From: Candidatus Bathyarchaeota archaeon
GTDB taxonomy: Archaea > Thermoproteota > Bathyarchaeia > Bathyarchaeales > Bathycorpusculaceae
DNA: 64,000 nucleotides
Assembly: GCA_003151735.1 (NCBI GenBank)
Contig: PLYI01000087.1
Span: forward strand, 1-64,000
Direction: 5' to 3'
The notes beneath the pieces were generated by a model. It ran no database searches, was not told the origin of the DNA, and saw nothing but the letters and a program-made list of their open reading frames with translations. Positions within the stretch are counted from its first letter, which is position 1, and the number at the start of each line of letters is the position of its first letter. Below, in pieces: positions 1 through 64,000 of the stretch. Made by a program: the position numbers and the translations under genes.

Positions 1-27
1 TCGCCCGTTGACATTTAGAATAACATT

Positions 28-450
28 GTGATGAATATGCAAAAAGATTGTGATTCCCATATGAATAGAGGAAAGTTCCCAACAGTATTCGTTGCTATGG
101 CTGCTGCGGTGATAGCTGTCGTAGTCATCGTTATCGCGGTTTTTGCGTACTTTTCTTCCAGAAACTCTTACTATGGAAACGGAAACGGATATTATGGCGG
201 ATATGGAATGATGGGCGGTTTCGGAGGCTATTGGATGTTATTTATGATACCAGTAGGGCTAATCGTTCTTGTCATAATAGGCTATGCTATATGGCGTGGG
301 CTCGGCTGGGGCGGAGGCCGCGGAGGACACTATGGCCACTACACATCAGCTGAAGAAAGAGAGACTGCAACGGAGATACTGCGAAGACGATACGCTAAAG
401 GAGAAATAAGCAAAGAGCAGTATGAACAGATGAAAAAAGACATCACCTAA
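28..450 (+). CDS. Membrane protein with C-terminal SHOCT domain
   Basis: The 140-residue product has two hydrophobic helices, about residues 17-43 and 68-93, separated by a Gly/Tyr/Asn/Met-rich loop that contains GYGMMGGFGGYW. The last 30 residues (ATEILRRRYAKGEISKEQYE) match the SHOCT module, a short helical domain found at protein termini. In-frame starts are GTG at 28, ATG at 31 and 37, and ATG at 61; no clear Shine-Dalgarno separates them. The Met/Gly/Tyr-rich loop resembles the secreted protein at 2247, so the two may act together at the envelope. No specific function can be assigned. Confidence 0.7.
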   Translation: MMNMQKDCDSHMNRGKFPTVFVAMAAAVIAVVVIVIAVFAYFSSRNSYYGNGNGYYGGYGMMGGFGGYWMLFMIPVGLIVLVIIGYAIWRGLGWGGGRGGHYGHYTSAEERETATEILRRRYAKGEISKEQYEQMKKDIT

Positions 451-500
451 AGCCAATAGAAAATAGCAGTAACACCTAATATTATTAGGAATTGATTTGG

Positions 501-959
501 TTGATAAAATTAGAAATTGGTAATAGGGCTCCAGACTTTACTCTCCAATCAAACACTGGCGAGAAAATTTCACTTTCACAATTCCTTGGAAAAAAGAAGG
601 TCGTCATTTTCTTTTACCCAATGGATGAATCTCCCGTATGCTCAAGAGAAGCAGAGGCTTTTAAAAGTAAATACGAAACTTTCAAAGAACTGGGCGCAGA
701 GGTATTAGGAATAAGCTCACAAAGCGTGGAGTCTCACAAGTCATTTTCCAACCATTATGATTTACCTTATTTTCTCTTAAGTGATTTGGATAATTGTGTT
801 AGAAAGTTATACGGTGTTTCGTCTACGCTAGGTATTTTGCCAAAAAGGGTAACTTTTGTCATCGATAAAGAAGCCATAATTAAGTGCATATTTTCGTCTC
901 AGCTCCAGCCTGCCAAGCACGCAGAACAAGCCTTACTTGCACTAAAGAGCAAGAATTAG
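501..959 (+). CDS. Peroxiredoxin (AhpC/TSA, Bcp-like)
   Basis: Thiol peroxidase that reduces hydrogen peroxide and organic peroxides in the cytoplasm. The 152-residue thioredoxin fold begins with the family N-terminus (IGNRAPDFTLQSNTG), followed by FFYPMDESPVCSREAEAF, where Cys47 is the likely peroxidatic cysteine. The second cysteine five residues later, seen in many Bcp proteins, is absent, so it is either a 1-Cys type or uses a distant Cys (one lies in DLDNCVRKLYGV). Of TTG at 492 and 501, the second is preferred because AGGA at 487-490 lies ten bases upstream. It converges with the DsrE-like gene, overlapping by 4 bases. Confidence 0.88.
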   Translation: MIKLEIGNRAPDFTLQSNTGEKISLSQFLGKKKVVIFFYPMDESPVCSREAEAFKSKYETFKELGAEVLGISSQSVESHKSFSNHYDLPYFLLSDLDNCVRKLYGVSSTLGILPKRVTFVIDKEAIIKCIFSSQLQPAKHAEQALLALKSKN

Positions 960-1279
960 CCAAAAGTTAAGAGTTTATCTGACCATACGACGATGTCCAG
1001 TAAGTCCTTCATAGTCGCAATAGGGCAAAAATTACTTTCTTCTTTTTGTCTATTTTTCATGCAAGTGCCGCAGGCAAGAAGTTCCCCTTTGTTTTCAATG
1101 AATGATTGGAGCTGGTCTCTTACAGCGAATCTATCGCTCTTTATATCTTCAGCCTCAACGCCCTTGTTCACTAAGAACACTCTCACCTCATTATTCTCTT
1201 TCAAAGCAACATTCCCAAAACGGAATGCATTCCAAACTTCTTCCGGATCGTTTGTACTTAGCACAATGCCAATTTTCAT
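956..1279 (-). CDS. DsrE/DsrF-like sulfur-relay family protein
   Basis: The 107-residue product has the DsrE/F alpha/beta fold: N-terminal strand MKIGIVLSTNDPEEVWNAF, central EVRVFLVNKGVE, and a cysteine-bearing segment LLACGTCMKNR with Cys70 and Cys73, plus Cys85 near FCPIATM. Members handle sulfur transfer or act as small redox proteins. The ATG has a strong site upstream (GAGGTTGATTTA then ATG). It converges on the peroxiredoxin, so both may belong to oxidative or sulfur stress functions, but they are on opposite strands and not an operon. The partner protein is unknown. Confidence 0.8.
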   Translation of the reverse strand: MKIGIVLSTNDPEEVWNAFRFGNVALKENNEVRVFLVNKGVEAEDIKSDRFAVRDQLQSFIENKGELLACGTCMKNRQKEESNFCPIATMKDLLDIVVWSDKLLTFG

Positions 1280-1368
1280 TAAATCAACCTCTAATTAGTC
1301 GTACCAAGCGCCATTTTTTATTCTTGTCCCTTCTCATTTGACAGTAGGATAAAAAAGAGATTTTTCGT

Positions 1369-1932
1369 TTATTTTCTCAAAACAAGGCCATAGTGATATG
1401 GTTTAAGGTCGAATTTTTCCTCAAAAATAAACCCCACAGATTCAGCCCAACTTCTACTTTGTTCAGGTCTGGGTCTGATATCCATTGGCGGTCCTCGGGG
1501 TGTTGAAGCATCGTAGTTCCAATGGATAATCCCAACCTTGCTACCAAGTTTCAAAATTCGGTAAGATTCTCTTAACAACTGTTGTGGTTTATCACCGTGC
1601 AGGATATTAAAGAGAAAAACATAATCAACGCTCTCTTCTTTAAGTCCAGAGCCTTTGGATATGAAATCTCGAAGAATAGCTTCCACATTGTAAAGTTTAA
1701 GTGCATTTGCCTTCTGCTTTACTGTCTTAATCATTTCAGGTTCGATGTCAAAAGCGTAGATTTTTCCGGAGATTATTCTTGCAGCTGGTATTGTGAAAGT
1801 TCCGTAGCCACAACCAAAATCTGCTACGTTAATTATGCCGTGATTAATACCTAAAAGGATCAGCGCTTGGCTTGGGTCGAAAAACTGAGTCCATTCTTCT
1901 TCTTTAGGCATGCCGCTTTCCCGGATCTTCAA
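1369..1932 (-). CDS. Class I SAM-dependent methyltransferase
   Basis: The 187-residue protein is a compact Rossmann-type methyltransferase. Motif I is VADFGCGYGTFTIPAA (around residue 37), motif II is YAFDIEPEMI with the acidic residue that binds SAM ribose, and the later motif is VDYVFLFNILHG. The C-terminus is short and contains no obvious substrate domain. The start MKIRESGMPKEEEW is typical for a group of small archaeal methyltransferases. Substrate unknown; the neighbouring redox and ArsR genes do not decide it. Confidence 0.82.
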   Translation of the reverse strand: MKIRESGMPKEEEWTQFFDPSQALILLGINHGIINVADFGCGYGTFTIPAARIISGKIYAFDIEPEMIKTVKQKANALKLYNVEAILRDFISKGSGLKEESVDYVFLFNILHGDKPQQLLRESYRILKLGSKVGIIHWNYDASTPRGPPMDIRPRPEQSRSWAESVGFIFEEKFDLKPYHYGLVLRK

Positions 1933-2246
1933 CTATAGTTCTCCAACTTGATTTCTGGAATCCTTGTAATTAACTTTCGTGCATGAAACAAAACCATTCC
2001 ATTTGGCTATCAACAACATGAGAAGGTTGCACATAACCTTTGGTTGTAGTCAAAATACCTATAAGCAAGCTTCATCGTTATATTATGATATTAGAATGTG
2101 TTTAGATGGTTGGTTTTGTTAACTTCACTATCAATAATACGTGATTCGTGAATGTTTCAAAACTGTTTCACGACTGTTTCAGCCAACTATCATATCACTC
2201 CAAGACATTAGTATATCATAATAAAAACAAAAGTGAGGTAAAAAAA
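1933..2246. promoter_or_regulatory. 314-base intergenic region with promoter for the Met/Gly-rich secreted protein
   Basis: No gene is seen here. The right part holds a likely promoter for the gene at 2247: an AT-rich TATA-like stretch around 2211-2221 (AGTATATCATA) and a Shine-Dalgarno GTGAGGT at 2233-2239. Upstream lie three spaced copies of TGTTTCA (separate entry) and an inverted copy, TGAAACA, at 1984-1990. The left part must also carry the promoter of the minus-strand methyltransferase. Confidence 0.55.
2153..2181 (+). promoter_or_regulatory. Three TGTTTCA direct repeats at 11-base spacing
   Basis: TGTTTCA occurs at 2153-2159, 2164-2170 and 2175-2181, exactly 11 bases apart, placing each copy on the same face of the DNA. 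They sit about 30 to 60 bases upstream of the putative TATA box at 2211 of the secreted PepSY-like gene. This is where an archaeal activator would bind, so an operator role is inferred. The bound protein is unknown; the ArsR regulator at 3153 is one candidate. Confidence 0.5.
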
Positions 2247-3083
2247 ATGAAAACTTGGAAAATAATAACAATCTTTAGTGTTGCAGCGATTGCAGCTGCA
2301 TTATTAGCTTCGTCCGCATTTGCCGCGGCCATGATGGGCGGCGGTGGTTACGGAGGCTATGGCGGAATGATGGGAGGAGGCTACGGAACCGGCTACGGAT
2401 ACAACAGCCCACCATACACAACCGGTACCGCTAACGCTCCAGCATCATCAACTCAATACTATCAGCCAGTTTACCCGATGATGTTCGGAGGCGGCATGAT
2501 GGGCGGATTAGGCAATGGCAACGGATTTAGAGGAATGATGAGCGGTTACGGATATGCAGCACCTTACACTTACAATGGATCACCATTAACCATTAACACA
2601 GCATCAACCATAGCTCAAAACTATGTCGCTTCAATCGGCAACCCTAACTTGGTCGTCAAGCAAGTTGAAGAATATACTGCAAACTTCTACGTCCAAGTTA
2701 ACGACAAAAGTACAGGCAATGGAGCATTCGAGCTACTAATTAACAAATACACGGGCAGCATCTACCCAGAAATGGGGCCCAACATGATGTGGAACACCCA
2801 ATACGGCATGATGCGAAGCGGGATCCTCGGCGGAATCTTCGGAGCACCAACCACAACAATGCCAGTAACTGCATCCCAAGCAACAACAAACGCACAGCAG
2901 TACCTTAATACTTACCTACCTGGAAGCACAACTGGCGATGTCACTACATTCCCTGGCTACTACACTATCGAAGTCCTTACAAGTGGAACAACCTCTGGCA
3001 TGCTAAGCGTTAACGGCTACACCGGGCAAGTCTGGGTTCACACCTGGCATGGAACCTTCATACAAGAACTCCAAGTAAGCTAA
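2247..3083 (+). CDS. Secreted Met/Gly/Tyr-rich protein with two PepSY-like domains
   Basis: The 278-residue product begins with a signal peptide (MKTWKIITIFSVAAIAAALL, cleavage likely after AFA). Then come low-complexity stretches rich in Met, Gly and Tyr (MMGGGGYGGYGGMMGGGYG, and a second one around MMFGGGMMGGLGNGNGF). Two PepSY-like segments follow, about residues 111-177 and 205-276, each with an amphipathic helix, strands and a final GYTG/KYTG turn. The start was chosen for the Shine-Dalgarno GTGAGGT and the signal peptide. Met-rich exported repeats often bind copper or silver, so a metal-binding envelope role is plausible but unproven. An operator-like repeat lies upstream. Confidence 0.7.
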   Translation: MKTWKIITIFSVAAIAAALLASSAFAAAMMGGGGYGGYGGMMGGGYGTGYGYNSPPYTTGTANAPASSTQYYQPVYPMMFGGGMMGGLGNGNGFRGMMSGYGYAAPYTYNGSPLTINTASTIAQNYVASIGNPNLVVKQVEEYTANFYVQVNDKSTGNGAFELLINKYTGSIYPEMGPNMMWNTQYGMMRSGILGGIFGAPTTTMPVTASQATTNAQQYLNTYLPGSTTGDVTTFPGYYTIEVLTSGTTSGMLSVNGYTGQVWVHTWHGTFIQELQVS

Positions 3084-3152
3084 AAGAAACCCCATGAAAC
3101 CCTCTTTTTCTTTCCCAATTATTTTAGAATAGAAAATCTAAAGGATGAGACA

Positions 3153-3530
3153 ATGTTAGAATATTCAAATTCCCAGGAGAAATCAACAGCGAAAACAAAC
3201 TTGGACATGACCCTCTACGAGCTGCAAGCAGAAATTTCAAAAACACTATCACACCCCCTAAGAGTAGCAATAATCCATTATTTGAAAGACGGAGAGAAAA
3301 CAGTAAATGACCTAACTCAAACATTGGGTGCAAGCCAATCCAACATTTCCCAACATCTAGCGTTACTGAGGCAAAGACAAATCGTCAAAACCAGAAAAGA
3401 AGGCTCCACAGTTTACTACAGAGTTGCAAGCCCCAAAATTAGCCAAGCCTGCGACATGGTAAGAGAAGTCCTTTTAGAACAACTCAATCAAAAACAAGAA
3501 ATGGCTAAATCATACACACCTGAGAGATGA
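3153..3530 (+). CDS. ArsR-family winged-helix transcriptional regulator
   Basis: The 125-residue protein has a single winged helix-turn-helix. The core is LSHPLRVAIIHYLKDGEKTV, then the recognition helix SQSNISQHLALLRQRQIV and the wing TRKEGSTVYYRV. No CxC metal-sensing motif of the classic ArsR/SmtB type is present, so the signal sensed is unclear. It lies between the secreted Met-rich protein and a tiny zinc-ribbon gene on the same strand, which makes a local regulatory role likely. It may bind the TGTTTCA repeats at 2153, but that is inference. Confidence 0.85.
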   Translation: MLEYSNSQEKSTAKTNLDMTLYELQAEISKTLSHPLRVAIIHYLKDGEKTVNDLTQTLGASQSNISQHLALLRQRQIVKTRKEGSTVYYRVASPKISQACDMVREVLLEQLNQKQEMAKSYTPER

Positions 3531-3537
3531 TCTAAAA

Positions 3538-3690
3538 ATGTGTCCTTGTGGATGTGGTTGTGGTTCAGACGAAGAGGAAACCGTGGAGAAACCAGTTCAA
3601 GTTGTGATGATTCCATGCAAGTACTGCGCAGCCCTTTTCCCGCAAACCGAAACGTTTTGTCCAAATTGCGGAGCAAGAAGAAGCGAATAA
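3538..3690 (+). CDS. Small cysteine-rich zinc-ribbon protein
   Basis: A 50-residue ORF starts seven bases after the ArsR stop. It opens with a striking cysteine cluster, MCPCGCGCGS, followed by an acidic linker and a zinc-ribbon pair, CKYC and CPNC, ending GARRSE. The eight cysteines suggest metal binding (zinc, or copper through the N-terminal cluster). It is presumably co-transcribed with the ArsR regulator. It could be a metal buffer or an accessory to that regulator; no family name is claimed. Confidence 0.65.
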   Translation: MCPCGCGCGSDEEETVEKPVQVVMIPCKYCAALFPQTETFCPNCGARRSE

Positions 3691-3735
3691 CTATTTTAAG
3701 ATAAAAACATTCTACATTATCAGGAGACCAGATTT

Positions 3736-4485
3736 TTGTCAAGTTTAAAATATGCTGTATCAATCATAATGGCATTTGCTGTTTTGTTAGCTTTAGCGCT
3801 TCCTGTTTTTGCAATCCAATATTCTCCCGGAGTTACAGCAGGTCAGTATGTTAAGTACGGGAATTTCGCTGGTAGTGGTCCCGGATATGAAGCGTTTAAT
3901 GATTATAGTTTTCTAAATCTGCAGGTAGTAAGCGTTTCCGGTAACGCTGTGACCTTGCTTTCAACTGGGCAGTTCAAGAATGGGACAGCTCTTCCAGGCA
4001 ATGGCACAACAGATGTTTGGAACATCGAAACAGGAACAGACAATGGACCCCCAAGCACCCAAGGCCCAATAATTGCAGCAAACCTTAACCAAGGAGACGC
4101 TATACCACCGCCCAACACTTACTCAGTTAACCAAACTGCAGACCGAACATACCTCGGCACAACTAGAAGCGTTAACATTCTTAACGTTGTAGTTTCTACT
4201 CCAGATTACAACTCGACACTAAACTATGTCTACGACAAGCTTTCAGGAATGCTATTTGAATCAACATCAACAACAACCACTCAAGCCCAACCTCAGCCAA
4301 TAACATCAACCTACTCATACAGCATTATTGAAACAAACATTTTTGGTTCAACCACTCCTTCACCTACCGTTCCAGAATTTAATCCTCAAATACTGGCATT
4401 AATTGCTACAATTATCTCAATTATTATCATAAGTGCGGTAGTTTTGCAAAGAAGAACTGAAGGCCAGCTGATAGGAAAGAGTTAA
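3736..4485 (+). CDS. Secreted protein anchored by a C-terminal membrane helix
   Basis: The 249-residue product has an N-terminal signal helix (ISIIMAFAVLLALALPVFA-like, residues 9-27), a beta-rich exterior with many Ser/Thr/Asn, and a C-terminal anchor. The anchor is preceded by a Pro/Thr-rich spacer and VPEF, then a helix (LALIATIISIIIISAVVL) and a basic tail. This layout resembles archaeal surface proteins with a PEF-type C-terminal sorting signal. TTG at 3736 is supported by AGGAGA at 3722-3727. The ligand or function is unknown. Confidence 0.68.
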   Translation: MSSLKYAVSIIMAFAVLLALALPVFAIQYSPGVTAGQYVKYGNFAGSGPGYEAFNDYSFLNLQVVSVSGNAVTLLSTGQFKNGTALPGNGTTDVWNIETGTDNGPPSTQGPIIAANLNQGDAIPPPNTYSVNQTADRTYLGTTRSVNILNVVVSTPDYNSTLNYVYDKLSGMLFESTSTTTTQAQPQPITSTYSYSIIETNIFGSTTPSPTVPEFNPQILALIATIISIIIISAVVLQRRTEGQLIGKS

Positions 4486-4543
4486 AGCATAAAATAATTC
4501 ACTACAACTAATTATTACTCGACCAACAACGGAAGAGCGAAAA

Positions 4544-4828
4544 ATGTCTGAGGAAACATACGAAGGCATCCCCAGAGGCAAAATACCTTGGGACCCAAAG
4601 ATAGATTATGAAAGTTGTGTATCATGCGGAAAATGCGTTGATTTTTGCCACACGAGCGCCTTTGGAATAGAGGAAAAAAATGGCGAAAAACGAACTGTGA
4701 TAAACCCAAACAGATGTGTTGTATTCTGTAGAGGTTGTGAGGACATTTGTCCTGCAGGCGCTATCACCCATCCCTCGGAAGAAGAAACACAAGCGATAAT
4801 TGATAAACTAAAAAAGGCCTCGCCTTAA
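4544..4828 (+). CDS. 4Fe-4S dicluster ferredoxin-like protein
   Basis: The 94-residue protein carries two iron-sulfur motifs. The first is CVSCGKCVDFC (Cys25, 28, 31, 35), followed by HTSAFG. The second is CVVFCRGCEDICP (Cys58, 62, 65, 69), with slightly wider first spacing than the classic CxxCxxCxxxC. It would act as a cytoplasmic electron carrier or as the small subunit of an oxidoreductase; no catalytic partner gene is adjacent. The unusual spacing in the second motif suggests adaptation to a specific partner. Confidence 0.85.
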   Translation: MSEETYEGIPRGKIPWDPKIDYESCVSCGKCVDFCHTSAFGIEEKNGEKRTVINPNRCVVFCRGCEDICPAGAITHPSEEETQAIIDKLKKASP

Positions 4829-4899
4829 AGTCAAGCCTTAAATAATTTTTCATATTCCCAACTCCCCTTAAAATCAGAAAGAAAGGTTAATTGAAGAAA

Positions 4900-5229
4900 A
4901 TGAGTGATGGGCACGTTAGGGTTAGAAATTGGGATGAATTCAAACGCTTAGTTAGTGAAAAGAAACCAACGTCGCTTGTGTTTGTCCTTGAACAAAATGC
5001 TCTCTCTCCAAACAAAGAACTTACAACCTTAAGAATAATATTGATGCATGACAAACGTTACTACATTTTTCTTGATTTCCCCAAAGGTCAATCTCTGAGA
5101 GAAACAGGGATTCCTTTGCGCAAAGGCAAAAATGGTCTCTATAACCTTGACGAAGATGAAGTCAAGACTATCCTAAAGAAAGAGTTTGAAAAAGAGAACT
5201 TAGAGATTTTCTCTTTCTGGACTGCCTAA
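4900..5229 (+). CDS. Hypothetical protein (109 aa)
   Basis: I do not recognise this family. The sequence is a soluble alpha/beta mix: an N-terminal helix (VRNWDEFKRLVSEKKP), strands (SLVFVLEQ, LTTLRIILMHDKRYYIFLDF), then a charged helix (DEDEVKTILKKEFEKENL) and a short strand. The start ATG at 4900 is preceded by AAAGGT; TTG at 4891 in the same frame would add three residues. It stands alone between the ferredoxin and a convergent membrane protein. Confidence 0.6.
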   Translation: MSDGHVRVRNWDEFKRLVSEKKPTSLVFVLEQNALSPNKELTTLRIILMHDKRYYIFLDFPKGQSLRETGIPLRKGKNGLYNLDEDEVKTILKKEFEKENLEIFSFWTA

Positions 5230-5236
5230 TTGCCAA

Positions 5237-5833
5237 TCAAGCATTCGATTTATTCACTGCTGTTATTCCGTACCACATGAAAACCTTAGCTATAACCGCA
5301 ACAACTGCGCCGCAGGCTGTACGAGCCAACACTGTAAGTAAAAAACCGACTATTCCAGTCACCACATTAGCTGAAGATAGCTGGAATATTCCAAAAAGCA
5401 TAATGCCTCCAATTGTAGCAGCGACAACGCTTGAAATTAATAATCTAATAAAATTCTCTGACCGCTTATTTAATGCTCCAGCCATGTAACCGATTAGCAT
5501 TGCGCTAAGAATGTACGCAATAAGAACTGTTCCTGCCCCGTGAATTCCGTGAAAACTATTTGCCCAGTACAAGGCGTAGAAACTACCCATCAAAAAGCCT
5601 GAGGCGCCTCCTGCCCATCGGTTCCACACCAGACCAAGAACCAAGGGAACACCCACTATAACAACAAGTTCTTCTAACTCCATCGTAATGCCCGTAACTA
5701 CTCCAAAGCCGCCTCCGAATATTGATGGGAGCTTTGAAATCAACACGATCAAAAGAATAGCAAGTATAGGTGCAATAACCGCGTAAATTATGTCATTTCG
5801 ATTCCAATCCTTCCAACCAAGACTCACAAACAA
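5237..5833 (-). CDS. Polytopic membrane protein of unknown function
   Basis: The 198-residue product is hydrophobic, with about five to six membrane helices (for example YAVIAPILAILLIVLI, LVVIVGVPLVLGLVW, TVLIAYILSAMLIGYMAG, LLISSVVAATIGGIMLFG, LLTVLARTACGAVVAVI). Small residues are abundant in the helices, as in integral membrane-protein subunits of transporters, but no transporter signature is visible. The gene converges with the 4900 gene. Function not assigned. Confidence 0.65.
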   Translation of the reverse strand: MFVSLGWKDWNRNDIIYAVIAPILAILLIVLISKLPSIFGGGFGVVTGITMELEELVVIVGVPLVLGLVWNRWAGGASGFLMGSFYALYWANSFHGIHGAGTVLIAYILSAMLIGYMAGALNKRSENFIRLLISSVVAATIGGIMLFGIFQLSSANVVTGIVGFLLTVLARTACGAVVAVIAKVFMWYGITAVNKSNA

Positions 5834-6120
5834 GCACCTGTTTGTATCCTATTAAATAGATAAAAACATATAACTTTTGTTTGAATGTGAGTCTTAAATT
5901 ATTTTTTCTATAGGGAAAGCGCTATGTCGATACTGCGCAGTTTCGCCCCCTTCACCCAAGAGTTGGGCGAGCAGTTTTCGGTGGGTGCTAAAAGATTGGC
6001 ATTGGTCTTTAGCTAGTTTTGCGATTGAATGTTGGGGAGAGGGCCTGCACAACATTATTTATTTAACATTAACCCTTACTAACAAACAATCGGCAGCGTT
6101 CAATCCGAAAGGTAATCGCA

Positions 6121-7038
6121 TTGATAGATACTGACAACTTAACTAAAAAATTCGGAGATCTAACAGCAGTAGACAAACTTACCCTACATGTAAACGACGG
6201 CGAAGTCTTCGGTTTCCTCGGACCAAACGGTGCGGGAAAAACCACCACCATTAGAATGCTTTGCTGCTTAATATCAAAGACCAGCGGAAGCGCAAGCATA
6301 GGCGGGTATGAAATAGGCAACAAGGAAGACTCTTTAAAAATCCGCAAGATCATCGGGTTAGTTCCCGATAATGTTGGGTTATCTGAACATCTGACCGCTT
6401 ATGACAACTTGGACTTTTACGGAAAAATATACGACTGCTCCGATGCTCAAAGGAAAGAGAACAATAAGCGTTTTCTTGAGATGTTAGGGCTTTGGGATAA
6501 GAGAAACGTTTTAGCTGGGACCTTTTCTAAAGGTATGAAACAAAAACTCGCCATAGCCCGGGCCCTAATTCATGACCCGCAAGTACTTTTCATGGACGAG
6601 CCTACTGCAAATTTAGATCCTGAGGCTGCGAAAACAGTCCGAGATTTCATCCTTCAACTAAAAAAAGAGAAAAAGACAATCTTTCTAAACACCCACAACC
6701 TCGACGAGGCCCAGAGAATCTGCGACAGGGTAGCAATAATGAATACGAGCCTTAGGGCAATAGGCACTCCGCAGGAACTTGAAAGGTCCGTTAGCGGCAA
6801 GAAGACAGTTATCGGATTAGAACAGCAAGTAAACGATGCTATTTTAGGGGTACTGAAAAAACTGCCGCTCAAGAACCTGTCCAGCGACGGCGACACGATA
6901 ACATTTGATGTGGAAGACCCAGACAAGGAAAATTCGCCTGTTGTAGAGACTATAGTGCTGGCGGGCGGTCATGTCAAATCAATAAATGTGGTTGGCTCAA
7001 CTTTGGAAGATACCTATCTAAAACTTGTGAGGAAATAA
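6121..7038 (+). CDS. ABC transporter ATP-binding subunit
   Basis: The nucleotide-binding subunit of an ABC-2 type exporter, 305 residues. Walker A is GPNGAGKTT (about residues 37-45), the signature is TFSKGMKQKLAIARAL, Walker B is VLFMDEPTANLDPE, and the switch region is LNTHNLDEA. The C-terminal 85 residues form the extra domain seen in exporters of the NatA/CcmA group. The TTG start at 6121 follows AAAGGTA around 6109, and a TATA-like run (ATTTATTTAAC) lies near 6056-6066. The permease starts three bases after its stop, so the two form one operon. Confidence 0.93.
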   Translation: MIDTDNLTKKFGDLTAVDKLTLHVNDGEVFGFLGPNGAGKTTTIRMLCCLISKTSGSASIGGYEIGNKEDSLKIRKIIGLVPDNVGLSEHLTAYDNLDFYGKIYDCSDAQRKENNKRFLEMLGLWDKRNVLAGTFSKGMKQKLAIARALIHDPQVLFMDEPTANLDPEAAKTVRDFILQLKKEKKTIFLNTHNLDEAQRICDRVAIMNTSLRAIGTPQELERSVSGKKTVIGLEQQVNDAILGVLKKLPLKNLSSDGDTITFDVEDPDKENSPVVETIVLAGGHVKSINVVGSTLEDTYLKLVRK

Positions 7039-7040
7039 AC

Positions 7041-7784
7041 ATGAGACTCTCAAAGGCCTGGATTGTAGCAGCAAGGGACTTCAAAATATTTAGGCGAGTA
7101 AAAAACGTCTGGTATTCAATCATCGTCTTCCCAGTTATTATCTCGGTTTTGTTTCCGGCGATACTGGAGTATACAGCAGTAAGGGGGAGCCACGGACTCG
7201 CAGCGCCGGGTGTGCTTCCAAATTTGCTTAACTCCTTTTCCTTCTTCTTAGTCATAGGAGCAGCATACGTTCCTTTAGGGATTGCCTCCTACAGTATAGT
7301 GGGGGAGAAAGTGGAGAAGAGTCTGGAACCGCTTCTAGCCACGCCCCTTACTGATGGAGAACTATTGCTTGGAAAAGCCATTTCCGCAGTTATTCCAACT
7401 TTAGTGGCAATGTATGCGGCTGCAGCAGTGTTCATGGTAGGAATTGATACAGTGACTTTTCCAACGTTAGGCTACTATTATTTCCCAAACTTAACCATCG
7501 CCACTTTGCTCATAGTTTTGATGCCAGTCGCCGTTGTTATGAGTGTTTTGTTTAGCGTTATTGTTTCATCGCGAGTTAATGATGTGCGCAGCGCTAACAG
7601 TTTTGGAATTTTTATGCTCTTTCCCCTCCTGGGCATATACCTTGCCAGCGAGGTCGGCATAATAACCCTTGACGTAAATGGCCTGCTCCTAATTTCAGGT
7701 ATACTTTTAGCGGTTGATGTGGTGCTTTTCTTTGTCAGCACAGCGACTTTCCGTAGGGAGGAAATACTAACAAAATGGAAGTAA
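7041..7784 (+). CDS. ABC-2 type transporter permease
   Basis: The 247-residue membrane partner of the ATPase at 6121. Six hydrophobic helices are visible, with the cytosolic coupling segment EKVEKSLEPLLATPLTDGEL after the second helix, a hallmark of ABC-2/NatB-like permeases. Start ATG at 7062 would also be possible only with loss of the first helix, so 7041 is kept. The substrate cannot be read from the sequence; related pairs export sodium, drugs or lipids. Confidence 0.9.
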   Translation: MRLSKAWIVAARDFKIFRRVKNVWYSIIVFPVIISVLFPAILEYTAVRGSHGLAAPGVLPNLLNSFSFFLVIGAAYVPLGIASYSIVGEKVEKSLEPLLATPLTDGELLLGKAISAVIPTLVAMYAAAAVFMVGIDTVTFPTLGYYYFPNLTIATLLIVLMPVAVVMSVLFSVIVSSRVNDVRSANSFGIFMLFPLLGIYLASEVGIITLDVNGLLLISGILLAVDVVLFFVSTATFRREEILTKWK

Positions 7785-7840
7785 AGCCTCTTTATGCTTG
7801 CCAAGATACAGAACAACACATTGAAACGAGGTGGCGGTAA

Positions 7841-7936
7841 ATGACTACAGAGACACTTTACATCGTCATTGTTGTAACCATTGTTATTATGGTGATAGGA
7901 TATTTTTTCAAGTATCGTTTTAAGAAGAACCGGTAG
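7841..7936 (+). CDS. Mini membrane protein (31 aa)
   Basis: A 31-residue ORF with an excellent ribosome site (GAGGTGGCGG at 7829-7838, then ATG at 7841). It encodes a single membrane helix (LYIVIVVTIVIMVIGYFF) and a basic tail (KYRFKKNR), so the N-terminus probably faces outward. It follows the ABC permease by 56 bases and may be a small subunit or regulator of that exporter. Its tiny size means it is easily missed; the strong Shine-Dalgarno and clean topology are the support. Confidence 0.55.
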   Translation: MTTETLYIVIVVTIVIMVIGYFFKYRFKKNR

Positions 7937-8187
7937 ACAATGCAATAAAACTATTTTCCTCTTCTTTTCTTGAGGAAGAACCGCTGTAGTTGTCGTAAAA
8001 ATAACAGGCACTACGGCAACCTTCTATGAAAGGAAACTACCTACTATAATTTTTGTTCCTTTTACGCTCTGGGGGGTTACACATCGATGACGTGGAAGAA
8101 GGGCAAATACACAAAACTCAGGTGGCCGAGAAGCCAAACTAAACCGCAATATTTTGTGATTCTTGCATTTAGGCTCTGACCCCATTT

Positions 8188-8317
8188 GAGACTGTGTAAA
8201 AACTATTTTCAATTTCAGAAAAATGCTTGTTTTATGTGAATAATTTTGATAACAAGATACTGTTTACACACATAGAATGCAACTTTTTGGACGTGATTTT
8301 AGTTTTCACACAGTCTG
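8188..8317. mobile_element. MITE-like element with terminal inverted repeats
   Basis: AGACTGTGTAAAAACT at 8189-8204 is the inverse of AGTTTTCACACAGTCT at 8301-8316, with one mismatch in 16 bases. The 96 bases between are AT-rich and non-coding. The four-base sequence ATTT flanks the element directly on both sides, compatible with a target duplication. The ends resemble insertion-sequence termini, but I cannot assign a family and no transposase is in the window. Non-autonomous element status is inferred from this structure. Confidence 0.5.
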
Positions 8318-8504
8318 ATTTGGGTCTGAGACCCAGCGAACTCACCATGTATTGGACTTAGGTAAAGACTGAAATCCAAGTTTTAAACAAAGGGACTGAG
8401 ACCAATTTAGTGTAAGCACGGGCCGGCTCACTCCCGCATAGAAATGCTCGCTGTTGACTATTTTAAGAGTATTTTTATTATTTTTACCCCTCTATCTCTT
8501 GTGG

Positions 8505-8541
8505 TTTGAACCCAACTGGGTTCAAATCCCCCCCAGTCCAC
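8505..8541 (+). repeat. Perfect hairpin overlapping a tRNA-3'-end-like sequence
   Basis: TTTGAACCCA (8505-8514) and TGGGTTCAAA (8517-8526) form a perfect 10-base inverted repeat with a two-base gap. The right arm continues as a tRNA-like 3' end: a T-loop TTCAAAT, then CCCCC, then CCAGTCC plus A, the layout of T-stem, acceptor strand and discriminator base. The left T-stem strand (CTGGG) pairs in only three positions and no 5' half is present, so it is not an intact tRNA. It may be an attachment-site remnant. Confidence 0.4.
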
Positions 8542-8825
8542 TTCAACATCTTTTTTAATAAACCCCAGTTACTCGGGTTATTGATTGGATATCTGAAAAA
8601 GTTTAAACTGAAATAGAAACGACTTTTAAGCGATAATAAGTTGGGTGCACCGAGTATAATATAGTAAGCGATTCACTCTGTTTTCTATAGGACAAGAGTC
8701 TATGCAAATAGTTCTTAGCAAATTTCTTGTAAATAGAGGGCGTAGAGGTGTTATAACAAGGGAGTGCAGCTTTATGTTTCATAACCAAGCGTTAAGACGC
8801 TCCACTTGTCCATAAGTTTGCTAAC

Positions 8826-8847
8826 GTTTTGTTTAATTAAGCAAAAC
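8826..8847. terminator. AT-rich palindrome downstream of the hydrolase gene
   Basis: GTTTTG and CAAAAC flank a TTAATTAA core, giving a near-perfect palindrome about 100 bases beyond the stop of the minus-strand hydrolase gene. It could form a hairpin in the transcript or be a protein-binding site. Archaeal termination usually relies on U-runs, so the terminator role is tentative. Confidence 0.25.
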
Positions 8848-8949
8848 ATAAACTGAAAAAAGAAAAAGAGGTGTTGAAGAGGTTCTCTTGGTCTATGGGT
8901 GAGTGTTTGTTATTTTGGAGTGAGCGTTTATGCCTGAAGTATTTGAAGT

Positions 8950-11145
8950 TCAACTTGCGTAGATACTCATCGCCCCTGTACTATCGGCGCCCCACACTGG
9001 ACCGAACGGATCTGAGAACCAGTTTGAAACCCCGTTATGAACGCGTACTCCTGATCCAGCGACTATGTTTAGGTTTAAATCGTTATTGCTGGAGATTGCA
9101 AGCCAATAGCCAGTTCCAGTAGTTACACTGACCGGTGATAGCAAATGGAAGTCAACCCAAGAAAAAGTTGTCCCAACAGTCGCCTCGCTCGTTGATGCAA
9201 TTAAGGCTCCTGGCGAACCGCCATTATCAGCGTAGATTGCAGCCGCACCGTCTCCTGCAGCATCTACCCGAGCAACGTTAGCGAAGATGTCTGTTACCGT
9301 TCCAGTATAGCTGCACATGAAGTAAGATGCAGATTTAGCGTTGGCGTCATTTCCATCCTGATAAGTTCCGATGTTTGTGTTGCCCAAAGTTGAAGTGTTT
9401 ATGCCAGTTGCGTAGATGCTCATGGCTCCTCTATCGTCGGTTCCCCATATGAGTCCAAATGGGTTTGCAAAGCCTTTTGCGTAAGAGCTGACTGCGTTGT
9501 GGTCTCGTTGGCCTGTTCCGTCAACCTCCATTACGTTTACTGGGACATTGCCCATCACTGCTAGTCCATACGTTGTACCTGCGACTACATTATAGGGTGT
9601 TGGTAGCTTGAAGTCTACCCATGAGAAACTTGTGCCTAAGCTTACCGGGTTGGATTGCGCTAGTAAGGCACCGGCAGAGCCTCCGTTAACCGCATATATG
9701 GCTGCTATACAGTTCCCTGAGGATGCTCCATCAATGTAAGCCATTATATCGGTTACTACTCCAGTTTTTCTGCATGAAAAGTATGAAATGGATTGCGCAT
9801 TGGCGTCATTCTGGTCGTATACCGTACCGATTGCTGTATTTCCGAAAAGCGTGGGCGGCAAATGATTAACCATCCACTGGTAAGCAGGCTCGCTGACATC
9901 TCTTGCAGAATATGGTCCTTGGATAACGTCTAGGTGGCCATATTCAGGTAATAGTTTTGTTATGAAGTCGGTATTTCCAATTCCGTTGGTCAGATTTCCG
10001 AAGGAGGGGATTCCAAATAGTTCACTGCTAAAGCCGAGAAGTGGTACATTGATATCTTTGTATTTGTCATCGAAGTCTTGCGCTACGTATGGGCAGTTTG
10101 TCCAATCCTTGTAGGCACCCATTTCAGCATAAATCAGCTTTGGCCAATATCGATCGTTGTAAGCACCATTTTGCAGATTTACAGTGACATTTCCGTAGCC
10201 TCCAAGTGTGTTTGAGAATGGCCCGCTTTGAACGACATTATACCACTCCGTGATGTTTGTCCATGTCTTGTTTGTTAACGGATTAATCGGAGGTGGAAGG
10301 GACTGGTTTGTTCCTGGAATATTTGCTGGCGCGTTTGGGTTTTGAACGATGAATTGTGTTGTAAACAGCGCTCCTGAAGGTTGAGGCGGGAAATTTGGTA
10401 AGTTAGGATACTCGTATCCCCAAATCCCTGTCGCGTTAATTTGGCTTACTGTGGAAGTCAAATTAATCGTGTTTGTAGAGTTGTAGTTTTGATTTTTTGC
10501 TGTCCATCCGCCATCGAGCAGAACAATACCTTGCAAGTCCTCTTTTCCATATATTGTCGCATAGTTCATCGTGGCAATTCCTCCGAAACTAAACCCAACC
10601 ATGAAGACTTTGTCAACTCCAGAAACCTGTTTAACCTTGGTGACTGCTTCTCTGATGTCGCTGATCCACTGATCCCAGCCCCAGTTAGCCATGAACCCAA
10701 GTTGGGATGCGTTAAGAGTGATTGGAACAAAGTGCGTTCGGTAGTCGATTGCGTAGACGTCGAAACCTCGATTTGCCCAATAGATAGCTATGCTGTCGTT
10801 TTCGGTCTTTGTGTAGTTGTCGCTGAGTGGATTAGAGGTTAGTTGTTCGCCGTTGCCGTAAGTTCCAGGATTTATGAATATAACTCCTTTTGGCGTAACG
10901 GCTGAGTTGACCAAGCGATGTAAACCTATTTTGTCGTAGGGTCCGTTTGGTGCCATGGAGGCGTTCTTTTGCCAAATATACTCGGCCAGGTTAGGGTATC
11001 CTTTCAATGCTCTGGCGTTGGTTACTAAGGTCCATCCGGTATCTGGCGAGGCAGCAGAAGTTGTTAGAATCGTTGAGATTGTTGTTGGAATTAATGTGGT
11101 GATAAGTAAGAGCAAAAGTGCAAATACCAAAAGTTTTCTTTTCAT
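8950..11145 (-). CDS. Large secreted alpha/beta hydrolase with two C-terminal repeat domains
   Basis: The 731-residue product starts with a signal peptide (MKRKLLVFALLLLLITTLIP). The ATG at 11145 is chosen because GGGAGGTG lies just upstream; an upstream in-frame ATG at 11175 would add ten residues before the signal. Residues about 60-430 form an alpha/beta-hydrolase: nucleophile elbow VGFSFGGIA, LLDGGW, and a late PEYGHLDV carrying the likely catalytic His. Residues about 435-585 and 587-731 are two tandem beta-rich repeats, each starting NT.IGT..D.NDANA and ending GAMSIYA. The repeats probably bind a surface or carbohydrate. Substrate unknown; an exported esterase or lipase is the best guess. 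Confidence 0.75.
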   Translation of the reverse strand: MKRKLLVFALLLLLITTLIPTTISTILTTSAASPDTGWTLVTNARALKGYPNLAEYIWQKNASMAPNGPYDKIGLHRLVNSAVTPKGVIFINPGTYGNGEQLTSNPLSDNYTKTENDSIAIYWANRGFDVYAIDYRTHFVPITLNASQLGFMANWGWDQWISDIREAVTKVKQVSGVDKVFMVGFSFGGIATMNYATIYGKEDLQGIVLLDGGWTAKNQNYNSTNTINLTSTVSQINATGIWGYEYPNLPNFPPQPSGALFTTQFIVQNPNAPANIPGTNQSLPPPINPLTNKTWTNITEWYNVVQSGPFSNTLGGYGNVTVNLQNGAYNDRYWPKLIYAEMGAYKDWTNCPYVAQDFDDKYKDINVPLLGFSSELFGIPSFGNLTNGIGNTDFITKLLPEYGHLDVIQGPYSARDVSEPAYQWMVNHLPPTLFGNTAIGTVYDQNDANAQSISYFSCRKTGVVTDIMAYIDGASSGNCIAAIYAVNGGSAGALLAQSNPVSLGTSFSWVDFKLPTPYNVVAGTTYGLAVMGNVPVNVMEVDGTGQRDHNAVSSYAKGFANPFGLIWGTDDRGAMSIYATGINTSTLGNTNIGTYQDGNDANAKSASYFMCSYTGTVTDIFANVARVDAAGDGAAAIYADNGGSPGALIASTSEATVGTTFSWVDFHLLSPVSVTTGTGYWLAISSNNDLNLNIVAGSGVRVHNGVSNWFSDPFGPVWGADSTGAMSIYAS

Positions 11146-11795
11146 TTTTTCACCTCCCTTCTCAGCCCTCTCCATGCAATGCTTGGAAGTGAAGTAAAGC
11201 CGTTTTGTCGGCTATGTTTTAATTAACTTCATTACTTGTAGAAGGAGAAATAGCGAAGTTTGTTGGTCCCCACTAATTTGTTTTGAAAGCGTAAATGTTT
11301 ACGTGAAGTTCACATCAGTGTGATAGTCTATTCCGGCAAATTCAGTGCCAGCGGCTTCTCTCACTTCAATTAGCTGTGTAAGCTTAGTCTTTGATTTAAA
11401 TCTTAAGGTAGCAAGTTACAGCTGATTCACTATAGCATGCTGAATGCATGAAATCTTCAATTATGGTATAATCAAGTTCGGAATTGCAACATTATTTTGA
11501 TATTAATGATATTAATGATTATCCTTTCAAAATGTTGGATACCGCGTCGCTATGAGCCCTTTCGAGCAATGATGGTTAAGTATTTGCTTTGAGCGCGTTT
11601 ACATGGCGCGCAAAAACCGCTTCTGCCTATGCTCGCGTTATGAGCATCTCTTGTGTGTTTTTTATTTTTGTTATTTAGTGTGTGTGGGGATTAAATTTTA
11701 ATTAAAAAAAAACCGCCGAGTAGCTAAGCAGAATTTCAGGGTTAGAATCTGTTTTTCTTTAAATAAATTTTATTTAAAAAAGTGGAGATAGTATT
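11146..11795. other. 650-base intergenic region
   Basis: Apart from the promoter and leader of the minus-strand hydrolase gene on the left, I see no gene. A nine-base direct repeat GATATTAAT occurs twice in tandem near 11498-11515, and a GC-rich patch with GCGCG/CGCGC elements lies at 11590-11612. The rest is AT-rich and without family signal. Confidence 0.4.
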
Positions 11796-11951
11796 TTAGT
11801 CCTTATTGCCTTTGACAAAAAATATCAAATAACCCATAAAAGGAACAATAATTACAGTCGAAACTATATTACCGGGGTCAGAAAATGACACAGTGGTATT
11901 AGTTATTAAATAAACCCAAAGGCCAATGGCTATGAGTCCAATTACGACCAC
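11796..11951 (-). CDS. Small two-helix membrane protein, possibly frameshifted
   Basis: A 51-residue minus-strand ORF from a GTG at 11951 encodes two membrane helices (VVIGLIAIGLWVYLI and IVSTVIIVPFMGYLIFFV) with a short polar loop and a basic tail. A better start, ATG at 11980, lies about 25 bases after an AT-rich TATA-like stretch but is in another frame and stops after 12 codons (MGGNLLPSF). One base change would join the frames into a longer protein. It is therefore either a GTG-start mini gene or a broken gene. Confidence 0.35.
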   Translation of the reverse strand: MVVIGLIAIGLWVYLITNTTVSFSDPGNIVSTVIIVPFMGYLIFFVKGNKD

Positions 11952-12029
11952 CAGAAACTTGGGAGAAGATTACCACCCATTCTAAATCGTAATGATGTTT
12001 CTATATTTATTTTTTCAACAAGAGAATAT

Positions 12030-12422
12030 GTGATTATAAGCTTTTTGAATCCTACAGAAAAACAGCGTGTTTGGGATTTAAAAGAACATAATATTCACCC
12101 TTATTTTGCATTAATACGACCATCAAATGCAAAAGGGAACGTGTTTTTTAAACTTGACAAAAGCCGAAATACCTATGTTGGAAAAATGACGTTGCAAGAT
12201 GGTTTTGGCTTCTCAATTGGTAAAGATTGCACTCTTATTCTGGAAGAGTTGCGACAATCAGTCTTTTTTAAAGAAAGAAGATATCAATATGATATAGACT
12301 TAGCTTACGTTATTTCTTTTGGAGATGAAATAACAAAAGAGAATTTAATGGATTCCGTGAAGGATTTAGTTTCTTATTCCTTTGAAATCTGGAGGCGGAG
12401 TAATGACAACCCCTCAACATAA
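12030..12422 (+). CDS. Hypothetical protein upstream of a Shedu-like nuclease
   Basis: The 130-residue protein is not recognised. It is a soluble alpha/beta protein with a basic, aromatic middle (VFFKLDKSRNTYVGKMTL), a strand-rich centre and a C-terminal helix (MDSVKDLVSYSFEIWRR). A TATA-like sequence (CTATATTTATTTTTTC) at 12001-12016 lies just upstream, so the GTG at 12030 would begin an almost leaderless message. Its end overlaps the next gene by 20 bases, and the next gene's ribosome site lies within it, so the two are translationally coupled. It may be the sensor or immunity partner of the nuclease. Confidence 0.6.
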   Translation: MIISFLNPTEKQRVWDLKEHNIHPYFALIRPSNAKGNVFFKLDKSRNTYVGKMTLQDGFGFSIGKDCTLILEELRQSVFFKERRYQYDIDLAYVISFGDEITKENLMDSVKDLVSYSFEIWRRSNDNPST

Positions 12423-13083
12423 CTTGTACGAAGAGCTAAAGCATCTTATTGAAGACCAAAATCATCACAATGAAGAGCAATGTCGAGATTATCTTCAACA
12501 TACCAAGTTTCTCCTTTTCAAAGAATTCACAAGAGTCTTAAATTTTATTCATTTTGATTCGGAATACCGCCTTACAAGTGGTGATGCAGATGTTGTCATT
12601 TCAGCGAGAATCAGAGAGGAGGATGGAACTGAATGCAAACGAGCGTATGTCTGGGAATGCAAGCCAGCACAAGTTGCCATATTCAAGAGGGAAACCGACA
12701 ATAGATTCATTCCTACAATGGAACTGGTCAAGGCTGAAAACCAACTTCTACATTACTATCTTGAAGCTAAAGGCAGTAGAGATTTTCGAAACACTTTCGA
12801 TATTACAGATGAAAAAGAAGTCTGTTTAGGTGGAATAATAATAAGTACAGACAAAAGAAGGATTCAACAATCGCACATATTGCCAGAAAGGGCATTAATT
12901 CTCTATGAGAAAGCTAGGGCTGCCAGACATGAACTATATTCCAACTCTGGTATAAGATTGCTAACATGGGACAGAATGCTAGAGCATCTGAGAACTCCTC
13001 GCATTGGAGGTATTGAGGTCAATCCAACGGTGGAAGTATTCGAACCTCAGACAATTCCACCAGGCACCATTACTACTCAGTGA
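12403..13083 (+). CDS. Shedu-like (DUF4263-type) PD-(D/E)xK nuclease, putative phage defence
   Basis: The 226-residue protein shows a PD-(D/E)xK nuclease core: SGDADVVISARI (Asp61, Asp63), then AYVWECKPAQ with Glu85-Cys-Lys87, then a helix AENQLLHYYLEA (Gln114, Tyr118) and a strand GGIIIST. The order D, ExK, Q..Y is that of Shedu/DUF4263 anti-phage proteins. ATG at 12403 follows GGAGGCGG at 12391-12398 and replaces a poorer upstream start. It is coupled to the 12030 gene and lies next to a broken recombinase, the kind of place where defence genes collect. A restriction-type or repair nuclease role is the alternative. Confidence 0.6.
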   Translation: MTTPQHNLYEELKHLIEDQNHHNEEQCRDYLQHTKFLLFKEFTRVLNFIHFDSEYRLTSGDADVVISARIREEDGTECKRAYVWECKPAQVAIFKRETDNRFIPTMELVKAENQLLHYYLEAKGSRDFRNTFDITDEKEVCLGGIIISTDKRRIQQSHILPERALILYEKARAARHELYSNSGIRLLTWDRMLEHLRTPRIGGIEVNPTVEVFEPQTIPPGTITTQ

Positions 13084-13184
13084 GCGAGCAAATAGTTGTA
13101 TAATTCTCTTCAATAGAAATCCTTGGAAGCCACGCCTTCTTTTCATTTCTTGAGTACTTAGCGAACAACATGCTTCTCCAATAA

Positions 13185-13490
13185 TTAAAGCCTCAATTGT
13201 CTGTCTTTCTCCTCTTGAGTCTTATGATATTCTGTTGTTGCTTTCCAATGTCTGAATGTGTGAAAGTGGATTTGCATTAGTCTTGGATCTTTGAGTTTAA
13301 ACGCGATTTTTTTGCGTTGTCGCGAATAATTCCTAATCCATGCGTCTGTGTTGTAGGTGAAGGCACATTGGGTATTCTGTGGCATCGCATTTAGCATGCT
13401 TACAAGTTTGTTGGAGATTGGCAGGTTTCTTGGGTTGCTGTTTTTCTCTGGGATCACTCGTATGCAATTATTGACTAAGTCGATGTACAT
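13185..13490 (-). pseudogene. Truncated tyrosine recombinase (integrase) fragment
   Basis: The 101-residue ORF covers only the middle of the catalytic domain of a tyrosine recombinase. The basic hairpin NPRNLPISNKLV is followed by a helix and the box HFHTFRHWKATTEYHKT, carrying the H-x-x-R pair. The first catalytic Arg region upstream, and the later LGH box and nucleophilic Tyr, are missing; the reading frame degenerates after KTQEEKDRQ. It marks the region as a former integrated element. Similar integrases belong to archaeal viruses and plasmids. Confidence 0.7.
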
Positions 13491-13499
13491 AGAAAGGGC

Positions 13500-13682
13500 A
13501 TGAGCCTCAAATCAAAAACCAGCATAGCAAGACCCAAATCGAAGTCCCTGAGAGCAACCGTGCCTGAAGGCATAGCCGTTTTTCTTGGACTCAACGCAGG
13601 CGATACGCTCGAATGGCAAATGGAAATCACTCAAGGTGAGCGGGTCGCAACTGTCAAAAAGTCAAAAATTGAGGGTGTTTGA
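13500..13682 (+). CDS. AbrB/SpoVT-type DNA-binding protein
   Basis: A 60-residue swapped-hairpin AbrB-like protein: KSLRATVPEGIAVFLGLNAG then DTLEWQMEITQGERVATV. These proteins dimerise and bind DNA, often as the antitoxin of a pair or as a transition regulator. GAAAGGG precedes ATG at 13500. It starts ten bases from the recombinase fragment on the opposite strand. A broken second copy of the same gene is found at about 14026-14151, so the locus has been duplicated. Confidence 0.75.
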   Translation: MSLKSKTSIARPKSKSLRATVPEGIAVFLGLNAGDTLEWQMEITQGERVATVKKSKIEGV

Positions 13683-13707
13683 GACTAAGACTTTTTGCTT
13701 TCGCATA

Positions 13708-13716
13708 TTTTAAATA
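13708..13716 (+). promoter_or_regulatory. TATA box for the small protein at 13751
   Basis: TTTAAATAC at 13708-13716 is a good archaeal TATA element. The start expected 22-28 bases downstream is near 13735-13742, placing the TTG at 13751 a few bases into the message behind AGGGGA. This supports the short form of the gene rather than the longer frame that opens inside the AbrB stop. Confidence 0.5.
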
Positions 13717-13750
13717 CCCAACTCTCTTTACTAAAATAGGGGAAGTAGTG

Positions 13751-13984
13751 TTGCAATTACAACATGCATGCTTCAATGATTTCCCCGATCAGTGCACAGG
13801 ATGCCCAGATTACAGCGAAACAAAGATGGAGCCGTTAAGCCAATACACGTGGCTTGCTGGGATGGTTACGATGTACCCGCCTCATTTCGTGAGTAGAGTG
13901 GTTAAAGAATGCAGGCGGTACCACAAACGAATAGTTGAATATCCACAGGAACGAGAAGCCAAAACAACTTTGAAAGAGCAATAA
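13751..13984 (+). CDS. Small CxxC protein (77 aa), function unknown
   Basis: The short form begins at TTG 13751, after a TATA box and AGGGGA; GTG at 13748 is also possible. The product has a CTGCPDY knuckle near its start, an aromatic hydrophobic middle (YTWLAGMVTMYPPHFV) and a basic C-terminal helix (VKECRRYHKRIVEY). It lies between the AbrB gene and its broken copy, which suggests a mobile three-gene unit. No family is claimed; a toxin or small DNA-binding partner is possible. Confidence 0.5.
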   Translation: MQLQHACFNDFPDQCTGCPDYSETKMEPLSQYTWLAGMVTMYPPHFVSRVVKECRRYHKRIVEYPQEREAKTTLKEQ

Positions 13985-14025
13985 AGCCAAGATAAAGTTG
14001 CTTTCGGAATTAAGTTATCGGGGAA

Positions 14026-14151
14026 ACTGTCGATTTCTAGGTGACTTGTTGCATTGCAAAAAGATACGACACTTTGAAATGGCAAATGACCGATACTCCC
14101 GATGGACGCGTTGCCACCGTCCGAAAATCAGTCCAGCGAAAATCCACTTAA
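14026..14151 (+). pseudogene. Frameshifted second copy of the AbrB-type gene
   Basis: The DNA reads in two frames as an AbrB-like protein. One frame gives RFLGD, matching the FLGL of the intact gene. After a shift the other gives DTLKWQMTDTPDGRVATVRK then a stop at 14149, matching the end of the intact protein (DTLEWQM..GERVATVKK). The copy therefore carries at least one frameshift. It follows the 13751 gene, so AbrB copies flank that gene. Confidence 0.55.
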
Positions 14152-14238
14152 GCAGAAATGTTAAATCCGTTCAAAGGCTAAGCTCAAGTGTGTCGGCGCA
14201 TCCGAAAATTTCCCGGAAAAAATTCGGCATAACTCGAT

Positions 14239-14262
14239 ACAATGTACATTGCGAGGGCAAAG
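14239..14262 (+). repeat. Dispersed motif, copy 1 (ACAATGTACATTGCGAGGGC)
   Basis: One of three related sequences of about 24 bases in this window; the others are at 14846-14869 and 18012-18034. All share ACA.YGTACA.TG..GGGC, with a central GTAC/TGTACA palindrome. Each copy is within about 180 bases of a copy of the 68-nt intergenic element. Function unknown. Confidence 0.4.
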
Positions 14263-14323
14263 GTCTGCCGAAAACTGGTGGGCATAGAGTAAGAAAGTTT
14301 GAATTTATTTATTTGATTTTTAA

Positions 14324-14390
14324 ATGTTCTGATGATAAGCTATTTTCCGAAAAGCCTTTCCTACTATACCCCCAGTTTTTGGAAGGCCTT
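14324..14390 (+). repeat. Conserved ~68-nt intergenic element, copy 1
   Basis: It starts ATGTTCTGATGATAAG, passes through GAAAAGCCT and CTATACCCCCAG, and ends TTTTGGAAGGCCTT. A second copy at 17790-17858 shares most of these bases and a third, worn copy is at 14797-14832. GCCT..TCC can pair with GGAAGGC around a loop that holds CCAG/TTGG, so a folded RNA is possible. TGATGA resembles a C box but a matching C'/D' set is absent in copy 2. It ends exactly at the stop of the Rieske gene. Confidence 0.5.
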
Positions 14391-14720
14391 CTACTGAGTT
14401 TCAAGCAGAATGTCTTTCCCTTCAACCTTCACAGCAGAAACAGGTTCATCTTTGATTTTTGGGTGCATCAAAGGAACCTTCGGGCCAGAAACGACTTTGC
14501 CAGTCGTGACGTCAAACTTTGCCTTATGCTTTGGGCACGTCAATGTATTACCCTCCAGCAAGCCTTTAGAAAGTTCACCATGCATGTGCGTACAACTATT
14601 TTCCATGGCATAATAGACGTTGTTTACGTTTGCTACCACAACTTCCTTTTCGGCAAGCTTTACAACCTTCATTTGCCCCAGAGGTACCTCTGAGGTTTCA
14701 GCAACTTTAATAAAAGTCAA
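14391..14720 (-). CDS. Rieske [2Fe-2S] ferredoxin
   Basis: A soluble 109-residue Rieske protein. The cluster ligands are clear: CTHMHGEL (Cys43, His45) and CPKHKAKFD (Cys62, His65), with the following GKVVSGP loop. There is no transmembrane helix or catalytic domain, so it is a small electron carrier of the type that serves dioxygenase-like or nitrite-reductase-like partners. No partner is adjacent. The gene is bracketed by copies of the repeated intergenic element at both ends. Confidence 0.92.
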   Translation of the reverse strand: MTFIKVAETSEVPLGQMKVVKLAEKEVVVANVNNVYYAMENSCTHMHGELSKGLLEGNTLTCPKHKAKFDVTTGKVVSGPKVPLMHPKIKDEPVSAVKVEGKDILLETQ

Positions 14721-14796
14721 TCATTCCAACTCCTATCTTCATTATCCTAAGTCTGGCTCTTCTATAAGAACGCTAACTGCTTACCGCCGATGAAAG

Positions 14797-14832
14797 CCTT
14801 CGCCTTATTGGTCCAGATTTTGGAAGACCTTC
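14797..14832 (+). repeat. Conserved intergenic element, diverged copy 3
   Basis: GAAAGCCTTCGCC and CCAGATTTTGGAAGACCTTC correspond to the middle and end of the element at 14324 and 17790, with the CTATACCCC segment shortened. It keeps the CCAG/TTGG hairpin and lies upstream of the Rieske gene, opposite copy 1. Confidence 0.35.
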
Positions 14833-14845
14833 AGCACACTATTAA

Positions 14846-14869
14846 ACAGCGTACATTGAACGGGCGAAG
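14846..14869 (+). repeat. Dispersed motif, copy 2 (ACAGCGTACATTGAACGGGC)
   Basis: Second of the three related motifs; it lies 14 bases after the worn copy 3 of the intergenic element. Shares ACAGCGTACA and GGGCG with the copy at 18012. Confidence 0.4.
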
Positions 14870-15056
14870 ACTATGGTTTAAATGAATTATTTGGATACCA
14901 TATTTTCGCTTGTTGCACATAAGAATTTTCTTAAGGAATTTTTTCAACCAACCAATTAGTATATAGTTTAAAGACAACCAAAATGACGGCTCAAGTTGCT
15001 CGCGTCCTTGTGGGTTCACCTATTCCAGACTAAAACCTTAACAGTTAACAAGCACT

Positions 15057-15491
15057 TCAAATTGGTGAAGAGACGGAAGGGTAGCGTCCCATAGCCTCTA
15101 AGATTTCTTCAGAGACTGATTTTTTTCCAAGATTTCGCACAAAATCAGAAGCAACAACTATCCCAACTAATTTGTTTTGTTTTAGTACAGGAAGTCTTCT
15201 AATTTTATTGCTTGACATTAGCCTAGCTGCCTCTTTAATCGAAGCATCAGCATCAACGGTAATAAGAGACTGTGACATTATCTCTGAAATCTTGGTGTCC
15301 AGCGGCAATTTTTTCGCTACAACCCGTCTAACTATATCTCTTTCAGTAACTATTCCAATAGGCAATTCCCTATTGATGATCACCAAACAGCCCAACTGGT
15401 TAGAACTCATGATCTCAGCTGCTTCAAGAACACTATTATCAACACCGATTGAAACGACATTCTTCGTCATGATATCCTTGACTGACGGCAT
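15057..15491 (-). CDS. CBS-pair domain protein
   Basis: The 144-residue protein is a single Bateman module of two CBS domains. The first runs from SVKDIMTKNVVSIGVDNSVLE to GIVTERDIVRR, the second from ISEIMSQSLITVDADASIKE to VGIVVASDFVRN. CBS pairs bind adenine nucleotides or SAM and tune a partner. No partner domain is fused here. It is transcribed in the same direction as, and 41 bases downstream of, the MFS exporter, so the two may be co-expressed. Confidence 0.9.
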   Translation of the reverse strand: MPSVKDIMTKNVVSIGVDNSVLEAAEIMSSNQLGCLVIINRELPIGIVTERDIVRRVVAKKLPLDTKISEIMSQSLITVDADASIKEAARLMSSNKIRRLPVLKQNKLVGIVVASDFVRNLGKKSVSEEILEAMGRYPSVSSPI

Positions 15492-15532
15492 ATAATAAAT
15501 TTAAACAAACACACCTAAAAAGATTTTTGGGA

Positions 15533-17230
15533 TCAAACTTCAGATGAGACTTCTAGGTTTTCCATAGGTTTTGGTCCTTCATGCGTGAATTTTCTGCCTC
15601 TTAGCGCAGAGCAAACAGCGGCAATAACACACATTACCGCACCAATGATAAACGCCTCTCTTAGCGCTGTCATGAATGGAGATGAAATTGCATTCGGAAA
15701 GAAGGTAGATCCAGTGAGATAATTCATTGTTGATGTTGGTATGGTGCTTACCACTGATGCGGGAAGGGTGTGAAGAATCGTGGCTACTGGGTTGTACCCT
15801 AGAAATGCCCCAAATAAAGCTCCTGAGGCTGGAGTTGAACTGAAGATGTGTGCTATCTGTGGAGAAGCGCCTGCACCGGTCACGGCTGCAGAAAGTGCAC
15901 CTGGAAGAGTAGCGCTTAGCGAAACTATTATGATTGTGAAAAACACAGCTTGACTTATCATCATTGCACTATTCTGAATGGTCGCACGCATTCCAGATGC
16001 TGCGCCTCTGCATTCTGCAGGAACAGAGTTCATTATCGATGCCATGTTAGGAGCTGCAAACACCCCACCGCCGATGCCCATTACAAAAAGCACAGCAGCA
16101 AATGCTAAGTAAACAAAATCGACTGGAAGCAAAACGAACCCTATGAAAGCAATAGCAGAGATTACCATGCCCAAAGTAGCAAGCAACCTTGCACCATGTT
16201 TGTCAGAGAGCCAGCCGCTAATCGGTCCAGTTAAGACAAAACCAATAGACATAGGAATCATAAAAATTCCAGCCCAGAACGGTGTTGAATCAAAGCTGTA
16301 GCCGTGGAGAGGAAGCCAAATTCCCTGAAGCAATATTATGAGCATAATCATGACTCCCCCTCTTGACATGGAACTGAAAAATGACGCAAGGTTACCCGCA
16401 GTAAACGCTCGTATCTTAAACAGATCAAGCCTAAACAACGGCTCAGCAACACGATTCTCTATGAATGGAAAAGCAACTAGGAGACTTACACCTGAGACAA
16501 GAGAAGCAACGACCCATGGATTAGCCCAACCCATAGACGAGGTTCCATACGGTATCAAACCATAGATAAAACCTGTCAAAACCAATGTTAAGCCACCGCC
16601 AAAAGCAATGTTGCCCCAAATATCCAATTTCTGGTGTTTCTTGATATTGCATTGCTCTTTAAGTTTCAAATAAGACCAAACGGTACCTATCACTCCAACT
16701 GGAACACTTACCAAAAATACTAGCCGCCAGTTAACAATCGCCAATACTCCGCCAAGAACTAAACCAATTAAAGAGCCGGCAAGGAAAGCAATCTGGTTTA
16801 TCCCAAGTGCTTTTCCACGTTCATTGCTTGGGAATGCATCAGTCAATATTGCGGCGCTGTTTGCAAATAGGAAGGCTCCCCCGATTCCCTGAATTATTCT
16901 GAAAATTATTAATTCGATTGCACCTGCGTCTCCTTGATTGGGTATTATTGAGAGTAATATTGAGCCGACTGTGAATATGGCGAATCCAAGGTTGTAAAGT
17001 CTTACTCGCCCAAACATGTCTGATAGTCTACCGAATGTTACTAGTAATGTGGCGGTAACTATGCTGTACCCAAAAAGTGTCCAAAGCATGTATTGGAAAG
17101 ATGAGAAAGGATCAATATTGATTCCTCGGAAGATGTTTGGCAAGGCAATCATAACGATGGTGCTGTCGATTGAGGCCATCAATATACCAAGAGTAGTGTT
17201 CGAAAGCGCAACCCACTTGTACTCGACCAT
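15533..17230 (-). CDS. MFS exporter, DHA2 (14-helix) family
   Basis: The 565-residue protein is a drug/proton antiporter of the EmrB/QacA group. The N-terminus has ASIDSTIVMIALPNI (motif D1 in helix 1), then GRLSDMFGRVRLYN (motif A, loop 2-3), RIIQGIGGAFLFANS (motif B), and GSLIGLVLGGVL (motif C). About 14 membrane helices are visible, with a long outer loop before the last one. It would export toxic organic compounds. The gene directly precedes the CBS protein. Confidence 0.92.
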   Translation of the reverse strand: MVEYKWVALSNTTLGILMASIDSTIVMIALPNIFRGINIDPFSSFQYMLWTLFGYSIVTATLLVTFGRLSDMFGRVRLYNLGFAIFTVGSILLSIIPNQGDAGAIELIIFRIIQGIGGAFLFANSAAILTDAFPSNERGKALGINQIAFLAGSLIGLVLGGVLAIVNWRLVFLVSVPVGVIGTVWSYLKLKEQCNIKKHQKLDIWGNIAFGGGLTLVLTGFIYGLIPYGTSSMGWANPWVVASLVSGVSLLVAFPFIENRVAEPLFRLDLFKIRAFTAGNLASFFSSMSRGGVMIMLIILLQGIWLPLHGYSFDSTPFWAGIFMIPMSIGFVLTGPISGWLSDKHGARLLATLGMVISAIAFIGFVLLPVDFVYLAFAAVLFVMGIGGGVFAAPNMASIMNSVPAECRGAASGMRATIQNSAMMISQAVFFTIIIVSLSATLPGALSAAVTGAGASPQIAHIFSSTPASGALFGAFLGYNPVATILHTLPASVVSTIPTSTMNYLTGSTFFPNAISSPFMTALREAFIIGAVMCVIAAVCSALRGRKFTHEGPKPMENLEVSSEV

Positions 17231-17382
17231 AAGTTTTCACTAAAATTCTTCTTGGTGTGTAAAGAGTTCCCTAAAAAGTTTACCGACTAAAAAAGATGTT
17301 TAGGCATAACACCAGAGCATAATATAGCAAATAACAAAACAGTTTTAACGTCTTGTCTACATAATCATCTTGGGATAACACC

Positions 17383-17718
17383 TTGTCAATGAGCACTGAA
17401 AAGGCACAAAAAATACTCAGTCCGGTTCCTTACGAGCAAGGTTTCCACTTTTTCGCGCCAGATGGCCATTATTCAGGCGAAACAGCCATGTCTCTTTGCA
17501 CCTTTTTAAGGGATCTGGGGCACATAGATATTCAATCAATCAGTTTCCACTTCGAACGCGGCGACTTTCAAAAGTGGCTAAGAATCACAATCGGCGACGA
17601 GGAACTCGCACGAAGAATCTACAATCTAGACAAAAAAGTTCCAGAAGAAACGCTGCGGCAACAGTTAACTGACATAGTGCAGAAAAGAATTTCTGAACTG
17701 CAACTGGTAGATACTTGA
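17383..17718 (+). CDS. DUF5752-family protein
   Basis: The 111-residue protein matches the DUF5752 pattern: FHFFAPDGHYSGETAMSL, then ISFHFERGDFQKWLRITI, then GDEELARRIYNL. Members occur alone or fused to sugar-related enzymes; the function is not established. TTG at 17383 and ATG at 17389 are both possible. It is divergent from the MFS gene, and a copy of the repeated intergenic element follows it. Confidence 0.7.
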   Translation: MSMSTEKAQKILSPVPYEQGFHFFAPDGHYSGETAMSLCTFLRDLGHIDIQSISFHFERGDFQKWLRITIGDEELARRIYNLDKKVPEETLRQQLTDIVQKRISELQLVDT

Positions 17719-17789
17719 CGCGCTTAAGGACTGTCAAAATCTGGGCGCCATAGGATAAGTCAAATCAAAATAAATTATGTTCATATTAT

Positions 17790-17858
17790 ATGTTCTGATG
17801 ATAAGATAAAACCTGAAAAGCCTCTTTCCCTCTATACCCCCAGATTTTGGAAGGCCTT
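17790..17858 (+). repeat. Conserved ~68-nt intergenic element, copy 2
   Basis: Starts ATGTTCTGATGATAAG, has CCTGAAAAGCCT, CTATACCCCCAG and ends TTTTGGAAGGCCTT, closely matching 14324-14390. Differences fall mostly in a short spacer and in a bulge between GCCT and TCC, which leaves the predicted stem with GGAAGGC intact. That pattern suggests selection on a folded RNA or a DNA structure. Confidence 0.5.
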
Positions 17859-18011
17859 AAAGAGGGCAGGTTAGAGTTTGCGGAAGTGCATGAAGATGGC
17901 GAACCATCCAGCAGTTCCCTCTAAACCTACCCAATCAAGCAAAGGATTTACTTTTCTTAAACCTTGCGCATCCAGGATTCATAGAATCGTCGATGCCAAC
18001 TTGCCCCGATA

Positions 18012-18034
18012 ACAGCGTACACTGCGCGGGCGCG
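18012..18034 (+). repeat. Dispersed motif, copy 3 (ACAGCGTACACTGCGCGGGC)
   Basis: Third copy of the motif, 154 bases after copy 2 of the intergenic element. It is GC-rich in an AT-rich gap, so it stands out from local composition. Confidence 0.4.
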
Positions 18035-18149
18035 TTAATGAAAAGAAAAGAAACAAGAATTAACTATCTCATGTTGCAACGCCAATCCCTAACGTGGCAC
18101 CTGATCATTTTAAGGCTTTGCTGAATTAGCGTATAAAACGTTGAACTGT

Positions 18150-18722
18150 TTACTTTTCCCGCGGTTTTTCTCTAAGCCTAATAGTCCATGATGCGAGCGA
18201 TTCGAGCAGTTGGCGGATGAGTTGGCGTGTCTGCTCATTAGTTACGTTTCCGTTGGGATCGACATTGTGTGAAGCATCTGACAACATAACTTCTGGGCGA
18301 TTAACTGGGTGCATGTTGAGAAAAATGAATGATTGACGCAGGTGGTACTGCGCTCTGGCTCCGCCGAACCTTCCTGAAGAGGCACTCATTATAGCGACGG
18401 GTTTGCCTTCCAAAGGTGTATCCACTCTGGGTCTTGAAGCGCTATCGAGGGCGTTCTTGAGCACGCCTGAGATTGAGTAATTGTATTCGGGAGTTGCGAT
18501 TAGCAGTGCTTCCGATTCCCTGATTTTATCCTTGAATTCCTTGACCCTTTGAGGTGGATTAGCTTCAAATTCCTGGTTGAACGGCGGAATGCCTTCCAAA
18601 TCAAAAACTTCAATTGCCATGTTTTCAGGTGCCAATTCGACGGCGGCGCGGATAAGGGCTTTGTTGTATGACCCTTTCCTTAGGCTGCCTGCGAAAGCCA
18701 GAACCTTAATTTTTTGCTCCAA
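18150..18722 (-). CDS. NADPH-dependent FMN reductase
   Basis: A flavodoxin-fold FMN reductase, about 190 residues. The FMN phosphate loop is AGSLRKGSYNKALIRAA and the second is TPEYNYSISGVLKNALD, both diagnostic. Flavin reductases reduce FMN, quinones or azo compounds with NAD(P)H. The TTG at 18722 is chosen because it begins at the conserved N-terminus (EQKIKVLAFAGSL) and follows AGGTG; the frame stays open further upstream, but those residues are not family-like. Confidence 0.88.
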   Translation of the reverse strand: MEQKIKVLAFAGSLRKGSYNKALIRAAVELAPENMAIEVFDLEGIPPFNQEFEANPPQRVKEFKDKIRESEALLIATPEYNYSISGVLKNALDSASRPRVDTPLEGKPVAIMSASSGRFGGARAQYHLRQSFIFLNMHPVNRPEVMLSDASHNVDPNGNVTNEQTRQLIRQLLESLASWTIRLREKPREK

Positions 18723-19015
18723 AAAAACACCTAAAACCAAGTTAAATTGAATCAGCCAAGCGGATTTAAACTTACTTGCTCTGCCTGATTCGTTTCTCCT
18801 GGCATTGGGCGATTTGACTTCTTTCAACAATCTTCTGTGTTGCTAAAACGCCGATCCCGACCTGCCCTCAATAGGTTTCTGAATTGAACCTCTATTAGCT
18901 CCAAATATGCTGTGGTTGCAATATTCTTTTATTGATGCTTAAAGCCTAAGTTAATTTATGTACAATGGATGGGCACCTGTAGACAGCGCTATCTTAAGAA
19001 AGAGAGAGCCCTAAA

Positions 19016-19750
19016 ATGCCTTGCACTAAAGCTGTCATCTTCGATTTCGTCGGCACCTTAGTCAACTGCAGAAACTACACCATGGATACTTCACGTGAAA
19101 AACTGCACAGCGCCCTGGTAAACGAAGGATTTGATGTTGCTAAAGACAAGTTTTTGGAATCCTATATTTTGTCTCATGAAAAATACCGCAAAGTACGGTA
19201 TGAGCAACTGCGTGAAGTCACTAACGCGGTTTGGGTTGCTGAAGCCTTAGGCAATTTAGGTTTTGAGGTAGCGGCGGATGACTGCCGCGTTAAAGCTGCC
19301 TTGAATGTTTTTTTCCAAGATTTCATAAACACCCTTGAGCTACGGGAGGGGGCTATGAAACTAATCAAACAATCCCAAAAGCAATGCAAAGTAGCGTTAA
19401 TCTCAAACTTCACTTATACACCGGTCATCTACAAAAGCGTACGCGAGCTTGGTATAAGCGAGTTCTTCAATGTTGTCGTGGTTTCAGAGGAAGTCGGCTG
19501 GAGAAAACCAAGCAGCCGCATATTCCAATATGCTCTAAACAAACTTCAAATCCAACCGAACGAGGCTGTTTTCATCGGCGACAGCCCAATTGAAGACATC
19601 AAGGGAGCCAAACAGGCGGGGCTAAAAACAGTATTTGTCCCCTCAAAATTTAACACCTTAAAAAACCTACTAGAAAGCAAACAAGAACCTGACTACATTG
19701 CAAAAGACTTGAATGGATTATTCGAAGAATTAACCGAAATTATTTCTTAA
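19016..19750 (+). CDS. HAD-superfamily hydrolase lacking the second motif I Asp
   Basis: The 244-residue protein has HAD motif I IFDFVGTL, motif II ALISNFT, motif III lysine in RKPSSRIF and motif IV VFIGDSPIEDIKGAKQAG, with a helical cap in between. Motif I lacks the second Asp (DxV rather than DxD) that phosphatases use as acid/base; haloacid-dehalogenase-type members also lack it. The substrate may therefore not be a simple phosphate ester. AGAGAGAG precedes the ATG. Confidence 0.85.
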   Translation: MPCTKAVIFDFVGTLVNCRNYTMDTSREKLHSALVNEGFDVAKDKFLESYILSHEKYRKVRYEQLREVTNAVWVAEALGNLGFEVAADDCRVKAALNVFFQDFINTLELREGAMKLIKQSQKQCKVALISNFTYTPVIYKSVRELGISEFFNVVVVSEEVGWRKPSSRIFQYALNKLQIQPNEAVFIGDSPIEDIKGAKQAGLKTVFVPSKFNTLKNLLESKQEPDYIAKDLNGLFEELTEIIS

Positions 19751-19943
19751 GGGCGTTTTCTACTGCCCTTGAGCTCGTTTTCCTTGTTTGCTATTAGAAA
19801 TTTATCGCTTTATATAAGGGGAGGGGGGCTCTTCTGAGAGCCACAGACTTTCCAGCGGCGTTCAGATCGATCAAACCAGCGCTCAAAAAAGTTTTATACA
19901 CCCTGCATACAAAGAAGGTTCAGTCTACTGGAGCGAGAGAAAC

Positions 19944-20456
19944 ATGTATTCATCACAGGATCAAGTTAAAAACAAACCTACAGCAGCATACATTCTGTCT
20001 TTGATAGGTGGGATATTTGGGCTTATCGGCGGTTTAGTCTTGATAGGCGCTGGAGCATTTGTTGGAGTTTTCACTTTTGGGCTCGGCTTCGCTTTGATTG
20101 GCGGCATCGGATTATCGATTATGATATGTTCTCTTATAGTGATTATTGCAGCTTCAAAACTCAACTCAGAACCACTTAAACACTCGAAATGGGGCGCCAT
20201 TATTCTGGTGTTCTCAATAATCGGCAGCTGGTCATTGCTGAATTTAATCGGCGGCATCCTGGCTCTTGTCTACAAACCCGAACTCGTGGGCGCGCAACAG
20301 CAATACGTGCCCCAACAACAATATGGACCACCACAAGGATATGCACAGCCACAACAGACCTACATGCAGCAAACAACGACGCGCGTGTGCCCTCAATGCG
20401 GAAGAATCGTGCAGGCAAACGAACGTTTTTGCCCCAACTGCGGCAAACAATACTAA
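19944..20456 (+). CDS. DUF4064-like membrane protein with C-terminal zinc ribbon
   Basis: The 170-residue product has four hydrophobic helices in the first 110 residues (for example AAYILSLIGGIFGLIGGLVL and WGAIILVFSIIGSWSLLNLI), then a Gln/Tyr/Pro-rich linker and a zinc ribbon (CPQCGRIVQANERFCPNCG). The membrane part resembles DUF4064. The Gln/Tyr/Pro linker is unusual and of low complexity. The zinc ribbon points inward, so it may couple a membrane process to a cytosolic partner. It converges with pgk. Confidence 0.7.
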   Translation: MYSSQDQVKNKPTAAYILSLIGGIFGLIGGLVLIGAGAFVGVFTFGLGFALIGGIGLSIMICSLIVIIAASKLNSEPLKHSKWGAIILVFSIIGSWSLLNLIGGILALVYKPELVGAQQQYVPQQQYGPPQGYAQPQQTYMQQTTTRVCPQCGRIVQANERFCPNCGKQY

Positions 20457-20515
20457 ACCAAAAAACAAACCTTTTTTGAAAACTACTTTTTTAAAAATAA
20501 AAAAGGGAAAAGAAA

Positions 20516-21748
20516 CTAGATTTTTTTAACTGAAACAGCATTCTCTAACGCTACAACGCCCGGCAGCTTCTTACCCATCAAAAACTCGATTAATGCTCCG
20601 CCTGCAGTGCTGATGTAACCGATTTTTTTGCTCAAACCGTATTCGTTGATGGCTGCAATTGTGTTTCCGCCGCCTGCGAGGCTGAAGGCTTTGCTGTTTG
20701 CGATGGCTTCGAAGACTTTTTTGGTGCCGTAATTGAATTCTTTGTCTTCGTAAACGCCCATGGGTCCGCTGACGACGATGGATTTGGCTTTCGAAATTAT
20801 TTTTGTGTAGTTCTCAACGGTTTTTGCGCCGATGTCTTTGCTTGAGTATTCAGTTGGCAGCTTGCTCACTGGAATTTCTTTGCGTTTGCCGTTTACGTCT
20901 ATGGCTAAGTCAACTGGAACCATTACTTTGTCGCCGTACTGCTCCTCCAACGCTTTAATGCCTGGAATCAAGCCTGTTAATTCTTTCTTTTCCAAGTAAG
21001 CCATGTTTGCTTTGCCAAGGTCAACGCCTTTGGCTGCAAGGAACAATTGTCCTGTTACACCGCCTGTAAGTACGTAGTCAGCTATGCCTTTGCCTAAAAC
21101 ATACTTGCTTATTTCAAGGCTGTCATCGGCTTTTGCTCCGCCCATAACATAAACAGATGGCTTCTCAGGTTTTTCCAGTGCTTTGCTGAGTGATTTTAGT
21201 TCGCGCTCCATTATGCGTCCGGCTGCAGAGGGCAAAACAGCGGTGAAGCCAACCATGGATACGTGTCCGCGGTGCGCTGCGGCAAAGGCGTCGTTGACAA
21301 ACAGGTCCGCGAGTGGTGCAAGGTTCTGTACAAGCTCGGTTTTGCTGGCTTCTTCGGGTGTTGTGCTTTTTGTTTCTTTATCCCAACTGCGTACGTTTTC
21401 AAGAACAAGGATTTCTCCGCCTTTGAGGTCTTTGATGGCTTTTTTGGCTTTGTCGCCGAATAGGTCGTCAACGTATTTCACTGGGCACTTGAGGATTTTT
21501 CCGAGGATTGCAGCGTGTTCTTTTAGCGGTGTGTAATCTGGGTCTCCTTTGCGTCCCTGATGAGCGAGTACAACGGTTTTGGCGCCTTTCTCCGCGAGTT
21601 CTTTCAGGGTTGTTTCAGCGTGGGCTCTTATGCGCACATCGCTGGTAACTTTTTTGGTCTGCGGGTCAATTTCAGAGTTAAAGTCAACTCTAACTAAGAC
21701 AACTTTGTCTTTAACGTTAAAATCGTCTAATGTCTTGTATTTTGCCAT
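20516..21748 (-). CDS. pgk: Phosphoglycerate kinase
   Basis: Converts 1,3-bisphosphoglycerate and ADP to 3-phosphoglycerate and ATP. About 410 residues with the two-domain PGK landmarks: VLVRVDFNSEI at the N-terminus, HQGRKGDPDYTPLKEHA, YVMGGAKADDSLEISKYVL and, near the C-terminus, FSLAGGGNTIAAINEYG. ATG at 21748 follows GAGAAGTGA; a GTG nine bases upstream is in frame. It lies 73 bases downstream of gap on the same strand, making a gap-pgk pair. Confidence 0.96.
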   Translation of the reverse strand: MAKYKTLDDFNVKDKVVLVRVDFNSEIDPQTKKVTSDVRIRAHAETTLKELAEKGAKTVVLAHQGRKGDPDYTPLKEHAAILGKILKCPVKYVDDLFGDKAKKAIKDLKGGEILVLENVRSWDKETKSTTPEEASKTELVQNLAPLADLFVNDAFAAAHRGHVSMVGFTAVLPSAAGRIMERELKSLSKALEKPEKPSVYVMGGAKADDSLEISKYVLGKGIADYVLTGGVTGQLFLAAKGVDLGKANMAYLEKKELTGLIPGIKALEEQYGDKVMVPVDLAIDVNGKRKEIPVSKLPTEYSSKDIGAKTVENYTKIISKAKSIVVSGPMGVYEDKEFNYGTKKVFEAIANSKAFSLAGGGNTIAAINEYGLSKKIGYISTAGGALIEFLMGKKLPGVVALENAVSVKKI

Positions 21749-21821
21749 GTTATTCACTTCTCTGCTTAATTAATTACAAAAAAGGAAAAGAAGGGTGGAT
21801 TTAAACTTGTTTGCGTTTTCT

Positions 21822-22847
21822 TTAGAGCTTAGCTTTTTTGCCAATCATTTCGATGAAGTCGACCATGCGGTTGCTAAAGCCCCATTCGTTGTCATACCAT
21901 GCGAAGACTTTAACGAAGTTGCCTTTATCGCCTAAAACCATGGTTAACTGCGCATCAAAGACGCTGCTGTATGTACTGTGAAGTACATCGGTGCTAACGA
22001 TTGGATCTTCCGTGTATTGTAGGATGCCTTTTAGTTCGCCTTCAGCTGCCTTCTTCATGGCAGCGTTGATTTCAGCTTTTGTCGTTTCTTTGCCTAAAAT
22101 TGCAACCAAGTCAATAATGGATACGTCTGGGGTTGGTACACGCAGGGAATAACCGTTCATTTTTCCAGCGCAACTCGGCAAAACTAAGCCGATTGCTTTT
22201 GCTGCTCCTGTGCTTGTTGGGATGATGTTGATTGCTGCGGCTCTGGCTCTGCGGGGATCTTTGTGGACTATATCTTGGATTTTCTGGTCGTTTGTGTAGC
22301 TGTGGCATGTAGTCATTAGGGCTTTTTCTAAGCCGAAGTTGTCTGATAAAACTTTGCTGATTGGAGCTAAACCGTTAGTAGTGCAGCTGGCGTTTGACAG
22401 TATGTTGTGTTTTTCTGGGTCGTATGTTTTGTCATTTATGCCTAAGACGAAGGTTGCATCCGGGTCTTCTGCTGGAGCGGAGATGAGAACTTTTTTTGCT
22501 CCTGCAGCGAGGTGCTTGCTTGCGCCTTCACGGTTAGTGAATAAACCTGTGGATTCGACGGCTAAGTAAACACCCAGGTCTTTCCATGGTAGCTGTGTGG
22601 GGTCTCTTATGCTAAGGCATTTAAGGTCTTTTCCGTTAACAACCAGGTCATTTCCTTTAACTTCAACGGTGCCAGGAAAGCGTCCGTGAATAGAATCGTA
22701 CTTGAGAAGATGAGCGTTTGTCTTTGCATCTGCAAGGTCGTTGATGGCTACGAAATCAATATTTGCGTTTTTTTCGATTGCTGCTCTGTAGAGAAGTCTT
22801 CCAATTCTTCCAAAACCATTAATTCCAACTTTTATCGCCATTGACAT
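21822..22847 (-). CDS. gap: Bacterial-type (class I) glyceraldehyde-3-phosphate dehydrogenase
   Basis: NAD-dependent phosphorylating GAPDH of the bacterial/eukaryotic class, not the archaeal class II enzyme. It has [15 protein letters not shown], an acidic residue after FVAINDL that favours NAD, the active-site [12 protein letters not shown] (Cys about 154), the His in [10 protein letters not shown], and the C-terminal [12 protein letters not shown]. Archaea generally use class II GAPDH, so this suggests transfer from bacteria at some point. It heads the gap-pgk pair. Whether it works in glycolysis or gluconeogenesis cannot be read here. Confidence 0.94.
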
Positions 22848-23086
22848 TCACCTATTACTGTTAGCGTCTACAATAGGCTTTTACTTTATTAATTTTCCCC
22901 CAAATGAATAAACGCGAACTCTTGCTAAGAAAAATCTACCCCTTAATGTGTGGCGCAACCTTTGAGAATCTCCAATCCCGCTCGTTGGTTACGTAAAAAA
23001 TATCTCACAAAATTTTTCTAAAAACTTAATTCTGGATAATTCTTAAATCATTAAACCGCATTCACAAACAGAGTAAGGTGTAAAAA

Positions 23087-24025
23087 ATGGCACAACAACC
23101 AACCTTTAAAACAGTTTTTGTTTTCTTAGACACAGACAAATATTGCAGTCCATTCGACATGCTAGTAGCAATAGATGCTTTCCCAGATTCAATGATATTC
23201 AAGTATGAAAACGTCACAGACGCAGATGCCCCAAAAATCGTCTACGACCTTTTGTTCCCACGTGGACCCGAAGGCGCAAAGCACACTAAAATTTTCATCA
23301 ACGGAAGCAACTTCGACATGGTTGAAAAAGTCGTCGAAGCAACACAGAAAGCCATGAAATCAGCCCCATGGGGAAACAGCATCATCGTTGACCCAAGAGG
23401 AGGATACTCAACTGCCGCAGCTGCAGTAGCAAAAACGTTCGGAGCCGCAATGGAGAAAGGCTTCGGATCATTGGAAGGCAAAAAAGTCGCCGTACTCGCA
23501 GGCACAGGACCAGTCGGTCAGACAGCTGCTAGAATCTACGCTGCAGAAAAAGCCAACGTAACAATCACCAGCCGCTCACTCGCAAAAGGCCAAGTCGTCG
23601 CAGACAAAATCAACAAAGAATGCGGCGCAGCACGAGTCAAAGTTGTCGAAGTTACAAAACCCGAACAAACAGCCGCAGCAATCAAAAGCGCAGAAATTGT
23701 TCTCTCGGCAGGTGCGGGCGGAATCCAACTTCTCTCAGCAGCAGACCTAAACGCTTGCCCAACATGCAAAATCGTCGCAGACATTAACGCCATCAAACCA
23801 GTTGGGGTGGAAGGTTTAGCTTCAAACGACGACGGCAAAGAACTCAAACCAGGCGTTTTCGGCATTGGCGCATTAACCATCGGTAAACTCAAAATCAAGA
23901 CCGAAACAGAAATGATTAAACGTGCAACCGCCGAGCCATCGGGGCTCTTCGACTACGCAATCGCATATACCATCGCTAAAGACCAAGTTCTAAAGAAACT
24001 CGCAAAAGCAGCAGCTGCCAAATAA
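23087..24025 (+). CDS. mtdB: NAD(P)-dependent methylene-tetrahydromethanopterin dehydrogenase
   Basis: Oxidises methylene- to methenyl-tetrahydromethanopterin (or the reverse) with NAD(P). The 312-residue protein has the MtdA/MtdB layout: an N-terminal pterin-binding half with FVFLDTDKYCSPFDMLVA and DPRGGYSTAAAAVA, then a Rossmann domain KKVAVLAGTGPVGQTAARI and the C-terminal GVFGIGALTIGKLK. Codon use is strongly biased to NNC/NNA, suggesting high expression. AAGGTG precedes the ATG, with a TATA-like TTCTTAAATC around 23040. Methanogens use an F420-linked Mtd instead, so this cofactor use is notable. Confidence 0.88.
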   Translation: MAQQPTFKTVFVFLDTDKYCSPFDMLVAIDAFPDSMIFKYENVTDADAPKIVYDLLFPRGPEGAKHTKIFINGSNFDMVEKVVEATQKAMKSAPWGNSIIVDPRGGYSTAAAAVAKTFGAAMEKGFGSLEGKKVAVLAGTGPVGQTAARIYAAEKANVTITSRSLAKGQVVADKINKECGAARVKVVEVTKPEQTAAAIKSAEIVLSAGAGGIQLLSAADLNACPTCKIVADINAIKPVGVEGLASNDDGKELKPGVFGIGALTIGKLKIKTETEMIKRATAEPSGLFDYAIAYTIAKDQVLKKLAKAAAAK

Positions 24026-24084
24026 GCAGCTAACTTTTCTTATCTTTTCTTTTCAGCACTCTTAAGGTTTAATGCTAATTCTTG

Positions 24085-25248
24085 CTACTTGAAGGCGCTG
24101 GCAATTCGGTTGCAGGCTTCCACCATGCGTTCCATGGGCTGAGTGAACGTTATTCTTACGTATCCTTCACCGTACTTGCCAAAACCATCACCAGGCGTCA
24201 CTGCCACGCCGACATCAAGTAGCTTTGCAACGAATTTTATCGAGTCGCACTTGCAGTTGACCCAGACATAGAAAGTGGCCTTTGCCTTTTCAACTTTATA
24301 GCCAAGCTTACATAGCGTGTCAACGAGTAAGTCACGACGTTCTTGGAGGATAAGGTTGTTTTTCTTCAGGAATTCTGGCGGTTCACTGCCAGAGTAGGCA
24401 CCTAAAGCTTTCACTGCGACCTTCTGAGTGTACACAGGCGGTCCACTGTCGATTTGAGTTTTCACTTTAGTTAAGCCATCAATAAGCTGCTTGTTTCCAA
24501 CGGCAAAGCCAATACGGTCCCCAGTCATGTTAAAGGTTTTTGAAAACGAATGAAACTCGATAGCAACATCCATTGCCCCATCGATTTCAAGAATACTTGG
24601 GGCGCGGTAGCCGTCATAGGTGATTTCGGAGTAAGCATTATCATAGCATAGCATCAGATTGTTGTCCTTGGCAAAGTCAACAGCTTCTTTGAGGAATTTC
24701 TTGTCAACCGTTGCCGCTGTCGGGTTGCTTGGGTAATTAAGAAACATCATCTTTGCTTTGTCGACCTTAATTACTTCAAAGTCGGGTTTGAAATCGTTCT
24801 CTTCCAACAACGGCATAGGTACGGGTATGCCATCACAAAGGATTGTGCTGCCCTGTGCGTAAACTGGGTAAGCTGGGTCAGGTACCAAAACGCGGTCTCC
24901 CGGGTTGATGAACGCTCGGGCGACGTTTGCTATACCCTCCTTTGAACCCAAAAGTGCAACAACTTGGTCCTGCTGCAAATCAACGTTGAATCGTTTCTTG
25001 CACCACCCTGTCACTGCTTCTCTAAAGTCTGGTTCACCTTGACTGAAAGAGTAATTATGTTTCTTGGGGTCGCTCGCTTCTTTTTTGAGCGATTCAATGA
25101 TGAAGGTCGGCGGCGGAAGGTCAGGGTCACCGATACTCAGCGAGATCAGGTCTATGCCGCAACGTTTCTTTTCTCTTGTAAGTTTTTCAAGTTCAGCAAA
25201 CAGGTATGGAGGCAACCGTTTAATTCGGTCTGCGTACTCAAAAGTCAT
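24085..25248 (-). CDS. dapL: LL-diaminopimelate aminotransferase
   Basis: PLP aminotransferase that makes LL-diaminopimelate from tetrahydrodipicolinate and glutamate, skipping the succinyl or acetyl branches. The 387-residue type I fold shows LISLSIGDPDLPPPTF, the PLP-Asp/Tyr segment MLCYDNAYSEI, and the lysine in HSFSKTFNMTGDRIGFA (about residue 238). It is the last gene of the dap operon, five bases after dapF. Other type I aminotransferases look alike; the operon makes the DapL call. Confidence 0.9.
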   Translation of the reverse strand: MTFEYADRIKRLPPYLFAELEKLTREKKRCGIDLISLSIGDPDLPPPTFIIESLKKEASDPKKHNYSFSQGEPDFREAVTGWCKKRFNVDLQQDQVVALLGSKEGIANVARAFINPGDRVLVPDPAYPVYAQGSTILCDGIPVPMPLLEENDFKPDFEVIKVDKAKMMFLNYPSNPTAATVDKKFLKEAVDFAKDNNLMLCYDNAYSEITYDGYRAPSILEIDGAMDVAIEFHSFSKTFNMTGDRIGFAVGNKQLIDGLTKVKTQIDSGPPVYTQKVAVKALGAYSGSEPPEFLKKNNLILQERRDLLVDTLCKLGYKVEKAKATFYVWVNCKCDSIKFVAKLLDVGVAVTPGDGFGKYGEGYVRITFTQPMERMVEACNRIASAFK

Positions 25249-25253
25249 GTATT

Positions 25254-26087
25254 TTATGGCTCCTTGAATAATGTTCCTTCGTAAACTTTCTCGGCGGCGC
25301 CGCTTAGGAAGATGCTTTTGGCAATTTCTACTTGCAAGTTACCCCCGAGCACGTGAACTGTGACTTTGTTTCCGACTTTTCCAAGCTTGTTTGCAGCCGC
25401 TACTGCCGCGCAGGTTCCAGTGCCGCAGGCGAGTGTTTCTCCGCAGCCGCGTTCCCAAACCCGAACATTCAACTCGTTCTCACTGAGGACCTCGACAAAG
25501 CCCACGTTGGTTCGCTTTGGGAAAGCCTTGTGATTTTCAATTTTTGAACCGACTTCTTCAACTGGAAAGCAACCAACGCAGTCGACGAAGATTATGCAGT
25601 GCGGGTTACCCATTGAGAGGCATGTTACCTTGAACTTTTCGCCGTCAACATCCAGGTCGGCGTCGATGGCTGTACCTTTCCTCTTCATGGGTAGGCTGCT
25701 TCTTTCCCAGTTTGGCTCGCCCATATCTACCTTAACGGCGGCGACTTCTTTGTTCTTGAGAGTGAGCCAGACATGTCTTATTCCTGAGAGAGTTTCAATA
25801 GCGAATTCGCGCTTAGACACGATGCTGTTTTCGAAACAGTACTTGGCAAAGCACCGTATGCCGTTTCCGCACATTTCCGCTTCGCTGCCGTCAGCGTTGA
25901 AAATCCGCATCTTTGCTTCGGCAACTGTTGAATTGCAGACAAGAAGCAACCCATCGGCGCCAACTGAGAAGTGCCTCTCACAAAGCGTCTTGGTCAACTC
26001 AGCAGCCTTCGCATCGCTGATTTTTCCATCTCGGTTATCAATTATGATGTAGTCGTTGCCTAAGCCGTGCATCTTCCAAAAACTCAT
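25254..26087 (-). CDS. dapF: Diaminopimelate epimerase
   Basis: Converts LL- to meso-diaminopimelate by a two-cysteine mechanism. The 277-residue protein has WKMHGLGNDYIIID, the first cysteine in AEMCGNGIRCFAKY (about 74), and the second in CGETLACGTGTCAAVAAA (about 218). All family residues appear intact. Its start lies four bases after the lysA stop, so the genes are coupled. Confidence 0.95.
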   Translation of the reverse strand: MSFWKMHGLGNDYIIIDNRDGKISDAKAAELTKTLCERHFSVGADGLLLVCNSTVAEAKMRIFNADGSEAEMCGNGIRCFAKYCFENSIVSKREFAIETLSGIRHVWLTLKNKEVAAVKVDMGEPNWERSSLPMKRKGTAIDADLDVDGEKFKVTCLSMGNPHCIIFVDCVGCFPVEEVGSKIENHKAFPKRTNVGFVEVLSENELNVRVWERGCGETLACGTGTCAAVAAANKLGKVGNKVTVHVLGGNLQVEIAKSIFLSGAAEKVYEGTLFKEP

Positions 26088-26091
26088 ACGC

Positions 26092-27375
26092 TCACTCTGC
26101 CGTCCGCTGACTAGACATCAAATCACTCAGCTGCTCCCGTTGTCTAACCATAACCACTTTGCCCTGCCGAATCATAACCTCTGCAGCTCTGGGTCGTGAG
26201 TTGTACTGTGAGCTCATGCTAAAGCCGTAAGCTCCAGCGTTAAGAACAGCAAGCAAATCACCCTCCTCCACCAGGGGTAACTGCCTGTCTTTGGCTAAGG
26301 CGTCGCCTGACTCGCAGATTGGACCCACCACGTCGTATGTTTCCTTATCTGCTTGTGCAACCTTGTTGGCAACTAGGATTGGGTGGTAGGAACCGTACAT
26401 TGTTGGTCGCACCAGTGTGTTGAAGCCTGCATCTACGCCTACAAATTTCTTGGAAGGAGTAGACTTGACTGTGTTAACGGTTGTCAGCAGGATACTTGCA
26501 TCGCAGACAAGGTATCTGCCTGGTTCGACACATAAGAACGGCTTTCCGAGTCCGTATTCCTTGACTTTGCTTTTGAATGGCGCTACAATTTTGCTTGAGA
26601 ATTCTGATAGGTCTAAGTCTTTGTCTTCCGGCTTGTATGGAACGCCGAATCCGCCGCCAATATCGATAAACTCAAATTCTACTCCTACTTCCTCGTGCAC
26701 CCGCTTAGCTATGCTTAGGAGTTTTTCTACTGCCAACGAGTAAGGTTCTATATCAAGGATACCTGAGCCAATATGCATGTGGATACCGAAGCGTTCTACA
26801 CGTGCTCGCTTAGCAGTCACATAAGCCTTCAATGCATCTTCTTCGGTTAGGCCGAATTTTGATTCGGGACCAGCAGTTATGCAGTGGCTATGATGCCCTG
26901 CAACGACCTCTGGATTAACACGTACGGAAACAACTGGCGGAACAGCAATCTTTAGCAGCCTATCAAGCTCTGACTGCGAATCCACGTTTACAGTGATGTT
27001 TGCGCCAGATAGAAACTTTAATTCGTCGTTTCTTACGCTGGTCCCAGTGAATAACATGCGGTCAGGTGTGAATCCGCTGCTTAAACCCATGAACACTTCA
27101 CCTGGACTAACTGTGTCTAAGTAGGCGCCTTCCGACTGCAGAATCTTGAGAACGGTTAGGTTGCTGTTGGCTTTTGCGGCGTAGTAGACTCGCAGGTGCT
27201 TGTAGTTGCTGATTAAAGCGTTGTGGAGGCGGTTGTAGTTGTCTCTGATGCGTTTCTCGCTCAAAAGGTACAGTGGCGTATCGTATTTTTCAACTAATTC
27301 CTTAACTGAGAAACCATCAAAGAAAAGGCTGCCTTTTCGGTCTTCTAAGGGTTCACGAAGCTTTCTTTTAACCAT
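26092..27375 (-). CDS. lysA: Diaminopimelate decarboxylase
   Basis: PLP enzyme that decarboxylates meso-diaminopimelate to lysine. The 427-residue fold III protein has the PLP lysine in YYAAKANSN (about residue 66), HMHIGSGI, the phosphate loop DIGGGFGVPY, EPGRYLV and the substrate-contact CESGDALAKD, plus GAYGFSMSSQYNSRPRA at the C-terminus. Fourth in the dap operon, 41 bases after asd. Confidence 0.96.
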   Translation of the reverse strand: MVKRKLREPLEDRKGSLFFDGFSVKELVEKYDTPLYLLSEKRIRDNYNRLHNALISNYKHLRVYYAAKANSNLTVLKILQSEGAYLDTVSPGEVFMGLSSGFTPDRMLFTGTSVRNDELKFLSGANITVNVDSQSELDRLLKIAVPPVVSVRVNPEVVAGHHSHCITAGPESKFGLTEEDALKAYVTAKRARVERFGIHMHIGSGILDIEPYSLAVEKLLSIAKRVHEEVGVEFEFIDIGGGFGVPYKPEDKDLDLSEFSSKIVAPFKSKVKEYGLGKPFLCVEPGRYLVCDASILLTTVNTVKSTPSKKFVGVDAGFNTLVRPTMYGSYHPILVANKVAQADKETYDVVGPICESGDALAKDRQLPLVEEGDLLAVLNAGAYGFSMSSQYNSRPRAAEVMIRQGKVVMVRQREQLSDLMSSQRTAE

Positions 27376-27416
27376 CCACCATACACCAAACTCTACTGTT
27401 ACAGCGTGAGCGGCAT

Positions 27417-28475
27417 TTAAGCTAAACCCTTAGCCACATACAACTCTGCGCTTAGGATGCCTCCGCCTGCAGCGCCCCGAACCGTATTGTGTCCAAGGCA
27501 CATGTATTTGAAAGTCATAATTGGGTCTTTGCGGATTCTGCCAACTACAACGCTCATGCCGCAGCCTGCGTCGCGATCAAAGCGTGGTTGGGGGCGGTTC
27601 TTTTCATGTCGAACTATGATTGGGTTAGCTGGAGCAGATGGCAACTTGAGCAACTGGGGAGCTCCCTTGAAATCCTCAAAGGCTGCCTCGATTTGCTCAA
27701 GAGATGGGTCTTGGTCTAACTTTACGAATATGGATTCTAAGTGACCGTCTTTTACTTGGACTCGGTTGCAGCTTGCGCTAATCTGAAAATCCGCATTCTT
27801 CACGCCCTTCCCTTTGTAGGTTCCCAGAATCTTGAGCGCTTCCGTTTCCATCTTGTCCTCTTCACCTGATATGAAAGGAATAACATTGTCAATTATGTCA
27901 AGTGAAGCTACACCTGGGTAACCTGCACCGCTGAGCGCTTGCATCGTATTAACTACAACCTGTCTTAAGCCATACTGCATCAATGGCTTTAGCGTAATTG
28001 CCATTTGAATCGTGCTGCAGTTTGGGTCAGTCGAAATAAAGCCTTTCCATCCACGAAGTTGCTGCTGGACTTTGATTAGCTCAGCGTGGTCCGCGTTAAT
28101 TTCCGGGATGATTAAGGGTACATCCTTTTCCATTCTGTGAGCGCTTGCCTTACTAAACACTGGGTACATGGAGGCGAATTCATTTTCAACTTGACCCGCC
28201 AAATCGCCTGGTAAAGACGAAAACACCAAGTCCACGTCGCCAGCCTTCTCCACCGACGCCACATCAGCGTTGGCTACGGGCATTTCAGCGATTTCTTTAG
28301 GCAGGTTTGATTCCATGATCCAGTTGCATGCGTCTTTGTATTTTTTGCCTGCTGACCGCTCTGAAGCGGCAAGCACCTCGATTTTGAACCATGGGTGACC
28401 TTGCAATAGTTGAATGTACCGTTGTCCAACGGCTCCAGTTGCACCTAAGATGGCGACTTTACGTTTATTCGACAT
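27417..28475 (-). CDS. asd: Aspartate-semialdehyde dehydrogenase
   Basis: Reduces aspartyl phosphate to aspartate semialdehyde with NADPH, the branch point to lysine, threonine and methionine. The 352-residue protein has AILGATGAVGQRYIQLL, the active-site STDPNCSTIQMAI (Cys about 153) and the later GHLESIFVK and CGMSVVVGRI. It is the archaeal/fungal-type branch. Third gene of the dap operon, about 70 bases after dapB. Confidence 0.94.
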   Translation of the reverse strand: MSNKRKVAILGATGAVGQRYIQLLQGHPWFKIEVLAASERSAGKKYKDACNWIMESNLPKEIAEMPVANADVASVEKAGDVDLVFSSLPGDLAGQVENEFASMYPVFSKASAHRMEKDVPLIIPEINADHAELIKVQQQLRGWKGFISTDPNCSTIQMAITLKPLMQYGLRQVVVNTMQALSGAGYPGVASLDIIDNVIPFISGEEDKMETEALKILGTYKGKGVKNADFQISASCNRVQVKDGHLESIFVKLDQDPSLEQIEAAFEDFKGAPQLLKLPSAPANPIIVRHEKNRPQPRFDRDAGCGMSVVVGRIRKDPIMTFKYMCLGHNTVRGAAGGGILSAELYVAKGLA

Positions 28476-28545
28476 GTCTTGTTTCTTCCTCGGCTCTTTT
28501 CACTCTGTTTTTCCTTGATAAAAAAGGTAATGGTTGTTTTGGCGG

Positions 28546-29340
28546 CTAAGATAAGCCTAAAACGTCAGCCATACTGTAGACTTTAGGTTCGTTTTGCTTG
28601 CTTAACCATTCAGCTGCGACCACAGCGCCTTGAGCAAACACGTTCCTTGAGAACGCCGTATGTTCAATACGCAGCATCTCATAAGGTCCTGCAACGATTA
28701 AGTCGTGGATTCCGGGAACACCTCCAGCACGCAAAGCTGTAATTTCAAGTTCTTCGGGCTTGCGTGGGCTGATTCCTTCTCGTCCTGAAATCGTCTTCTT
28801 ATAACCGCGTACGTTAGCAACTATCTCTCCTAGTTTCTTGGCTGTTCCACTTGGCGCATCCTTCTTTCCTATGTGGTGGATTTCGTTTATGCTAAAGTCG
28901 TAGCCTTGAGGAAAGGCCTTCAACGATTCGGCCAGCTTGAAGAGTATGTTGACGCCCACGCTGTAGTTTGGGGAGAATACAGCTGGAACTTTTCCCGACA
29001 TTGCAGATATGACTTGTCGGTTTTGTTCTTGCGTAAAGCCTGTGGTGCCGAGTACTATGCGTTTTCCGAGGTTGGCAACAATTGGAATGCTGATAACTTC
29101 GGCAGCTGGCACTGTAAAACTTACGTAAACGTCGGCTTCTCTGACAGCTTCACTTAGTCTATCGGAACTGAAGATTTTTGTGTCGGAGTTAGCGATGTTT
29201 AGTTCACGCAGGCTCTTGTCGACGGCAGGGGAGTTTGGTGCTTCTGTTGCACCCGCGATTTGGTGTCCTTTAGCAACGGCTTCAGCAATAACTGCATTGC
29301 CCATTCTGCCTGCAGCGCCAGCTACACAGAACCTAAGCAT
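28546..29340 (-). CDS. dapB: 4-hydroxy-tetrahydrodipicolinate reductase
   Basis: Reduces the DapA product with NAD(P)H. About 264 residues: FCVAGAAGRMGNAVIAEA (nucleotide loop), VLGTTGFTQEQ, the substrate segment INEIHHIGKKDAPSGTA, and a C-terminal EHTAFSRNVFAQGAV. ATG at 29340 is chosen as it starts at the conserved MLRFCVAGA and overlaps the end of dapA by eight bases; the open frame runs further into dapA but those residues are not dapB-like. Confidence 0.94.
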   Translation of the reverse strand: MLRFCVAGAAGRMGNAVIAEAVAKGHQIAGATEAPNSPAVDKSLRELNIANSDTKIFSSDRLSEAVREADVYVSFTVPAAEVISIPIVANLGKRIVLGTTGFTQEQNRQVISAMSGKVPAVFSPNYSVGVNILFKLAESLKAFPQGYDFSINEIHHIGKKDAPSGTAKKLGEIVANVRGYKKTISGREGISPRKPEELEITALRAGGVPGIHDLIVAGPYEMLRIEHTAFSRNVFAQGAVVAAEWLSKQNEPKVYSMADVLGLS

Positions 29341-30370
29341 AGAAGAGACCTTCCAAGTACTTTTCGTTGTAGAGTCGTTCTTTAAGGTCAACGCCAAAGT
29401 ATTCGGCAATTGGCTTTAGAATCTGAGGGTTGCTTTCATAGACTTTCCGTACATTCGCCAACACCACTTCTAAGCCGCCGCGAGTCATTTTTCCTAATGG
29501 TTGCCTGCATGGGCCAGAAGGCATGCCTAACACGTTCATAAGCGTCTTGTAAGCGAGCGGGTTGCGGGCTTTGCATGCTACTGGACCGTACGGTGTTTGC
29601 TCTTGGGTTTTGACTGTGACTATGTTGAAGAGCGGTTGGAGTGCTTGGGCAATCACGCTTGCCGCCTCTTCGTTGCCGTCCAAAACATAGTGCACCATGT
29701 CTACGACAGCACTCGGAGCAACATTAGAAACTACAGATATTACTCCGCTCGCAGCGATGTCAGGTGAAATCATCATCGTATAGGTCTTGTCATCGTCTCC
29801 TGAGAGGATGTCGAATTCTTCTCCGCAAAGCCGCCTTGTCAACTCCATATTCTTAAGATCACCCGTGGCTTCTTTCACGCAGCGAACGTTTGGGTACTGC
29901 TTATGGAGCAGGGCGAGGTCTTGTGGAAAAAGCTGTGTTCCTGTCCTTCCTGGAATTATGTATGGAATTACTTGAACTTCTGGAAACTTACTCGCAATAG
30001 GCTCTACATATTCCTTGCGAATTTCCATTGAGCTCGGTCCGTTGTAGTAGGGGTCGACGAGGAGGACGTAGTTTACGCCAAAATCTTGAGCGTGGGCTGT
30101 GCCGTCGATGGCTTCTTGGGTTGAGTTGCTTCCTGTGCCCGCTATGGTTAGGCTCCTGCTGCTGGAGTACTCGTGAACTTTTTCAATCACTTTTGTGTGT
30201 TCGTTCCAGTCTAAGGTTGGGCTTTCGCCGGTTGTGCCGACGGCGAGTATGCCTTTGACGCCGTTTTCTATTTGGAAATCTACTAGTCGCTTTAATCCTT
30301 CGTAATCGACTTGGCCCTTATGGTTCATGGGAGTTATTAATGCAGTGTAACAACCACTGAATGTTACCAT
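29333..30370 (-). CDS. dapA: 4-hydroxy-tetrahydrodipicolinate synthase, extended C-terminus
   Basis: Condenses pyruvate with aspartate semialdehyde, first gene of the operon. It has GCYTALITPMN, GTTGESPTLD, the Tyr in VIPYIIPGRTG and the Schiff-base Lys in CVKEATGDLKN (about residue 168). At 345 residues it is longer than the usual 290-300; the extra part is a C-terminal helical tail after KMTRGGLEVVLANVRKV. ATG at 30370 follows AAGAGGAA. Related aldolases (for example KDG aldolase) share the fold, but the operon supports DapA. Confidence 0.92.
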   Translation of the reverse strand: MVTFSGCYTALITPMNHKGQVDYEGLKRLVDFQIENGVKGILAVGTTGESPTLDWNEHTKVIEKVHEYSSSRSLTIAGTGSNSTQEAIDGTAHAQDFGVNYVLLVDPYYNGPSSMEIRKEYVEPIASKFPEVQVIPYIIPGRTGTQLFPQDLALLHKQYPNVRCVKEATGDLKNMELTRRLCGEEFDILSGDDDKTYTMMISPDIAASGVISVVSNVAPSAVVDMVHYVLDGNEEAASVIAQALQPLFNIVTVKTQEQTPYGPVACKARNPLAYKTLMNVLGMPSGPCRQPLGKMTRGGLEVVLANVRKVYESNPQILKPIAEYFGVDLKERLYNEKYLEGLFYA

Positions 30371-30492
30371 TTCAAATTCCTCTTTTAAGATGAGGAACAT
30401 TGGTTAGCAGGATATTTAAGTATTACGTTTTACAGAATTTTTTTACTAAAAACGTAATTAACTGGATAAAATAGTTCAGATCCACTTGTCAA

Positions 30493-30813
30493 TCAACCTT
30501 TTTCGGATAACAGTAACGACTCAACGTGATAGGCAGTAAAAACCCCATCGTAAACACCATAAATTCTCCGCAAATAATCAACCGCATCCCCAAGCTCGCC
30601 AGCAGACGGAATAACAGCTTTAAAATTTTCCAAACGCAAAATATCCGAAAGAGACCCACATTCCGTCTTGACAATCTTCAACCGCAAAGTACGAGGACCA
30701 GACTGAAAAACAGCGATTTCACCAGGTTTAGGGTTGCCTTTTCGAACATCAATTGTTTTTTGGCCTTTAGATAGCCATTCGAACACTTCCTTTTTTGCAA
30801 GAAACCACGGCAA
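30493..30813 (-). CDS. ASCH-domain protein
   Basis: A 106-residue ASCH protein: PWFLAKKEVFEWLSKGQKTI then DVRKGNPKPGEIAVF, and later VYDGVFTAYHVESL. ASCH domains are PUA-related folds proposed to bind RNA, and some are nucleases or amidohydrolases. TTG start at 30813. It lies downstream of the rpl24e gene on the same strand, consistent with an RNA-linked role, though the spacing is about 120 bases. Confidence 0.8.
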   Translation of the reverse strand: MPWFLAKKEVFEWLSKGQKTIDVRKGNPKPGEIAVFQSGPRTLRLKIVKTECGSLSDILRLENFKAVIPSAGELGDAVDYLRRIYGVYDGVFTAYHVESLLLSEKG

Positions 30814-30932
30814 ATTAAGAACCTAAAATTCAGTTTACCCGCTATAGGAGATAAGTTTTCGGTTAAAAATCGGATATTAAATCATTTCAAAATAGGAAAA
30901 AATGGGTTGAAACGTAGACGATTGCTTGCTGT

Positions 30933-31130
30933 TTACCCTTTGCCTTTCTCTTCTTTGCCGAAGTATTTTGTCCACTTTAGTTTGCGTGCGTCGCGTTTGA
31001 ATGATAAGCTACTTTTCTTGCATTTGCTAGAGTCGAACCATAGGATTGAGCCGTCGTTTTTAACGAACATCATGCCTGTGCCAGCTGGGAAATCAGCACC
31101 ACAGAACGAACATTTTCTAGGTTTTGGCAT
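30933..31130 (-). CDS. rpl24e: 50S ribosomal protein L24e
   Basis: The 65-residue protein matches archaeal L24e: [20 protein letters not shown], then [20 protein letters not shown] and KWTKYFG. The cysteine pairs form a zinc knuckle. It follows rps28e by 20 bases; L7Ae-S28e-L24e is a conserved archaeal order. Confidence 0.96.
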
Positions 31131-31150
31131 GACAAATTCTCCAAGTTATT

Positions 31151-31369
31151 CTATCTAGTGATTTTCTTTGCTTCTCTTTCTGTTTCTCGCAGCATCAGAA
31201 TGTCTTGTGCTCTTACCGGCCCTTTAACGTTACGTGTGATGATTCTGCCTTTATCTTTGCCTTCCATGATGCGGACGCGTACTTGTGTGATTTCGCCTGT
31301 TACGCCTGTGCGACCTATGACTTGTATGACTTCTGACGGAATAAGTTCTTCAGCTGCGTCTTTACTCAT
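31151..31369 (-). CDS. rps28e: 30S ribosomal protein S28e
   Basis: The 72-residue protein shows the S28e pattern: [38 protein letters not shown] and [20 protein letters not shown]. Its ATG overlaps the rpl7ae stop by one base (TAATG), so the genes are translationally coupled. Confidence 0.96.
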
Positions 31370-31749
31370 TACTGAGTTCCTCGTTTAACTTGGTCAATCC
31401 GAGTGACGATTTCTTTGAGTAATCCTGCTGCTTCTCCTTCTCTTATGATGCATGCTGCTGCACATGGGACATCGATGCCGATGGATTTGCCGAGTTGCTC
31501 TTTGCTTGGGACAAATACATATGGAATTTTTCTTTCGTCGCAGAGTAATGGTAGGTGCGCTACAACTTCTGGTGGGTCAACATCTTCAGCTATTACTACG
31601 AGTTTTGCTTGTGATCGTTCAACAGCTTTTGTTGCCTCGTTTGTTCCTTTCCTAACTGATCCTGATTTTGAAGCAATCGTTAGGGCTTCATAGGCTGCAT
31701 CTACGATTTCTTTAGGTACTTCATATTTTACATAGAATGGTTTAGACAT
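31369..31749 (-). CDS. rpl7ae: 50S ribosomal protein L7Ae
   Basis: K-turn binding protein of the large subunit, also part of archaeal box C/D and H/ACA RNPs and of RNase P. The 126-residue protein has [39 protein letters not shown] and [13 protein letters not shown], then [10 protein letters not shown]. It is divergent from gar1, itself an H/ACA component, so RNA-modification genes face each other across a shared promoter region. Confidence 0.97.
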
Positions 31750-31835
31750 ATTAGCCTCACCCTTTTAAGGCACAGTCTTATCCACACTTCTTATTTAAGA
31801 ATCTTTCTCCCAAAAAAAGAGTGTCTTGCACTTTC

Positions 31836-31868
31836 AGTTTATATACCACTTAGAAAACTTTATATAAA
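31836..31868. promoter_or_regulatory. Divergent TATA elements between rpl7ae and gar1
   Basis: TTTATATAC near 31838-31846 reads in reverse as GTATATAAA, a TATA box for the minus-strand rpl7ae operon. TTTATATAAAG near 31859-31869 serves gar1-tfb on the plus strand, about 25-45 bases upstream of the gar1 start region. The two boxes lie back to back in a short gap. Confidence 0.55.
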
Positions 31869-31910
31869 GTGTTACGGCTTCCTACATGTTTTCGAGAAGG
31901 GGAATTGCGT

Positions 31911-32159
31911 TTGCAAAGATTGGGCAAGGTTTCAAATGTAACTCCATCACGAAACATGGTGGTAAAAGCAGAAAACTCCCCGAAAATGGGGTTTGAAGTC
32001 GTCGATGAGAACTTAAATGTTGTCGGCAAAGTTTTTGATATCATAGGCCCTGTCTCAGCTCCTTATGCAATTATTAAACCAAGCATTAAGGAACCTGAGA
32101 AACTACTGAATAAACCAGTGTACTTGCTTCTCTCGAAAACAAAACGGAGGAAACGATGA
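31911..32159 (+). CDS. gar1: H/ACA ribonucleoprotein subunit Gar1
   Basis: Component of the box H/ACA pseudouridylation RNP. About 82 residues: LGKVSNVTPSRNMVVKAENS, GFEVVDENLNVVGKVFDIIG and PVSAPYAIIKP, the Gar1/RNase P-like barrel, with a basic tail TKRRKR. TTG at 31911 is preferred because AGAAGGGG ends nine bases upstream; TTG at 31905 is also in frame. Its stop abuts the tfb ATG. Confidence 0.9.
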   Translation: MQRLGKVSNVTPSRNMVVKAENSPKMGFEVVDENLNVVGKVFDIIGPVSAPYAIIKPSIKEPEKLLNKPVYLLLSKTKRRKR

Positions 32160-33140
32160 ATGAGTAGAGCCAGCAAGTTACATCAACCAGTTGAACCAGC
32201 ACCAGACCAGACTGCATTAAAAGCAGAACCCGCCAAAGTTCAAGTATGCCCAGAATGCGGCAGCACCCGACTTATGCGTGATTATGAATGCGCTGAAATA
32301 GTATGCATGGACTGCGGTTTCGTTGTAGCGGCAAAAATAGCTGACCGTGGACCAGAATGGAGAGCTTTTGATGATGAGCAAAGGTCCAAGAGAACTCGTG
32401 TTGGGGCACCCTTAACATACACAATTCACGATAAAGGATTGTCAACAACAATCGACTGGCATGACCGAGACATCTACGGCAAAAGCCTCTCGCCAGGCCA
32501 GAAAGCACAGGTTTATCGCCTGCGGAAATGGCAGCGGCGCATCAGGGTTTCAGATGCAACTGAGCGGAACTTGGCGTTTGCCCTCTCTGAAATCACAAAG
32601 ATTTCCAATAACCTAAACCTTCCCAAGAACATACTTGAAACAGCCTCAGTTATTTACCGTAAAGCAGTAAAAGAACGCCTCATACGCGGCAGGTCAATTC
32701 AAGGCGTCACTTCAGCAGCGATTTATCTAGCGTGTAGGCAATGTGGTTTACCTCGAACCTTAGATGAAATTGCCCAGTGCTCAGGAGTTAACAAGAAAGA
32801 AGTTGGACGAAGCTACCGTTTCCTAATCCGAGAACTAAACTATTCCATCCCGCCACTGCGACCAAGCCAATACATAACAAAGTTCTCCAACCAACTCACT
32901 ATGCAGGGAAAAGTTGAGGAAATCGCTCACAAAATCTTAGCCGCAGCAAAAGAACTAAAACTCACCTCGGGCAGAGGACCAACCGGCATTGCAGCCGCAG
33001 CAAGCTATGTTGCATCCGTGTTAACAGGTGAGCGAAAGACACAGAGAGAAATCGCAGAGATTGCGCAGGTAACTGAGGTTACTATTAGGAACAGGTATAA
33101 AGAGCTCGTTGAACGGATGATGTTCCAAATAAGCATCTAA
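32160..33140 (+). CDS. tfb: Transcription initiation factor TFB
   Basis: Archaeal TFIIB homologue that binds the TBP-TATA complex and recruits RNA polymerase. The 326-residue protein has the N-terminal zinc ribbon [15 protein letters not shown] / CMDCGFVV, the B-reader [11 protein letters not shown], and two cyclin repeats ([14 protein letters not shown] and [15 protein letters not shown] onward, with [16 protein letters not shown]). GGAGG at 32146-32150 gives a strong start immediately after the gar1 stop. Confidence 0.97.
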
Positions 33141-33174
33141 AAGCTTTTTTCTTTCCTTTTTTAAGGTTTTTCCG

Positions 33175-33465
33175 ATGTCCAATTCCGCCACAGAAAACTC
33201 TGGCAAACCAAAAATGGAAGAGTCAATTGCTAAAATCAATGAAATACAAAATGGACTCAAACAAAACCTAATAGACCTGCACCAGAAACTGGAACTGCTT
33301 GATTCAAAACCCGATTTGCAAAGCAGTCTTGACGACTTAAAAAAGGATGTTGAGACAAGAGCCAGCGACCTTGAAACCGAAGTAAAACGATTGCGCGAAG
33401 ATTTAAAATCCGTCCGCGAAAGTTTAGGTTTAAACCTAGAAAAGCCGAAATCAGACAAATCTTAA
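33175..33465 (+). CDS. Small coiled-coil protein
   Basis: The 96-residue product is mostly heptad coiled coil, with MEESIAKINEIQNGLKQNLI, DLHQKLELLDSKPDLQSSL and VETRASDLETEVKRLREDL, and a basic C-terminal tail. No family is recognised. It lies 34 bases after tfb on the same strand and may share its transcript. Structural or scaffold roles are possible. Confidence 0.55.
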   Translation: MSNSATENSGKPKMEESIAKINEIQNGLKQNLIDLHQKLELLDSKPDLQSSLDDLKKDVETRASDLETEVKRLREDLKSVRESLGLNLEKPKSDKS

Positions 33466-33513
33466 CCGTAGATAAGAAATTTTTTAAGCACCCTAGTCGC
33501 TATATGCTAACTT

Positions 33514-34128
33514 ATGCCCTACAAATTCACTTTCGACCTCTCAAAGGTCCCGCGTTTCTTCTTCAAAGAAATTGCGTTGATTAGTTACCAGAAGGGCATG
33601 CATAAAAGCTTCCTAACAACCCTTAACGATTTGATCCTTAAATTTAAAATTCAAGAAGCAACTGGACTGAACCTTTCGGATGCGGTTGCGTTGCTTCAGG
33701 ACCTGATTGACTTGCAAGCCATCAACAGTATGGAAAGAGGCAAGTTTTTGCAAACTAAGAAAAGAGCTGTTTTTCTGCCGCATTGTTCACGAAAATACAT
33801 GGATAATCGTTGCAAAGCCGCGTTCAACCCTGACGTTCCATCTTATACATGTGCTCATTGCTCGGATGACTGCATGGTAAACAAAGCGGACCAGTACGCC
33901 AAAAAGAAAGGTTATGACGTTTACTTGTTGCCTGGCGGATCATGTATACCTAAAATTCTGAAAACAACCCACTATGAAGGAATCGTTGGGGTGGCATGCG
34001 GGGAGGAAATGAAGATTATGGGTCCGCTCCTCACCGGCTTGGATGTAGCTGGGCAAGGAATACCATTGATAAAGAATGGTTGTTCAAGCACCGTTTTCAA
34101 CATGGAAACACTCCGAAAAGTCCTCTAA
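33514..34128 (+). CDS. DUF116-family cysteine-rich protein
   Basis: The 204-residue protein has the DUF116 layout. A helical N-terminus precedes PHCSRKYMDNRCKAAF, then YTCAHCSDDCMVNKADQYA, the loop LLPGGSCIPKIL and ending GVACGEEMKI and NGCSSTVFNM. The clustered cysteines suggest an iron-sulfur or metal centre. Function not established; family members often sit beside lipid or tRNA-modification genes. Confidence 0.75.
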   Translation: MPYKFTFDLSKVPRFFFKEIALISYQKGMHKSFLTTLNDLILKFKIQEATGLNLSDAVALLQDLIDLQAINSMERGKFLQTKKRAVFLPHCSRKYMDNRCKAAFNPDVPSYTCAHCSDDCMVNKADQYAKKKGYDVYLLPGGSCIPKILKTTHYEGIVGVACGEEMKIMGPLLTGLDVAGQGIPLIKNGCSSTVFNMETLRKVL

Positions 34129-34216
34129 CTGTACTTTGGATTGTTTGATTGTGGGTTGAATGCTTAGCAAAGCTTATAATGGTAAACCATACCAAGAGAG
34201 TACTTGTCTGATATTC

Positions 34217-34399
34217 ATGCCAGAGCAAAAACAGAAAAAATTCTACCGAACCGGCGAGAAATGTCCAGAGTCCGGGCTTTGGTCGCATTTCTGTAAAGAG
34301 AAGGGAGAAAAATCCAATATTCCACTTTCGAAAAGCGAGACTTTTCCGCCTTGCAGAACTTGCGGTTCAGTTAAATGGATGCTTAAGATGGCTGCCTAA
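34217..34399 (+). CDS. YjzC-like small protein
   Basis: From ATG 34217 the 60-residue product reads FYRTGEKCPESGLWSHFCKE then PLSKSETFPPCRTCGSVKW. The TGE.CP.SG.W and FPPC elements match the YjzC-like family, mainly known from bacteria, of unknown role. The upstream residues in the frame are not family-like. CxxC-type cysteines may bind zinc. Confidence 0.6.
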   Translation: MPEQKQKKFYRTGEKCPESGLWSHFCKEKGEKSNIPLSKSETFPPCRTCGSVKWMLKMAA

Positions 34400-34559
34400 G
34401 GGAAAGCCAGGTTTAAGCAATCATTTTTCCTAAATCAAGTAGATGCAAACTTGCTATCTTTTCAACCTTAGTCTAATTATTTAATTGGGCTATAGACAAA
34501 AAAGGCACTAGTAAGCGCTTGATACTTACAAAAGCAAAGTAAAAGAAAAGATAAACTGC

Positions 34560-34721
34560 TTACTTTACGATTTCTCGTTTCTTCCAGCGCAGGTTCTTGC
34601 CCTTGCACTTTCTGCATTTAATCGCGGTTGCTGCGTTACGTGAGCCGCAGTCTCGGCAGATTTTCATGTGCAAACGGTGTTCTTGTGCTATGGCTTTTTT
34701 TACTGGGTCTAGTATCGGCAT
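34560..34721 (-). CDS. rpl40e: 50S ribosomal protein L40e
   Basis: A 53-residue minus-strand gene. It encodes PILDPVKKAIAQEHRLHMKI followed by CRDCGSRNAATAIKCRKCKG and a basic end KNLRWKKREIVK, matching L40e with its zinc knuckle. The ATG is at 34721 and the TAA at 34560. It is easily overlooked for its size. Confidence 0.95.
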   Translation of the reverse strand: MPILDPVKKAIAQEHRLHMKICRDCGSRNAATAIKCRKCKGKNLRWKKREIVK

Positions 34722-34823
34722 TTTTTTGTTAACCTTCTATTTTGGCTAAGTCTTTGATGGTTAAGTATCAAATATACCTTTTGTCTAAACATGCGAATAT
34801 CGCGAAAAATAAAAAACATGCGC

Positions 34824-35291
34824 CTATTTGATTACTTCAATAGTAACGTATGAGCGTGTGTCCTCTATTCCGTCGATGCTGTAGAGTTTCTTTAATACTT
34901 CATCGAGGTTCTCGCGCTCAACGATTATCAATGCGTCTACTTCGCCTGCAATGCGGAAAGCTCTGGAAACTGCAAGTTCATGAATCTGCTCGTAGACGTG
35001 GATTCTTTTGACGGGTGAGACTTTGAGAAGTATGAAGGCTGGTGTTGTGGATACACCAAGTGCGCCTAAGCCTTTTTCGGTGACGTCAATGAAGCCTCTC
35101 CCAGTGCGGATGTAACCGCGGTTTTTGAGTTTGCGCAAGTGTACGTTTAAGGCTTGTCTACTTACCCCTAGTTGGTTTGATAATTCGTCTTGTTTTACTC
35201 TTAGGGTGTAGGTGTTTGTGGATTTGCCTTTTTCGTAGAGGGTTTTTAAGAGCTGGATTGAACGTTTAGTTAATGGCTCCAAATTGGTCAC
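34824..35291 (-). CDS. Lrp/AsnC-like transcriptional regulator
   Basis: The 155-residue protein has an N-terminal winged helix with a MarR/ArsR-like recognition segment (LSNQLGVSRQALNVHLRKLK) and wing (GYIRTGRGFIDVTEKG), then a C-terminal ferredoxin-like RAM domain (AFILLKVSPVKRIHVYEQI and TRSYVTIEVI). It probably binds an amino acid or nucleotide. No target is obvious in the neighbourhood. Confidence 0.75.
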   Translation of the reverse strand: MTNLEPLTKRSIQLLKTLYEKGKSTNTYTLRVKQDELSNQLGVSRQALNVHLRKLKNRGYIRTGRGFIDVTEKGLGALGVSTTPAFILLKVSPVKRIHVYEQIHELAVSRAFRIAGEVDALIIVERENLDEVLKKLYSIDGIEDTRSYVTIEVIK

Positions 35292-35634
35292 TTTTGTGGT
35301 GTTTTGTTAAGTTAAACCTTTACAATAGTAGCAAAGCTTCCTTAATAATCTGGCTCTCAAAAACGCCGACCAAGCCCTTCTCTAACAAGCATAAAAAATC
35401 AATAAGCACCTCACTCAAGGACACTTTGTCGCTTATCGCTGGGCCTTTTAGAAAAGCCAAAAGTCCCGATATTGGCTTTTTCAGCAGTCACCTCGTGTAA
35501 AAATCGGTAGCCAGTTTAATCAAAACGGCTGAATTTGCTTCCGGCGATAACACAAACAAAACACCACAATGTATTTATTTTGAAAAAAAGCTTAAGTCCA
35601 ACCACTAAAAGTAAACTAGGAGTGAAGCGGATCC
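35292..35634. other. 343-base intergenic region with a possible CTG-start mini ORF
   Basis: On the minus strand from 35487 to 35320 a 55-codon frame encodes LLKKPISGLLAFLKGPAISD and a hydrophobic, amphipathic end. It has only CTG as a start, just after GAGGTGA. A GTG frame within the same stretch stops after 26 codons. It may be a decayed gene upstream of the Lrp-like regulator. The alba promoter side lies on the right, with AGGAGTGA before 35635. Confidence 0.3.
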
Positions 35635-35922
35635 GTGACCGAAAACGCCAGCGCAGTCTTAATCGGCAAAAAACCATTAATGAACTATGTCCTCGCATGC
35701 ATCACATTTTTCCACGGCGGAGCAAAAGAAGTCAGCATAAAAGCACGAGGCAGATCCATCAGCCGAGCAATTGACGTTGCTGAAGTCGTCAGACACAGAT
35801 TCCTGCCAGATGCAAAAATCAAAAGCATTAGCATCGGAACAGACAGATTCCTTCCGCAAGACCAAGAAGAAGGTAACCAAGCGACTAATGTTAGCACAAT
35901 TGAAATAACGCTGGTAAGGTAA
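35635..35922 (+). CDS. alba: DNA/RNA-binding protein Alba
   Basis: Archaeal chromatin protein. The 95-residue product has [19 protein letters not shown], then [30 protein letters not shown] and a C-terminal strand VSTIEITLV. Lys in IGKKP, the site of regulation in other Alba proteins, is present. GTG start at 35635 behind AGGAGTGA. Confidence 0.95.
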
Positions 35923-35970
35923 ATCACGCTTTAAGCTAAACTCCTCCTTTGCAGGATAAACGACATACAA

Positions 35971-36480
35971 ATGAAAACAGAACTATGCAGTTTCTGCTTA
36001 AAAAGTGGCATACTGTGCCAAAAATGTTCAGCCAAAGTTAAAGCTGGCGAAATCAGCGACATCGACTTGAAAGTAGCCCGTTTACTGCTCTCCCTAGAAG
36101 AGAAGTATCCTTCCCTGCAAAACGTCTGCTTCTTCAAGGCTGTTGAGGTTGAAAAAACCTTAGCTATCCTCGTTGGACATGGAGATGTCCCTAAACTTTT
36201 AGGTTACGGCGGCAAAATCGTTAAAACCCTCGGTGACGAAACAGGAAAAAATGTCCGTGTGCTTGAGAGTGGTGTTGACGACCGCAAATTCCTCGAAGAC
36301 CTGTTCATGCCTTTTAGTATCTTAACCATCAACACTATTTGGCTTCCAGACGGAACCACTGAAACACGGGTAATTCTTAAGAGGAAACGTGGCGCGCAGC
36401 TACCCTTTGACCTTAAAGCTTTAAAGGAAATCGCCAGTAAAGTACGTAAAATGTCTTTACGCGTTGAAATCGCAGATTAA
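35971..36480 (+). CDS. KH-domain NusA-like protein with zinc knuckle
   Basis: The 169-residue protein begins with a CxxC pair (LCSFCLKSGILCQKCSAK), then a helical part, a KH-type motif around GHGDVPKLLGYGGKIVKTLG and a C-terminal strand-helix region. It resembles archaeal transcription elongation or RNA-binding NusA-like proteins. It ends 15 bases before aspS, so the two are likely co-transcribed. Confidence 0.7.
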   Translation: MKTELCSFCLKSGILCQKCSAKVKAGEISDIDLKVARLLLSLEEKYPSLQNVCFFKAVEVEKTLAILVGHGDVPKLLGYGGKIVKTLGDETGKNVRVLESGVDDRKFLEDLFMPFSILTINTIWLPDGTTETRVILKRKRGAQLPFDLKALKEIASKVRKMSLRVEIAD

Positions 36481-36495
36481 GGTTGGCGAAGCAGC

Positions 36496-37815
36496 ATGAA
36501 CTTGGACTCTATAGGCGACTGGACTAGAACTCACTATACTAGCCAAGTGAAACCAGAAAATGACGGTCAAGAAGTAACACTTTTCGGCTGGGTTCAAGAT
36601 GTTCGTGACCTGGGCGGAATCCGATTTATCATACTGCAAGACCGCGAAGGAACAATTCAGATAACTATTCCGAAAAAAAGGGTTCAGCCTGAAGTTTTAG
36701 CGAAATCTGACATATTACAGAAAAGGTTCAGCTTCGCTGTGAAGGGAAATGTTAAAAAAACAAACATGACCCCAAGAGGCATCGAAGTTATACCTAACGC
36801 TTTCAAGATTCTTAACGTCGCCACAGAGCAACTGCCCATAGACATTACAGGCAAAACCCCAGCACTCATCGAAGCTCGCTTAGACGCAAGACCGCTCGAC
36901 CTCACACAAGAACGCAACTTAGCCACGTTTAAGGTCCAGCATACTGCGCTTGAAGCAATACGCAGCTTTCTCTTCGGAAAAGATTTTTTGGAGGTTCATA
37001 CACCAAGACTCATTGCCTCAGCCACTGAGGGTGGAGCGGAATTGTTCACTGTGGATTATTTTGGGCAGAAAGCGTACCTTGCTCAGAGCCCGCAGCTCTA
37101 CAAAGAAGAATTAACGTTAAGTTTTGAGAAGGTATTTGAGGTTGGACCGTTCTTCCGCGCTGAAGAGTCACATACAAGAAGGCACCTTAGCGAGTTCACA
37201 TCAGTTGACATTGAAGCGGCTTTCACAAGCGCCACCGATGTTATGGGGCTTTTGGAACAAGTCATACATCACGCATGCACCGTCGTTAAAGAGAAATGTG
37301 CCAGCGAGATGTCGGTGCTTGGATACAAGTTTGAAGTGCCCCAGATTCCATTTAAACGTTTAACCTACGATCAAGTCCTCGACGATTTAAAGAAACAGGA
37401 TGTATCGATTCCATGGGGCGAAGACATACCAACCGAAGCATTCAGAGTACTTGGCAAACTCTACCCATTCTTCTACTTCATAACAGATTGGCCAACACAC
37501 GCAAAAGCGTTCTACATTAAACCACGCGAAGACAAACCTGAACTGTGCGAAGGCTTCGATTTGATGTGGCATTACATTGAATTGGTTTCTGGCGGAACAA
37601 GAATAGCCCAAAAAGACCAGCTAATCCAAAGACTACAGGAAAAGGGTTTAAATCCTGAGTCGTTTAAATGCCACTTGCAAGCCTACGATTACGGCATGCC
37701 GCCTCACGCTGGATGGGGATTGGGACTTGAAAGGTTAACGATGATTTTAACAGGAAACAAGAACATCCGAGAAGTAACCCTGTATCCTCGAGATAGAGTT
37801 AGGCTGACGCCATAG
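36496..37815 (+). CDS. aspS: Aspartyl-tRNA synthetase
   Basis: Class II synthetase, 439 residues. The N-terminal OB fold has LFGWVQDVRDLGGIRFI and the catalytic core has motif 2 VGPFFRAEESHTRRHLSEF and motif 3 GWGLGLERLTMILTG. The archaeal short form lacks the bacterial GAD insert. Whether it also charges tRNA-Asn cannot be decided from what I can see; an asparagine-synthetase-like protein is encoded next door. Confidence 0.95.
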   Translation: MNLDSIGDWTRTHYTSQVKPENDGQEVTLFGWVQDVRDLGGIRFIILQDREGTIQITIPKKRVQPEVLAKSDILQKRFSFAVKGNVKKTNMTPRGIEVIPNAFKILNVATEQLPIDITGKTPALIEARLDARPLDLTQERNLATFKVQHTALEAIRSFLFGKDFLEVHTPRLIASATEGGAELFTVDYFGQKAYLAQSPQLYKEELTLSFEKVFEVGPFFRAEESHTRRHLSEFTSVDIEAAFTSATDVMGLLEQVIHHACTVVKEKCASEMSVLGYKFEVPQIPFKRLTYDQVLDDLKKQDVSIPWGEDIPTEAFRVLGKLYPFFYFITDWPTHAKAFYIKPREDKPELCEGFDLMWHYIELVSGGTRIAQKDQLIQRLQEKGLNPESFKCHLQAYDYGMPPHAGWGLGLERLTMILTGNKNIREVTLYPRDRVRLTP

Positions 37816-37911
37816 TAAAAGACCTGTTGCTCTCAGCGACCTACCCCTACCCTATATATAGAATCAACTTTGGGAAGAACTAAAAGTTCACTTGAAGGTT
37901 GTTTTGTATGC

Positions 37912-39363
37912 TCAGGGATTGTTTTTGGATTGTTGGAATAGCTCGTTGATGTATTCGGTGACTGTTTTTTGCTGTTTTTTTGCAATTCGCTTTACTGCGT
38001 CGTTTATTCCTGTGGAGTACTGCACGGCTTTTTTAGGTTTATCTGCTATTGAAGCAGGCATGCCCGTGTTTTGCGCAACCTTTCTCAAGACAAGTTTGCG
38101 TAAGGTGTCAGGTTTCTGTTCTAGTTTGCATTCGATTGGTAAGCTTAACGCGAACTCTGCAACTTCATAGGATCCGAAAGGCACGCGTAACTCAACATCG
38201 TGGAAACTGGTAATCTTCAAGTCGCGTTCAAGGTTGCTTTCATGAATCCTAACCACATCGTTAAACATGGTTTTTCTAGCAGCTTCACTTCCATCTTTGC
38301 AGCATTCAGTCACATAACGCTGATATCCACCGAACAGTTCATCCGCGCCCTGCCCCGCCAACATCACTTTGAAGCCTGTTTCAGCCGCGTTTTCTGCAGC
38401 CCAATAAAACGGCACTCCAATACTCGCCTTGATTGGGTAAGGCTCCTCAATTAACTCTACAACTTTAGGCAAGGCTTTTTCCACGTCAGAGTCCTTAAAC
38501 AAGTTAATTTGCAAGGGCAAACTCAACTCGTCCGCAGCTTTCATAGCTTCTTGGGTTTCCGCTTGATTCTCCAAACTCACATGCAACAAGTTAACTTTCA
38601 CTCCGCATTTGCTTGCCAAAAAAGCCACCAAACTACTGTCCAGACCGCCTGAAAACGCGACTGCCACCTCTTTTAAGCCCTGCACTCGCCGTTTGATGGA
38701 TTCTTCAAGAAGGGTTTGAAGTTGTTTTGCGGCATAATCTATTGTGATGGATTTGGGTTCCTGGTAAGAGAGTGTTTTTACTGGTTTGAATTTGAAGCCG
38801 TCTTTGCTGACAAACCCCAAATTTCCAGGCGGAAAAGAAACGGGATTTTCTATTTTGAGTTTCCAGAGGGCTTTTTTGTTTGAGGCGAAGGCGGCGATGT
38901 CTCTGTTTTCTCCAAAATAAAGCGGTTGAACGCCTATTGGGTCTCTTCCTGCGGCAACCCAGCCATCTTTGAGCATTAGGAACAAGTAGTCTCCGTCCGC
39001 TTGCTCCATTAATGTTTGCAGGGTGGCCTCGCAGTGAAGAGGATTTTTCCCGACCTGTTCCATGACAGCGGTTTTTGGTACTGACGAGTATACTCTGCCT
39101 TCAAAGAGCAACGCTGAGTTATCCAACTGCAAATGTTCATAGTCGCTTGTTGAGTTGGATTTTGAAGTAAGATAACCTGCCACTGTTGACGATTTTAAGC
39201 CCTGTTTTTTTATGATTTCAACGTTTTTCTCAACGAGGCTTTTCTTAGGTGTAATTAACCCAAAATGTGAAGGCACCCATAGCTCAAACGAATCCAATAC
39301 ATCAAGAATTCTTTCAACTACGTTCTCGCCGTTTTTATCTAACACTGCAACTGTAACTTTCAT
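37912..39363 (-). CDS. Asparagine-synthetase-like amidotransferase lacking the N-terminal Cys
   Basis: The 483-residue protein resembles AsnB. The C-terminal synthetase domain is intact: VAVAFSGGLDSSLVAFL (PP-loop), AGQGADELFGGYQRYV and LRKLVLRKVA. The N-terminal glutaminase-like domain starts MKVTVAVLDKNGENV, so the Cys2 nucleophile of class II amidotransferases is absent. ATG at 39363 follows GAGG; longer in-frame starts give no Cys2 either. It may use free ammonia or a separate donor, or amidate a different substrate. Confidence 0.75.
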   Translation of the reverse strand: MKVTVAVLDKNGENVVERILDVLDSFELWVPSHFGLITPKKSLVEKNVEIIKKQGLKSSTVAGYLTSKSNSTSDYEHLQLDNSALLFEGRVYSSVPKTAVMEQVGKNPLHCEATLQTLMEQADGDYLFLMLKDGWVAAGRDPIGVQPLYFGENRDIAAFASNKKALWKLKIENPVSFPPGNLGFVSKDGFKFKPVKTLSYQEPKSITIDYAAKQLQTLLEESIKRRVQGLKEVAVAFSGGLDSSLVAFLASKCGVKVNLLHVSLENQAETQEAMKAADELSLPLQINLFKDSDVEKALPKVVELIEEPYPIKASIGVPFYWAAENAAETGFKVMLAGQGADELFGGYQRYVTECCKDGSEAARKTMFNDVVRIHESNLERDLKITSFHDVELRVPFGSYEVAEFALSLPIECKLEQKPDTLRKLVLRKVAQNTGMPASIADKPKKAVQYSTGINDAVKRIAKKQQKTVTEYINELFQQSKNNP

Positions 39364-39514
39364 GTCCTCTGCAACCTGCACTGTGCTATTGTATTGGTAA
39401 AACATTAAGATTATAAGTTTTTGACGTATTTTTCGTTTTACCGTTTTATATCTTCCATAGAAGCCACATAAAGCTTTTATGAAACAAAATATCCCTTTAT
39501 TTTTGGTGTTGTTT

Positions 39515-39700
39515 TTGAAACGAGAAGAAGCGATATTAATTCTTAAAGAATTATTCGAGAAATGTACTGATATGGACGGTAGATACATGTCTTTGGTGCC
39601 TCCAACAAGTGTTGAGCCCATTGCTCACGGTTACCAAATTCATATAAGAGCTGGTCTTGATATTCTTACTGAAAAAATGTCTGCAAGAGTTTATAGATAG
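39515..39700 (+). CDS. Hypothetical protein (61 aa)
   Basis: From TTG 39515, behind GGTG at 39505-39508, the product is KREEAILILKELFEKCTDMD followed by YMSLVPPTSVEPIAHGYQIH. An N-terminal helix leads into a Pro-rich, beta-like part. An ATG at 39479 is in frame and also possible, with a TATA-like TTTTATATC near 39442. I do not recognise the family. Confidence 0.45.
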   Translation: MKREEAILILKELFEKCTDMDGRYMSLVPPTSVEPIAHGYQIHIRAGLDILTEKMSARVYR

Positions 39701-39919
39701 TTATAACTTGACCATGCAGGCTTTTAAAAATGAGGAATTAGTTATAATTTTTAAAAAGCATGTTTGAAATCGACTCTTGTGTACCTCAGCGCTGTGAAAT
39801 TGCAATCGGCTTAACGAGTTTTGGTAAAAACGAAAAATTAAAGCGAAATAAACTGATTTTTTTCCTCAAAAAACATTAATCTTTAATCTGCATAACTTTA
39901 GACCTGAGGAAACACTAAC

Positions 39920-41257
39920 TTGCCTATCCTGCCAATCGATACTGGCCGTTATGGAACGCCAGATATGCTCAAAATCTTCGATGAAGAAACCCGCGTCCAG
40001 AAACTCTTGGATGTTGAAGCGGCTTTAGCTTTGGCGCATGCTGGAGTAGGAAACATCTCAAAGAAGGACGCTGAAAAGATCGCTGAGATGGCATCCACCA
40101 AATACGTCAAAGTCGAGCGCGTTAAGGCTATCGAGAAGGAAATCAAGCATGACATAGCCTCCTTGGTTCGTGCACTCTCGGAGGTTTGCGGGTCAAGCGG
40201 CGCCTACGTTCACCTTGGGGCAACAAGCTACGACATCGTAGATACAGCTAACTCATTACAGCTGAAAGATGCTTTAGACTTAATCGAGAAAAGGCTTGTA
40301 GATTTCAAGGTTATTTTGAAGAAACAGGCTCTTTTGCACAAGGAAACTGTAATGATTGGTCGAACCCACGGGCAACATGCTTTGCCGATTACTTTGGGCT
40401 TCAAGTTTGCGGTCTGGGGATACGAAGTCAACAGGCACATTGAGCGCTTAGAAGAATGCAAGAAACGTGTTTTGGTTGGAAAAGTAAGCGGCGCAGTCGG
40501 CACACAGGCGGGTTTAGGGGAACATGCTGAGCAGATTCAGGAGCTTGTAATGAAGCGGCTGGATTTAAAGGCGGCTGAGATTTCTACTCAGATTGTGCAA
40601 AGAGACCGTTACGCGGAACTAATCTGTATTTACGCATCGGTGGCTTCTTCACTGGAAAACTTCGCAACCGAAATCCGAGAGCTCCAACGCCCAGAAATCG
40701 GAGAACTCTTCGAGTCGTTTGAAGCAAAAAAACAAGTTGGCAGCTCTACCATGCCTCACAAACAGAATCCCGAGACATGCGAACGGGTTTGCGGTTTAGC
40801 CCGAATCATCCGAAGCCTCAGCACTCCAGCGCTAGAGGATATGGTTACTTGGCATGAACGAGACCTAACGCAGTCTTCAGCCGAACGCTTCATCCTTCCA
40901 GAATCAAACATACTACTCGACTACATCTTGAATCTGATGTGCAATATTGTTGCTAATTTGCGTGTTGACAGCGAGCGGATGCTGCAGAACTTGTCGTTGA
41001 CTCAAGGACGCACAATGTCAGAATCCGTCATGATGGCGCTGACGAAGAAGAGTGTGAACAGACAGGAAGCCCACGAAATGCTCAGAAAACTAACAATCCA
41101 AAGCGCACTTGAAAAGAAAGATTTCAAACAAGTACTCCTTGAAGACAAATTCATAAGCGGCAAACTTGGCGAAAAAGAAATCGACCAAGCACTCAACCCC
41201 AAAAACTACTTGGGCACCGCAGTTAAACAAACAGAGCGGTTCGCGAAGAGCGCTTAA
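39920..41257 (+). CDS. purB: Adenylosuccinate lyase
   Basis: Catalyses two steps of purine synthesis. The 445-residue fumarase-superfamily protein has GATSYDIVDTANSLQLKDAL, TVMIGRTHGQHALP and the signature GSSTMPHKQNPETCERVCGL. TTG start behind CTGAGGAA. It overlaps the end of the convergent helicase gene by 4 bases. Confidence 0.95.
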   Translation: MPILPIDTGRYGTPDMLKIFDEETRVQKLLDVEAALALAHAGVGNISKKDAEKIAEMASTKYVKVERVKAIEKEIKHDIASLVRALSEVCGSSGAYVHLGATSYDIVDTANSLQLKDALDLIEKRLVDFKVILKKQALLHKETVMIGRTHGQHALPITLGFKFAVWGYEVNRHIERLEECKKRVLVGKVSGAVGTQAGLGEHAEQIQELVMKRLDLKAAEISTQIVQRDRYAELICIYASVASSLENFATEIRELQRPEIGELFESFEAKKQVGSSTMPHKQNPETCERVCGLARIIRSLSTPALEDMVTWHERDLTQSSAERFILPESNILLDYILNLMCNIVANLRVDSERMLQNLSLTQGRTMSESVMMALTKKSVNRQEAHEMLRKLTIQSALEKKDFKQVLLEDKFISGKLGEKEIDQALNPKNYLGTAVKQTERFAKSA

Positions 41258-43542
41258 AAATCAAACAAGCCTTTCTGTGTTGCTTCATTTGATGCTGAGG
41301 CTGCCTTATCCAAGCTTTCCCATTCATCCTTCTTGACATATCCGCCGACTTGCTCCTTAATCTTCTTCGCAAGCCTCGGCCCCACGGAGGGCAGGTTGGT
41401 TAATTCTTCAATTGATGCGCGTTTGAGGTCTGGAATTGTTTGGTAGCCTGCGTTGAATATTATGCGTCCACGAACTCTGCCAACGCCTTCCAACTGAACA
41501 ATTGGCAGCAGCTCTCTTTTGATGCCTTTAGAAACCCGCTCAACTAACTCATGGCTCAGCGCTGAAACCTCTTTGTTTTTGCATACAATCGGCGAAAGCG
41601 CATCTATGGCGTGCAAAAGCCATTTGGCTGTTTCAATGCTTCGGTAGAGGTCTCCCGGCTGAACGTTGAAGCGTTCAATGATTTTTTCTTCTGGCAACTC
41701 CTCTATCCAGTTGTTCATAACCGTAGCGGTCTTGACTTCACCTAAAAACTCAGCGTAGCCGATGTGGTCGCTCCATTGGTCGGGCGGTTCAATGAACAGT
41801 TCCTGTTTGTGGTCCTCAGTTTGGACTGCTAACTTGTCCATTTCCCGTTGGTAAGGCCTCATTATCGGACCCATGTCGGGCGTGTGGGAAACTAAGTGCA
41901 GCAAACTGAACTCAGTTAAAATGGGCGGTTTACTCTTCAACGCATCTCTGATGATTACGCCTGATAAGGGGTCAATGTAGAGTTCACTTATACGCTTGCC
42001 AAATTTCGTAGCTAAGATATTGTTGCCTGCAACCACAATCATTTCTTCATCGTGGAGGAAACGGAGGATTTTGTTGATGACGTTTTTGATTGCTTTTACA
42101 TCGTATTGGTAAGCGTAGAAGGTTTTGCCGAAAAACTCGTAAATGCCCTGTTCGGTGTGGGCAAAATCTGAGGCGATTGTTGATAAAACGTGGGCACGCA
42201 TGATCTTTTCGACGGCTAGCCGCGACCAGATGCGTTCTGGCTTCGCTAAAACATAGCTTTCCATCAGATAGTCCTGTTCATCAGCGGTTTTAGCGATAAG
42301 GACTGATTCGCCGAATTTGTCGTATTTTGGTCTTCCCGCTCTTCCAGCCATCTGCTTGTAATCCAACACGCTAATCGGATAGTTGCCGAGTCCAGCTTCA
42401 AAACGCCTGTAATCCTGGATGATTACAGTTCGTGCGGGCAAGTTTACGCCCCATGCTAATGTGGGTGTGGCGGTTAAAACTTTGATTTTTCGTTCTTTGA
42501 ATGCGTCCTCGATGACTTTTCGGTGTGCACCAGATAACCCAGCATGATGATATGCTACGCCGCAGCGAACCAAATCAGCCAGTTCCTCACTGAGCCCTGT
42601 TCTTTCTCCAGCATCCAGGATTTTCTTAGCTTCCTTCTCAAGGACTCCTCTTGCTTGCTCTTCCAGCGAACGCTTTACCAGTTTCGAGCCGCTTTTAGGC
42701 ACTAGCACTTTGTCCATATGACTTGCAACGGTTTTCGCTGCTGAAACCGCGTTCTTTCTTGTGGAAGCAAAAATCAGCGCTTGCCCACCCTTCTTGAGGG
42801 TGTTTAAAACCAAGTTTATGTGCGGGAAATGGGTTTCAGCCTCTATTTTTCTTGATTCGCCATCTTTGTACTGGATTTCATCTTTTAGCATGATGCCTTC
42901 TTTGAGGTTTATGGGACGCCACTCCGTCACGATGTACTTGGCGTTCAGCCAACCTGCGATTTCATCCACGTTGTTGATGGTTGCGCTCAGGGCTAAAATC
43001 TGGATGTTCGGGTTCACCTGCAACAGTCTCGCCAGCACAATTTCTAGGGTGGGTCCGCGCCCAGCGTCGTTTAAAAGGTGGATTTCATCAGCGATTACCA
43101 GTGAGATGCCATCCATCCATTTGGCGCGGTGACGCAACAGCGAATCAGCTTTCTCGTTAGTGGTAATTATGACGTCGTAGCGTTCAAGCCAATTGTCAGT
43201 GCTGTCAAAATCCCCCGTGCTAATGCCAACCGAAACTTTTCTTCCATCTGGCTTTCTGATGGAAGTGTACTTTTTGAAGTCCTCAAACTTCTCACTTGCC
43301 AGAGCCCGGAGCGGCGAGAGATAGATAACTTTGCCGCCTCTTTCCAGCACATGTTTGAGGCCGCAGAGTTCTGCAATCAACGTTTTACCCGAAGCTGTGG
43401 GACTGGCGAGTACAATGTTTTGGCCATCCAGCACTCCTGCCCGTATGCTGTCTTCCTGAGGCGGAAACAACTCCACAAACCCCAAACCATCTAAGACTTC
43501 TTTAACTGAATCTGAAACGGGCAACTCGGCAATCTTTAACAT
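41254..43542 (-). CDS. hel308: Hel308-type (Ski2-like) DNA helicase
   Basis: A 762-residue SF2 helicase: Q region LFPPQEDSI, Walker A SPTASGKTLIAEL, DEIHLLND, SAT motif LALSATINNVDE, TATPTLAWGVNLPARTV and QMAGRAGRP. A winged helix, ratchet-like helical part and a C-terminal helix-hairpin-helix (LTNLPSVGPRLAKKIKEQ) follow. Hel308 unwinds lagging-strand forks and helps restart stalled replication. The related Ski2-like helicases are less likely given the HhH end. Confidence 0.88.
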   Translation of the reverse strand: MLKIAELPVSDSVKEVLDGLGFVELFPPQEDSIRAGVLDGQNIVLASPTASGKTLIAELCGLKHVLERGGKVIYLSPLRALASEKFEDFKKYTSIRKPDGRKVSVGISTGDFDSTDNWLERYDVIITTNEKADSLLRHRAKWMDGISLVIADEIHLLNDAGRGPTLEIVLARLLQVNPNIQILALSATINNVDEIAGWLNAKYIVTEWRPINLKEGIMLKDEIQYKDGESRKIEAETHFPHINLVLNTLKKGGQALIFASTRKNAVSAAKTVASHMDKVLVPKSGSKLVKRSLEEQARGVLEKEAKKILDAGERTGLSEELADLVRCGVAYHHAGLSGAHRKVIEDAFKERKIKVLTATPTLAWGVNLPARTVIIQDYRRFEAGLGNYPISVLDYKQMAGRAGRPKYDKFGESVLIAKTADEQDYLMESYVLAKPERIWSRLAVEKIMRAHVLSTIASDFAHTEQGIYEFFGKTFYAYQYDVKAIKNVINKILRFLHDEEMIVVAGNNILATKFGKRISELYIDPLSGVIIRDALKSKPPILTEFSLLHLVSHTPDMGPIMRPYQREMDKLAVQTEDHKQELFIEPPDQWSDHIGYAEFLGEVKTATVMNNWIEELPEEKIIERFNVQPGDLYRSIETAKWLLHAIDALSPIVCKNKEVSALSHELVERVSKGIKRELLPIVQLEGVGRVRGRIIFNAGYQTIPDLKRASIEELTNLPSVGPRLAKKIKEQVGGYVKKDEWESLDKAASASNEATQKGLFDF

Positions 43543-43700
43543 GAATTCGCCATAAATTCTGGTTATTGAATAGTATGGGGTTGGCTGGGTTATTAGAGTT
43601 TTTTTGTAACTCTGCAGCTTTTTCGCCTGTTGGCTGGTGCCAAATTATGAAAAAACAAGTTAACACTCCAGAAATTTGTTTCTTAAAAAAAGAAAGCTTG

Positions 43701-43883
43701 TTAAATGGTTTGGTCGTTGATAGTGGCAAAAACTGCGTTGCTCATTAAGCAGTCAATCCCGTCTTTACAGCCCTGTTTTGTCTCGTATACTTCGCTTACT
43801 GCAACAACTTCGCCGTTTATGGCTTTGAATCTCCAGTAGAATTTTCCGTTCACTGTGTTTCTTATTTCGAAAATTGCAGCCAA
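43701..43883 (-). CDS. YegP/DUF1508-family protein
   Basis: The 60-residue protein has one DUF1508 repeat: FEIRNTVNGKFYWRFKAING, then VVAVSEVYETKQGCKDGIDC. Most bacterial members carry two repeats; this is the single form. Function is not known. It stands alone between the helicase and the Fe-S operon. Confidence 0.8.
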   Translation of the reverse strand: MAAIFEIRNTVNGKFYWRFKAINGEVVAVSEVYETKQGCKDGIDCLMSNAVFATINDQTI

Positions 43884-44137
43884 TCAGAATCCCCAAGTGC
43901 CTATATTTTAGGAGGAAGTATTTAAATTTAGGTTGATTCAGGGTGCTTTGTTTTTATTTGATAATTCTTTACCTGAAAAATCTGTGAACTGCTTTCTTTG
44001 TTGATGTTTTCTAGTTTAGCTTCCTTTCACCCGGGCGACAGCATTGCGCAAGTTCTGTGTGGTTAGGTTTTTTTAGTTGAACTAGATACTAACAAAGGTG
44101 ACGAGTTATTGTCCCAAAAATTCAGGTAGGATACTAT

Positions 44138-45361
44138 ATGGTTGAAAACGTTAAAGAACTTCTCAAACTCCACGAAGGCATAACACATGAGGTTTACTTA
44201 GACAACGAAAACAGCTGCATTGTACCCCAAGAAGTAGTGGCTGCTATGCTTCCCTACTTTAATAAGACAGCCTACGGCAACCCCACGCTAACACACAAGC
44301 CCGGGTGGGAAGCATTTGAAGTCATAATGAACAGCTTCCAAAAAATCAGCAGGTATATAGGCGCAAAAATCCTTGAAGAAATCACCTTTACCCCAAGTGA
44401 AACCGAAGCTAACAACCTCGCCATCATGGGCTCATGTTTTGCACAGAAAAGCAGGGGCAAAAAAATCGTAGTTTCAGAAATCGAACCCGTCAACGTGCTG
44501 CAAGTAGCGGAGTTAATGGGAAAATTCGGTTTCTCAACCACCAAAATCCCAGTTGACCACGAAGGATTCATTGACCTTGAAAAACTCAAAGAAGCAGTTG
44601 ACAACGAAACCGTTTTAGTTAGCATCTCAGCTGTAAACAATGAGCTTGGCACTATTCAGCCGATTAAAGAAGCTGTGGATATTGTTAAAGCCAAAAACTC
44701 CCACACCCTCTTCCATACTGATGCATCTGACGCCTACGGCAGAATCCCGCTAAACGTGCAAGATCTAAAGGTGGATTTAGCTACAGTGAGCAGCTACAAG
44801 ATTCAGGGTCCAAGAGGCATGGGAGCGATGTACCTAAAGGACGGCGTAAACATGGAGCGAATCCTCGAAGGTCAAATCGGAACCCAAAAACTCTGGCCAG
44901 GCGTAGAAAACACACCTTTAATCGTCGGCTTCACTAAGGCTTCTGAGCTTGCTTTTGAGAATTTTGAAGCAAACACTACAAAAATGCGTACGCTACGCGA
45001 CAAATTAGTTGACGGAATATTCAATGAACTCGGTGACTTGCGTTATAACGGTCCAAAAGGAGACAAACGCAGCCCAGACAACGCCAACATAAGCATCCTT
45101 CGAGCTGAAGGCGAAGCATTAACCATTGAACTTAGCCTCAAAGGCGTCTACGTTTCTAGCGGAAGCGCATGCAGCCGCAGACTATTGCAGCCCAGCCACG
45201 TTCTGATCGCTATTGGACGTATATTCGAGGAAGCACATGGCAGCATACTCATGAAAGTCACCCGCAGTCACACAGAAGAGGATATAGCTTACGTTCTTAG
45301 TGTTTTACCTACAGCTGTCAACCGTATTAGAGGGATAGTTGGCTCAACAGGAGTACATTAG
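44138..45361 (+). CDS. Cysteine desulfurase (NifS/IscS-like)
   Basis: PLP enzyme that takes sulfur from cysteine for Fe-S assembly. The 407-residue protein has VYLDNENSCIVPQEVVAAML, FTPSETEANNLAIMG, the PLP segment TVSSYKIQGPRGMGAMYLK and the active cysteine in VYVSSGSACSRRLLQPS. The His that usually precedes the lysine (HK) is a Tyr here. First gene of a four-gene operon with IscU, SufS-like and a small protein; the next gene starts two bases after its stop. Confidence 0.85.
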   Translation: MVENVKELLKLHEGITHEVYLDNENSCIVPQEVVAAMLPYFNKTAYGNPTLTHKPGWEAFEVIMNSFQKISRYIGAKILEEITFTPSETEANNLAIMGSCFAQKSRGKKIVVSEIEPVNVLQVAELMGKFGFSTTKIPVDHEGFIDLEKLKEAVDNETVLVSISAVNNELGTIQPIKEAVDIVKAKNSHTLFHTDASDAYGRIPLNVQDLKVDLATVSSYKIQGPRGMGAMYLKDGVNMERILEGQIGTQKLWPGVENTPLIVGFTKASELAFENFEANTTKMRTLRDKLVDGIFNELGDLRYNGPKGDKRSPDNANISILRAEGEALTIELSLKGVYVSSGSACSRRLLQPSHVLIAIGRIFEEAHGSILMKVTRSHTEEDIAYVLSVLPTAVNRIRGIVGSTGVH

Positions 45362-45363
45362 AT

Positions 45364-45876
45364 ATGTCACGTATACCCTTACCTTACAACCCAAAAGTCA
45401 TGGATTTATTTCAACACCCCAAGAACCTTGGAAAAATGGAAGATGCCACAGTCGTCGCTGTCGCAGGGAACCCTGCATGCGGAGACATGATAACTTTCTA
45501 CCTAAAAATCGATGAAGCAAAACAAATAATCGAAAAGGCAAGTTTTGAAAGCTACGGATGTGCTGCAAACATTGCAACATCCAGCATCGTCACAGAAATG
45601 GTCAAATGCTTAACTCTAGAAAAAGCGTGGAACGAAATTACTTGGAAGAAAGTTACTGAGGAAATCGGCGGCTTGCCAAACGTCAAATTTCACTGTGGGG
45701 TCCTCGCCGTCGGTGCACTAAAGCGTGCAATAAGACAGTACTTTAAGGAAAAAGGCGTTGCGCCGCCCGCATGGTTGCCAAATGAACATACATTTGAAGA
45801 AAAACAGGCATTAGAGGAAGAGGAACTGGCAAAAACGCTCTCTAAGAGGCTAAAACCTGAGGCAGAAAAAAAATAA
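45364..45876 (+). CDS. iscU: IscU/NifU-type Fe-S scaffold
   Basis: Scaffold on which new Fe-S clusters are built. The 170-residue protein has the three conserved cysteines: AGNPACGDMITFYL, SYGCAANIATSSIVTEM and FHCGVLAVGALKRAI. It lacks C-terminal NifU extensions but ends with a charged tail (EEKQALEEEELAKTL) finishing in an A-run, GAAAAAAAATAA, that also opens the frame of the next gene. Confidence 0.92.
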   Translation: MSRIPLPYNPKVMDLFQHPKNLGKMEDATVVAVAGNPACGDMITFYLKIDEAKQIIEKASFESYGCAANIATSSIVTEMVKCLTLEKAWNEITWKKVTEEIGGLPNVKFHCGVLAVGALKRAIRQYFKEKGVAPPAWLPNEHTFEEKQALEEEELAKTLSKRLKPEAEKK

Positions 45877-45881
45877 TAGAC
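45859..45881 (+). promoter_or_regulatory. iscU-sufS junction: GAGG, eight-A slippery run, stop, non-ATG start
   Basis: GAGG at 45859-45862 is followed by eight As (45866-45873) and the iscU TAA (45874-45876). The SufS frame, one base back, reads AAA AAA ATA ATA GAC. Two uses are possible: initiation at ATA 45873, ten bases after GAGG; or -1 slippage on A-AAA-AAA, which would fuse scaffold and desulfurase. A single missed A in the assembly would give the same fusion. Confidence 0.5.
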
Positions 45882-47111
45882 CAGCAAGCAATCAGGCAAG
45901 ACTTCCCAATCTTAAACAGAAAAATAAATGGCAACCCCCTAATCTATTTTGACAACGCTGCAACCACCCAGAAGCCTGGGCAAGTCATCGACGCCATAAC
46001 TGACTTCTACGAAAACCACAACGCCAACGTGCATAGGGCAGTTCACGCTCTTTCTTTGGAAGCAACCGACCTCTACGAGAAATCAAGGGAGATAATTGCA
46101 AAATTCATCAACGCCAAAAACTCCAGCGAAGTCGTCTTTGTCAGAGGCACAACCGAAGCCATAAACCTGGTCGCGTATTCGTGGGGATTAAACAGCCTCG
46201 GTAAAGGCGATGAAGTTCTTGTTTCGTTAATGGAGCATCACAGCAACATTGTTCCATGGGAAATCACGGCTAAGCTAAGAGGCTTCACAATCAAATACGC
46301 CAAAGTCAACCCTGATGGAACACTTGACTATGATGATTTTGAAAGCAAGCTCTGCAATAAAACAAAGATTGCCTGCCTAAGCCAAGTGTCAAACGTTACA
46401 GGTGTAATCAACGACGTTAAACGCATCGGCAAGGTCGCGCATGATAATGGCGCTTTAATGCTAGTTGACGGCGCCCAATCGGTGCCGCATATGTCCGTGG
46501 ATGTTCAAGACTTGAATATGGATTTTCTTGCGTTTTCAGGGCACAAGATGCTGGGGCCAACAGGCATTGGAGTGCTCTATGGCAAGAAGGAAGTGCTGGA
46601 AAAGATGCCTCCTTTCATGGGGGGCGGCGAAATGATTAGGGAAGTAACCTTCAACCAAGAGGGGAGTCGCTGCGGCGTTTTGTTGAATGATTTGCCATGG
46701 AAGTTTGAGGCGGGTACACCTAATGTCGCTGGAGCAATTGGTTTGGGGGCAGCGGTAAAGTACCTTGAAGGCTTAGGCATGGATAACGTTTTAAGCCATG
46801 AAAAAGCCCTAACGAAGTACGCTGTTGAACGCATGAAAGAATGCAGCAAAGTAACCATTTACGGTCCAAGTAATCTTTCTGAGAAGTTGGGAATCATACC
46901 TTTTGGCGTTAAAGGTTTGTCTTCGCATGACGTGGCTTTATTCTTTGACAATTACGGAGTAATGCTGCGCAGCGGTTTCCATTGTGCTCAACCACTTCAC
47001 GAGCAAGTTCTAAAACTCCAATCTTCAGCGCGAGCAAGCTTCTACATCTACAACACCAAAGAGGAAGTTGACCGCTTCATGGAAGTTTTAAAGGAGTTTG
47101 AGCAACTCTAA
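45873..47111 (+). CDS. sufS: SufS-type cysteine desulfurase with no canonical start codon
   Basis: The 412-codon frame covers the complete SufS fold from its conserved N-terminus (QAIRQDFPILNRKING, IYFDNAATTQKPGQVID) through NVHRAVHALSLEATDLYEKS, VFVRGTTEAINLVAYSWG, AFSGHKMLGPTGIGVLYG (PLP Lys) and the active Cys in LRSGFHCAQPLHEQV. No in-frame ATG, GTG or TTG precedes GTG 46029, which would remove the conserved first 51 residues. The call extends to ATA 45873; see the junction entry for alternatives. It ends overlapping the next ATG by one base. Confidence 0.8.
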   Translation: MIDQQAIRQDFPILNRKINGNPLIYFDNAATTQKPGQVIDAITDFYENHNANVHRAVHALSLEATDLYEKSREIIAKFINAKNSSEVVFVRGTTEAINLVAYSWGLNSLGKGDEVLVSLMEHHSNIVPWEITAKLRGFTIKYAKVNPDGTLDYDDFESKLCNKTKIACLSQVSNVTGVINDVKRIGKVAHDNGALMLVDGAQSVPHMSVDVQDLNMDFLAFSGHKMLGPTGIGVLYGKKEVLEKMPPFMGGGEMIREVTFNQEGSRCGVLLNDLPWKFEAGTPNVAGAIGLGAAVKYLEGLGMDNVLSHEKALTKYAVERMKECSKVTIYGPSNLSEKLGIIPFGVKGLSSHDVALFFDNYGVMLRSGFHCAQPLHEQVLKLQSSARASFYIYNTKEEVDRFMEVLKEFEQL

Positions 47112-47380
47112 TGGTCACCATCGACGACTACGTAGCTCGAATCGAAGGAACCTGCGGAGCAGAAAAAGACGTTATAGTAGTCTTCAAGTACGAAAAAAAA
47201 GATGAAGCAATCGCTAACATCTTAAAAAAAGCCACCTTGAAAAATAAGATTGCCGGAATAATTTTTGAGTTAACTTTCCAAGATGCCTCTTTTCGCGTCT
47301 ACTCGAGCGGCAAAGCCATTTTTCGCAGCATAAAGAACCGAGAAGAACTAAACAAGCTTTTAGCAGGATTACTACTTTAG
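47111..47380 (+). CDS. Small unknown protein of the Fe-S operon
   Basis: An 89-residue protein whose ATG overlaps the sufS stop (TAATG). It has an N-terminal helix with one Cys (RIEGTCGAEKDVIVVFKYE), a charged middle, and a beta-rich centre (IIFELTFQDASFRVY) with a C-terminal helix (REELNKLLAGLL). I do not recognise the family. Its coupling to iscU and sufS points to a cluster-assembly accessory role. Confidence 0.6.
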   Translation: MVTIDDYVARIEGTCGAEKDVIVVFKYEKKDEAIANILKKATLKNKIAGIIFELTFQDASFRVYSSGKAIFRSIKNREELNKLLAGLLL

Positions 47381-47384
47381 CTCT

Positions 47385-48284
47385 TTATTTGAGTTTGATT
47401 CGACTTTTAGTTCTTTTACTCCAATTCAAACCATTAATAAGCTTAAACCTTAACGAAAGAGGCAAAGAATTCATGATTTTCCCCAGGCGCCCCAAACTTG
47501 GGGGCTGCCTCCAATAACTTAACGGTTTGTCCTCTTCGTTGTAAGGATGCCAAAAATAGGCACCGCACATTTGTTCAACATCATCAACCATAAGGTGTCC
47601 CCATTTTTCAAGAAAATAAAGCTGACATTTAGGGTATGTCTTGGCGTTTTTACTTTGCAAGTCACGGTCCGATTTTATCGTCAGGGACCCAAAATGGAAG
47701 AATTTAGCGCCTCCATAAGAGTACGCCTTGAGACCTGCAAGTACTAAGCGGGCATGCATGTCCCCATCTTCACAGTATGCTGGCGTAAAGTTTTCATCAA
47801 ACTTGCCCACACTCCTAAAAAAATCTGATTTAACCATAAAACATGAAAAATTTGGGTGTTCCACAAAACTTTCGTCCTCTGGACAGTTTTCAAGGCTAAC
47901 TAAGTCTCTGCATTCAGTCATTGTCCACAATACCGCGTCAGGGTGTCTCTCTGCAAAATCAACAAGGCGATCGATTGCGTTGCTCTTGAAGATGATGTCG
48001 GTGTTTATGACCAGAATGTAGTTGCAGCCTGCTCTATTTCCTTCCTCGATGCCTTTGTTCCATGCCTGAGATACGCTTTGTTGATTCGTGGGGTGCAGAA
48101 CTTTGATTTCGATAGGTGTTTGATTGAAGATGTAAGTTAAAGGCGCCAAAACAGGATTTACATAGTTTTCACAGGGCACCCAGACAATGCTATGTTTGGA
48201 GACGATGCTTTTTGTTGTCAGGTCCAAGTATTTTTTGTGTTCCTGATTGGTAACGTAAATTGCGGCTGTTAGGGATATTTTCAT
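47385..48284 (-). CDS. Glycosyltransferase family 2
   Basis: About 300 residues from ATG 48284. The GT-A fold shows WNKGIEEGNRAGCNYILVIN with the metal-binding acid pair in VINTDIIF and the acceptor region FTPAYCEDGDMHARLVLAG. The final part has a Trp-rich stretch. The gene opens the surface-glycan cluster on the minus strand. An upstream in-frame start would add 26 residues without family features. Confidence 0.8.
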   Translation of the reverse strand: MKISLTAAIYVTNQEHKKYLDLTTKSIVSKHSIVWVPCENYVNPVLAPLTYIFNQTPIEIKVLHPTNQQSVSQAWNKGIEEGNRAGCNYILVINTDIIFKSNAIDRLVDFAERHPDAVLWTMTECRDLVSLENCPEDESFVEHPNFSCFMVKSDFFRSVGKFDENFTPAYCEDGDMHARLVLAGLKAYSYGGAKFFHFGSLTIKSDRDLQSKNAKTYPKCQLYFLEKWGHLMVDDVEQMCGAYFWHPYNEEDKPLSYWRQPPSLGRLGKIMNSLPLSLRFKLINGLNWSKRTKSRIKLK

Positions 48285-48386
48285 GTAACAATTCGCCAAG
48301 CTGCTTTTGGAATTCTCGATACATTCTTTCAGCTGCAGACTAATAATATTTGCCGAATACAATTTTTCTGGTTAGATACTTCAAGG

Positions 48387-49328
48387 TCAGGTTTTCGAAG
48401 CTGAGCCTTTTTTAAAAATCAAGACTGAAAATTCGCCAGGTTTAGGTATTTCTTTTTCCAAAGTGAAGCCCGCGCTCAAGAATTTTCCGTGGACCGCTCT
48501 ACTAATTGCGAGTGAATGAACCTCGATTATGTAATAGAGGATCTTTTGGAGGATTTCAGCTGGGACACCAACTAAGCTTTCTTCAGCGCCTTCACAGTCA
48601 AATTTGCCAATTTCTGCTCCGCTTTCCTCAATAACTTTTGAAACATCGGAAATCTTTATTTCAACACTTTTTGCGCCTTTGCTCAAGATGCCAAAACCCG
48701 GATCCGTTTCGTTATATCGGATTATTTGGGTTCCATTTTGGTTTCCGATGCCAAAGGGGTGGATTTCTGCTTCTATATGATTTAGAGCTACGTTTTTTTT
48801 GATTGCTTCGATGTGTGCCGCTACGGGTTCGTATATGATAATTTTTTTTGCGCCTTTACCCCAGAAGTAAACGGCTGATTCTCCTTCAAACCCGCCAACA
48901 TCTAAGACGACTTTGTCTTTGTAGTCGCATTCATATTCGCCTGTTCTCAATTCTCTGATACACACAAGCATCGATAGTGAGCCAACGAGTTCCTGCTTTT
49001 CGTTTTTTAAGTGGAAAACATCGTTTTCTTGATGGATTCCAAAATCCTGCATAAGATTAAACAGCATAGGCAATAACTCAGCGGCGCAGACTACTTCGCT
49101 CCTTTTATCAGCTATTTTGAACTGGTCGTTCTCTACCTGCGTTAAAGAGTACTTTGTTAGAGACTGGTAATTGTCACGAAACACCCTGAACTGAGACCAA
49201 TTCAGGCAGTATGTTGAGCCGTTTCTGAATGATACGGTTTTTCTGGAGTTGCCGCGTTTCAGAGACAAAACAACAAGTGGGTTCCGAGTAACCGTTAGCG
49301 TTCTCCAAATTACACTAATCTTCGCCAT
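48387..49328 (-). CDS. FkbM-family methyltransferase
   Basis: The 313-residue protein has an N-terminal domain and a C-terminal FkbM methyltransferase: VLDVGGFEGESAVYFWGKGA, IIIYEPVAAHIEAIKKNV, later KISDVSKVIEESGAEIGKFD and CEGAEESLVG. FkbM enzymes O-methylate sugars or glycans, matching its place in a glycan cluster. It lies upstream of the GT2 gene on the same strand. Confidence 0.85.
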   Translation of the reverse strand: MAKISVIWRTLTVTRNPLVVLSLKRGNSRKTVSFRNGSTYCLNWSQFRVFRDNYQSLTKYSLTQVENDQFKIADKRSEVVCAAELLPMLFNLMQDFGIHQENDVFHLKNEKQELVGSLSMLVCIRELRTGEYECDYKDKVVLDVGGFEGESAVYFWGKGAKKIIIYEPVAAHIEAIKKNVALNHIEAEIHPFGIGNQNGTQIIRYNETDPGFGILSKGAKSVEIKISDVSKVIEESGAEIGKFDCEGAEESLVGVPAEILQKILYYIIEVHSLAISRAVHGKFLSAGFTLEKEIPKPGEFSVLIFKKGSASKT

Positions 49329-49468
49329 ACTTTTTTCCTTACATTAATTTTAGTTTTCAGCTCGGTCCAAGGGGAATACAGCTCTAATGATTTATGTTAT
49401 TTGCTGTCCTTAACTGATAAATTATTATTTTAGTTAAGCAGTTTGGTTACAATGAGTAAATATGGGCG

Positions 49469-50644
49469 GTGGGATTCTTTCTGCGTAAAGTGGGTATCTT
49501 AAGAGGTTCATCCTTGAACCCTTATGAAGGGCAATACTTCAAGAAACTTCCCAATTATGGTTTTCAACCCATAGGCATAATGACTTGTGATAACTCATTT
49601 AGCGCTGAGGAAATTCCTTTCCCCGTAAGAGTTGGACATAGCTATAAAACTATAGTCAAAGGCAAATTCCAATTATTGCAGCGTTTAGCAAAAAAGGCGA
49701 CAAGATACAATTTTGAATCCTACAACTTTAGAATATACAACCTGAAAGGATTAACTAAAGACCTTGACATTATCCACTCCGCTGACATCGAGTTCCCCTA
49801 TACCTACCAAGCTGCAAAAACAGGCATCCCTACAGTGGTGACGGAATGGGAAAACATACCTTTCAACTTCGAAGAGCAACCGTACTCTCGAATAAAAAAG
49901 TACAATCGTGAACACGTCGCCCACTTTATTGCCATAACAGAAAAAGCCAAAGGAGCCTTAATCGCAGAGGGCGTCAAGTCTGACCGAATTACAGTTATTC
50001 CCGCGGGGTTAGACTGTGAAACCTTCAAGCCTGCTGACAAGAACCCAAAGCTTATCGAGAAATTCAGGCTCTCCAAAGGAACAACAAAAATACTGTTCGT
50101 CGGCAGGTTTGTTCCAGAAAAGGGCATATTTGACCTTCTAAACGCGTTTTCGATGCTGCTTAAGAAAGGGCAAAGTATCGAGCTCTTAATTGTTGGTTCA
50201 GGCACCACAGAAATGACAATCCAAATCAACAAACTCATCACTGACCTGAAAATCGGCTTTAAAATCAAATTTCTTGGTAGCATCAAATACTCAGACATGC
50301 CCCAAATCCACAATTTAGCAGACATCTTCTGTTTGCCCAGCGCTGAAACCAAAACGTGGGCTGAACAATTCGGTTACTCATTGGTTGAAGCGATGGCATG
50401 CGGAAAACCTGCAGTCTCCACATGGACTGGGTCAATTCCTGAAGTTGTGAAACATCGGGAGACAGGAATTTTGGTTGAACCCAACAACCCTGCTGCGCTC
50501 GAATCAGCTTTAGAAGAGTTGATCCTCAACGAGGCGGAAAGAGAGAAATTTGGCGTAAACGGTCGAGATTGGGTTCTGCAAAAATTTGAGGCGGATAAGG
50601 TAGCAAGCCAGATTGCTGGGATTTACCGCAAAGTTCTTGTTTAA
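49469..50644 (+). CDS. Glycosyltransferase family 4
   Basis: The 391-residue GT-B protein has KILFVGRFVPEKGIFDLLNA, GSGTTEMTIQINKLI and the C-terminal donor motif FGYSLVEAMACGKPAVSTW then IPEVVKHRETGILVEPNNP. The E-x7-E region is intact. GTG at 49469 is used; GTG at 49490 would also give a good start. It converges with the next gene with a 4-base overlap. Confidence 0.88.
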   Translation: MGFFLRKVGILRGSSLNPYEGQYFKKLPNYGFQPIGIMTCDNSFSAEEIPFPVRVGHSYKTIVKGKFQLLQRLAKKATRYNFESYNFRIYNLKGLTKDLDIIHSADIEFPYTYQAAKTGIPTVVTEWENIPFNFEEQPYSRIKKYNREHVAHFIAITEKAKGALIAEGVKSDRITVIPAGLDCETFKPADKNPKLIEKFRLSKGTTKILFVGRFVPEKGIFDLLNAFSMLLKKGQSIELLIVGSGTTEMTIQINKLITDLKIGFKIKFLGSIKYSDMPQIHNLADIFCLPSAETKTWAEQFGYSLVEAMACGKPAVSTWTGSIPEVVKHRETGILVEPNNPAALESALEELILNEAEREKFGVNGRDWVLQKFEADKVASQIAGIYRKVLV

Positions 50645-51633
50645 ACGCTTATTTTTCGTCCAAAAATGAATCGCTGTCTCCGAAGAGCAATTATGCCCTT
50701 GGGGTCTCGGATACTTGCCCACCAAACCCGCACGAAAAACATTAGCTTGTTTGAAGCGTCTGGTCTGAGGGCGATTGGTAGTTTTCCATTTCGAGACTGC
50801 ACTACTAGGCAACGAATAAGTTCCTTTGATTCAAACAAGAGTGTCCACTTGAAAATGTTCTTAACTTGGTAGTTTAAAAGCATGAAGCGTATGAAACTTC
50901 TTCGAGAGTAAAACCTCTTTTTATCTGAGCATAGTTTGTTGCTGGATGACCCGCAATTGTGGATAAGCGTTGGATTAGGCGTGTAAACAACTTTGTAGCC
51001 GTAAAGTCGTGCCCTAACACACCAGTCAGTATCCTCAAAATACAGCGGCGAAAAACCCTCATCTAAGAGCCCTATTCTGCGAATAACATCTGATTTAATC
51101 AAAAGCGCAGCCCCCGTCACGTAATCAACAAACTCAACTTTGTCGTATTGTCCACACTCTTTTTCGCCTTCACCTCTGTGGAAGGGTACCCGCAGCGTGA
51201 TTACTCCGCCTGCATGCTGAATAGTTCCGTTTGGGTAGAGCAGTTTGCAGCCTACTATACCTATTTGGGGGTCTGATTCCAAAACGTTGGAAAGTTCTTC
51301 GAGCCAGCTTGGGCGGGTAATTTCCACGTCGTTGTTTAAGAGAAGAATGTGGTTTGCGCCGTTTTCGAGTGCTAGTCGGATTCCTTGATTGTTTGCCTTT
51401 GAAAAACCAGTATTCTCCGAATTTTCTATGACTTTTACTTGTGAAAAATTTTGTCTAACCATTGCGACGGAGTTGTCTGTGCTCGCGTTATCCACTACCA
51501 CTACCTCGCATTCAGAGCTTGCAGTGTTAGCGAAGAGGGAATTCAGGCACTTCTGCAGTAATTTTTTGCCGTTCCAGTTAACTATAATAACATAGGTTGT
51601 TAAGTTTAGCATCGTTGATGCTTGGTTTTTCAC
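50641..51633 (-). CDS. Glycosyltransferase family 2 (rhamnosyltransferase-like)
   Basis: The 330-residue GT-A protein has YVIIVNWNGKKLLQKCLNSL, VVVVDNASTDNSV, LLLNNDVEIT and YFEDTDWCVRARLYGY. Donor may be a dTDP or UDP sugar. GTG at 51633 overlaps the preceding gene's TGA (GTGA), suggesting coupled translation; ATG at 51612 is the alternative. Confidence 0.88.
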   Translation of the reverse strand: MKNQASTMLNLTTYVIIVNWNGKKLLQKCLNSLFANTASSECEVVVVDNASTDNSVAMVRQNFSQVKVIENSENTGFSKANNQGIRLALENGANHILLLNNDVEITRPSWLEELSNVLESDPQIGIVGCKLLYPNGTIQHAGGVITLRVPFHRGEGEKECGQYDKVEFVDYVTGAALLIKSDVIRRIGLLDEGFSPLYFEDTDWCVRARLYGYKVVYTPNPTLIHNCGSSSNKLCSDKKRFYSRRSFIRFMLLNYQVKNIFKWTLLFESKELIRCLVVQSRNGKLPIALRPDASNKLMFFVRVWWASIRDPKGIIALRRQRFIFGRKISV

Positions 51634-52793
51634 GGCTTTGATTTTCCTTTCACTGTTTGTTGCATTAAGGCATCAACATTAGACCATATATGTGCTTCAA
51701 AGTTTTGGGGTTTCAAAATCGATATCCTGTCGCGTAGTTCTTCTTTTTTCGCGTTCCAGACCGTATAATTATCGGTTGATTCTACCAGTAAAGCTATTTT
51801 TTGCTTCAATTCCTCAAAAGTGCTCCATCTAAACTCTGATGGAATGAATTCTCCGCTTCCCCCGCTGTTGTGAACCAATGTGATGCATCCGCTTGCCAGC
51901 GCTTCCATCGGGGCAATGCCGAAGTGTTCCCCTTCCATCAAGTGACAGTAGATTTGAGAATCTTGAAACAGCTTGATTAATTCTTCTTCCAACAAGTTCG
52001 GTCTCACAGCATAGTTTGGAGGCAGGTCTTTTGAAAAGTCCTCAAACCACGACGCCTCGCTATCTCTCAATAAGCCAGCACTTACAAATTCGAACCGTGG
52101 AAAGTCAACAGCAAGTTTCTTCATTAGTTGATGCCTTTTTTGGGGAACAAAGCGACCAACATACAAAACTTGTTTTGCTCGCTCGTTTAACGGCTTATTT
52201 GACCAGAAAGGCTTTTCGACAGGTGGATATGCAACCACGGGGTTTTTGATTCCGAACCTGCCCCAGTACTTTTCAGTTATAGCTTTAGTATAGTTGCTGT
52301 TGCAAAAGACCAAGTCAATTTTCCTTATGTCTTTTTCAAGCAACTTCTTGTAGAGCCACAGGTACATTTTCTTGGTTTTTCTGGAGTGATCGTAGTCATA
52401 GTGTATTTCGGGAAAATGCACGTAGGCGATGTTCTTCTTGGCTTTTTCTAAAAGGGTGGCTTCGAAGGCTGAGAAAGTTTGTGTGCTAAACGTGTAATCG
52501 TATTCTGCGGTTTTTTTGAATTTTTTCAGTAGCCTGAGGATGTTTCGGCTTCTTTTGTAGACAGATAACGGCGGTTTTGCCTCAACAACTGCCCTGTTTC
52601 CCAGAGTGTGGACAGTTACGTTTTCAGGGAGTTTTTCACCGATAATCTCGCTATAACGATTCTGGTCAAAGTCAAATGCCAACAATTCAACCTGCTGCCC
52701 GTGGACAACCAAGGCTTTCATGATGTGATGGCATACGCGTTCACCGCCGCCGTAAATGTCTATGTTGGGGTGAATAACTAGGAATTTTGCCAT
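51630..52793 (-). CDS. Glycosyltransferase family 4, paralogue A
   Basis: The 387-residue GT-B protein begins LVIHPNIDIYGGGERVCHHI, resembling Alg11/archaeal mannosyltransferases. It also has NIAYVHFPEIHYDYDHSRKT, QVLYVGRFVPQKRHQLMKKL and CHLMEGEHFGIAPMEALASG. It is closely similar along its length to the gene at 56178. The pair probably adds sugars at successive steps of one glycan. Confidence 0.9.
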   Translation of the reverse strand: MAKFLVIHPNIDIYGGGERVCHHIMKALVVHGQQVELLAFDFDQNRYSEIIGEKLPENVTVHTLGNRAVVEAKPPLSVYKRSRNILRLLKKFKKTAEYDYTFSTQTFSAFEATLLEKAKKNIAYVHFPEIHYDYDHSRKTKKMYLWLYKKLLEKDIRKIDLVFCNSNYTKAITEKYWGRFGIKNPVVAYPPVEKPFWSNKPLNERAKQVLYVGRFVPQKRHQLMKKLAVDFPRFEFVSAGLLRDSEASWFEDFSKDLPPNYAVRPNLLEEELIKLFQDSQIYCHLMEGEHFGIAPMEALASGCITLVHNSGGSGEFIPSEFRWSTFEELKQKIALLVESTDNYTVWNAKKEELRDRISILKPQNFEAHIWSNVDALMQQTVKGKSKP

Positions 52794-52851
52794 GTTACGT
52801 CAGCCATTTCTGAAATCTATCGTTTTATGAGCTAATCAAGATTTCCTTTAA

Positions 52852-54333
52852 CTATTTGTTGCGAAGTTTCAGTCTAAGCTTGTTTCTGCTAAACCAGTTG
52901 AACGCTGGAATGAGTGGATCTTTAATCGACTGTGGCAGGGCGTCTTTGAGTTCCTGATGCAAGCCTAAACGTGTCGCCAAGCTGGCTTTGCTTGTAATTG
53001 ATATATAGAAGCGGGTTACAGGGTACTTGACAAAGCCGTTGTTCTCTTTGAATCTGTCCAGTGACGGGTGGTTTCCTATTCTTCCATACATGAGCCATTG
53101 GTTGTTGTTGGATGCGCAGAATTCAACGGCTTTGGCTAAAAGTGCATTGTTGACCGATTTGTCCCAATACTTCTGCATCGACAGTATGTTTGAGAGTATG
53201 ACTATTTTGTCCCCATGGGTAAGTTGAATAAAACCAATTAGCTCACCGTTAAGGAACGCACCGATGTACGTTGAGTTTTTCTCAAGATACATAACATCAG
53301 TTAAGTGTTTGAGTGGTTCGCCGAAGTGTGGGAAAGCGCGTCCTTGACGTATCGGTGTTTCATTGTAGATTTTCCATATGCCCTCAGCCAACTTATCACT
53401 CTGTGGAATAACCGAGACTTTTAGGCCTTCCTTCTCGGATTTGCGAACCATGTTGCGTGTTTTTTTGCCAATGGCGCTCCACCAACTTTCATAGTCTTTT
53501 ATTTCCAGTAAGGCAATGTTGTCTTGGGTTGTTTTCCATGTGCTCAATGGATTCGCGATGGGGCAGCACCATCTGCGTTCAATGAACGTAAAAATGTCTA
53601 TGCTTCGTTCTTCCAACTTTGAAATTAAGTCTGTGGTTGGGTTGACGCTTTTTTGATATTCTTGGTAATCTCGAGCAATTTTAATGCCCAATATTTTGCG
53701 CACATTTATAGTTTCAAGTTCGTGATCTACATCCAAAATGCTCTTTAAAGCATCGTAGTAGGGTCCTCTTTGATTCTTCTTTGTGGTTTCAAATAGCCAT
53801 TCAGGATGAACCTCCATTACGATATCTTCTTTAATCCAGTGCTGTGTTTCAGCCACAACCCCTTCAAAACCCATTTGATAACGCATTCTATCCAGACTCG
53901 TGGTGGTAAAGTCATGGAAAGAAGCTAAGGGAAAATCTTTTGGGATGATGGCTTGAGATTGGCTAAGCTTTCGTCCCCATAGCAACCGCGCAAATAACCG
54001 TTGCGTTCCATGGATGGTGTAGTACTCTACTTTGCGGTTGGTTTGCTTCTCCAGAATCTTCCATTCTTTTAAGGCGTCGTTTGCAACGTGAAGTGCTATC
54101 TCGTGACGTTGGGGGTTTAGTAAGTTAAGCAGTCTCTTGTCTGGGATAGTGTAGGGTGTGAAGAACCAGTAGGCTTTAACTTCTCTGGGCGATTCATTGA
54201 TCATCTTTGCAATTATACGCGCGTTTTTTAGGTAATCTTTGGCGCTCTTGTTTTTGATTCCTAAAGCTACACAAAGAAAACTTTTAGTTCTCGACGGGTA
54301 AGGGTAATCAACATCGATTCTTAACTTTATCAT
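52852..54333 (-). CDS. Polysaccharide-deacetylase-like / GNAT-FemAB-like fusion
   Basis: About 493 residues in two parts. The first 230 resemble a carbohydrate-esterase NodB-type barrel: LRIDVDYPYPSRTKSF (metal Asp pair), YWFFTPYTIPDKRLL, HEIALHVANDALKEW and YYTIHGTQ. The second half is acetyltransferase-like: WWSAIGKKTRNMVRKSEKEG, YIGAFLNGELIGFIQLTHGD and WLMYGRIGNHPSLDRFKENN, as in FemAB/GNAT peptidyl or sugar transferases. It could remove one acyl group and add another to a glycan. ATG at 54333 begins at the conserved N-terminus. Confidence 0.65.
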   Translation of the reverse strand: MIKLRIDVDYPYPSRTKSFLCVALGIKNKSAKDYLKNARIIAKMINESPREVKAYWFFTPYTIPDKRLLNLLNPQRHEIALHVANDALKEWKILEKQTNRKVEYYTIHGTQRLFARLLWGRKLSQSQAIIPKDFPLASFHDFTTTSLDRMRYQMGFEGVVAETQHWIKEDIVMEVHPEWLFETTKKNQRGPYYDALKSILDVDHELETINVRKILGIKIARDYQEYQKSVNPTTDLISKLEERSIDIFTFIERRWCCPIANPLSTWKTTQDNIALLEIKDYESWWSAIGKKTRNMVRKSEKEGLKVSVIPQSDKLAEGIWKIYNETPIRQGRAFPHFGEPLKHLTDVMYLEKNSTYIGAFLNGELIGFIQLTHGDKIVILSNILSMQKYWDKSVNNALLAKAVEFCASNNNQWLMYGRIGNHPSLDRFKENNGFVKYPVTRFYISITSKASLATRLGLHQELKDALPQSIKDPLIPAFNWFSRNKLRLKLRNK

Positions 54334-54456
54334 TGTTTGTTCATTTGTCAACTAAGGGAGGCTATTTTAGTTATAAACCCTCTGCCAACACCTGCAAAGG
54401 TACATATGCAAAAAATCGGTGCCAACCATGAAAACCAACTAAAAGAGTGCCAAGTT

Positions 54457-55983
54457 TTAGGGGTTGTTCTTTATTGCATAGTTTGCCGCTCCCAAAATTA
54501 AACCGTTTGTGTTAAGGCCAGCGTTGGGAAGTTGGTTTCCAGATTCATCAACGCCCTCACCATATCCGCCTGAAGGGTCAGGAAGGGCCCTCTCAAGATA
54601 AACTGACATGTTATAAGCGTAGGATGTGTTGTAAATTGCAAGAAAACTCAGCGCTATTTTCGTGTAAATCATAGGACTAATGGAAAAATTATGATAACTT
54701 TCATCTAGAACGGCCCATGTTCGACCGTCAGACAATACCACCCATTCATATGCCCACTGAGTTGAAAGAGACCCCCCTTCACTAAAAGCCCGATAATTGC
54801 CCGTTACATTATAGTACATTTCGTGAGCCGTGTAAACCTGCTGCGCTATAGTCATCAACTGAGAATTATTGGCGGTTTCAAAAACTGCGCAGTATAGTGG
54901 GTCTCCTAAAATCTCGGCTAAGGGCAATGTAGCACCCTCGGGGGTCTTAATGGTACCGTTTGAACGTATATGATTTAGTATTTGTGTTGTAGCGTTGCTA
55001 AGCTCTGTGGGCCAGAAGCTTGCGTACCCGCAAGTGATGTAGTAAGCATAAATACTGGATGATGTGAGGCTCTGTTGATAGATGGAAGTCACTAAAGCAT
55101 GATAGTCTGATCTATTGCCGTAAACATTGTACACAAAATTATTTATTCTCGTTGCCAAGCTGGAGTTGAACGCTTTAAGATTATTTAATGCAACAAACAA
55201 ACGTCCCGTATCAACACCGTCAACGGGACCCGAAGCTGTATCCGAATTTACTTTATAGTCCTTTCCATCTATAGCTTGATAGAACCAAAACGGATAATGA
55301 TAGGAGTTCAAGTCACGGGTTTCCAGAAAATTCATAACCTTTTCTAACCGTGTACTAGCAGTCCAATCGCCATCGGTACCGATCAAACCTGTTTTGTTTG
55401 CATCAATGACAGCTTGGATATAAACGCCTAGATCCCAGTCGGTAAAATTGGGCGAATCAGTGCCTCCGGCGCGAGGCAATCCAGTATTAGGATCTACACC
55501 TGTGCCAGGCTGGAAATACCGCCAAGCATTCGCCGCCACTTGCCGCCAGACAGAACTATTCATGGCTCCGGCAGACTCTATTGTGCCAGGATCCTTAGGG
55601 GGAGCAAAAGCTTGTGCCAAACCATCGCCTATGCCGCTAATGACACTTGTTATTTGTGAAAACGGGTTGGACGGCAGGGGTTTGACAGTTGGACTATTGG
55701 TCGCTTGAGGGGGGCTGGTGCTGTTTGGCGAAGCTATCGGAACATCGGTGCTTTGTGGCGTATCAGGCGTAGTGTTGTTTCCTTTTGGCAAAAAAGCAAA
55801 AACAGAAACCAACAGGACAGCTATAATTGCGAAAACAATCAGTCCTTTCGCCTTCTTGTTAACTCGCAAATAGTTATTGAAGCCTTTTTTGCCATCAACC
55901 TCTAAAGAGGCATGTGGAGAACCAAACCTCGAACCGAGAAGGGAGCGAATTTTCTTGAAGGGACCAGACATTTCTGTCATCAC
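54457..55983 (-). CDS. DUF3131-type membrane-anchored surface protein
   Basis: A 508-residue protein with a short cytosolic N-terminus, one membrane helix (AKGLIVFAIIAVLLVSVFAF), a Pro/Thr/Ser-rich linker and an extracellular DUF3131 (alpha/alpha) barrel: WRQVAANAWRYFQ, FTDWDLGVYIQAVIDANKTG, YPFWFYQAI and GYGEGVDESGNQLPNAGLNT. Such barrels resemble glycoside hydrolases or glycan lyases. It may trim or bind the surface glycan made by its neighbours. Confidence 0.75.
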   Translation of the reverse strand: MMTEMSGPFKKIRSLLGSRFGSPHASLEVDGKKGFNNYLRVNKKAKGLIVFAIIAVLLVSVFAFLPKGNNTTPDTPQSTDVPIASPNSTSPPQATNSPTVKPLPSNPFSQITSVISGIGDGLAQAFAPPKDPGTIESAGAMNSSVWRQVAANAWRYFQPGTGVDPNTGLPRAGGTDSPNFTDWDLGVYIQAVIDANKTGLIGTDGDWTASTRLEKVMNFLETRDLNSYHYPFWFYQAIDGKDYKVNSDTASGPVDGVDTGRLFVALNNLKAFNSSLATRINNFVYNVYGNRSDYHALVTSIYQQSLTSSSIYAYYITCGYASFWPTELSNATTQILNHIRSNGTIKTPEGATLPLAEILGDPLYCAVFETANNSQLMTIAQQVYTAHEMYYNVTGNYRAFSEGGSLSTQWAYEWVVLSDGRTWAVLDESYHNFSISPMIYTKIALSFLAIYNTSYAYNMSVYLERALPDPSGGYGEGVDESGNQLPNAGLNTNGLILGAANYAIKNNP

Positions 55984-56177
55984 GAAAGTTTTGACTTTTT
56001 GCTTTGGGTGGTAATTGTCTTCTCCGTCGAGTTAACACTCCATCGCTTAGGGACGCTTAGTAAATTTTTAATGGGTGCTGTTTGATTTAAAGCTATCTTA
56101 AAAAACGCTTAATGAAATCATATAAGGTATATGTCCTGTAGATTTTCATTTTTTCTGGCCTAAGGGAAAGTTTCCGC

Positions 56178-57314
56178 TTACTCGCCTAAAAGTTCCTGTA
56201 TTTGAGACCAAATTTTATTTTGAAATGCCTCAGGATTAAGAACGGAAATTTTAGCCCATAAAAGTTGGCGGTTGTTTTGCCAATTTGCACTTGCCTCTTC
56301 ATCTTCCATGTATCTGATAATCTTCTGCTTTAAGTCATCGTAGGTTTCCCATCTAAACTCATCCGGGATAAACTCTTTCATGCCTCCGCTGTTATGAACC
56401 AACGTGACGCATCCGCTTGCTAAACCCTCGACAGGGGCTATACCGAAGTGTTCGCCCTCCATCAAGTGAACGTAGATTCGGGAATAATGCAAAATGTCAC
56501 GCAGTTCGGATCCAGGCAAGTTAGTTTTGAGAGAATAGTTAAGCGGTAGGTTTTCTGAGAACTTGTTAAACCAGGCTTTTTCTGCATCGATTAATCCGCC
56601 AACGCTGACAAACTCGTAGGCTGGCAAGTCAACTGCTAACCGCTTCATTATTTCGTGTCTTTTAACTGGGATAAAACGAGCGACATAGGTAACTCTTTTG
56701 CACCGTTGCGTTAACGGTTTATCAGACCAGAATTTGTCAAGGTTCACCGGCGGATAAACTACAACGGGGTCTTTTACTTCATGGCTCTTCCAGTACCGCA
56801 GAATCATTTCTTTGGTGTAATTGCTGTTGCAGAAAACAACGTCCAACCTGCCAATACCCTTATCAACCCACTTCTTGAACAGCCACAGGTAAAGTCTCCT
56901 CTTCAGCCCCGAGCGTGCGTAGTCGTAGTGTATTTCTGGGAAGTGAACATAGGCGATGTTTTTTTTGGCTTTGCTGAGGAAGACCGGTTCAAACGGAGAG
57001 GAGGATTGCGTGGAGAACAGGTAATCGTATTCCAAGCGACTGCGGTATTTTTTTAGCAGTTTAACGAAGTTACGGTGTCTTTTGTATATGGTGAATGGTG
57101 GCGAAACTCCAATTCTTCTGCCCATCGAGTGAACTGCAACTTCTTTAGGAAAATCCTCACCTACAATATCGCTGTATCTGCCAGCGTCAAAATCAAAAGT
57201 TAATAACTCCACTTTTTGTCCATGAGCCACCAGAGTTTTGATAACGTTGTGGCATACGCGTTCGCCGCCGCCGTAAATGTCAAGGTACGGGTGAACTACA
57301 AGGAAAGTTGCCAA
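56178..57314 (-). CDS. Glycosyltransferase family 4, paralogue B
   Basis: The 378-residue GT-B protein begins LVVHPYLDIYGGGERVCHNV, has NIAYVHFPEIHYDYARSGLK and VHLMEGEHFGIAPVEGLASG, and matches the gene at 51630 throughout. It is a duplicate separated by the fusion enzyme and the DUF3131 gene. Confidence 0.9.
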   Translation of the reverse strand: MATFLVVHPYLDIYGGGERVCHNVIKTLVAHGQKVELLTFDFDAGRYSDIVGEDFPKEVAVHSMGRRIGVSPPFTIYKRHRNFVKLLKKYRSRLEYDYLFSTQSSSPFEPVFLSKAKKNIAYVHFPEIHYDYARSGLKRRLYLWLFKKWVDKGIGRLDVVFCNSNYTKEMILRYWKSHEVKDPVVVYPPVNLDKFWSDKPLTQRCKRVTYVARFIPVKRHEIMKRLAVDLPAYEFVSVGGLIDAEKAWFNKFSENLPLNYSLKTNLPGSELRDILHYSRIYVHLMEGEHFGIAPVEGLASGCVTLVHNSGGMKEFIPDEFRWETYDDLKQKIIRYMEDEEASANWQNNRQLLWAKISVLNPEAFQNKIWSQIQELLGE

Positions 57315-57433
57315 CTCAGTTTGCCTCAGGGTGTGTGCGTTACATTTCCCAGTTGCAGTTTAAGAAGTTTACCTGTGAACTAAGATGCCTAAAGTAGCAA
57401 AATATATACGCCTGCATGGAAAGTGAGTAGTGG

Positions 57434-58852
57434 ATGGCAGTTTCGGTGACAAAACAAAATATGGCGCCCACACAAAAGAAGCTTAAAGTCGTTTTTGCTG
57501 ACCCTCCGTTTGGTCGGGAATCTAAAGGGGAAGCCGTAACCGAGTCACCGAACCTTGGTATCCTCTACATCATCGGCTATGCTAAGTCGCGTTTGCCCGA
57601 AGTTGAATTTACTTATCTTGAACCGTTCCTTTCCATGGAGGAACATCTTGGAAAAGTCAAGGAAATCAAACCTGACGTTTACGCCATATCCTTCACTACC
57701 CCCAGAAGGAAGCTGTCCTTTGAAACAATAGCCAAAGTTAAAGCGTTAGGATTGAAAATGCTTATGGTTGCAGGCGGCGCCCACCCAACCATCGACCCAC
57801 AAGACGTCCTAAAAAACACCCCAATCGACGTTTGCATCGTGGGAGAGGGCGAAGAAACTACTACTGAATTAATCAAAAAAATCCAAGCTAAAGAACCCAT
57901 AACAGACATTGTTGGTACAGTTAACAAACAGAAAAACAACGGAGTACAACCGCTCCTAAAAGACATTGATTTCTTCCCCGCATGGGATCTAATTGACTTT
58001 GAAAACTACGACATAGCTGTAAGCAAAAAGAAACGCATGGCATACCTGCTGCCAATCCGCGGTTGCCCCAACTACTGCACTTACTGCTCAAACCCAGTTT
58101 GGAAACTTGAAAAGCCTTGGGTCCGGCAGCGTTCGCCCAAAAACATCGCAGAAGAAGTCAACTACCTCTCTGGCAGAGGCATTCGAGAAATCTATCTGCG
58201 CTCGGACACGTTTAATGTTGACATAAAATGGTGCATTCAAGTCTGCAGCGAAATCGAAAAACTAAACCTCAAAGGCATGATTTTTCAGTGCAACCTGCGA
58301 GCGGACAAACTAAACGATGAGTTAGCACAGAAACTCCATGACATCCATGTATGGCTTGTTCACATCGGCCTTGAATCAGCCAACGACAGAGTATTGAGAG
58401 GAATAGGTAAGAACGCGACTCAGGCTGACAATATACGGACGCTTGAGTTGCTAAAGAAATACCACATTAAAGTCTACGGTTTCCTGATGCTCTACAACGC
58501 GTGGGAGACAAACGGCAAACTCGAATATGAAACCCCCGAAGAAGTCAACAACACTTTAGAGTTTGCGAAGCGCTGCCTAAGAGATAACCTTATCGAGTAC
58601 ATTTCATGGTCTATAACCAACCCCATCATCGGCTCAAAACTCTACAACATAGCTAAAAAGTTCGATATCGCAGCCTACAACGTGAAAATCGGCAACTGCA
58701 TGCGCCTACCAGGCATAAGCGAACAGCAGATGGTTGAACACGTAAAGCAGGGCATGATTTTGCAACTTCTCAATGGCATCCAGAAGGGCATGATAACCAA
58801 GAAAAGCTACAGGCGCGCTGCACAGAAAGCCGTTAAAATCTTGAATATGTAA
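57434..58852 (+). CDS. B12-binding radical SAM protein
   Basis: The 472-residue protein has an N-terminal cobalamin-type domain (VFADPPFGRESKGEAVTESP, LMVAGGAHPTIDP, DVCIVGEGEETTTEL) and a radical SAM domain with LLPIRGCPNYCTYCSNPVWK (the CxxxCxxC cluster). A C-terminal helical part follows. Such enzymes methylate or rearrange lipids, sugars or phosphonates. Its place in the glycan cluster suggests modification of a glycan or its lipid carrier. Confidence 0.88.
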   Translation: MAVSVTKQNMAPTQKKLKVVFADPPFGRESKGEAVTESPNLGILYIIGYAKSRLPEVEFTYLEPFLSMEEHLGKVKEIKPDVYAISFTTPRRKLSFETIAKVKALGLKMLMVAGGAHPTIDPQDVLKNTPIDVCIVGEGEETTTELIKKIQAKEPITDIVGTVNKQKNNGVQPLLKDIDFFPAWDLIDFENYDIAVSKKKRMAYLLPIRGCPNYCTYCSNPVWKLEKPWVRQRSPKNIAEEVNYLSGRGIREIYLRSDTFNVDIKWCIQVCSEIEKLNLKGMIFQCNLRADKLNDELAQKLHDIHVWLVHIGLESANDRVLRGIGKNATQADNIRTLELLKKYHIKVYGFLMLYNAWETNGKLEYETPEEVNNTLEFAKRCLRDNLIEYISWSITNPIIGSKLYNIAKKFDIAAYNVKIGNCMRLPGISEQQMVEHVKQGMILQLLNGIQKGMITKKSYRRAAQKAVKILNM

Positions 58853-58923
58853 TATTTTTCTGCCCTGAATGAGCGATTGTTGGCGCGATAAACTATTTAA
58901 CTTAAACAAGAACATTATGCCCT

Positions 58924-59652
58924 ATGTCATCCTACTCCGACAACGGCATGAAAGTTGATTTTGTGGTGCCCTCAAGGGATGAGGCTAACCCAACATTGAT
59001 GCAGCAGCTTAAGCACATGCCATGTGCGGGGCAAATCATTAACACTCATGAAAAACCGCTCAGTTTTGCACGTAAAAAAGGGGTACTGCAGGCAAGCACA
59101 GAGTGGGTTGCGATGGTGGATGACGATATGCTTTTGCCCGACAACTGGCTTCAAATAGTCACCAGAGCAATTGCACCTAAGGTTGGCGCTATCGGCACAG
59201 TTGCCGTTCACAAAAACAGGCATGTTGCAGCTTACGAGCGCGTTGTAGGTACAGTGTACAATCTCAGCAAACTAGATACGAACCCACACATCAACAACAT
59301 CATTGTACGCCGCAAACTCATGGAAAACTATAACCCGCCAAAATTGTTCTTCGGCGAAGACCAATACTTCAAACGTTACGTTCAGAAAACAGGCTACGTC
59401 TGGAAGGTTCTGCCTTTCCTCGGCGCCACCCATTTGGGTACATCAAAAAACTATGTAACCATCGGAGTATCTTACAGGCAGTATGGACATTTTGGATTGT
59501 ACAAGCTGGCGCGGAGAATGGCTGCAAGGTTCATTTTTACTCCGTTCGCAGCCCTCAGCAACTTGAGTGCCAAGACGTTCTGGTACCTGACGAAGTTGAA
59601 CGTTGAGTTTATCGCTGGCTTTGCAAAAGAACTGATTGTCGAAAAACTGTAA
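58924..59652 (+). CDS. GT2-like glycosyltransferase
   Basis: The 242-residue protein is a short GT-A transferase: MKVDFVVPSRDEANPTLMQQ, FARKKGVLQASTEWVAMVDD with the DDD metal motif in VDDDMLLPDNWLQIV, and LFFGEDQYFKRYVQKTGYVW. The C-terminal helices are basic and may touch the membrane. It is in line with the radical SAM gene, 71 bases on. Confidence 0.8.
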   Translation: MSSYSDNGMKVDFVVPSRDEANPTLMQQLKHMPCAGQIINTHEKPLSFARKKGVLQASTEWVAMVDDDMLLPDNWLQIVTRAIAPKVGAIGTVAVHKNRHVAAYERVVGTVYNLSKLDTNPHINNIIVRRKLMENYNPPKLFFGEDQYFKRYVQKTGYVWKVLPFLGATHLGTSKNYVTIGVSYRQYGHFGLYKLARRMAARFIFTPFAALSNLSAKTFWYLTKLNVEFIAGFAKELIVEKL

Positions 59653-59842
59653 ACACAAAATTTTCGTCATCATATTTGGATCCTAATATCCAATCATTGC
59701 AGAAACGAAAGAGGGGCGGGATCAGAAGCCCTAAGAGAGGTAGGTACCTATTGGCGTTTTTCCGTGGTCATTAACATGTTGAAAATCAGTACTTAAGTAA
59801 AGAAGGGAAAATCAACTTTGATGGATGAGCTTTTCAGATAGG

Positions 59843-60736
59843 TTACGTGCATCCTGATTGGGTTTTCTCGTCTAAAACCACGTTTTTTGGTCCTGCAAGC
59901 TTCTTCTCCAGTGCAATTGCCCTCGCCGCAACCTTGTCAGCTTCAGCTTTAACGGTTGGGTCTTTGATTTCTTCTTTGCGTCTCTCGTTAGAAGCCAAAA
60001 TTAATCGGAGAAACTCCGAATCGTAACTTTTGAGCAGCAGCTCCGTGTTGGGGATAAGGCAGTGTCCTCCGATAACTCCAGGAAACATGATTGGCCTGTC
60101 GAAGCGCTCTTTATGGGTGTCTGCTAGGAAGTCGACTGCTTCATCAAATTCAGCGTCGAATGCTCGGGAGATTCGGTGCATTTCTTGGAAGCATGCAATC
60201 ATCCAGGCGCGGTAAGTGGTTTCGAAAAGTTTTGCGAGTTCAGTTTCACGGCAGCTTTTTAGAACCTTAACTTTCAAACCTAATTTTTTAAAATGCGCCT
60301 TCGCAGCTGCTCCTGCCTCCTTATTTGCGCCGCCAACGTACTTGGTCCAACGTTTCATCTCCCAAACCATGTGTTCTGCATTTATGTGGACGCCGCGAGC
60401 GGGAGAATGAGCAACTAGGCATTTGCAGGCTGCCGCAACTTTGAGAGTGGTTCCAGGCGGCACTGTGCTGTTGATGATTGTTAAGTTTGGCTTGTATTGT
60501 TCAACGTAGCATTTGATTATGTCGGCGAATTTTTCTTGGCTACTGCAGGGGAGACAAACCTGTAGCGCATCGATTTTGGCTGGCACTTTGTCCTTGCTTT
60601 GGCCCAGCTCTTTCATTTTTTTCATATCTAAATCTAAGCCGTAAACCGCGAATTTTTCTTCAGCATCACTGTAAAGTGCGAAGAGTGCATGTCCTATTTC
60701 GCCTAAACCGATAATCAAAACCGTTTCTTTAGCCAA
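59843..60736 (-). CDS. UDP-glucose/GDP-mannose dehydrogenase-like, lacking the C-terminal domain
   Basis: The 297-residue protein has the NAD domain (VLIIGLGEIGHALFALYSDA), INSTVPPGTT, the central segment CRETELAKLFETTYRAWMIA with the catalytic Lys, and PGVIGGHCLIPNTELLLKSY with the catalytic Cys. The usual third domain that binds the nucleotide part is missing; full enzymes have over 400 residues. It could be a true short form that binds another substrate, or an enzyme of a related family. Confidence 0.7.
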   Translation of the reverse strand: MAKETVLIIGLGEIGHALFALYSDAEEKFAVYGLDLDMKKMKELGQSKDKVPAKIDALQVCLPCSSQEKFADIIKCYVEQYKPNLTIINSTVPPGTTLKVAAACKCLVAHSPARGVHINAEHMVWEMKRWTKYVGGANKEAGAAAKAHFKKLGLKVKVLKSCRETELAKLFETTYRAWMIACFQEMHRISRAFDAEFDEAVDFLADTHKERFDRPIMFPGVIGGHCLIPNTELLLKSYDSEFLRLILASNERRKEEIKDPTVKAEADKVAARAIALEKKLAGPKNVVLDEKTQSGCT

Positions 60737-60777
60737 ACAGATGCCACCGTCATTGGAAAGTCAATTCAAAGTTAAAG

Positions 60778-60786
60778 TATTTAAAG
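60778..60786 (+). promoter_or_regulatory. TATA box for the hexapeptide acetyltransferase gene
   Basis: TATTTAAAG at 60778-60786 is followed by an ATG at 60808. Archaeal starts lie about 25 bases after the box, so the message would be leaderless or nearly so from 60808. This favours the shorter start over the TTG at 60787, which lies directly after the box. Confidence 0.55.
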
Positions 60787-60807
60787 TTGGAGCCCGAAAA
60801 GACAAGC

Positions 60808-61314
60808 ATGCAGAATCCAAAGAAAGGTACCGGCATAGTCACAGGCGCAAACGTGGAAATAGGAAAAGATGTCTCCATCTGGAACTACGTCGTCATCGGT
60901 GACGGCACAAAAATCGGAGACGGCACCCTCATCGGCAGCTTTGTTGACTTAGGCAAAAACGTTACTTTGGGCAAAAACTGCAACATCCAAGCACACGTAA
61001 CCATCTCAAACGGCTGCATACTCGGCGACAATGTGTTCATCGCCCCAAACAGCAGCCTCCTTAATGACAAATACCCAAAAAGCACCTTCATGACCCCGCC
61101 AACCATAAAGAACGGCGCTGCAATCGGTGGAGGAGTCACTATTCTGCCAGGTGTAACTGTCGGCGAAAAAGCGGTGATTGGAGGCGGAAGCATAGTTGCT
61201 AAAGATGTAGCGCCTCAAACGGTGGTTGCTGGTTGCCCAGCCAAAGTAGTTATGTCTCTTGGGCAGTTTGAAGCTAAACGTGAGGCTTTTCTTGCCCAAC
61301 ATAAGGTGAAGTGA
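60808..61314 (+). CDS. Left-handed beta-helix acyltransferase
   Basis: The 168-residue protein is built of hexapeptide repeats: VEIGKDVSIWNYVVIGDGTK, LGKNCNIQAHVTISNGCILG, then GAAIGGGVTILPGVTVGEKA and SIVAKDVAPQTVVAGCPAKV. It is like sugar O- or N-acetyltransferases of surface-polysaccharide loci (WbbJ/NeuD-like). It overlaps the next gene by one base (TGATG). Confidence 0.88.
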   Translation: MQNPKKGTGIVTGANVEIGKDVSIWNYVVIGDGTKIGDGTLIGSFVDLGKNVTLGKNCNIQAHVTISNGCILGDNVFIAPNSSLLNDKYPKSTFMTPPTIKNGAAIGGGVTILPGVTVGEKAVIGGGSIVAKDVAPQTVVAGCPAKVVMSLGQFEAKREAFLAQHKVK

Positions 61315-62294
61315 TGAAGGTTTGGTATGATGCTTGCACAGGCAAACAAGTCCGCTACGCTATAGCCATAGCGCAGCGTATAAGAAAATCGGGGCATGAA
61401 TTCGTTTTTACAACTCGGGAACACCCAGACACCATCCCGCTTGCGCGAGTCCTTGGAGAAAAACCAGTGGTTGTAGGCAAATACAACCCATCCACACTCA
61501 CCTCAAGGCTTGAAGAAAGCGCTGAACGCATAATAGAATTCGCAAAACTCTTCAAAGATAGTCCACCAGACGTTGCCATCGCGCACCAGTCAGTTGAGCT
61601 TTGCCGCGTGGCTTTTGGCTTAGGGACTCCTATAGTTTTGACTGCTGATACACCCTACGCTTATGCAGTAAACAGGCTAACTATACCGTTTGCGCACACA
61701 TTAGTGGTTTCGGAGGTATTGCCGAAGAGTTTCACAAGAACTTATTGCGCCAAAAACGTTGTACACTTCAAAGGTGTCGATGAGGTTGCTTGGATCAAAG
61801 ATTTTAAGCCAACCAAAATTGCTGGTTTAAAAAAGCCCCTGATAGTTGTTAGGCAGATAGAAGCTAAAGCCGCTTATGCTCAGGGCAAAAGAGACCTCGC
61901 TAAAATCATCGCGGAGAAACTTGGGAAAATAGGAAACGTTCACCTTATCCAGCGGTACAATGAAGAGGGCGAAGCGTTCGGAGTAAAAGCGGGCTTTGTG
62001 GATTCAGCAAACTTGGTTGCGAACGCCGATTTGGTGGTCAGTTACGGAGGTACAATTGCAAGGGAAGCTGCCCTTCAGGGCGTTCCCAGCATCGCAATCT
62101 CTGACATGGCAAAAACCTACGTGAACAGGTATTTAGCGCAGAAAGGTTTTCCACTGTTTATCACAACTGAGCAGGGAATCCTTGGGATTGCTAAGAAGTA
62201 TCTGGGCAAAAGATTTGACTTGAAAGATAAGCTTGCAGAGTTGGAGAACCCTGTTGATGTCATCGAGAAAGTTGTGGAAAACATAAAAACTTGA
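61314..62294 (+). CDS. DUF354 glycosyltransferase-like protein
   Basis: About 326 residues. It begins MKVWYDACTGKQVRYAIAIA and has FVFTTREHPDTIPLARVLGE, IVLTADTPYAYAVNRLTIPF and NADLVVSYGGTIAREAALQG, which fit the DUF354 family, related to UDP-GlcNAc 2-epimerase/glycosyltransferase GT-B folds. ATG at 61314 overlaps the preceding stop, so the pair with the acyltransferase is coupled. Confidence 0.85.
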   Translation: MKVWYDACTGKQVRYAIAIAQRIRKSGHEFVFTTREHPDTIPLARVLGEKPVVVGKYNPSTLTSRLEESAERIIEFAKLFKDSPPDVAIAHQSVELCRVAFGLGTPIVLTADTPYAYAVNRLTIPFAHTLVVSEVLPKSFTRTYCAKNVVHFKGVDEVAWIKDFKPTKIAGLKKPLIVVRQIEAKAAYAQGKRDLAKIIAEKLGKIGNVHLIQRYNEEGEAFGVKAGFVDSANLVANADLVVSYGGTIAREAALQGVPSIAISDMAKTYVNRYLAQKGFPLFITTEQGILGIAKKYLGKRFDLKDKLAELENPVDVIEKVVENIKT

Positions 62295-62305
62295 ACACTG
62301 CTGAC

Positions 62306-63079
62306 TTACGCTGGCGCGATTTCGATTTTGTCTCCAGCCATGACTTGGAACTTTTCTGCTGCGCTGCTTTGGTTTAATGCTATTTCCAAAAAGTCGTGGC
62401 TGCCTATCAGCGCTATTGGCTGTTGGAGTTTGACTTGCGCGTAGGTTTTGGCGAAAGTGAGGTTTAGCGAAAGGTTCTGGAGTCTTACGTTGACTTTTTT
62501 AGTCTTTGCCATTTCTTTCTGGTTTATGTTCGTGATTATGTTGCCATAGCCATCTACATGCAATACTTCACCTAACAAAGAACTGTCTCTTCTTTTTACG
62601 ATGGCAAACTCGGGAGTAACCGCATCTTGTATTTCTGGACCAAACTCGGAAGGCTCCACACCCATATCCAATTGCGCTGCAGCAGGCGCAAAAACATCCC
62701 TTCCATGAAAGGTGAAGGAAACTTTGGTTAGCATAAACTTCGGATTAGTAAGTTCGTATATGTGTTCGATTCCTTGGGTTTGGGCAGCTAAAATCAAAAC
62801 ACCATTGTCTGGTCCAACAAAAAAACTCTGCTTAGTCTGCACTAAAATGGCGCGCCTCTCCATTCCGACGCCAGGGTCCACAACTGCCAGATTAACGGTG
62901 CCTTTGGGAAAGTAGGGTGCGGCTGAAGCCAACATGAAAGCGCCCATGCGAATGTTGAATTTTTCAACGTCGTGTGTTATGTCGATTAGGTTAGCCTTTG
63001 GGTTTATGGTTAAGATGACGCCTTTCATCTCTGCTACATACGGGTCTTTTAACCCAAAGTCACTGGTTAACGTTATCAT
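62306..63079 (-). CDS. SAM hydroxide adenosyltransferase (DUF62)
   Basis: Splits S-adenosylmethionine to adenosine and methionine. From ATG 63079 (about 257 residues): LTSDFGLKDPYVAEMKGVIL, ITHDVEKFNIRMGAFMLASA, LAVVDPGVGMERRAILV, VGPDNGVLILAA and FHGRDVFAPAAAQLDMG, all DUF62 hallmarks. The frame extends upstream into the MoaD-like gene, but those residues are not family-like. It follows that gene by four bases. Confidence 0.92.
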   Translation of the reverse strand: MITLTSDFGLKDPYVAEMKGVILTINPKANLIDITHDVEKFNIRMGAFMLASAAPYFPKGTVNLAVVDPGVGMERRAILVQTKQSFFVGPDNGVLILAAQTQGIEHIYELTNPKFMLTKVSFTFHGRDVFAPAAAQLDMGVEPSEFGPEIQDAVTPEFAIVKRRDSSLLGEVLHVDGYGNIITNINQKEMAKTKKVNVRLQNLSLNLTFAKTYAQVKLQQPIALIGSHDFLEIALNQSSAAEKFQVMAGDKIEIAPA

Positions 63080-63083
63080 TTGG

Positions 63084-63368
63084 TTAACCGCCGTGTACGA
63101 CTGGGACAAAAACGATTTCGTCTCCATCGTTTAGTTTAGTTTCATAGCCCTTTAGAACACTGATCTCCCTGCCGTTAACCAGTATAAGTGAATTTGACCT
63201 TGAATCGTTAAGTTCTCGATCGCTGAAGGTATGCTTCAACTCTGGCATATCTTGACTGATTTTATCCACCAACTCTTTTACGGAAATTCCATCTTGGAAG
63301 TTGACGGAGAACTGTGTTTTTCCTGAAAGATGACGCAGTGCGCCTATGAATTTTATGGTTAAAGACAT
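63084..63368 (-). CDS. MoaD/ThiS-like ubiquitin-fold protein
   Basis: The 94-residue protein has the beta-grasp fold and ends VVHGG, the diglycine used in thiocarboxylation or protein conjugation (MoaD, ThiS or archaeal SAMP). SLTIKFIGALRHLSGKTQFS and the final GDEIVFVPVVHGG are typical. It could serve molybdopterin or tRNA thiolation; no partner enzyme is adjacent. Confidence 0.88.
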   Translation of the reverse strand: MSLTIKFIGALRHLSGKTQFSVNFQDGISVKELVDKISQDMPELKHTFSDRELNDSRSNSLILVNGREISVLKGYETKLNDGDEIVFVPVVHGG

Positions 63369-63412
63369 CTATTCTTCACTCTTGAATGTAGAATAAAGAG
63401 GTTGTGAAAAAT

Positions 63413-63793
63413 TTAGCTGAAGCTTTCAAATTTTTCCTGCGTCAAAGTTTCAACGATGTCGGTTGCGATGTCAACTATTGAATCTGCCTGCTTCATCATG
63501 GCGTCACCGTTCACTTCTTCCATCTGCGAAATCTGCTGAACGATTGTTTCAATCTCAATCAAAAATTTCAATACAGAATCGTTTGTGGCAGGATTTTTCA
63601 TTACTTCTTCACGGATGAGTATTTCTATAAAGGCAGGTTCGCCGAGACTGTAGTATATGGCGTTTCTGGCTTTTCTGATGGCTTCAATAACTAAGCTTGG
63701 CGCCATATAGGGGATTTTTCGTGCTGCTTCCAGTTCAGCTTTGGCTTCACGAAGGTACCTTAGTGCCCAACCTTTCCTGTACTCATCCATCAT
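63413..63793 (-). CDS. Helical protein of unknown function, HEPN-like
   Basis: The 126-residue protein is all-helical: WALRYLREAKAELEAARKIP, APSLVIEAIRKARNAIYYSL and FIEILIREEVMKNP. The helix pattern with EA...A..A..A.Y resembles HEPN-type or four-helix nucleotide-binding folds, but the R-x4-6-H motif is not seen. ATG at 63793 or 63790. It lies directly downstream of rps17e on the same strand. Confidence 0.55.
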   Translation of the reverse strand: MMDEYRKGWALRYLREAKAELEAARKIPYMAPSLVIEAIRKARNAIYYSLGEPAFIEILIREEVMKNPATNDSVLKFLIEIETIVQQISQMEEVNGDAMMKQADSIVDIATDIVETLTQEKFESFS

Positions 63794-63810
63794 TAGATTT
63801 CTTTCCAGAA

Positions 63811-64000
63811 TTACTCTGCTATTTCTTCTTGATCTTCGAGTTCAGATTCAGTTGCTGAGTTAGCTTGAGCTAACGCAAGTGTGCGTGTTATGTATCCTGC
63901 AGTTTGGTTTCTTACTCGTGTAGTTGCGCCTTTTGTCAATTCGACAACTGCATGTTTGTTTTCGTCAAAGTTAGTTGTGAATTTGCTTGGAAAGCGAGCC
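63811..64000 (-). CDS. rps17e: 30S ribosomal protein S17e, 3' part
   Basis: The frame is open at the window edge, so the 5' end lies outside. The visible 62 residues include FPSKFTTNFDENKHAVVELT and TTRVRNQTAGYITRTLALAQ, matching archaeal S17e, with an acidic tail (ESELEDQEEIAE) ending at TAA 63811-63813. The gene is on the minus strand and precedes the helical protein at 63413. Confidence 0.9.
   Translation of the reverse strand, partial: ARFPSKFTTNFDENKHAVVELTKGATTRVRNQTAGYITRTLALAQANSATESELEDQEEIAE

Follow-up and report, generated by a model that had tools for sequence, protein, structure and literature searches.

Conserved absence of canonical start codons in sufS and hflX points to near-cognate translation initiation in Bathyarchaeota

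Introduction

Among bacterial genes, infC is a case of a weak, autoregulated near-cognate start (AUU). In yeast, near-cognate initiation involves a fidelity factor of the eIF1/aIF1 type, the kind that would act in our cases too, and in chloroplasts editing can act at start codons. For archaea the accepted start codons are AUG, GUG and UUG, an assumption on which gene finders also rely. Among the matches listed in the open-licence literature on archaeal near-cognate starts and infC, there was no report of the cases described here.

The closest described systems come from bacteria, yeast, chloroplasts and Sulfolobus. In bacteria, the near-cognate starts AUU, AUC and AUA are discriminated by IF3 (PMC4611024). 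Our cases resemble these in that an AUH codon stands behind a Shine–Dalgarno-like sequence, is rare and would be subject to a fidelity factor, but they differ in that the organism is an archaeon, with aIF1 rather than IF3, and in that several unrelated genes are involved. In yeast, near-cognate initiation takes place at UUG, ACG and AUU (PMC6898956); the kinds of codon are alike, whereas the genes described here are main coding genes with Shine–Dalgarno-like sequences and include order-wide retention in hflX. The conserved non-AUG start codons of chloroplast genes (PMC9845219) are similar to ours in their retention over evolution and dissimilar in machinery. Finally, the −1 programmed frameshift of the Sulfolobus alpha-L-fucosidase (PMC8211752) offers a precedent of another kind. 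As in that gene, an A-rich run precedes a stop codon in our window (the whole 64,000-nt stretch of DNA that was analyzed), but here there is no conserved slippery site, no stable structure in the window and, at two loci, no iscU upstream.

Results and Discussion

The sufS Reading Frame of the Window Opens without a Canonical Start Codon

The locus under study is on C81, one of the 124 contigs of a draft genome of 3.5 Mb, whose nearest named relatives are Candidatus Bathyarchaeota MAGs. It contains the following features, all on the plus strand.

44138..45361, +, NifS/IscS-type cysteine desulfurase, first gene of the cluster (ORF list; PF00266; TIGR03402, 361.4 bits)
45364..45876, +, iscU/nifU-type scaffold gene, 3′ end GAA AAA AAA TAA (ORF list; PF01592 NifU_N, 133.4 bits)
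45858..45860, +, in-frame TGA closing the sufS frame on its upstream side (sequence reading)
45859..45862, +, Shine–Dalgarno-like GAGG within the iscU tail (sequence; putative role)
45866..45873, +, eight-A run, candidate slippery site (sequence)
45873..45875, +, ATA, putative alternative start, codon −9 (sequence comparison)
45876..45878, +, ATA, putative preferred start, codon −8, overlapping the iscU stop as TAATA (sequence comparison)
45876..47111, +, sufS, from the proposed AUA start to the stop (TIGR01979, 574.9 bits; PF00266)
45876..46028, +, 51 codons 5′ of every ATG, GTG or TTG, containing the conserved N-terminus (sequence, ORF list and comparison of rows)
46029..46031, +, GTG, earliest in-frame canonical start, internal (ORF list)

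The best NCBIfam match of the first desulfurase, TIGR03402, falls short of that profile's cut-off (361.4 against 530.75 bits). Relative to iscU, sufS is read in the −1 frame, which opens at 45861, directly after the TGA at 45858–45860. This frame reads GGC AGA AAA AAA ATA(45873) ATA(45876) GAC CAG CAA GCA ATC AGG CAA GAC TTC CCA ATC, in which the last four codons encode DFPI, the reference point for our codon numbering. ATG, GTG and TTG are all absent before GTG 46029, and a start there would remove 51 codons. These contain the conserved N-terminus, whose loss from such a start the initial annotation had noted. That annotation had also pointed to a GAGG ten bases before ATA 45873 and to the eight-A run at the end of iscU, and both are indeed present; the same GAGG lies 13 bases before ATA 45876.

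The protein read from 45876 is a SufS, matching TIGR01979 with 574.9 bits against a cut-off of 475.1. Because this match fills profile positions 2–399 of 403, the 51 skipped codons belong to SufS. By eye, the translation contains both RSGFHCAQP and SGHKMLGPTG, the catalytic cysteine and PLP lysine motifs of SufS-type desulfurases. At the other end of the gene, the sufS stop overlaps, as TAATG, the ATG of a small ORF (47111–47380, 89 aa) that has no Pfam or NCBIfam match at an E value of 1e-5.

Canonical sufS Starts Are Missing in 24 of 85 Rows

The initial annotation had proposed comparing this junction in related genomes. We assembled a set of 85 rows, the window included: of the 81 family genomes with a match, 79 contributed 81 rows, and 4 more rows came from the wider order. 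Left out were the partial matches in G092 and G106, a second copy at G003:C106, G037 (contig ends) and more distant desulfurases. The absence of a canonical start recurs. A canonical start was present in 61 of the 85 rows, whereas the whole open frame of the other 24, from 24 genomes, contains none upstream of DFPI. Nine of these 24 form one clade. On a maximum-likelihood tree the start-less label requires 8 changes, 5 of them forced by well-supported branches, as compared with a mean of 21 for shuffled labels. As a control, the same reading was applied to 80 named sufS loci, one of which was unusable. Canonical starts were found within 20 codons in 73 of the 79 usable loci, including all four whose record titles name Bathyarchaeota, and 21–29 codons upstream in the other six. 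A canonical start is thus present in every usable locus of the remaining organisms (75/75), within 20 codons in 69 of them and 21–29 codons upstream in 6.

These counts bear on sequencing or assembly error, either a missed A in the run, which would yield a plain fused gene, or an ATA read in place of ATG. The genome is a draft, and errors do occur in the set: in G005 (L060, G005:C132) the iscU and sufS frames are both broken, probably by an assembly or sequencing error, and this row was scored as canonical by its GTG. Yet the window shares the missing canonical start with 23 other rows, and for the group as a whole sequencing error is refuted as the cause of the missing sufS start. For the window itself we regard an error as exceedingly unlikely, and the missed A that the initial annotation had put forward is disfavored.

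Codons −11 to −8 include ATA, ATC or ATT in 23 of the 24 rows that lack a canonical start; the remaining row, L007, has CTG. In 21 of the 24, a GAGG or GGAGG lies in the 24 nt that precede codon −8, and in the other three (L147, L148 and L182) a close upstream GAGG was absent. Near-cognate codons are found where a start would be expected. In the window's genus, GTG or TTG occupies codon −8 in 16 of 31 rows, and in congeners with a canonical start, for example L005 and L010, the distance from GAGG to GTG is 13 bases, while in the family outside the genus ATG stands at codon −9 in 31 of 50 rows, often as TAATG with the iscU stop. Because congeners have GTG or TTG at the position of ATA 45876, and because its overlap with the iscU TAA resembles the TAATG of relatives, we prefer 45876. 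The initial annotation had offered initiation at ATA 45873 as one of its explanations; the comparison supports the use of AUA, with 45876 at least as likely as 45873. Codon −8 is CTA in L017 and L029 and TTT in L013, so a start in these three would sit farther upstream, and sequence comparison cannot fix the choice among the ATN codons.

Over the skipped region, 7 of the 8 start-less pairs that share more than 4 compared codons show more synonymous than nonsynonymous codon differences (7 to 2 for the window and L003); the exception is L017/L025, with 5 synonymous and 6 nonsynonymous differences. The pattern expected of near-cognate initiation, an open frame without a canonical start and a conserved coding sequence ahead of the first such codon, was found on both counts. 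The same data bear on a start at GTG 46029 or another downstream codon, which would produce a SufS without its N-terminus. GTG 46029 is the first canonical start in frame, and three rows, L030, L182 and L190, have a canonical codon 4–7 codons beyond DFPI, so that an internal start would cost them little; these three therefore reveal little about how much N-terminus is required. In the window, however, the conserved DFPI and YFDNAATTQKP both precede GTG 46029, and in start-less rows the first canonical codon comes anywhere from 4 to 110 codons after DFPI. We consider an internal start scarcely credible.

Together, these observations suggest that sufS is most probably translated from the near-cognate AUA at 45876 (or 45873) by the ordinary initiator Met-tRNA. 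Ribosomes that terminate on iscU, or 30S subunits that land on the GAGG in the iscU tail, would be held over the iscU stop codon. Two of the three bases of AUA would pair with the CAU anticodon of the initiator, which could be accepted, at reduced efficiency, despite proofreading by aIF1. Met-SufS would then be made, probably in smaller amounts than IscU.

A Frameshift Fusion of IscU and SufS Is Disfavored

The initial annotation had offered a second explanation, −1 slippage on the A-run just before the iscU stop, which as a programmed event would create an IscU–SufS fusion. Several features fit. In the window, the iscU TAA is immediately preceded by A AAA AAA, and the frame of sufS is −1; eight-A runs are also found in L004 and L013; sufS is in the −1 frame, as a frameshift would give, in every one of the 22 start-less rows where iscU was found upstream; and one study describes −1 frameshifting at an A-rich site for an archaeal alpha-L-fucosidase (PMC8211752). 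However, the canonical rows with an assigned frame (n = 57) use all three frames, with 37 in −1 and 12 and 8 in the others. The slippery heptamer is not conserved among start-less members. The eight-A run is found in only 3 of the 24 rows, L003 has GAA AAA CAA, and a slippery site is absent before the iscU stop in L007 (GAA ACG TAA) and L145 (GAA AAC CAA). Downstream of the A-run in the window, the one sequence folded, there is no stable RNA structure (z of 0.21; 107 of 200 shuffles fold as well), pseudoknots not being covered by this calculation.

In two start-less loci, L168 and L190, no iscU was found upstream of sufS. For L190 (G052, from the same order), the 1.7 kb ahead of sufS showed no iscU, and the junction reads AGGAGGTGA GCG ATA ATA TTT GAT, with the last in-frame stop, a TGA, just upstream. 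In L168 (G071), iscS and iscU are both missing and an iscU-like tail remains that carries GGAGG, the putative sufS ribosome-binding site; here the sequence reads TGA AAG GCA ATC CTA GAT. As assembled, these loci exclude an iscU fusion at those positions, although both are on draft contigs and could be misassembled. Slippage near iscU also cannot account for eS17, rpoK and hflX, described below. Hence, the fusion is disfavored by sequence comparison, and we judge it improbable for the window.

A Putative ACG Start Codon of hflX Is Retained across the Order

The strongest near-cognate case that we found is located outside the window, in hflX (TIGR03156, 294.3 against 216.75 bits).

L233:14572-15834, hflX of G013, outside the window
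L265-L294, L355-L374, L455-L474 and L487-L494, further hflX loci, outside the window

Of the order's 69 hflX loci, 65 have ACG at the start, and 63 of these 65 show an open frame free of canonical codons. In the window's genus, all 30 loci lack a canonical codon up to the start column; 29 have ACG and G021 has ATA ATT, and in 7 of the 30 a stop codon lies immediately 5′ of the ACG. The other genera of the family have ACG in 22 of 22 loci, one of which (G086) carries an in-frame TTG 37 codons upstream. In the order's other families, 14 of 17 loci have ACG, including G056 with an in-frame ATG eight codons upstream, and the remaining three have ATA, ATG and GTG. Outside the order but within the class (n = 11), we found 3 ACG, 2 ATC, 1 locus without a clear start and 5 canonical starts. 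The order-wide ACG count speaks further against sequencing error as a cause.

In most loci the hflX ACG lies inside the end of an upstream gene with a Pfam HTH_3 domain, presumably an MBF1-like gene. Such an overlap could lock the codon in place, as a change from ACG to ATG turns CGA into TGA in the upstream gene. This is possible where the genes overlap but is not the whole reason: with the upstream frame taken as the longest open frame, it ends before the C in 18 loci of the order, and because 14 of these 18 keep ACG (2 have AUA or AUU, 1 ATG and 1 GTG), overlap is not the sole cause. For 61,358 ancestral AUG starts, published reconstructions gave 2 changes to CUG and 1 to AUU, and ACG is absent from that text (PMC5622118), so the hflX pattern is far from usual drift.

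The prevalence of ACG, the commonest near-cognate codon found, raises RNA editing as an explanation. In plastids, ACG start codons are edited C-to-U to AUG, and the same change would restore AUG in hflX. But C-to-U editing cannot turn the AUA, AUC or AUU of sufS or the CUG of eS17 into AUG, and hflX genes that lack ACG may have ATT or ATA (G021, G049). We consider editing very improbable.

No Gross Change Was Found in the Initiator tRNA or the SUI1/aIF1 Family

An altered initiator tRNA was considered as a cause and rejected. The initiator-like tRNA of the window's genome (G000:C27:188177-188274, L482) has a CAU anticodon, an intact GGG/CCC stem and A1:U72, features that we take to be those of an initiator, together with a 22-nt intron after the anticodon; anticodon and GGG/CCC stem are thus unchanged. 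A pattern search for initiator tRNAs in the same genome gave two matches, neither of them called a tRNA by ARAGORN. Loss of aIF1 was likewise not supported as a cause, the SUI1/aIF1 family being found in 52 of 61 genomes. aIF1 is reported to destabilize non-AUG complexes (PMC6237735) or to act against them (PMC6237735, PMC8211752), a point against near-cognate initiation. Sequence searches of the initiator tRNA and the SUI1/aIF1 family thus point to no gross change in machinery.

Putative Near-Cognate Starts in Other Genes

The phenomenon extends past sufS to hflX, rpoK, nfnA, eS17 and a GCS2-family gene, which the initial annotation had not foreseen. Taken together, the conserved lack of canonical starts, the loci that preclude an iscU fusion and these parallel genes suggest that this lineage within the Bathyarchaeota tolerates near-cognate starts (ACG, AUH and CUG) and, in hflX, appears to retain them by selection. 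If ACG, AUA, AUC, AUU and CUG do serve as starts, archaeal start selection would be looser or more regulated than thought, and the starts of near-cognate genes are likely to be misannotated or the genes truncated. Genes of the sufS and hflX type would then be natural test sequences for the parts that aIF1, aIF2 and the Shine–Dalgarno helix play in start-codon stringency.

A further reading, which we hold to be possible but doubtful, is that Bathyarchaeia keep hflX, sufS, eS17, rpoK and nfnA on deliberately weak starts, under selection for weakness, so that their translation would depend on initiation fidelity, through aIF1 or the state of the ribosome. Such control would parallel, in archaea, the AUU switch of infC. 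Its clearest member would be hflX, a gene for a ribosome-associated GTPase that lies behind an MBF1-like gene and has ACG order-wide and in parts of the class.

The additional genes come from a survey of conserved ORFs compared in segments of ten genomes, in which 1666 ORFs were tested and 107 flagged. Most flagged ORFs were by eye conserved noncoding, antisense or ambiguous and were dropped; only sufS, hflX, nfnA, rpoK (flagged in the first pass), eS17 and the GCS2 gene were kept. As the precision of the survey was low, we claim no genome-wide rate. Besides sufS and hflX, the genes kept are as follows.

63814..64000, −, portion of eS17 (rps17e) within the window; putative CTG start at contig position 64050, just beyond the window (sequence)
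L241:9425-9664, also L295-L324, rpoK (RNA polymerase subunit K); species vary between ACG and ATG or TTG
L230:18383-19225, − (L230), also L325-L339, nfnA-like ferredoxin-NADP reductase subunit; ATG and ACG alternate within one genus
L391:15350-16540, GCS2-family (carboxylate-amine ligase-like) gene; ACG start in G077, G078 and G018

The eS17 gene has a CTG start in three of the four genomes seen (G000, G013 and G007) and TTG in G018. In the window's genome this CTG (G000:C81:64050) directly follows TAATAA and is the contig's second near-cognate start. The protein passes Pfam PF00833, and its NCBIfam S17e score of 71.4 is 0.6 bit under the cut-off of 72. For rpoK (n = 30), 4 loci have ACG without a canonical codon in the open frame and 23 have a canonical start; 1 further ACG locus and 2 CTG loci carry an in-frame canonical codon upstream. 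In the rpoK of G013, the frame upstream of the ACG closes at a distance of two codons. Finally, the nfnA set (n = 15) has ACG and no canonical codon in the open frame in 7 loci, ATG in 7, and ACG with an ATG ten codons upstream in 1.
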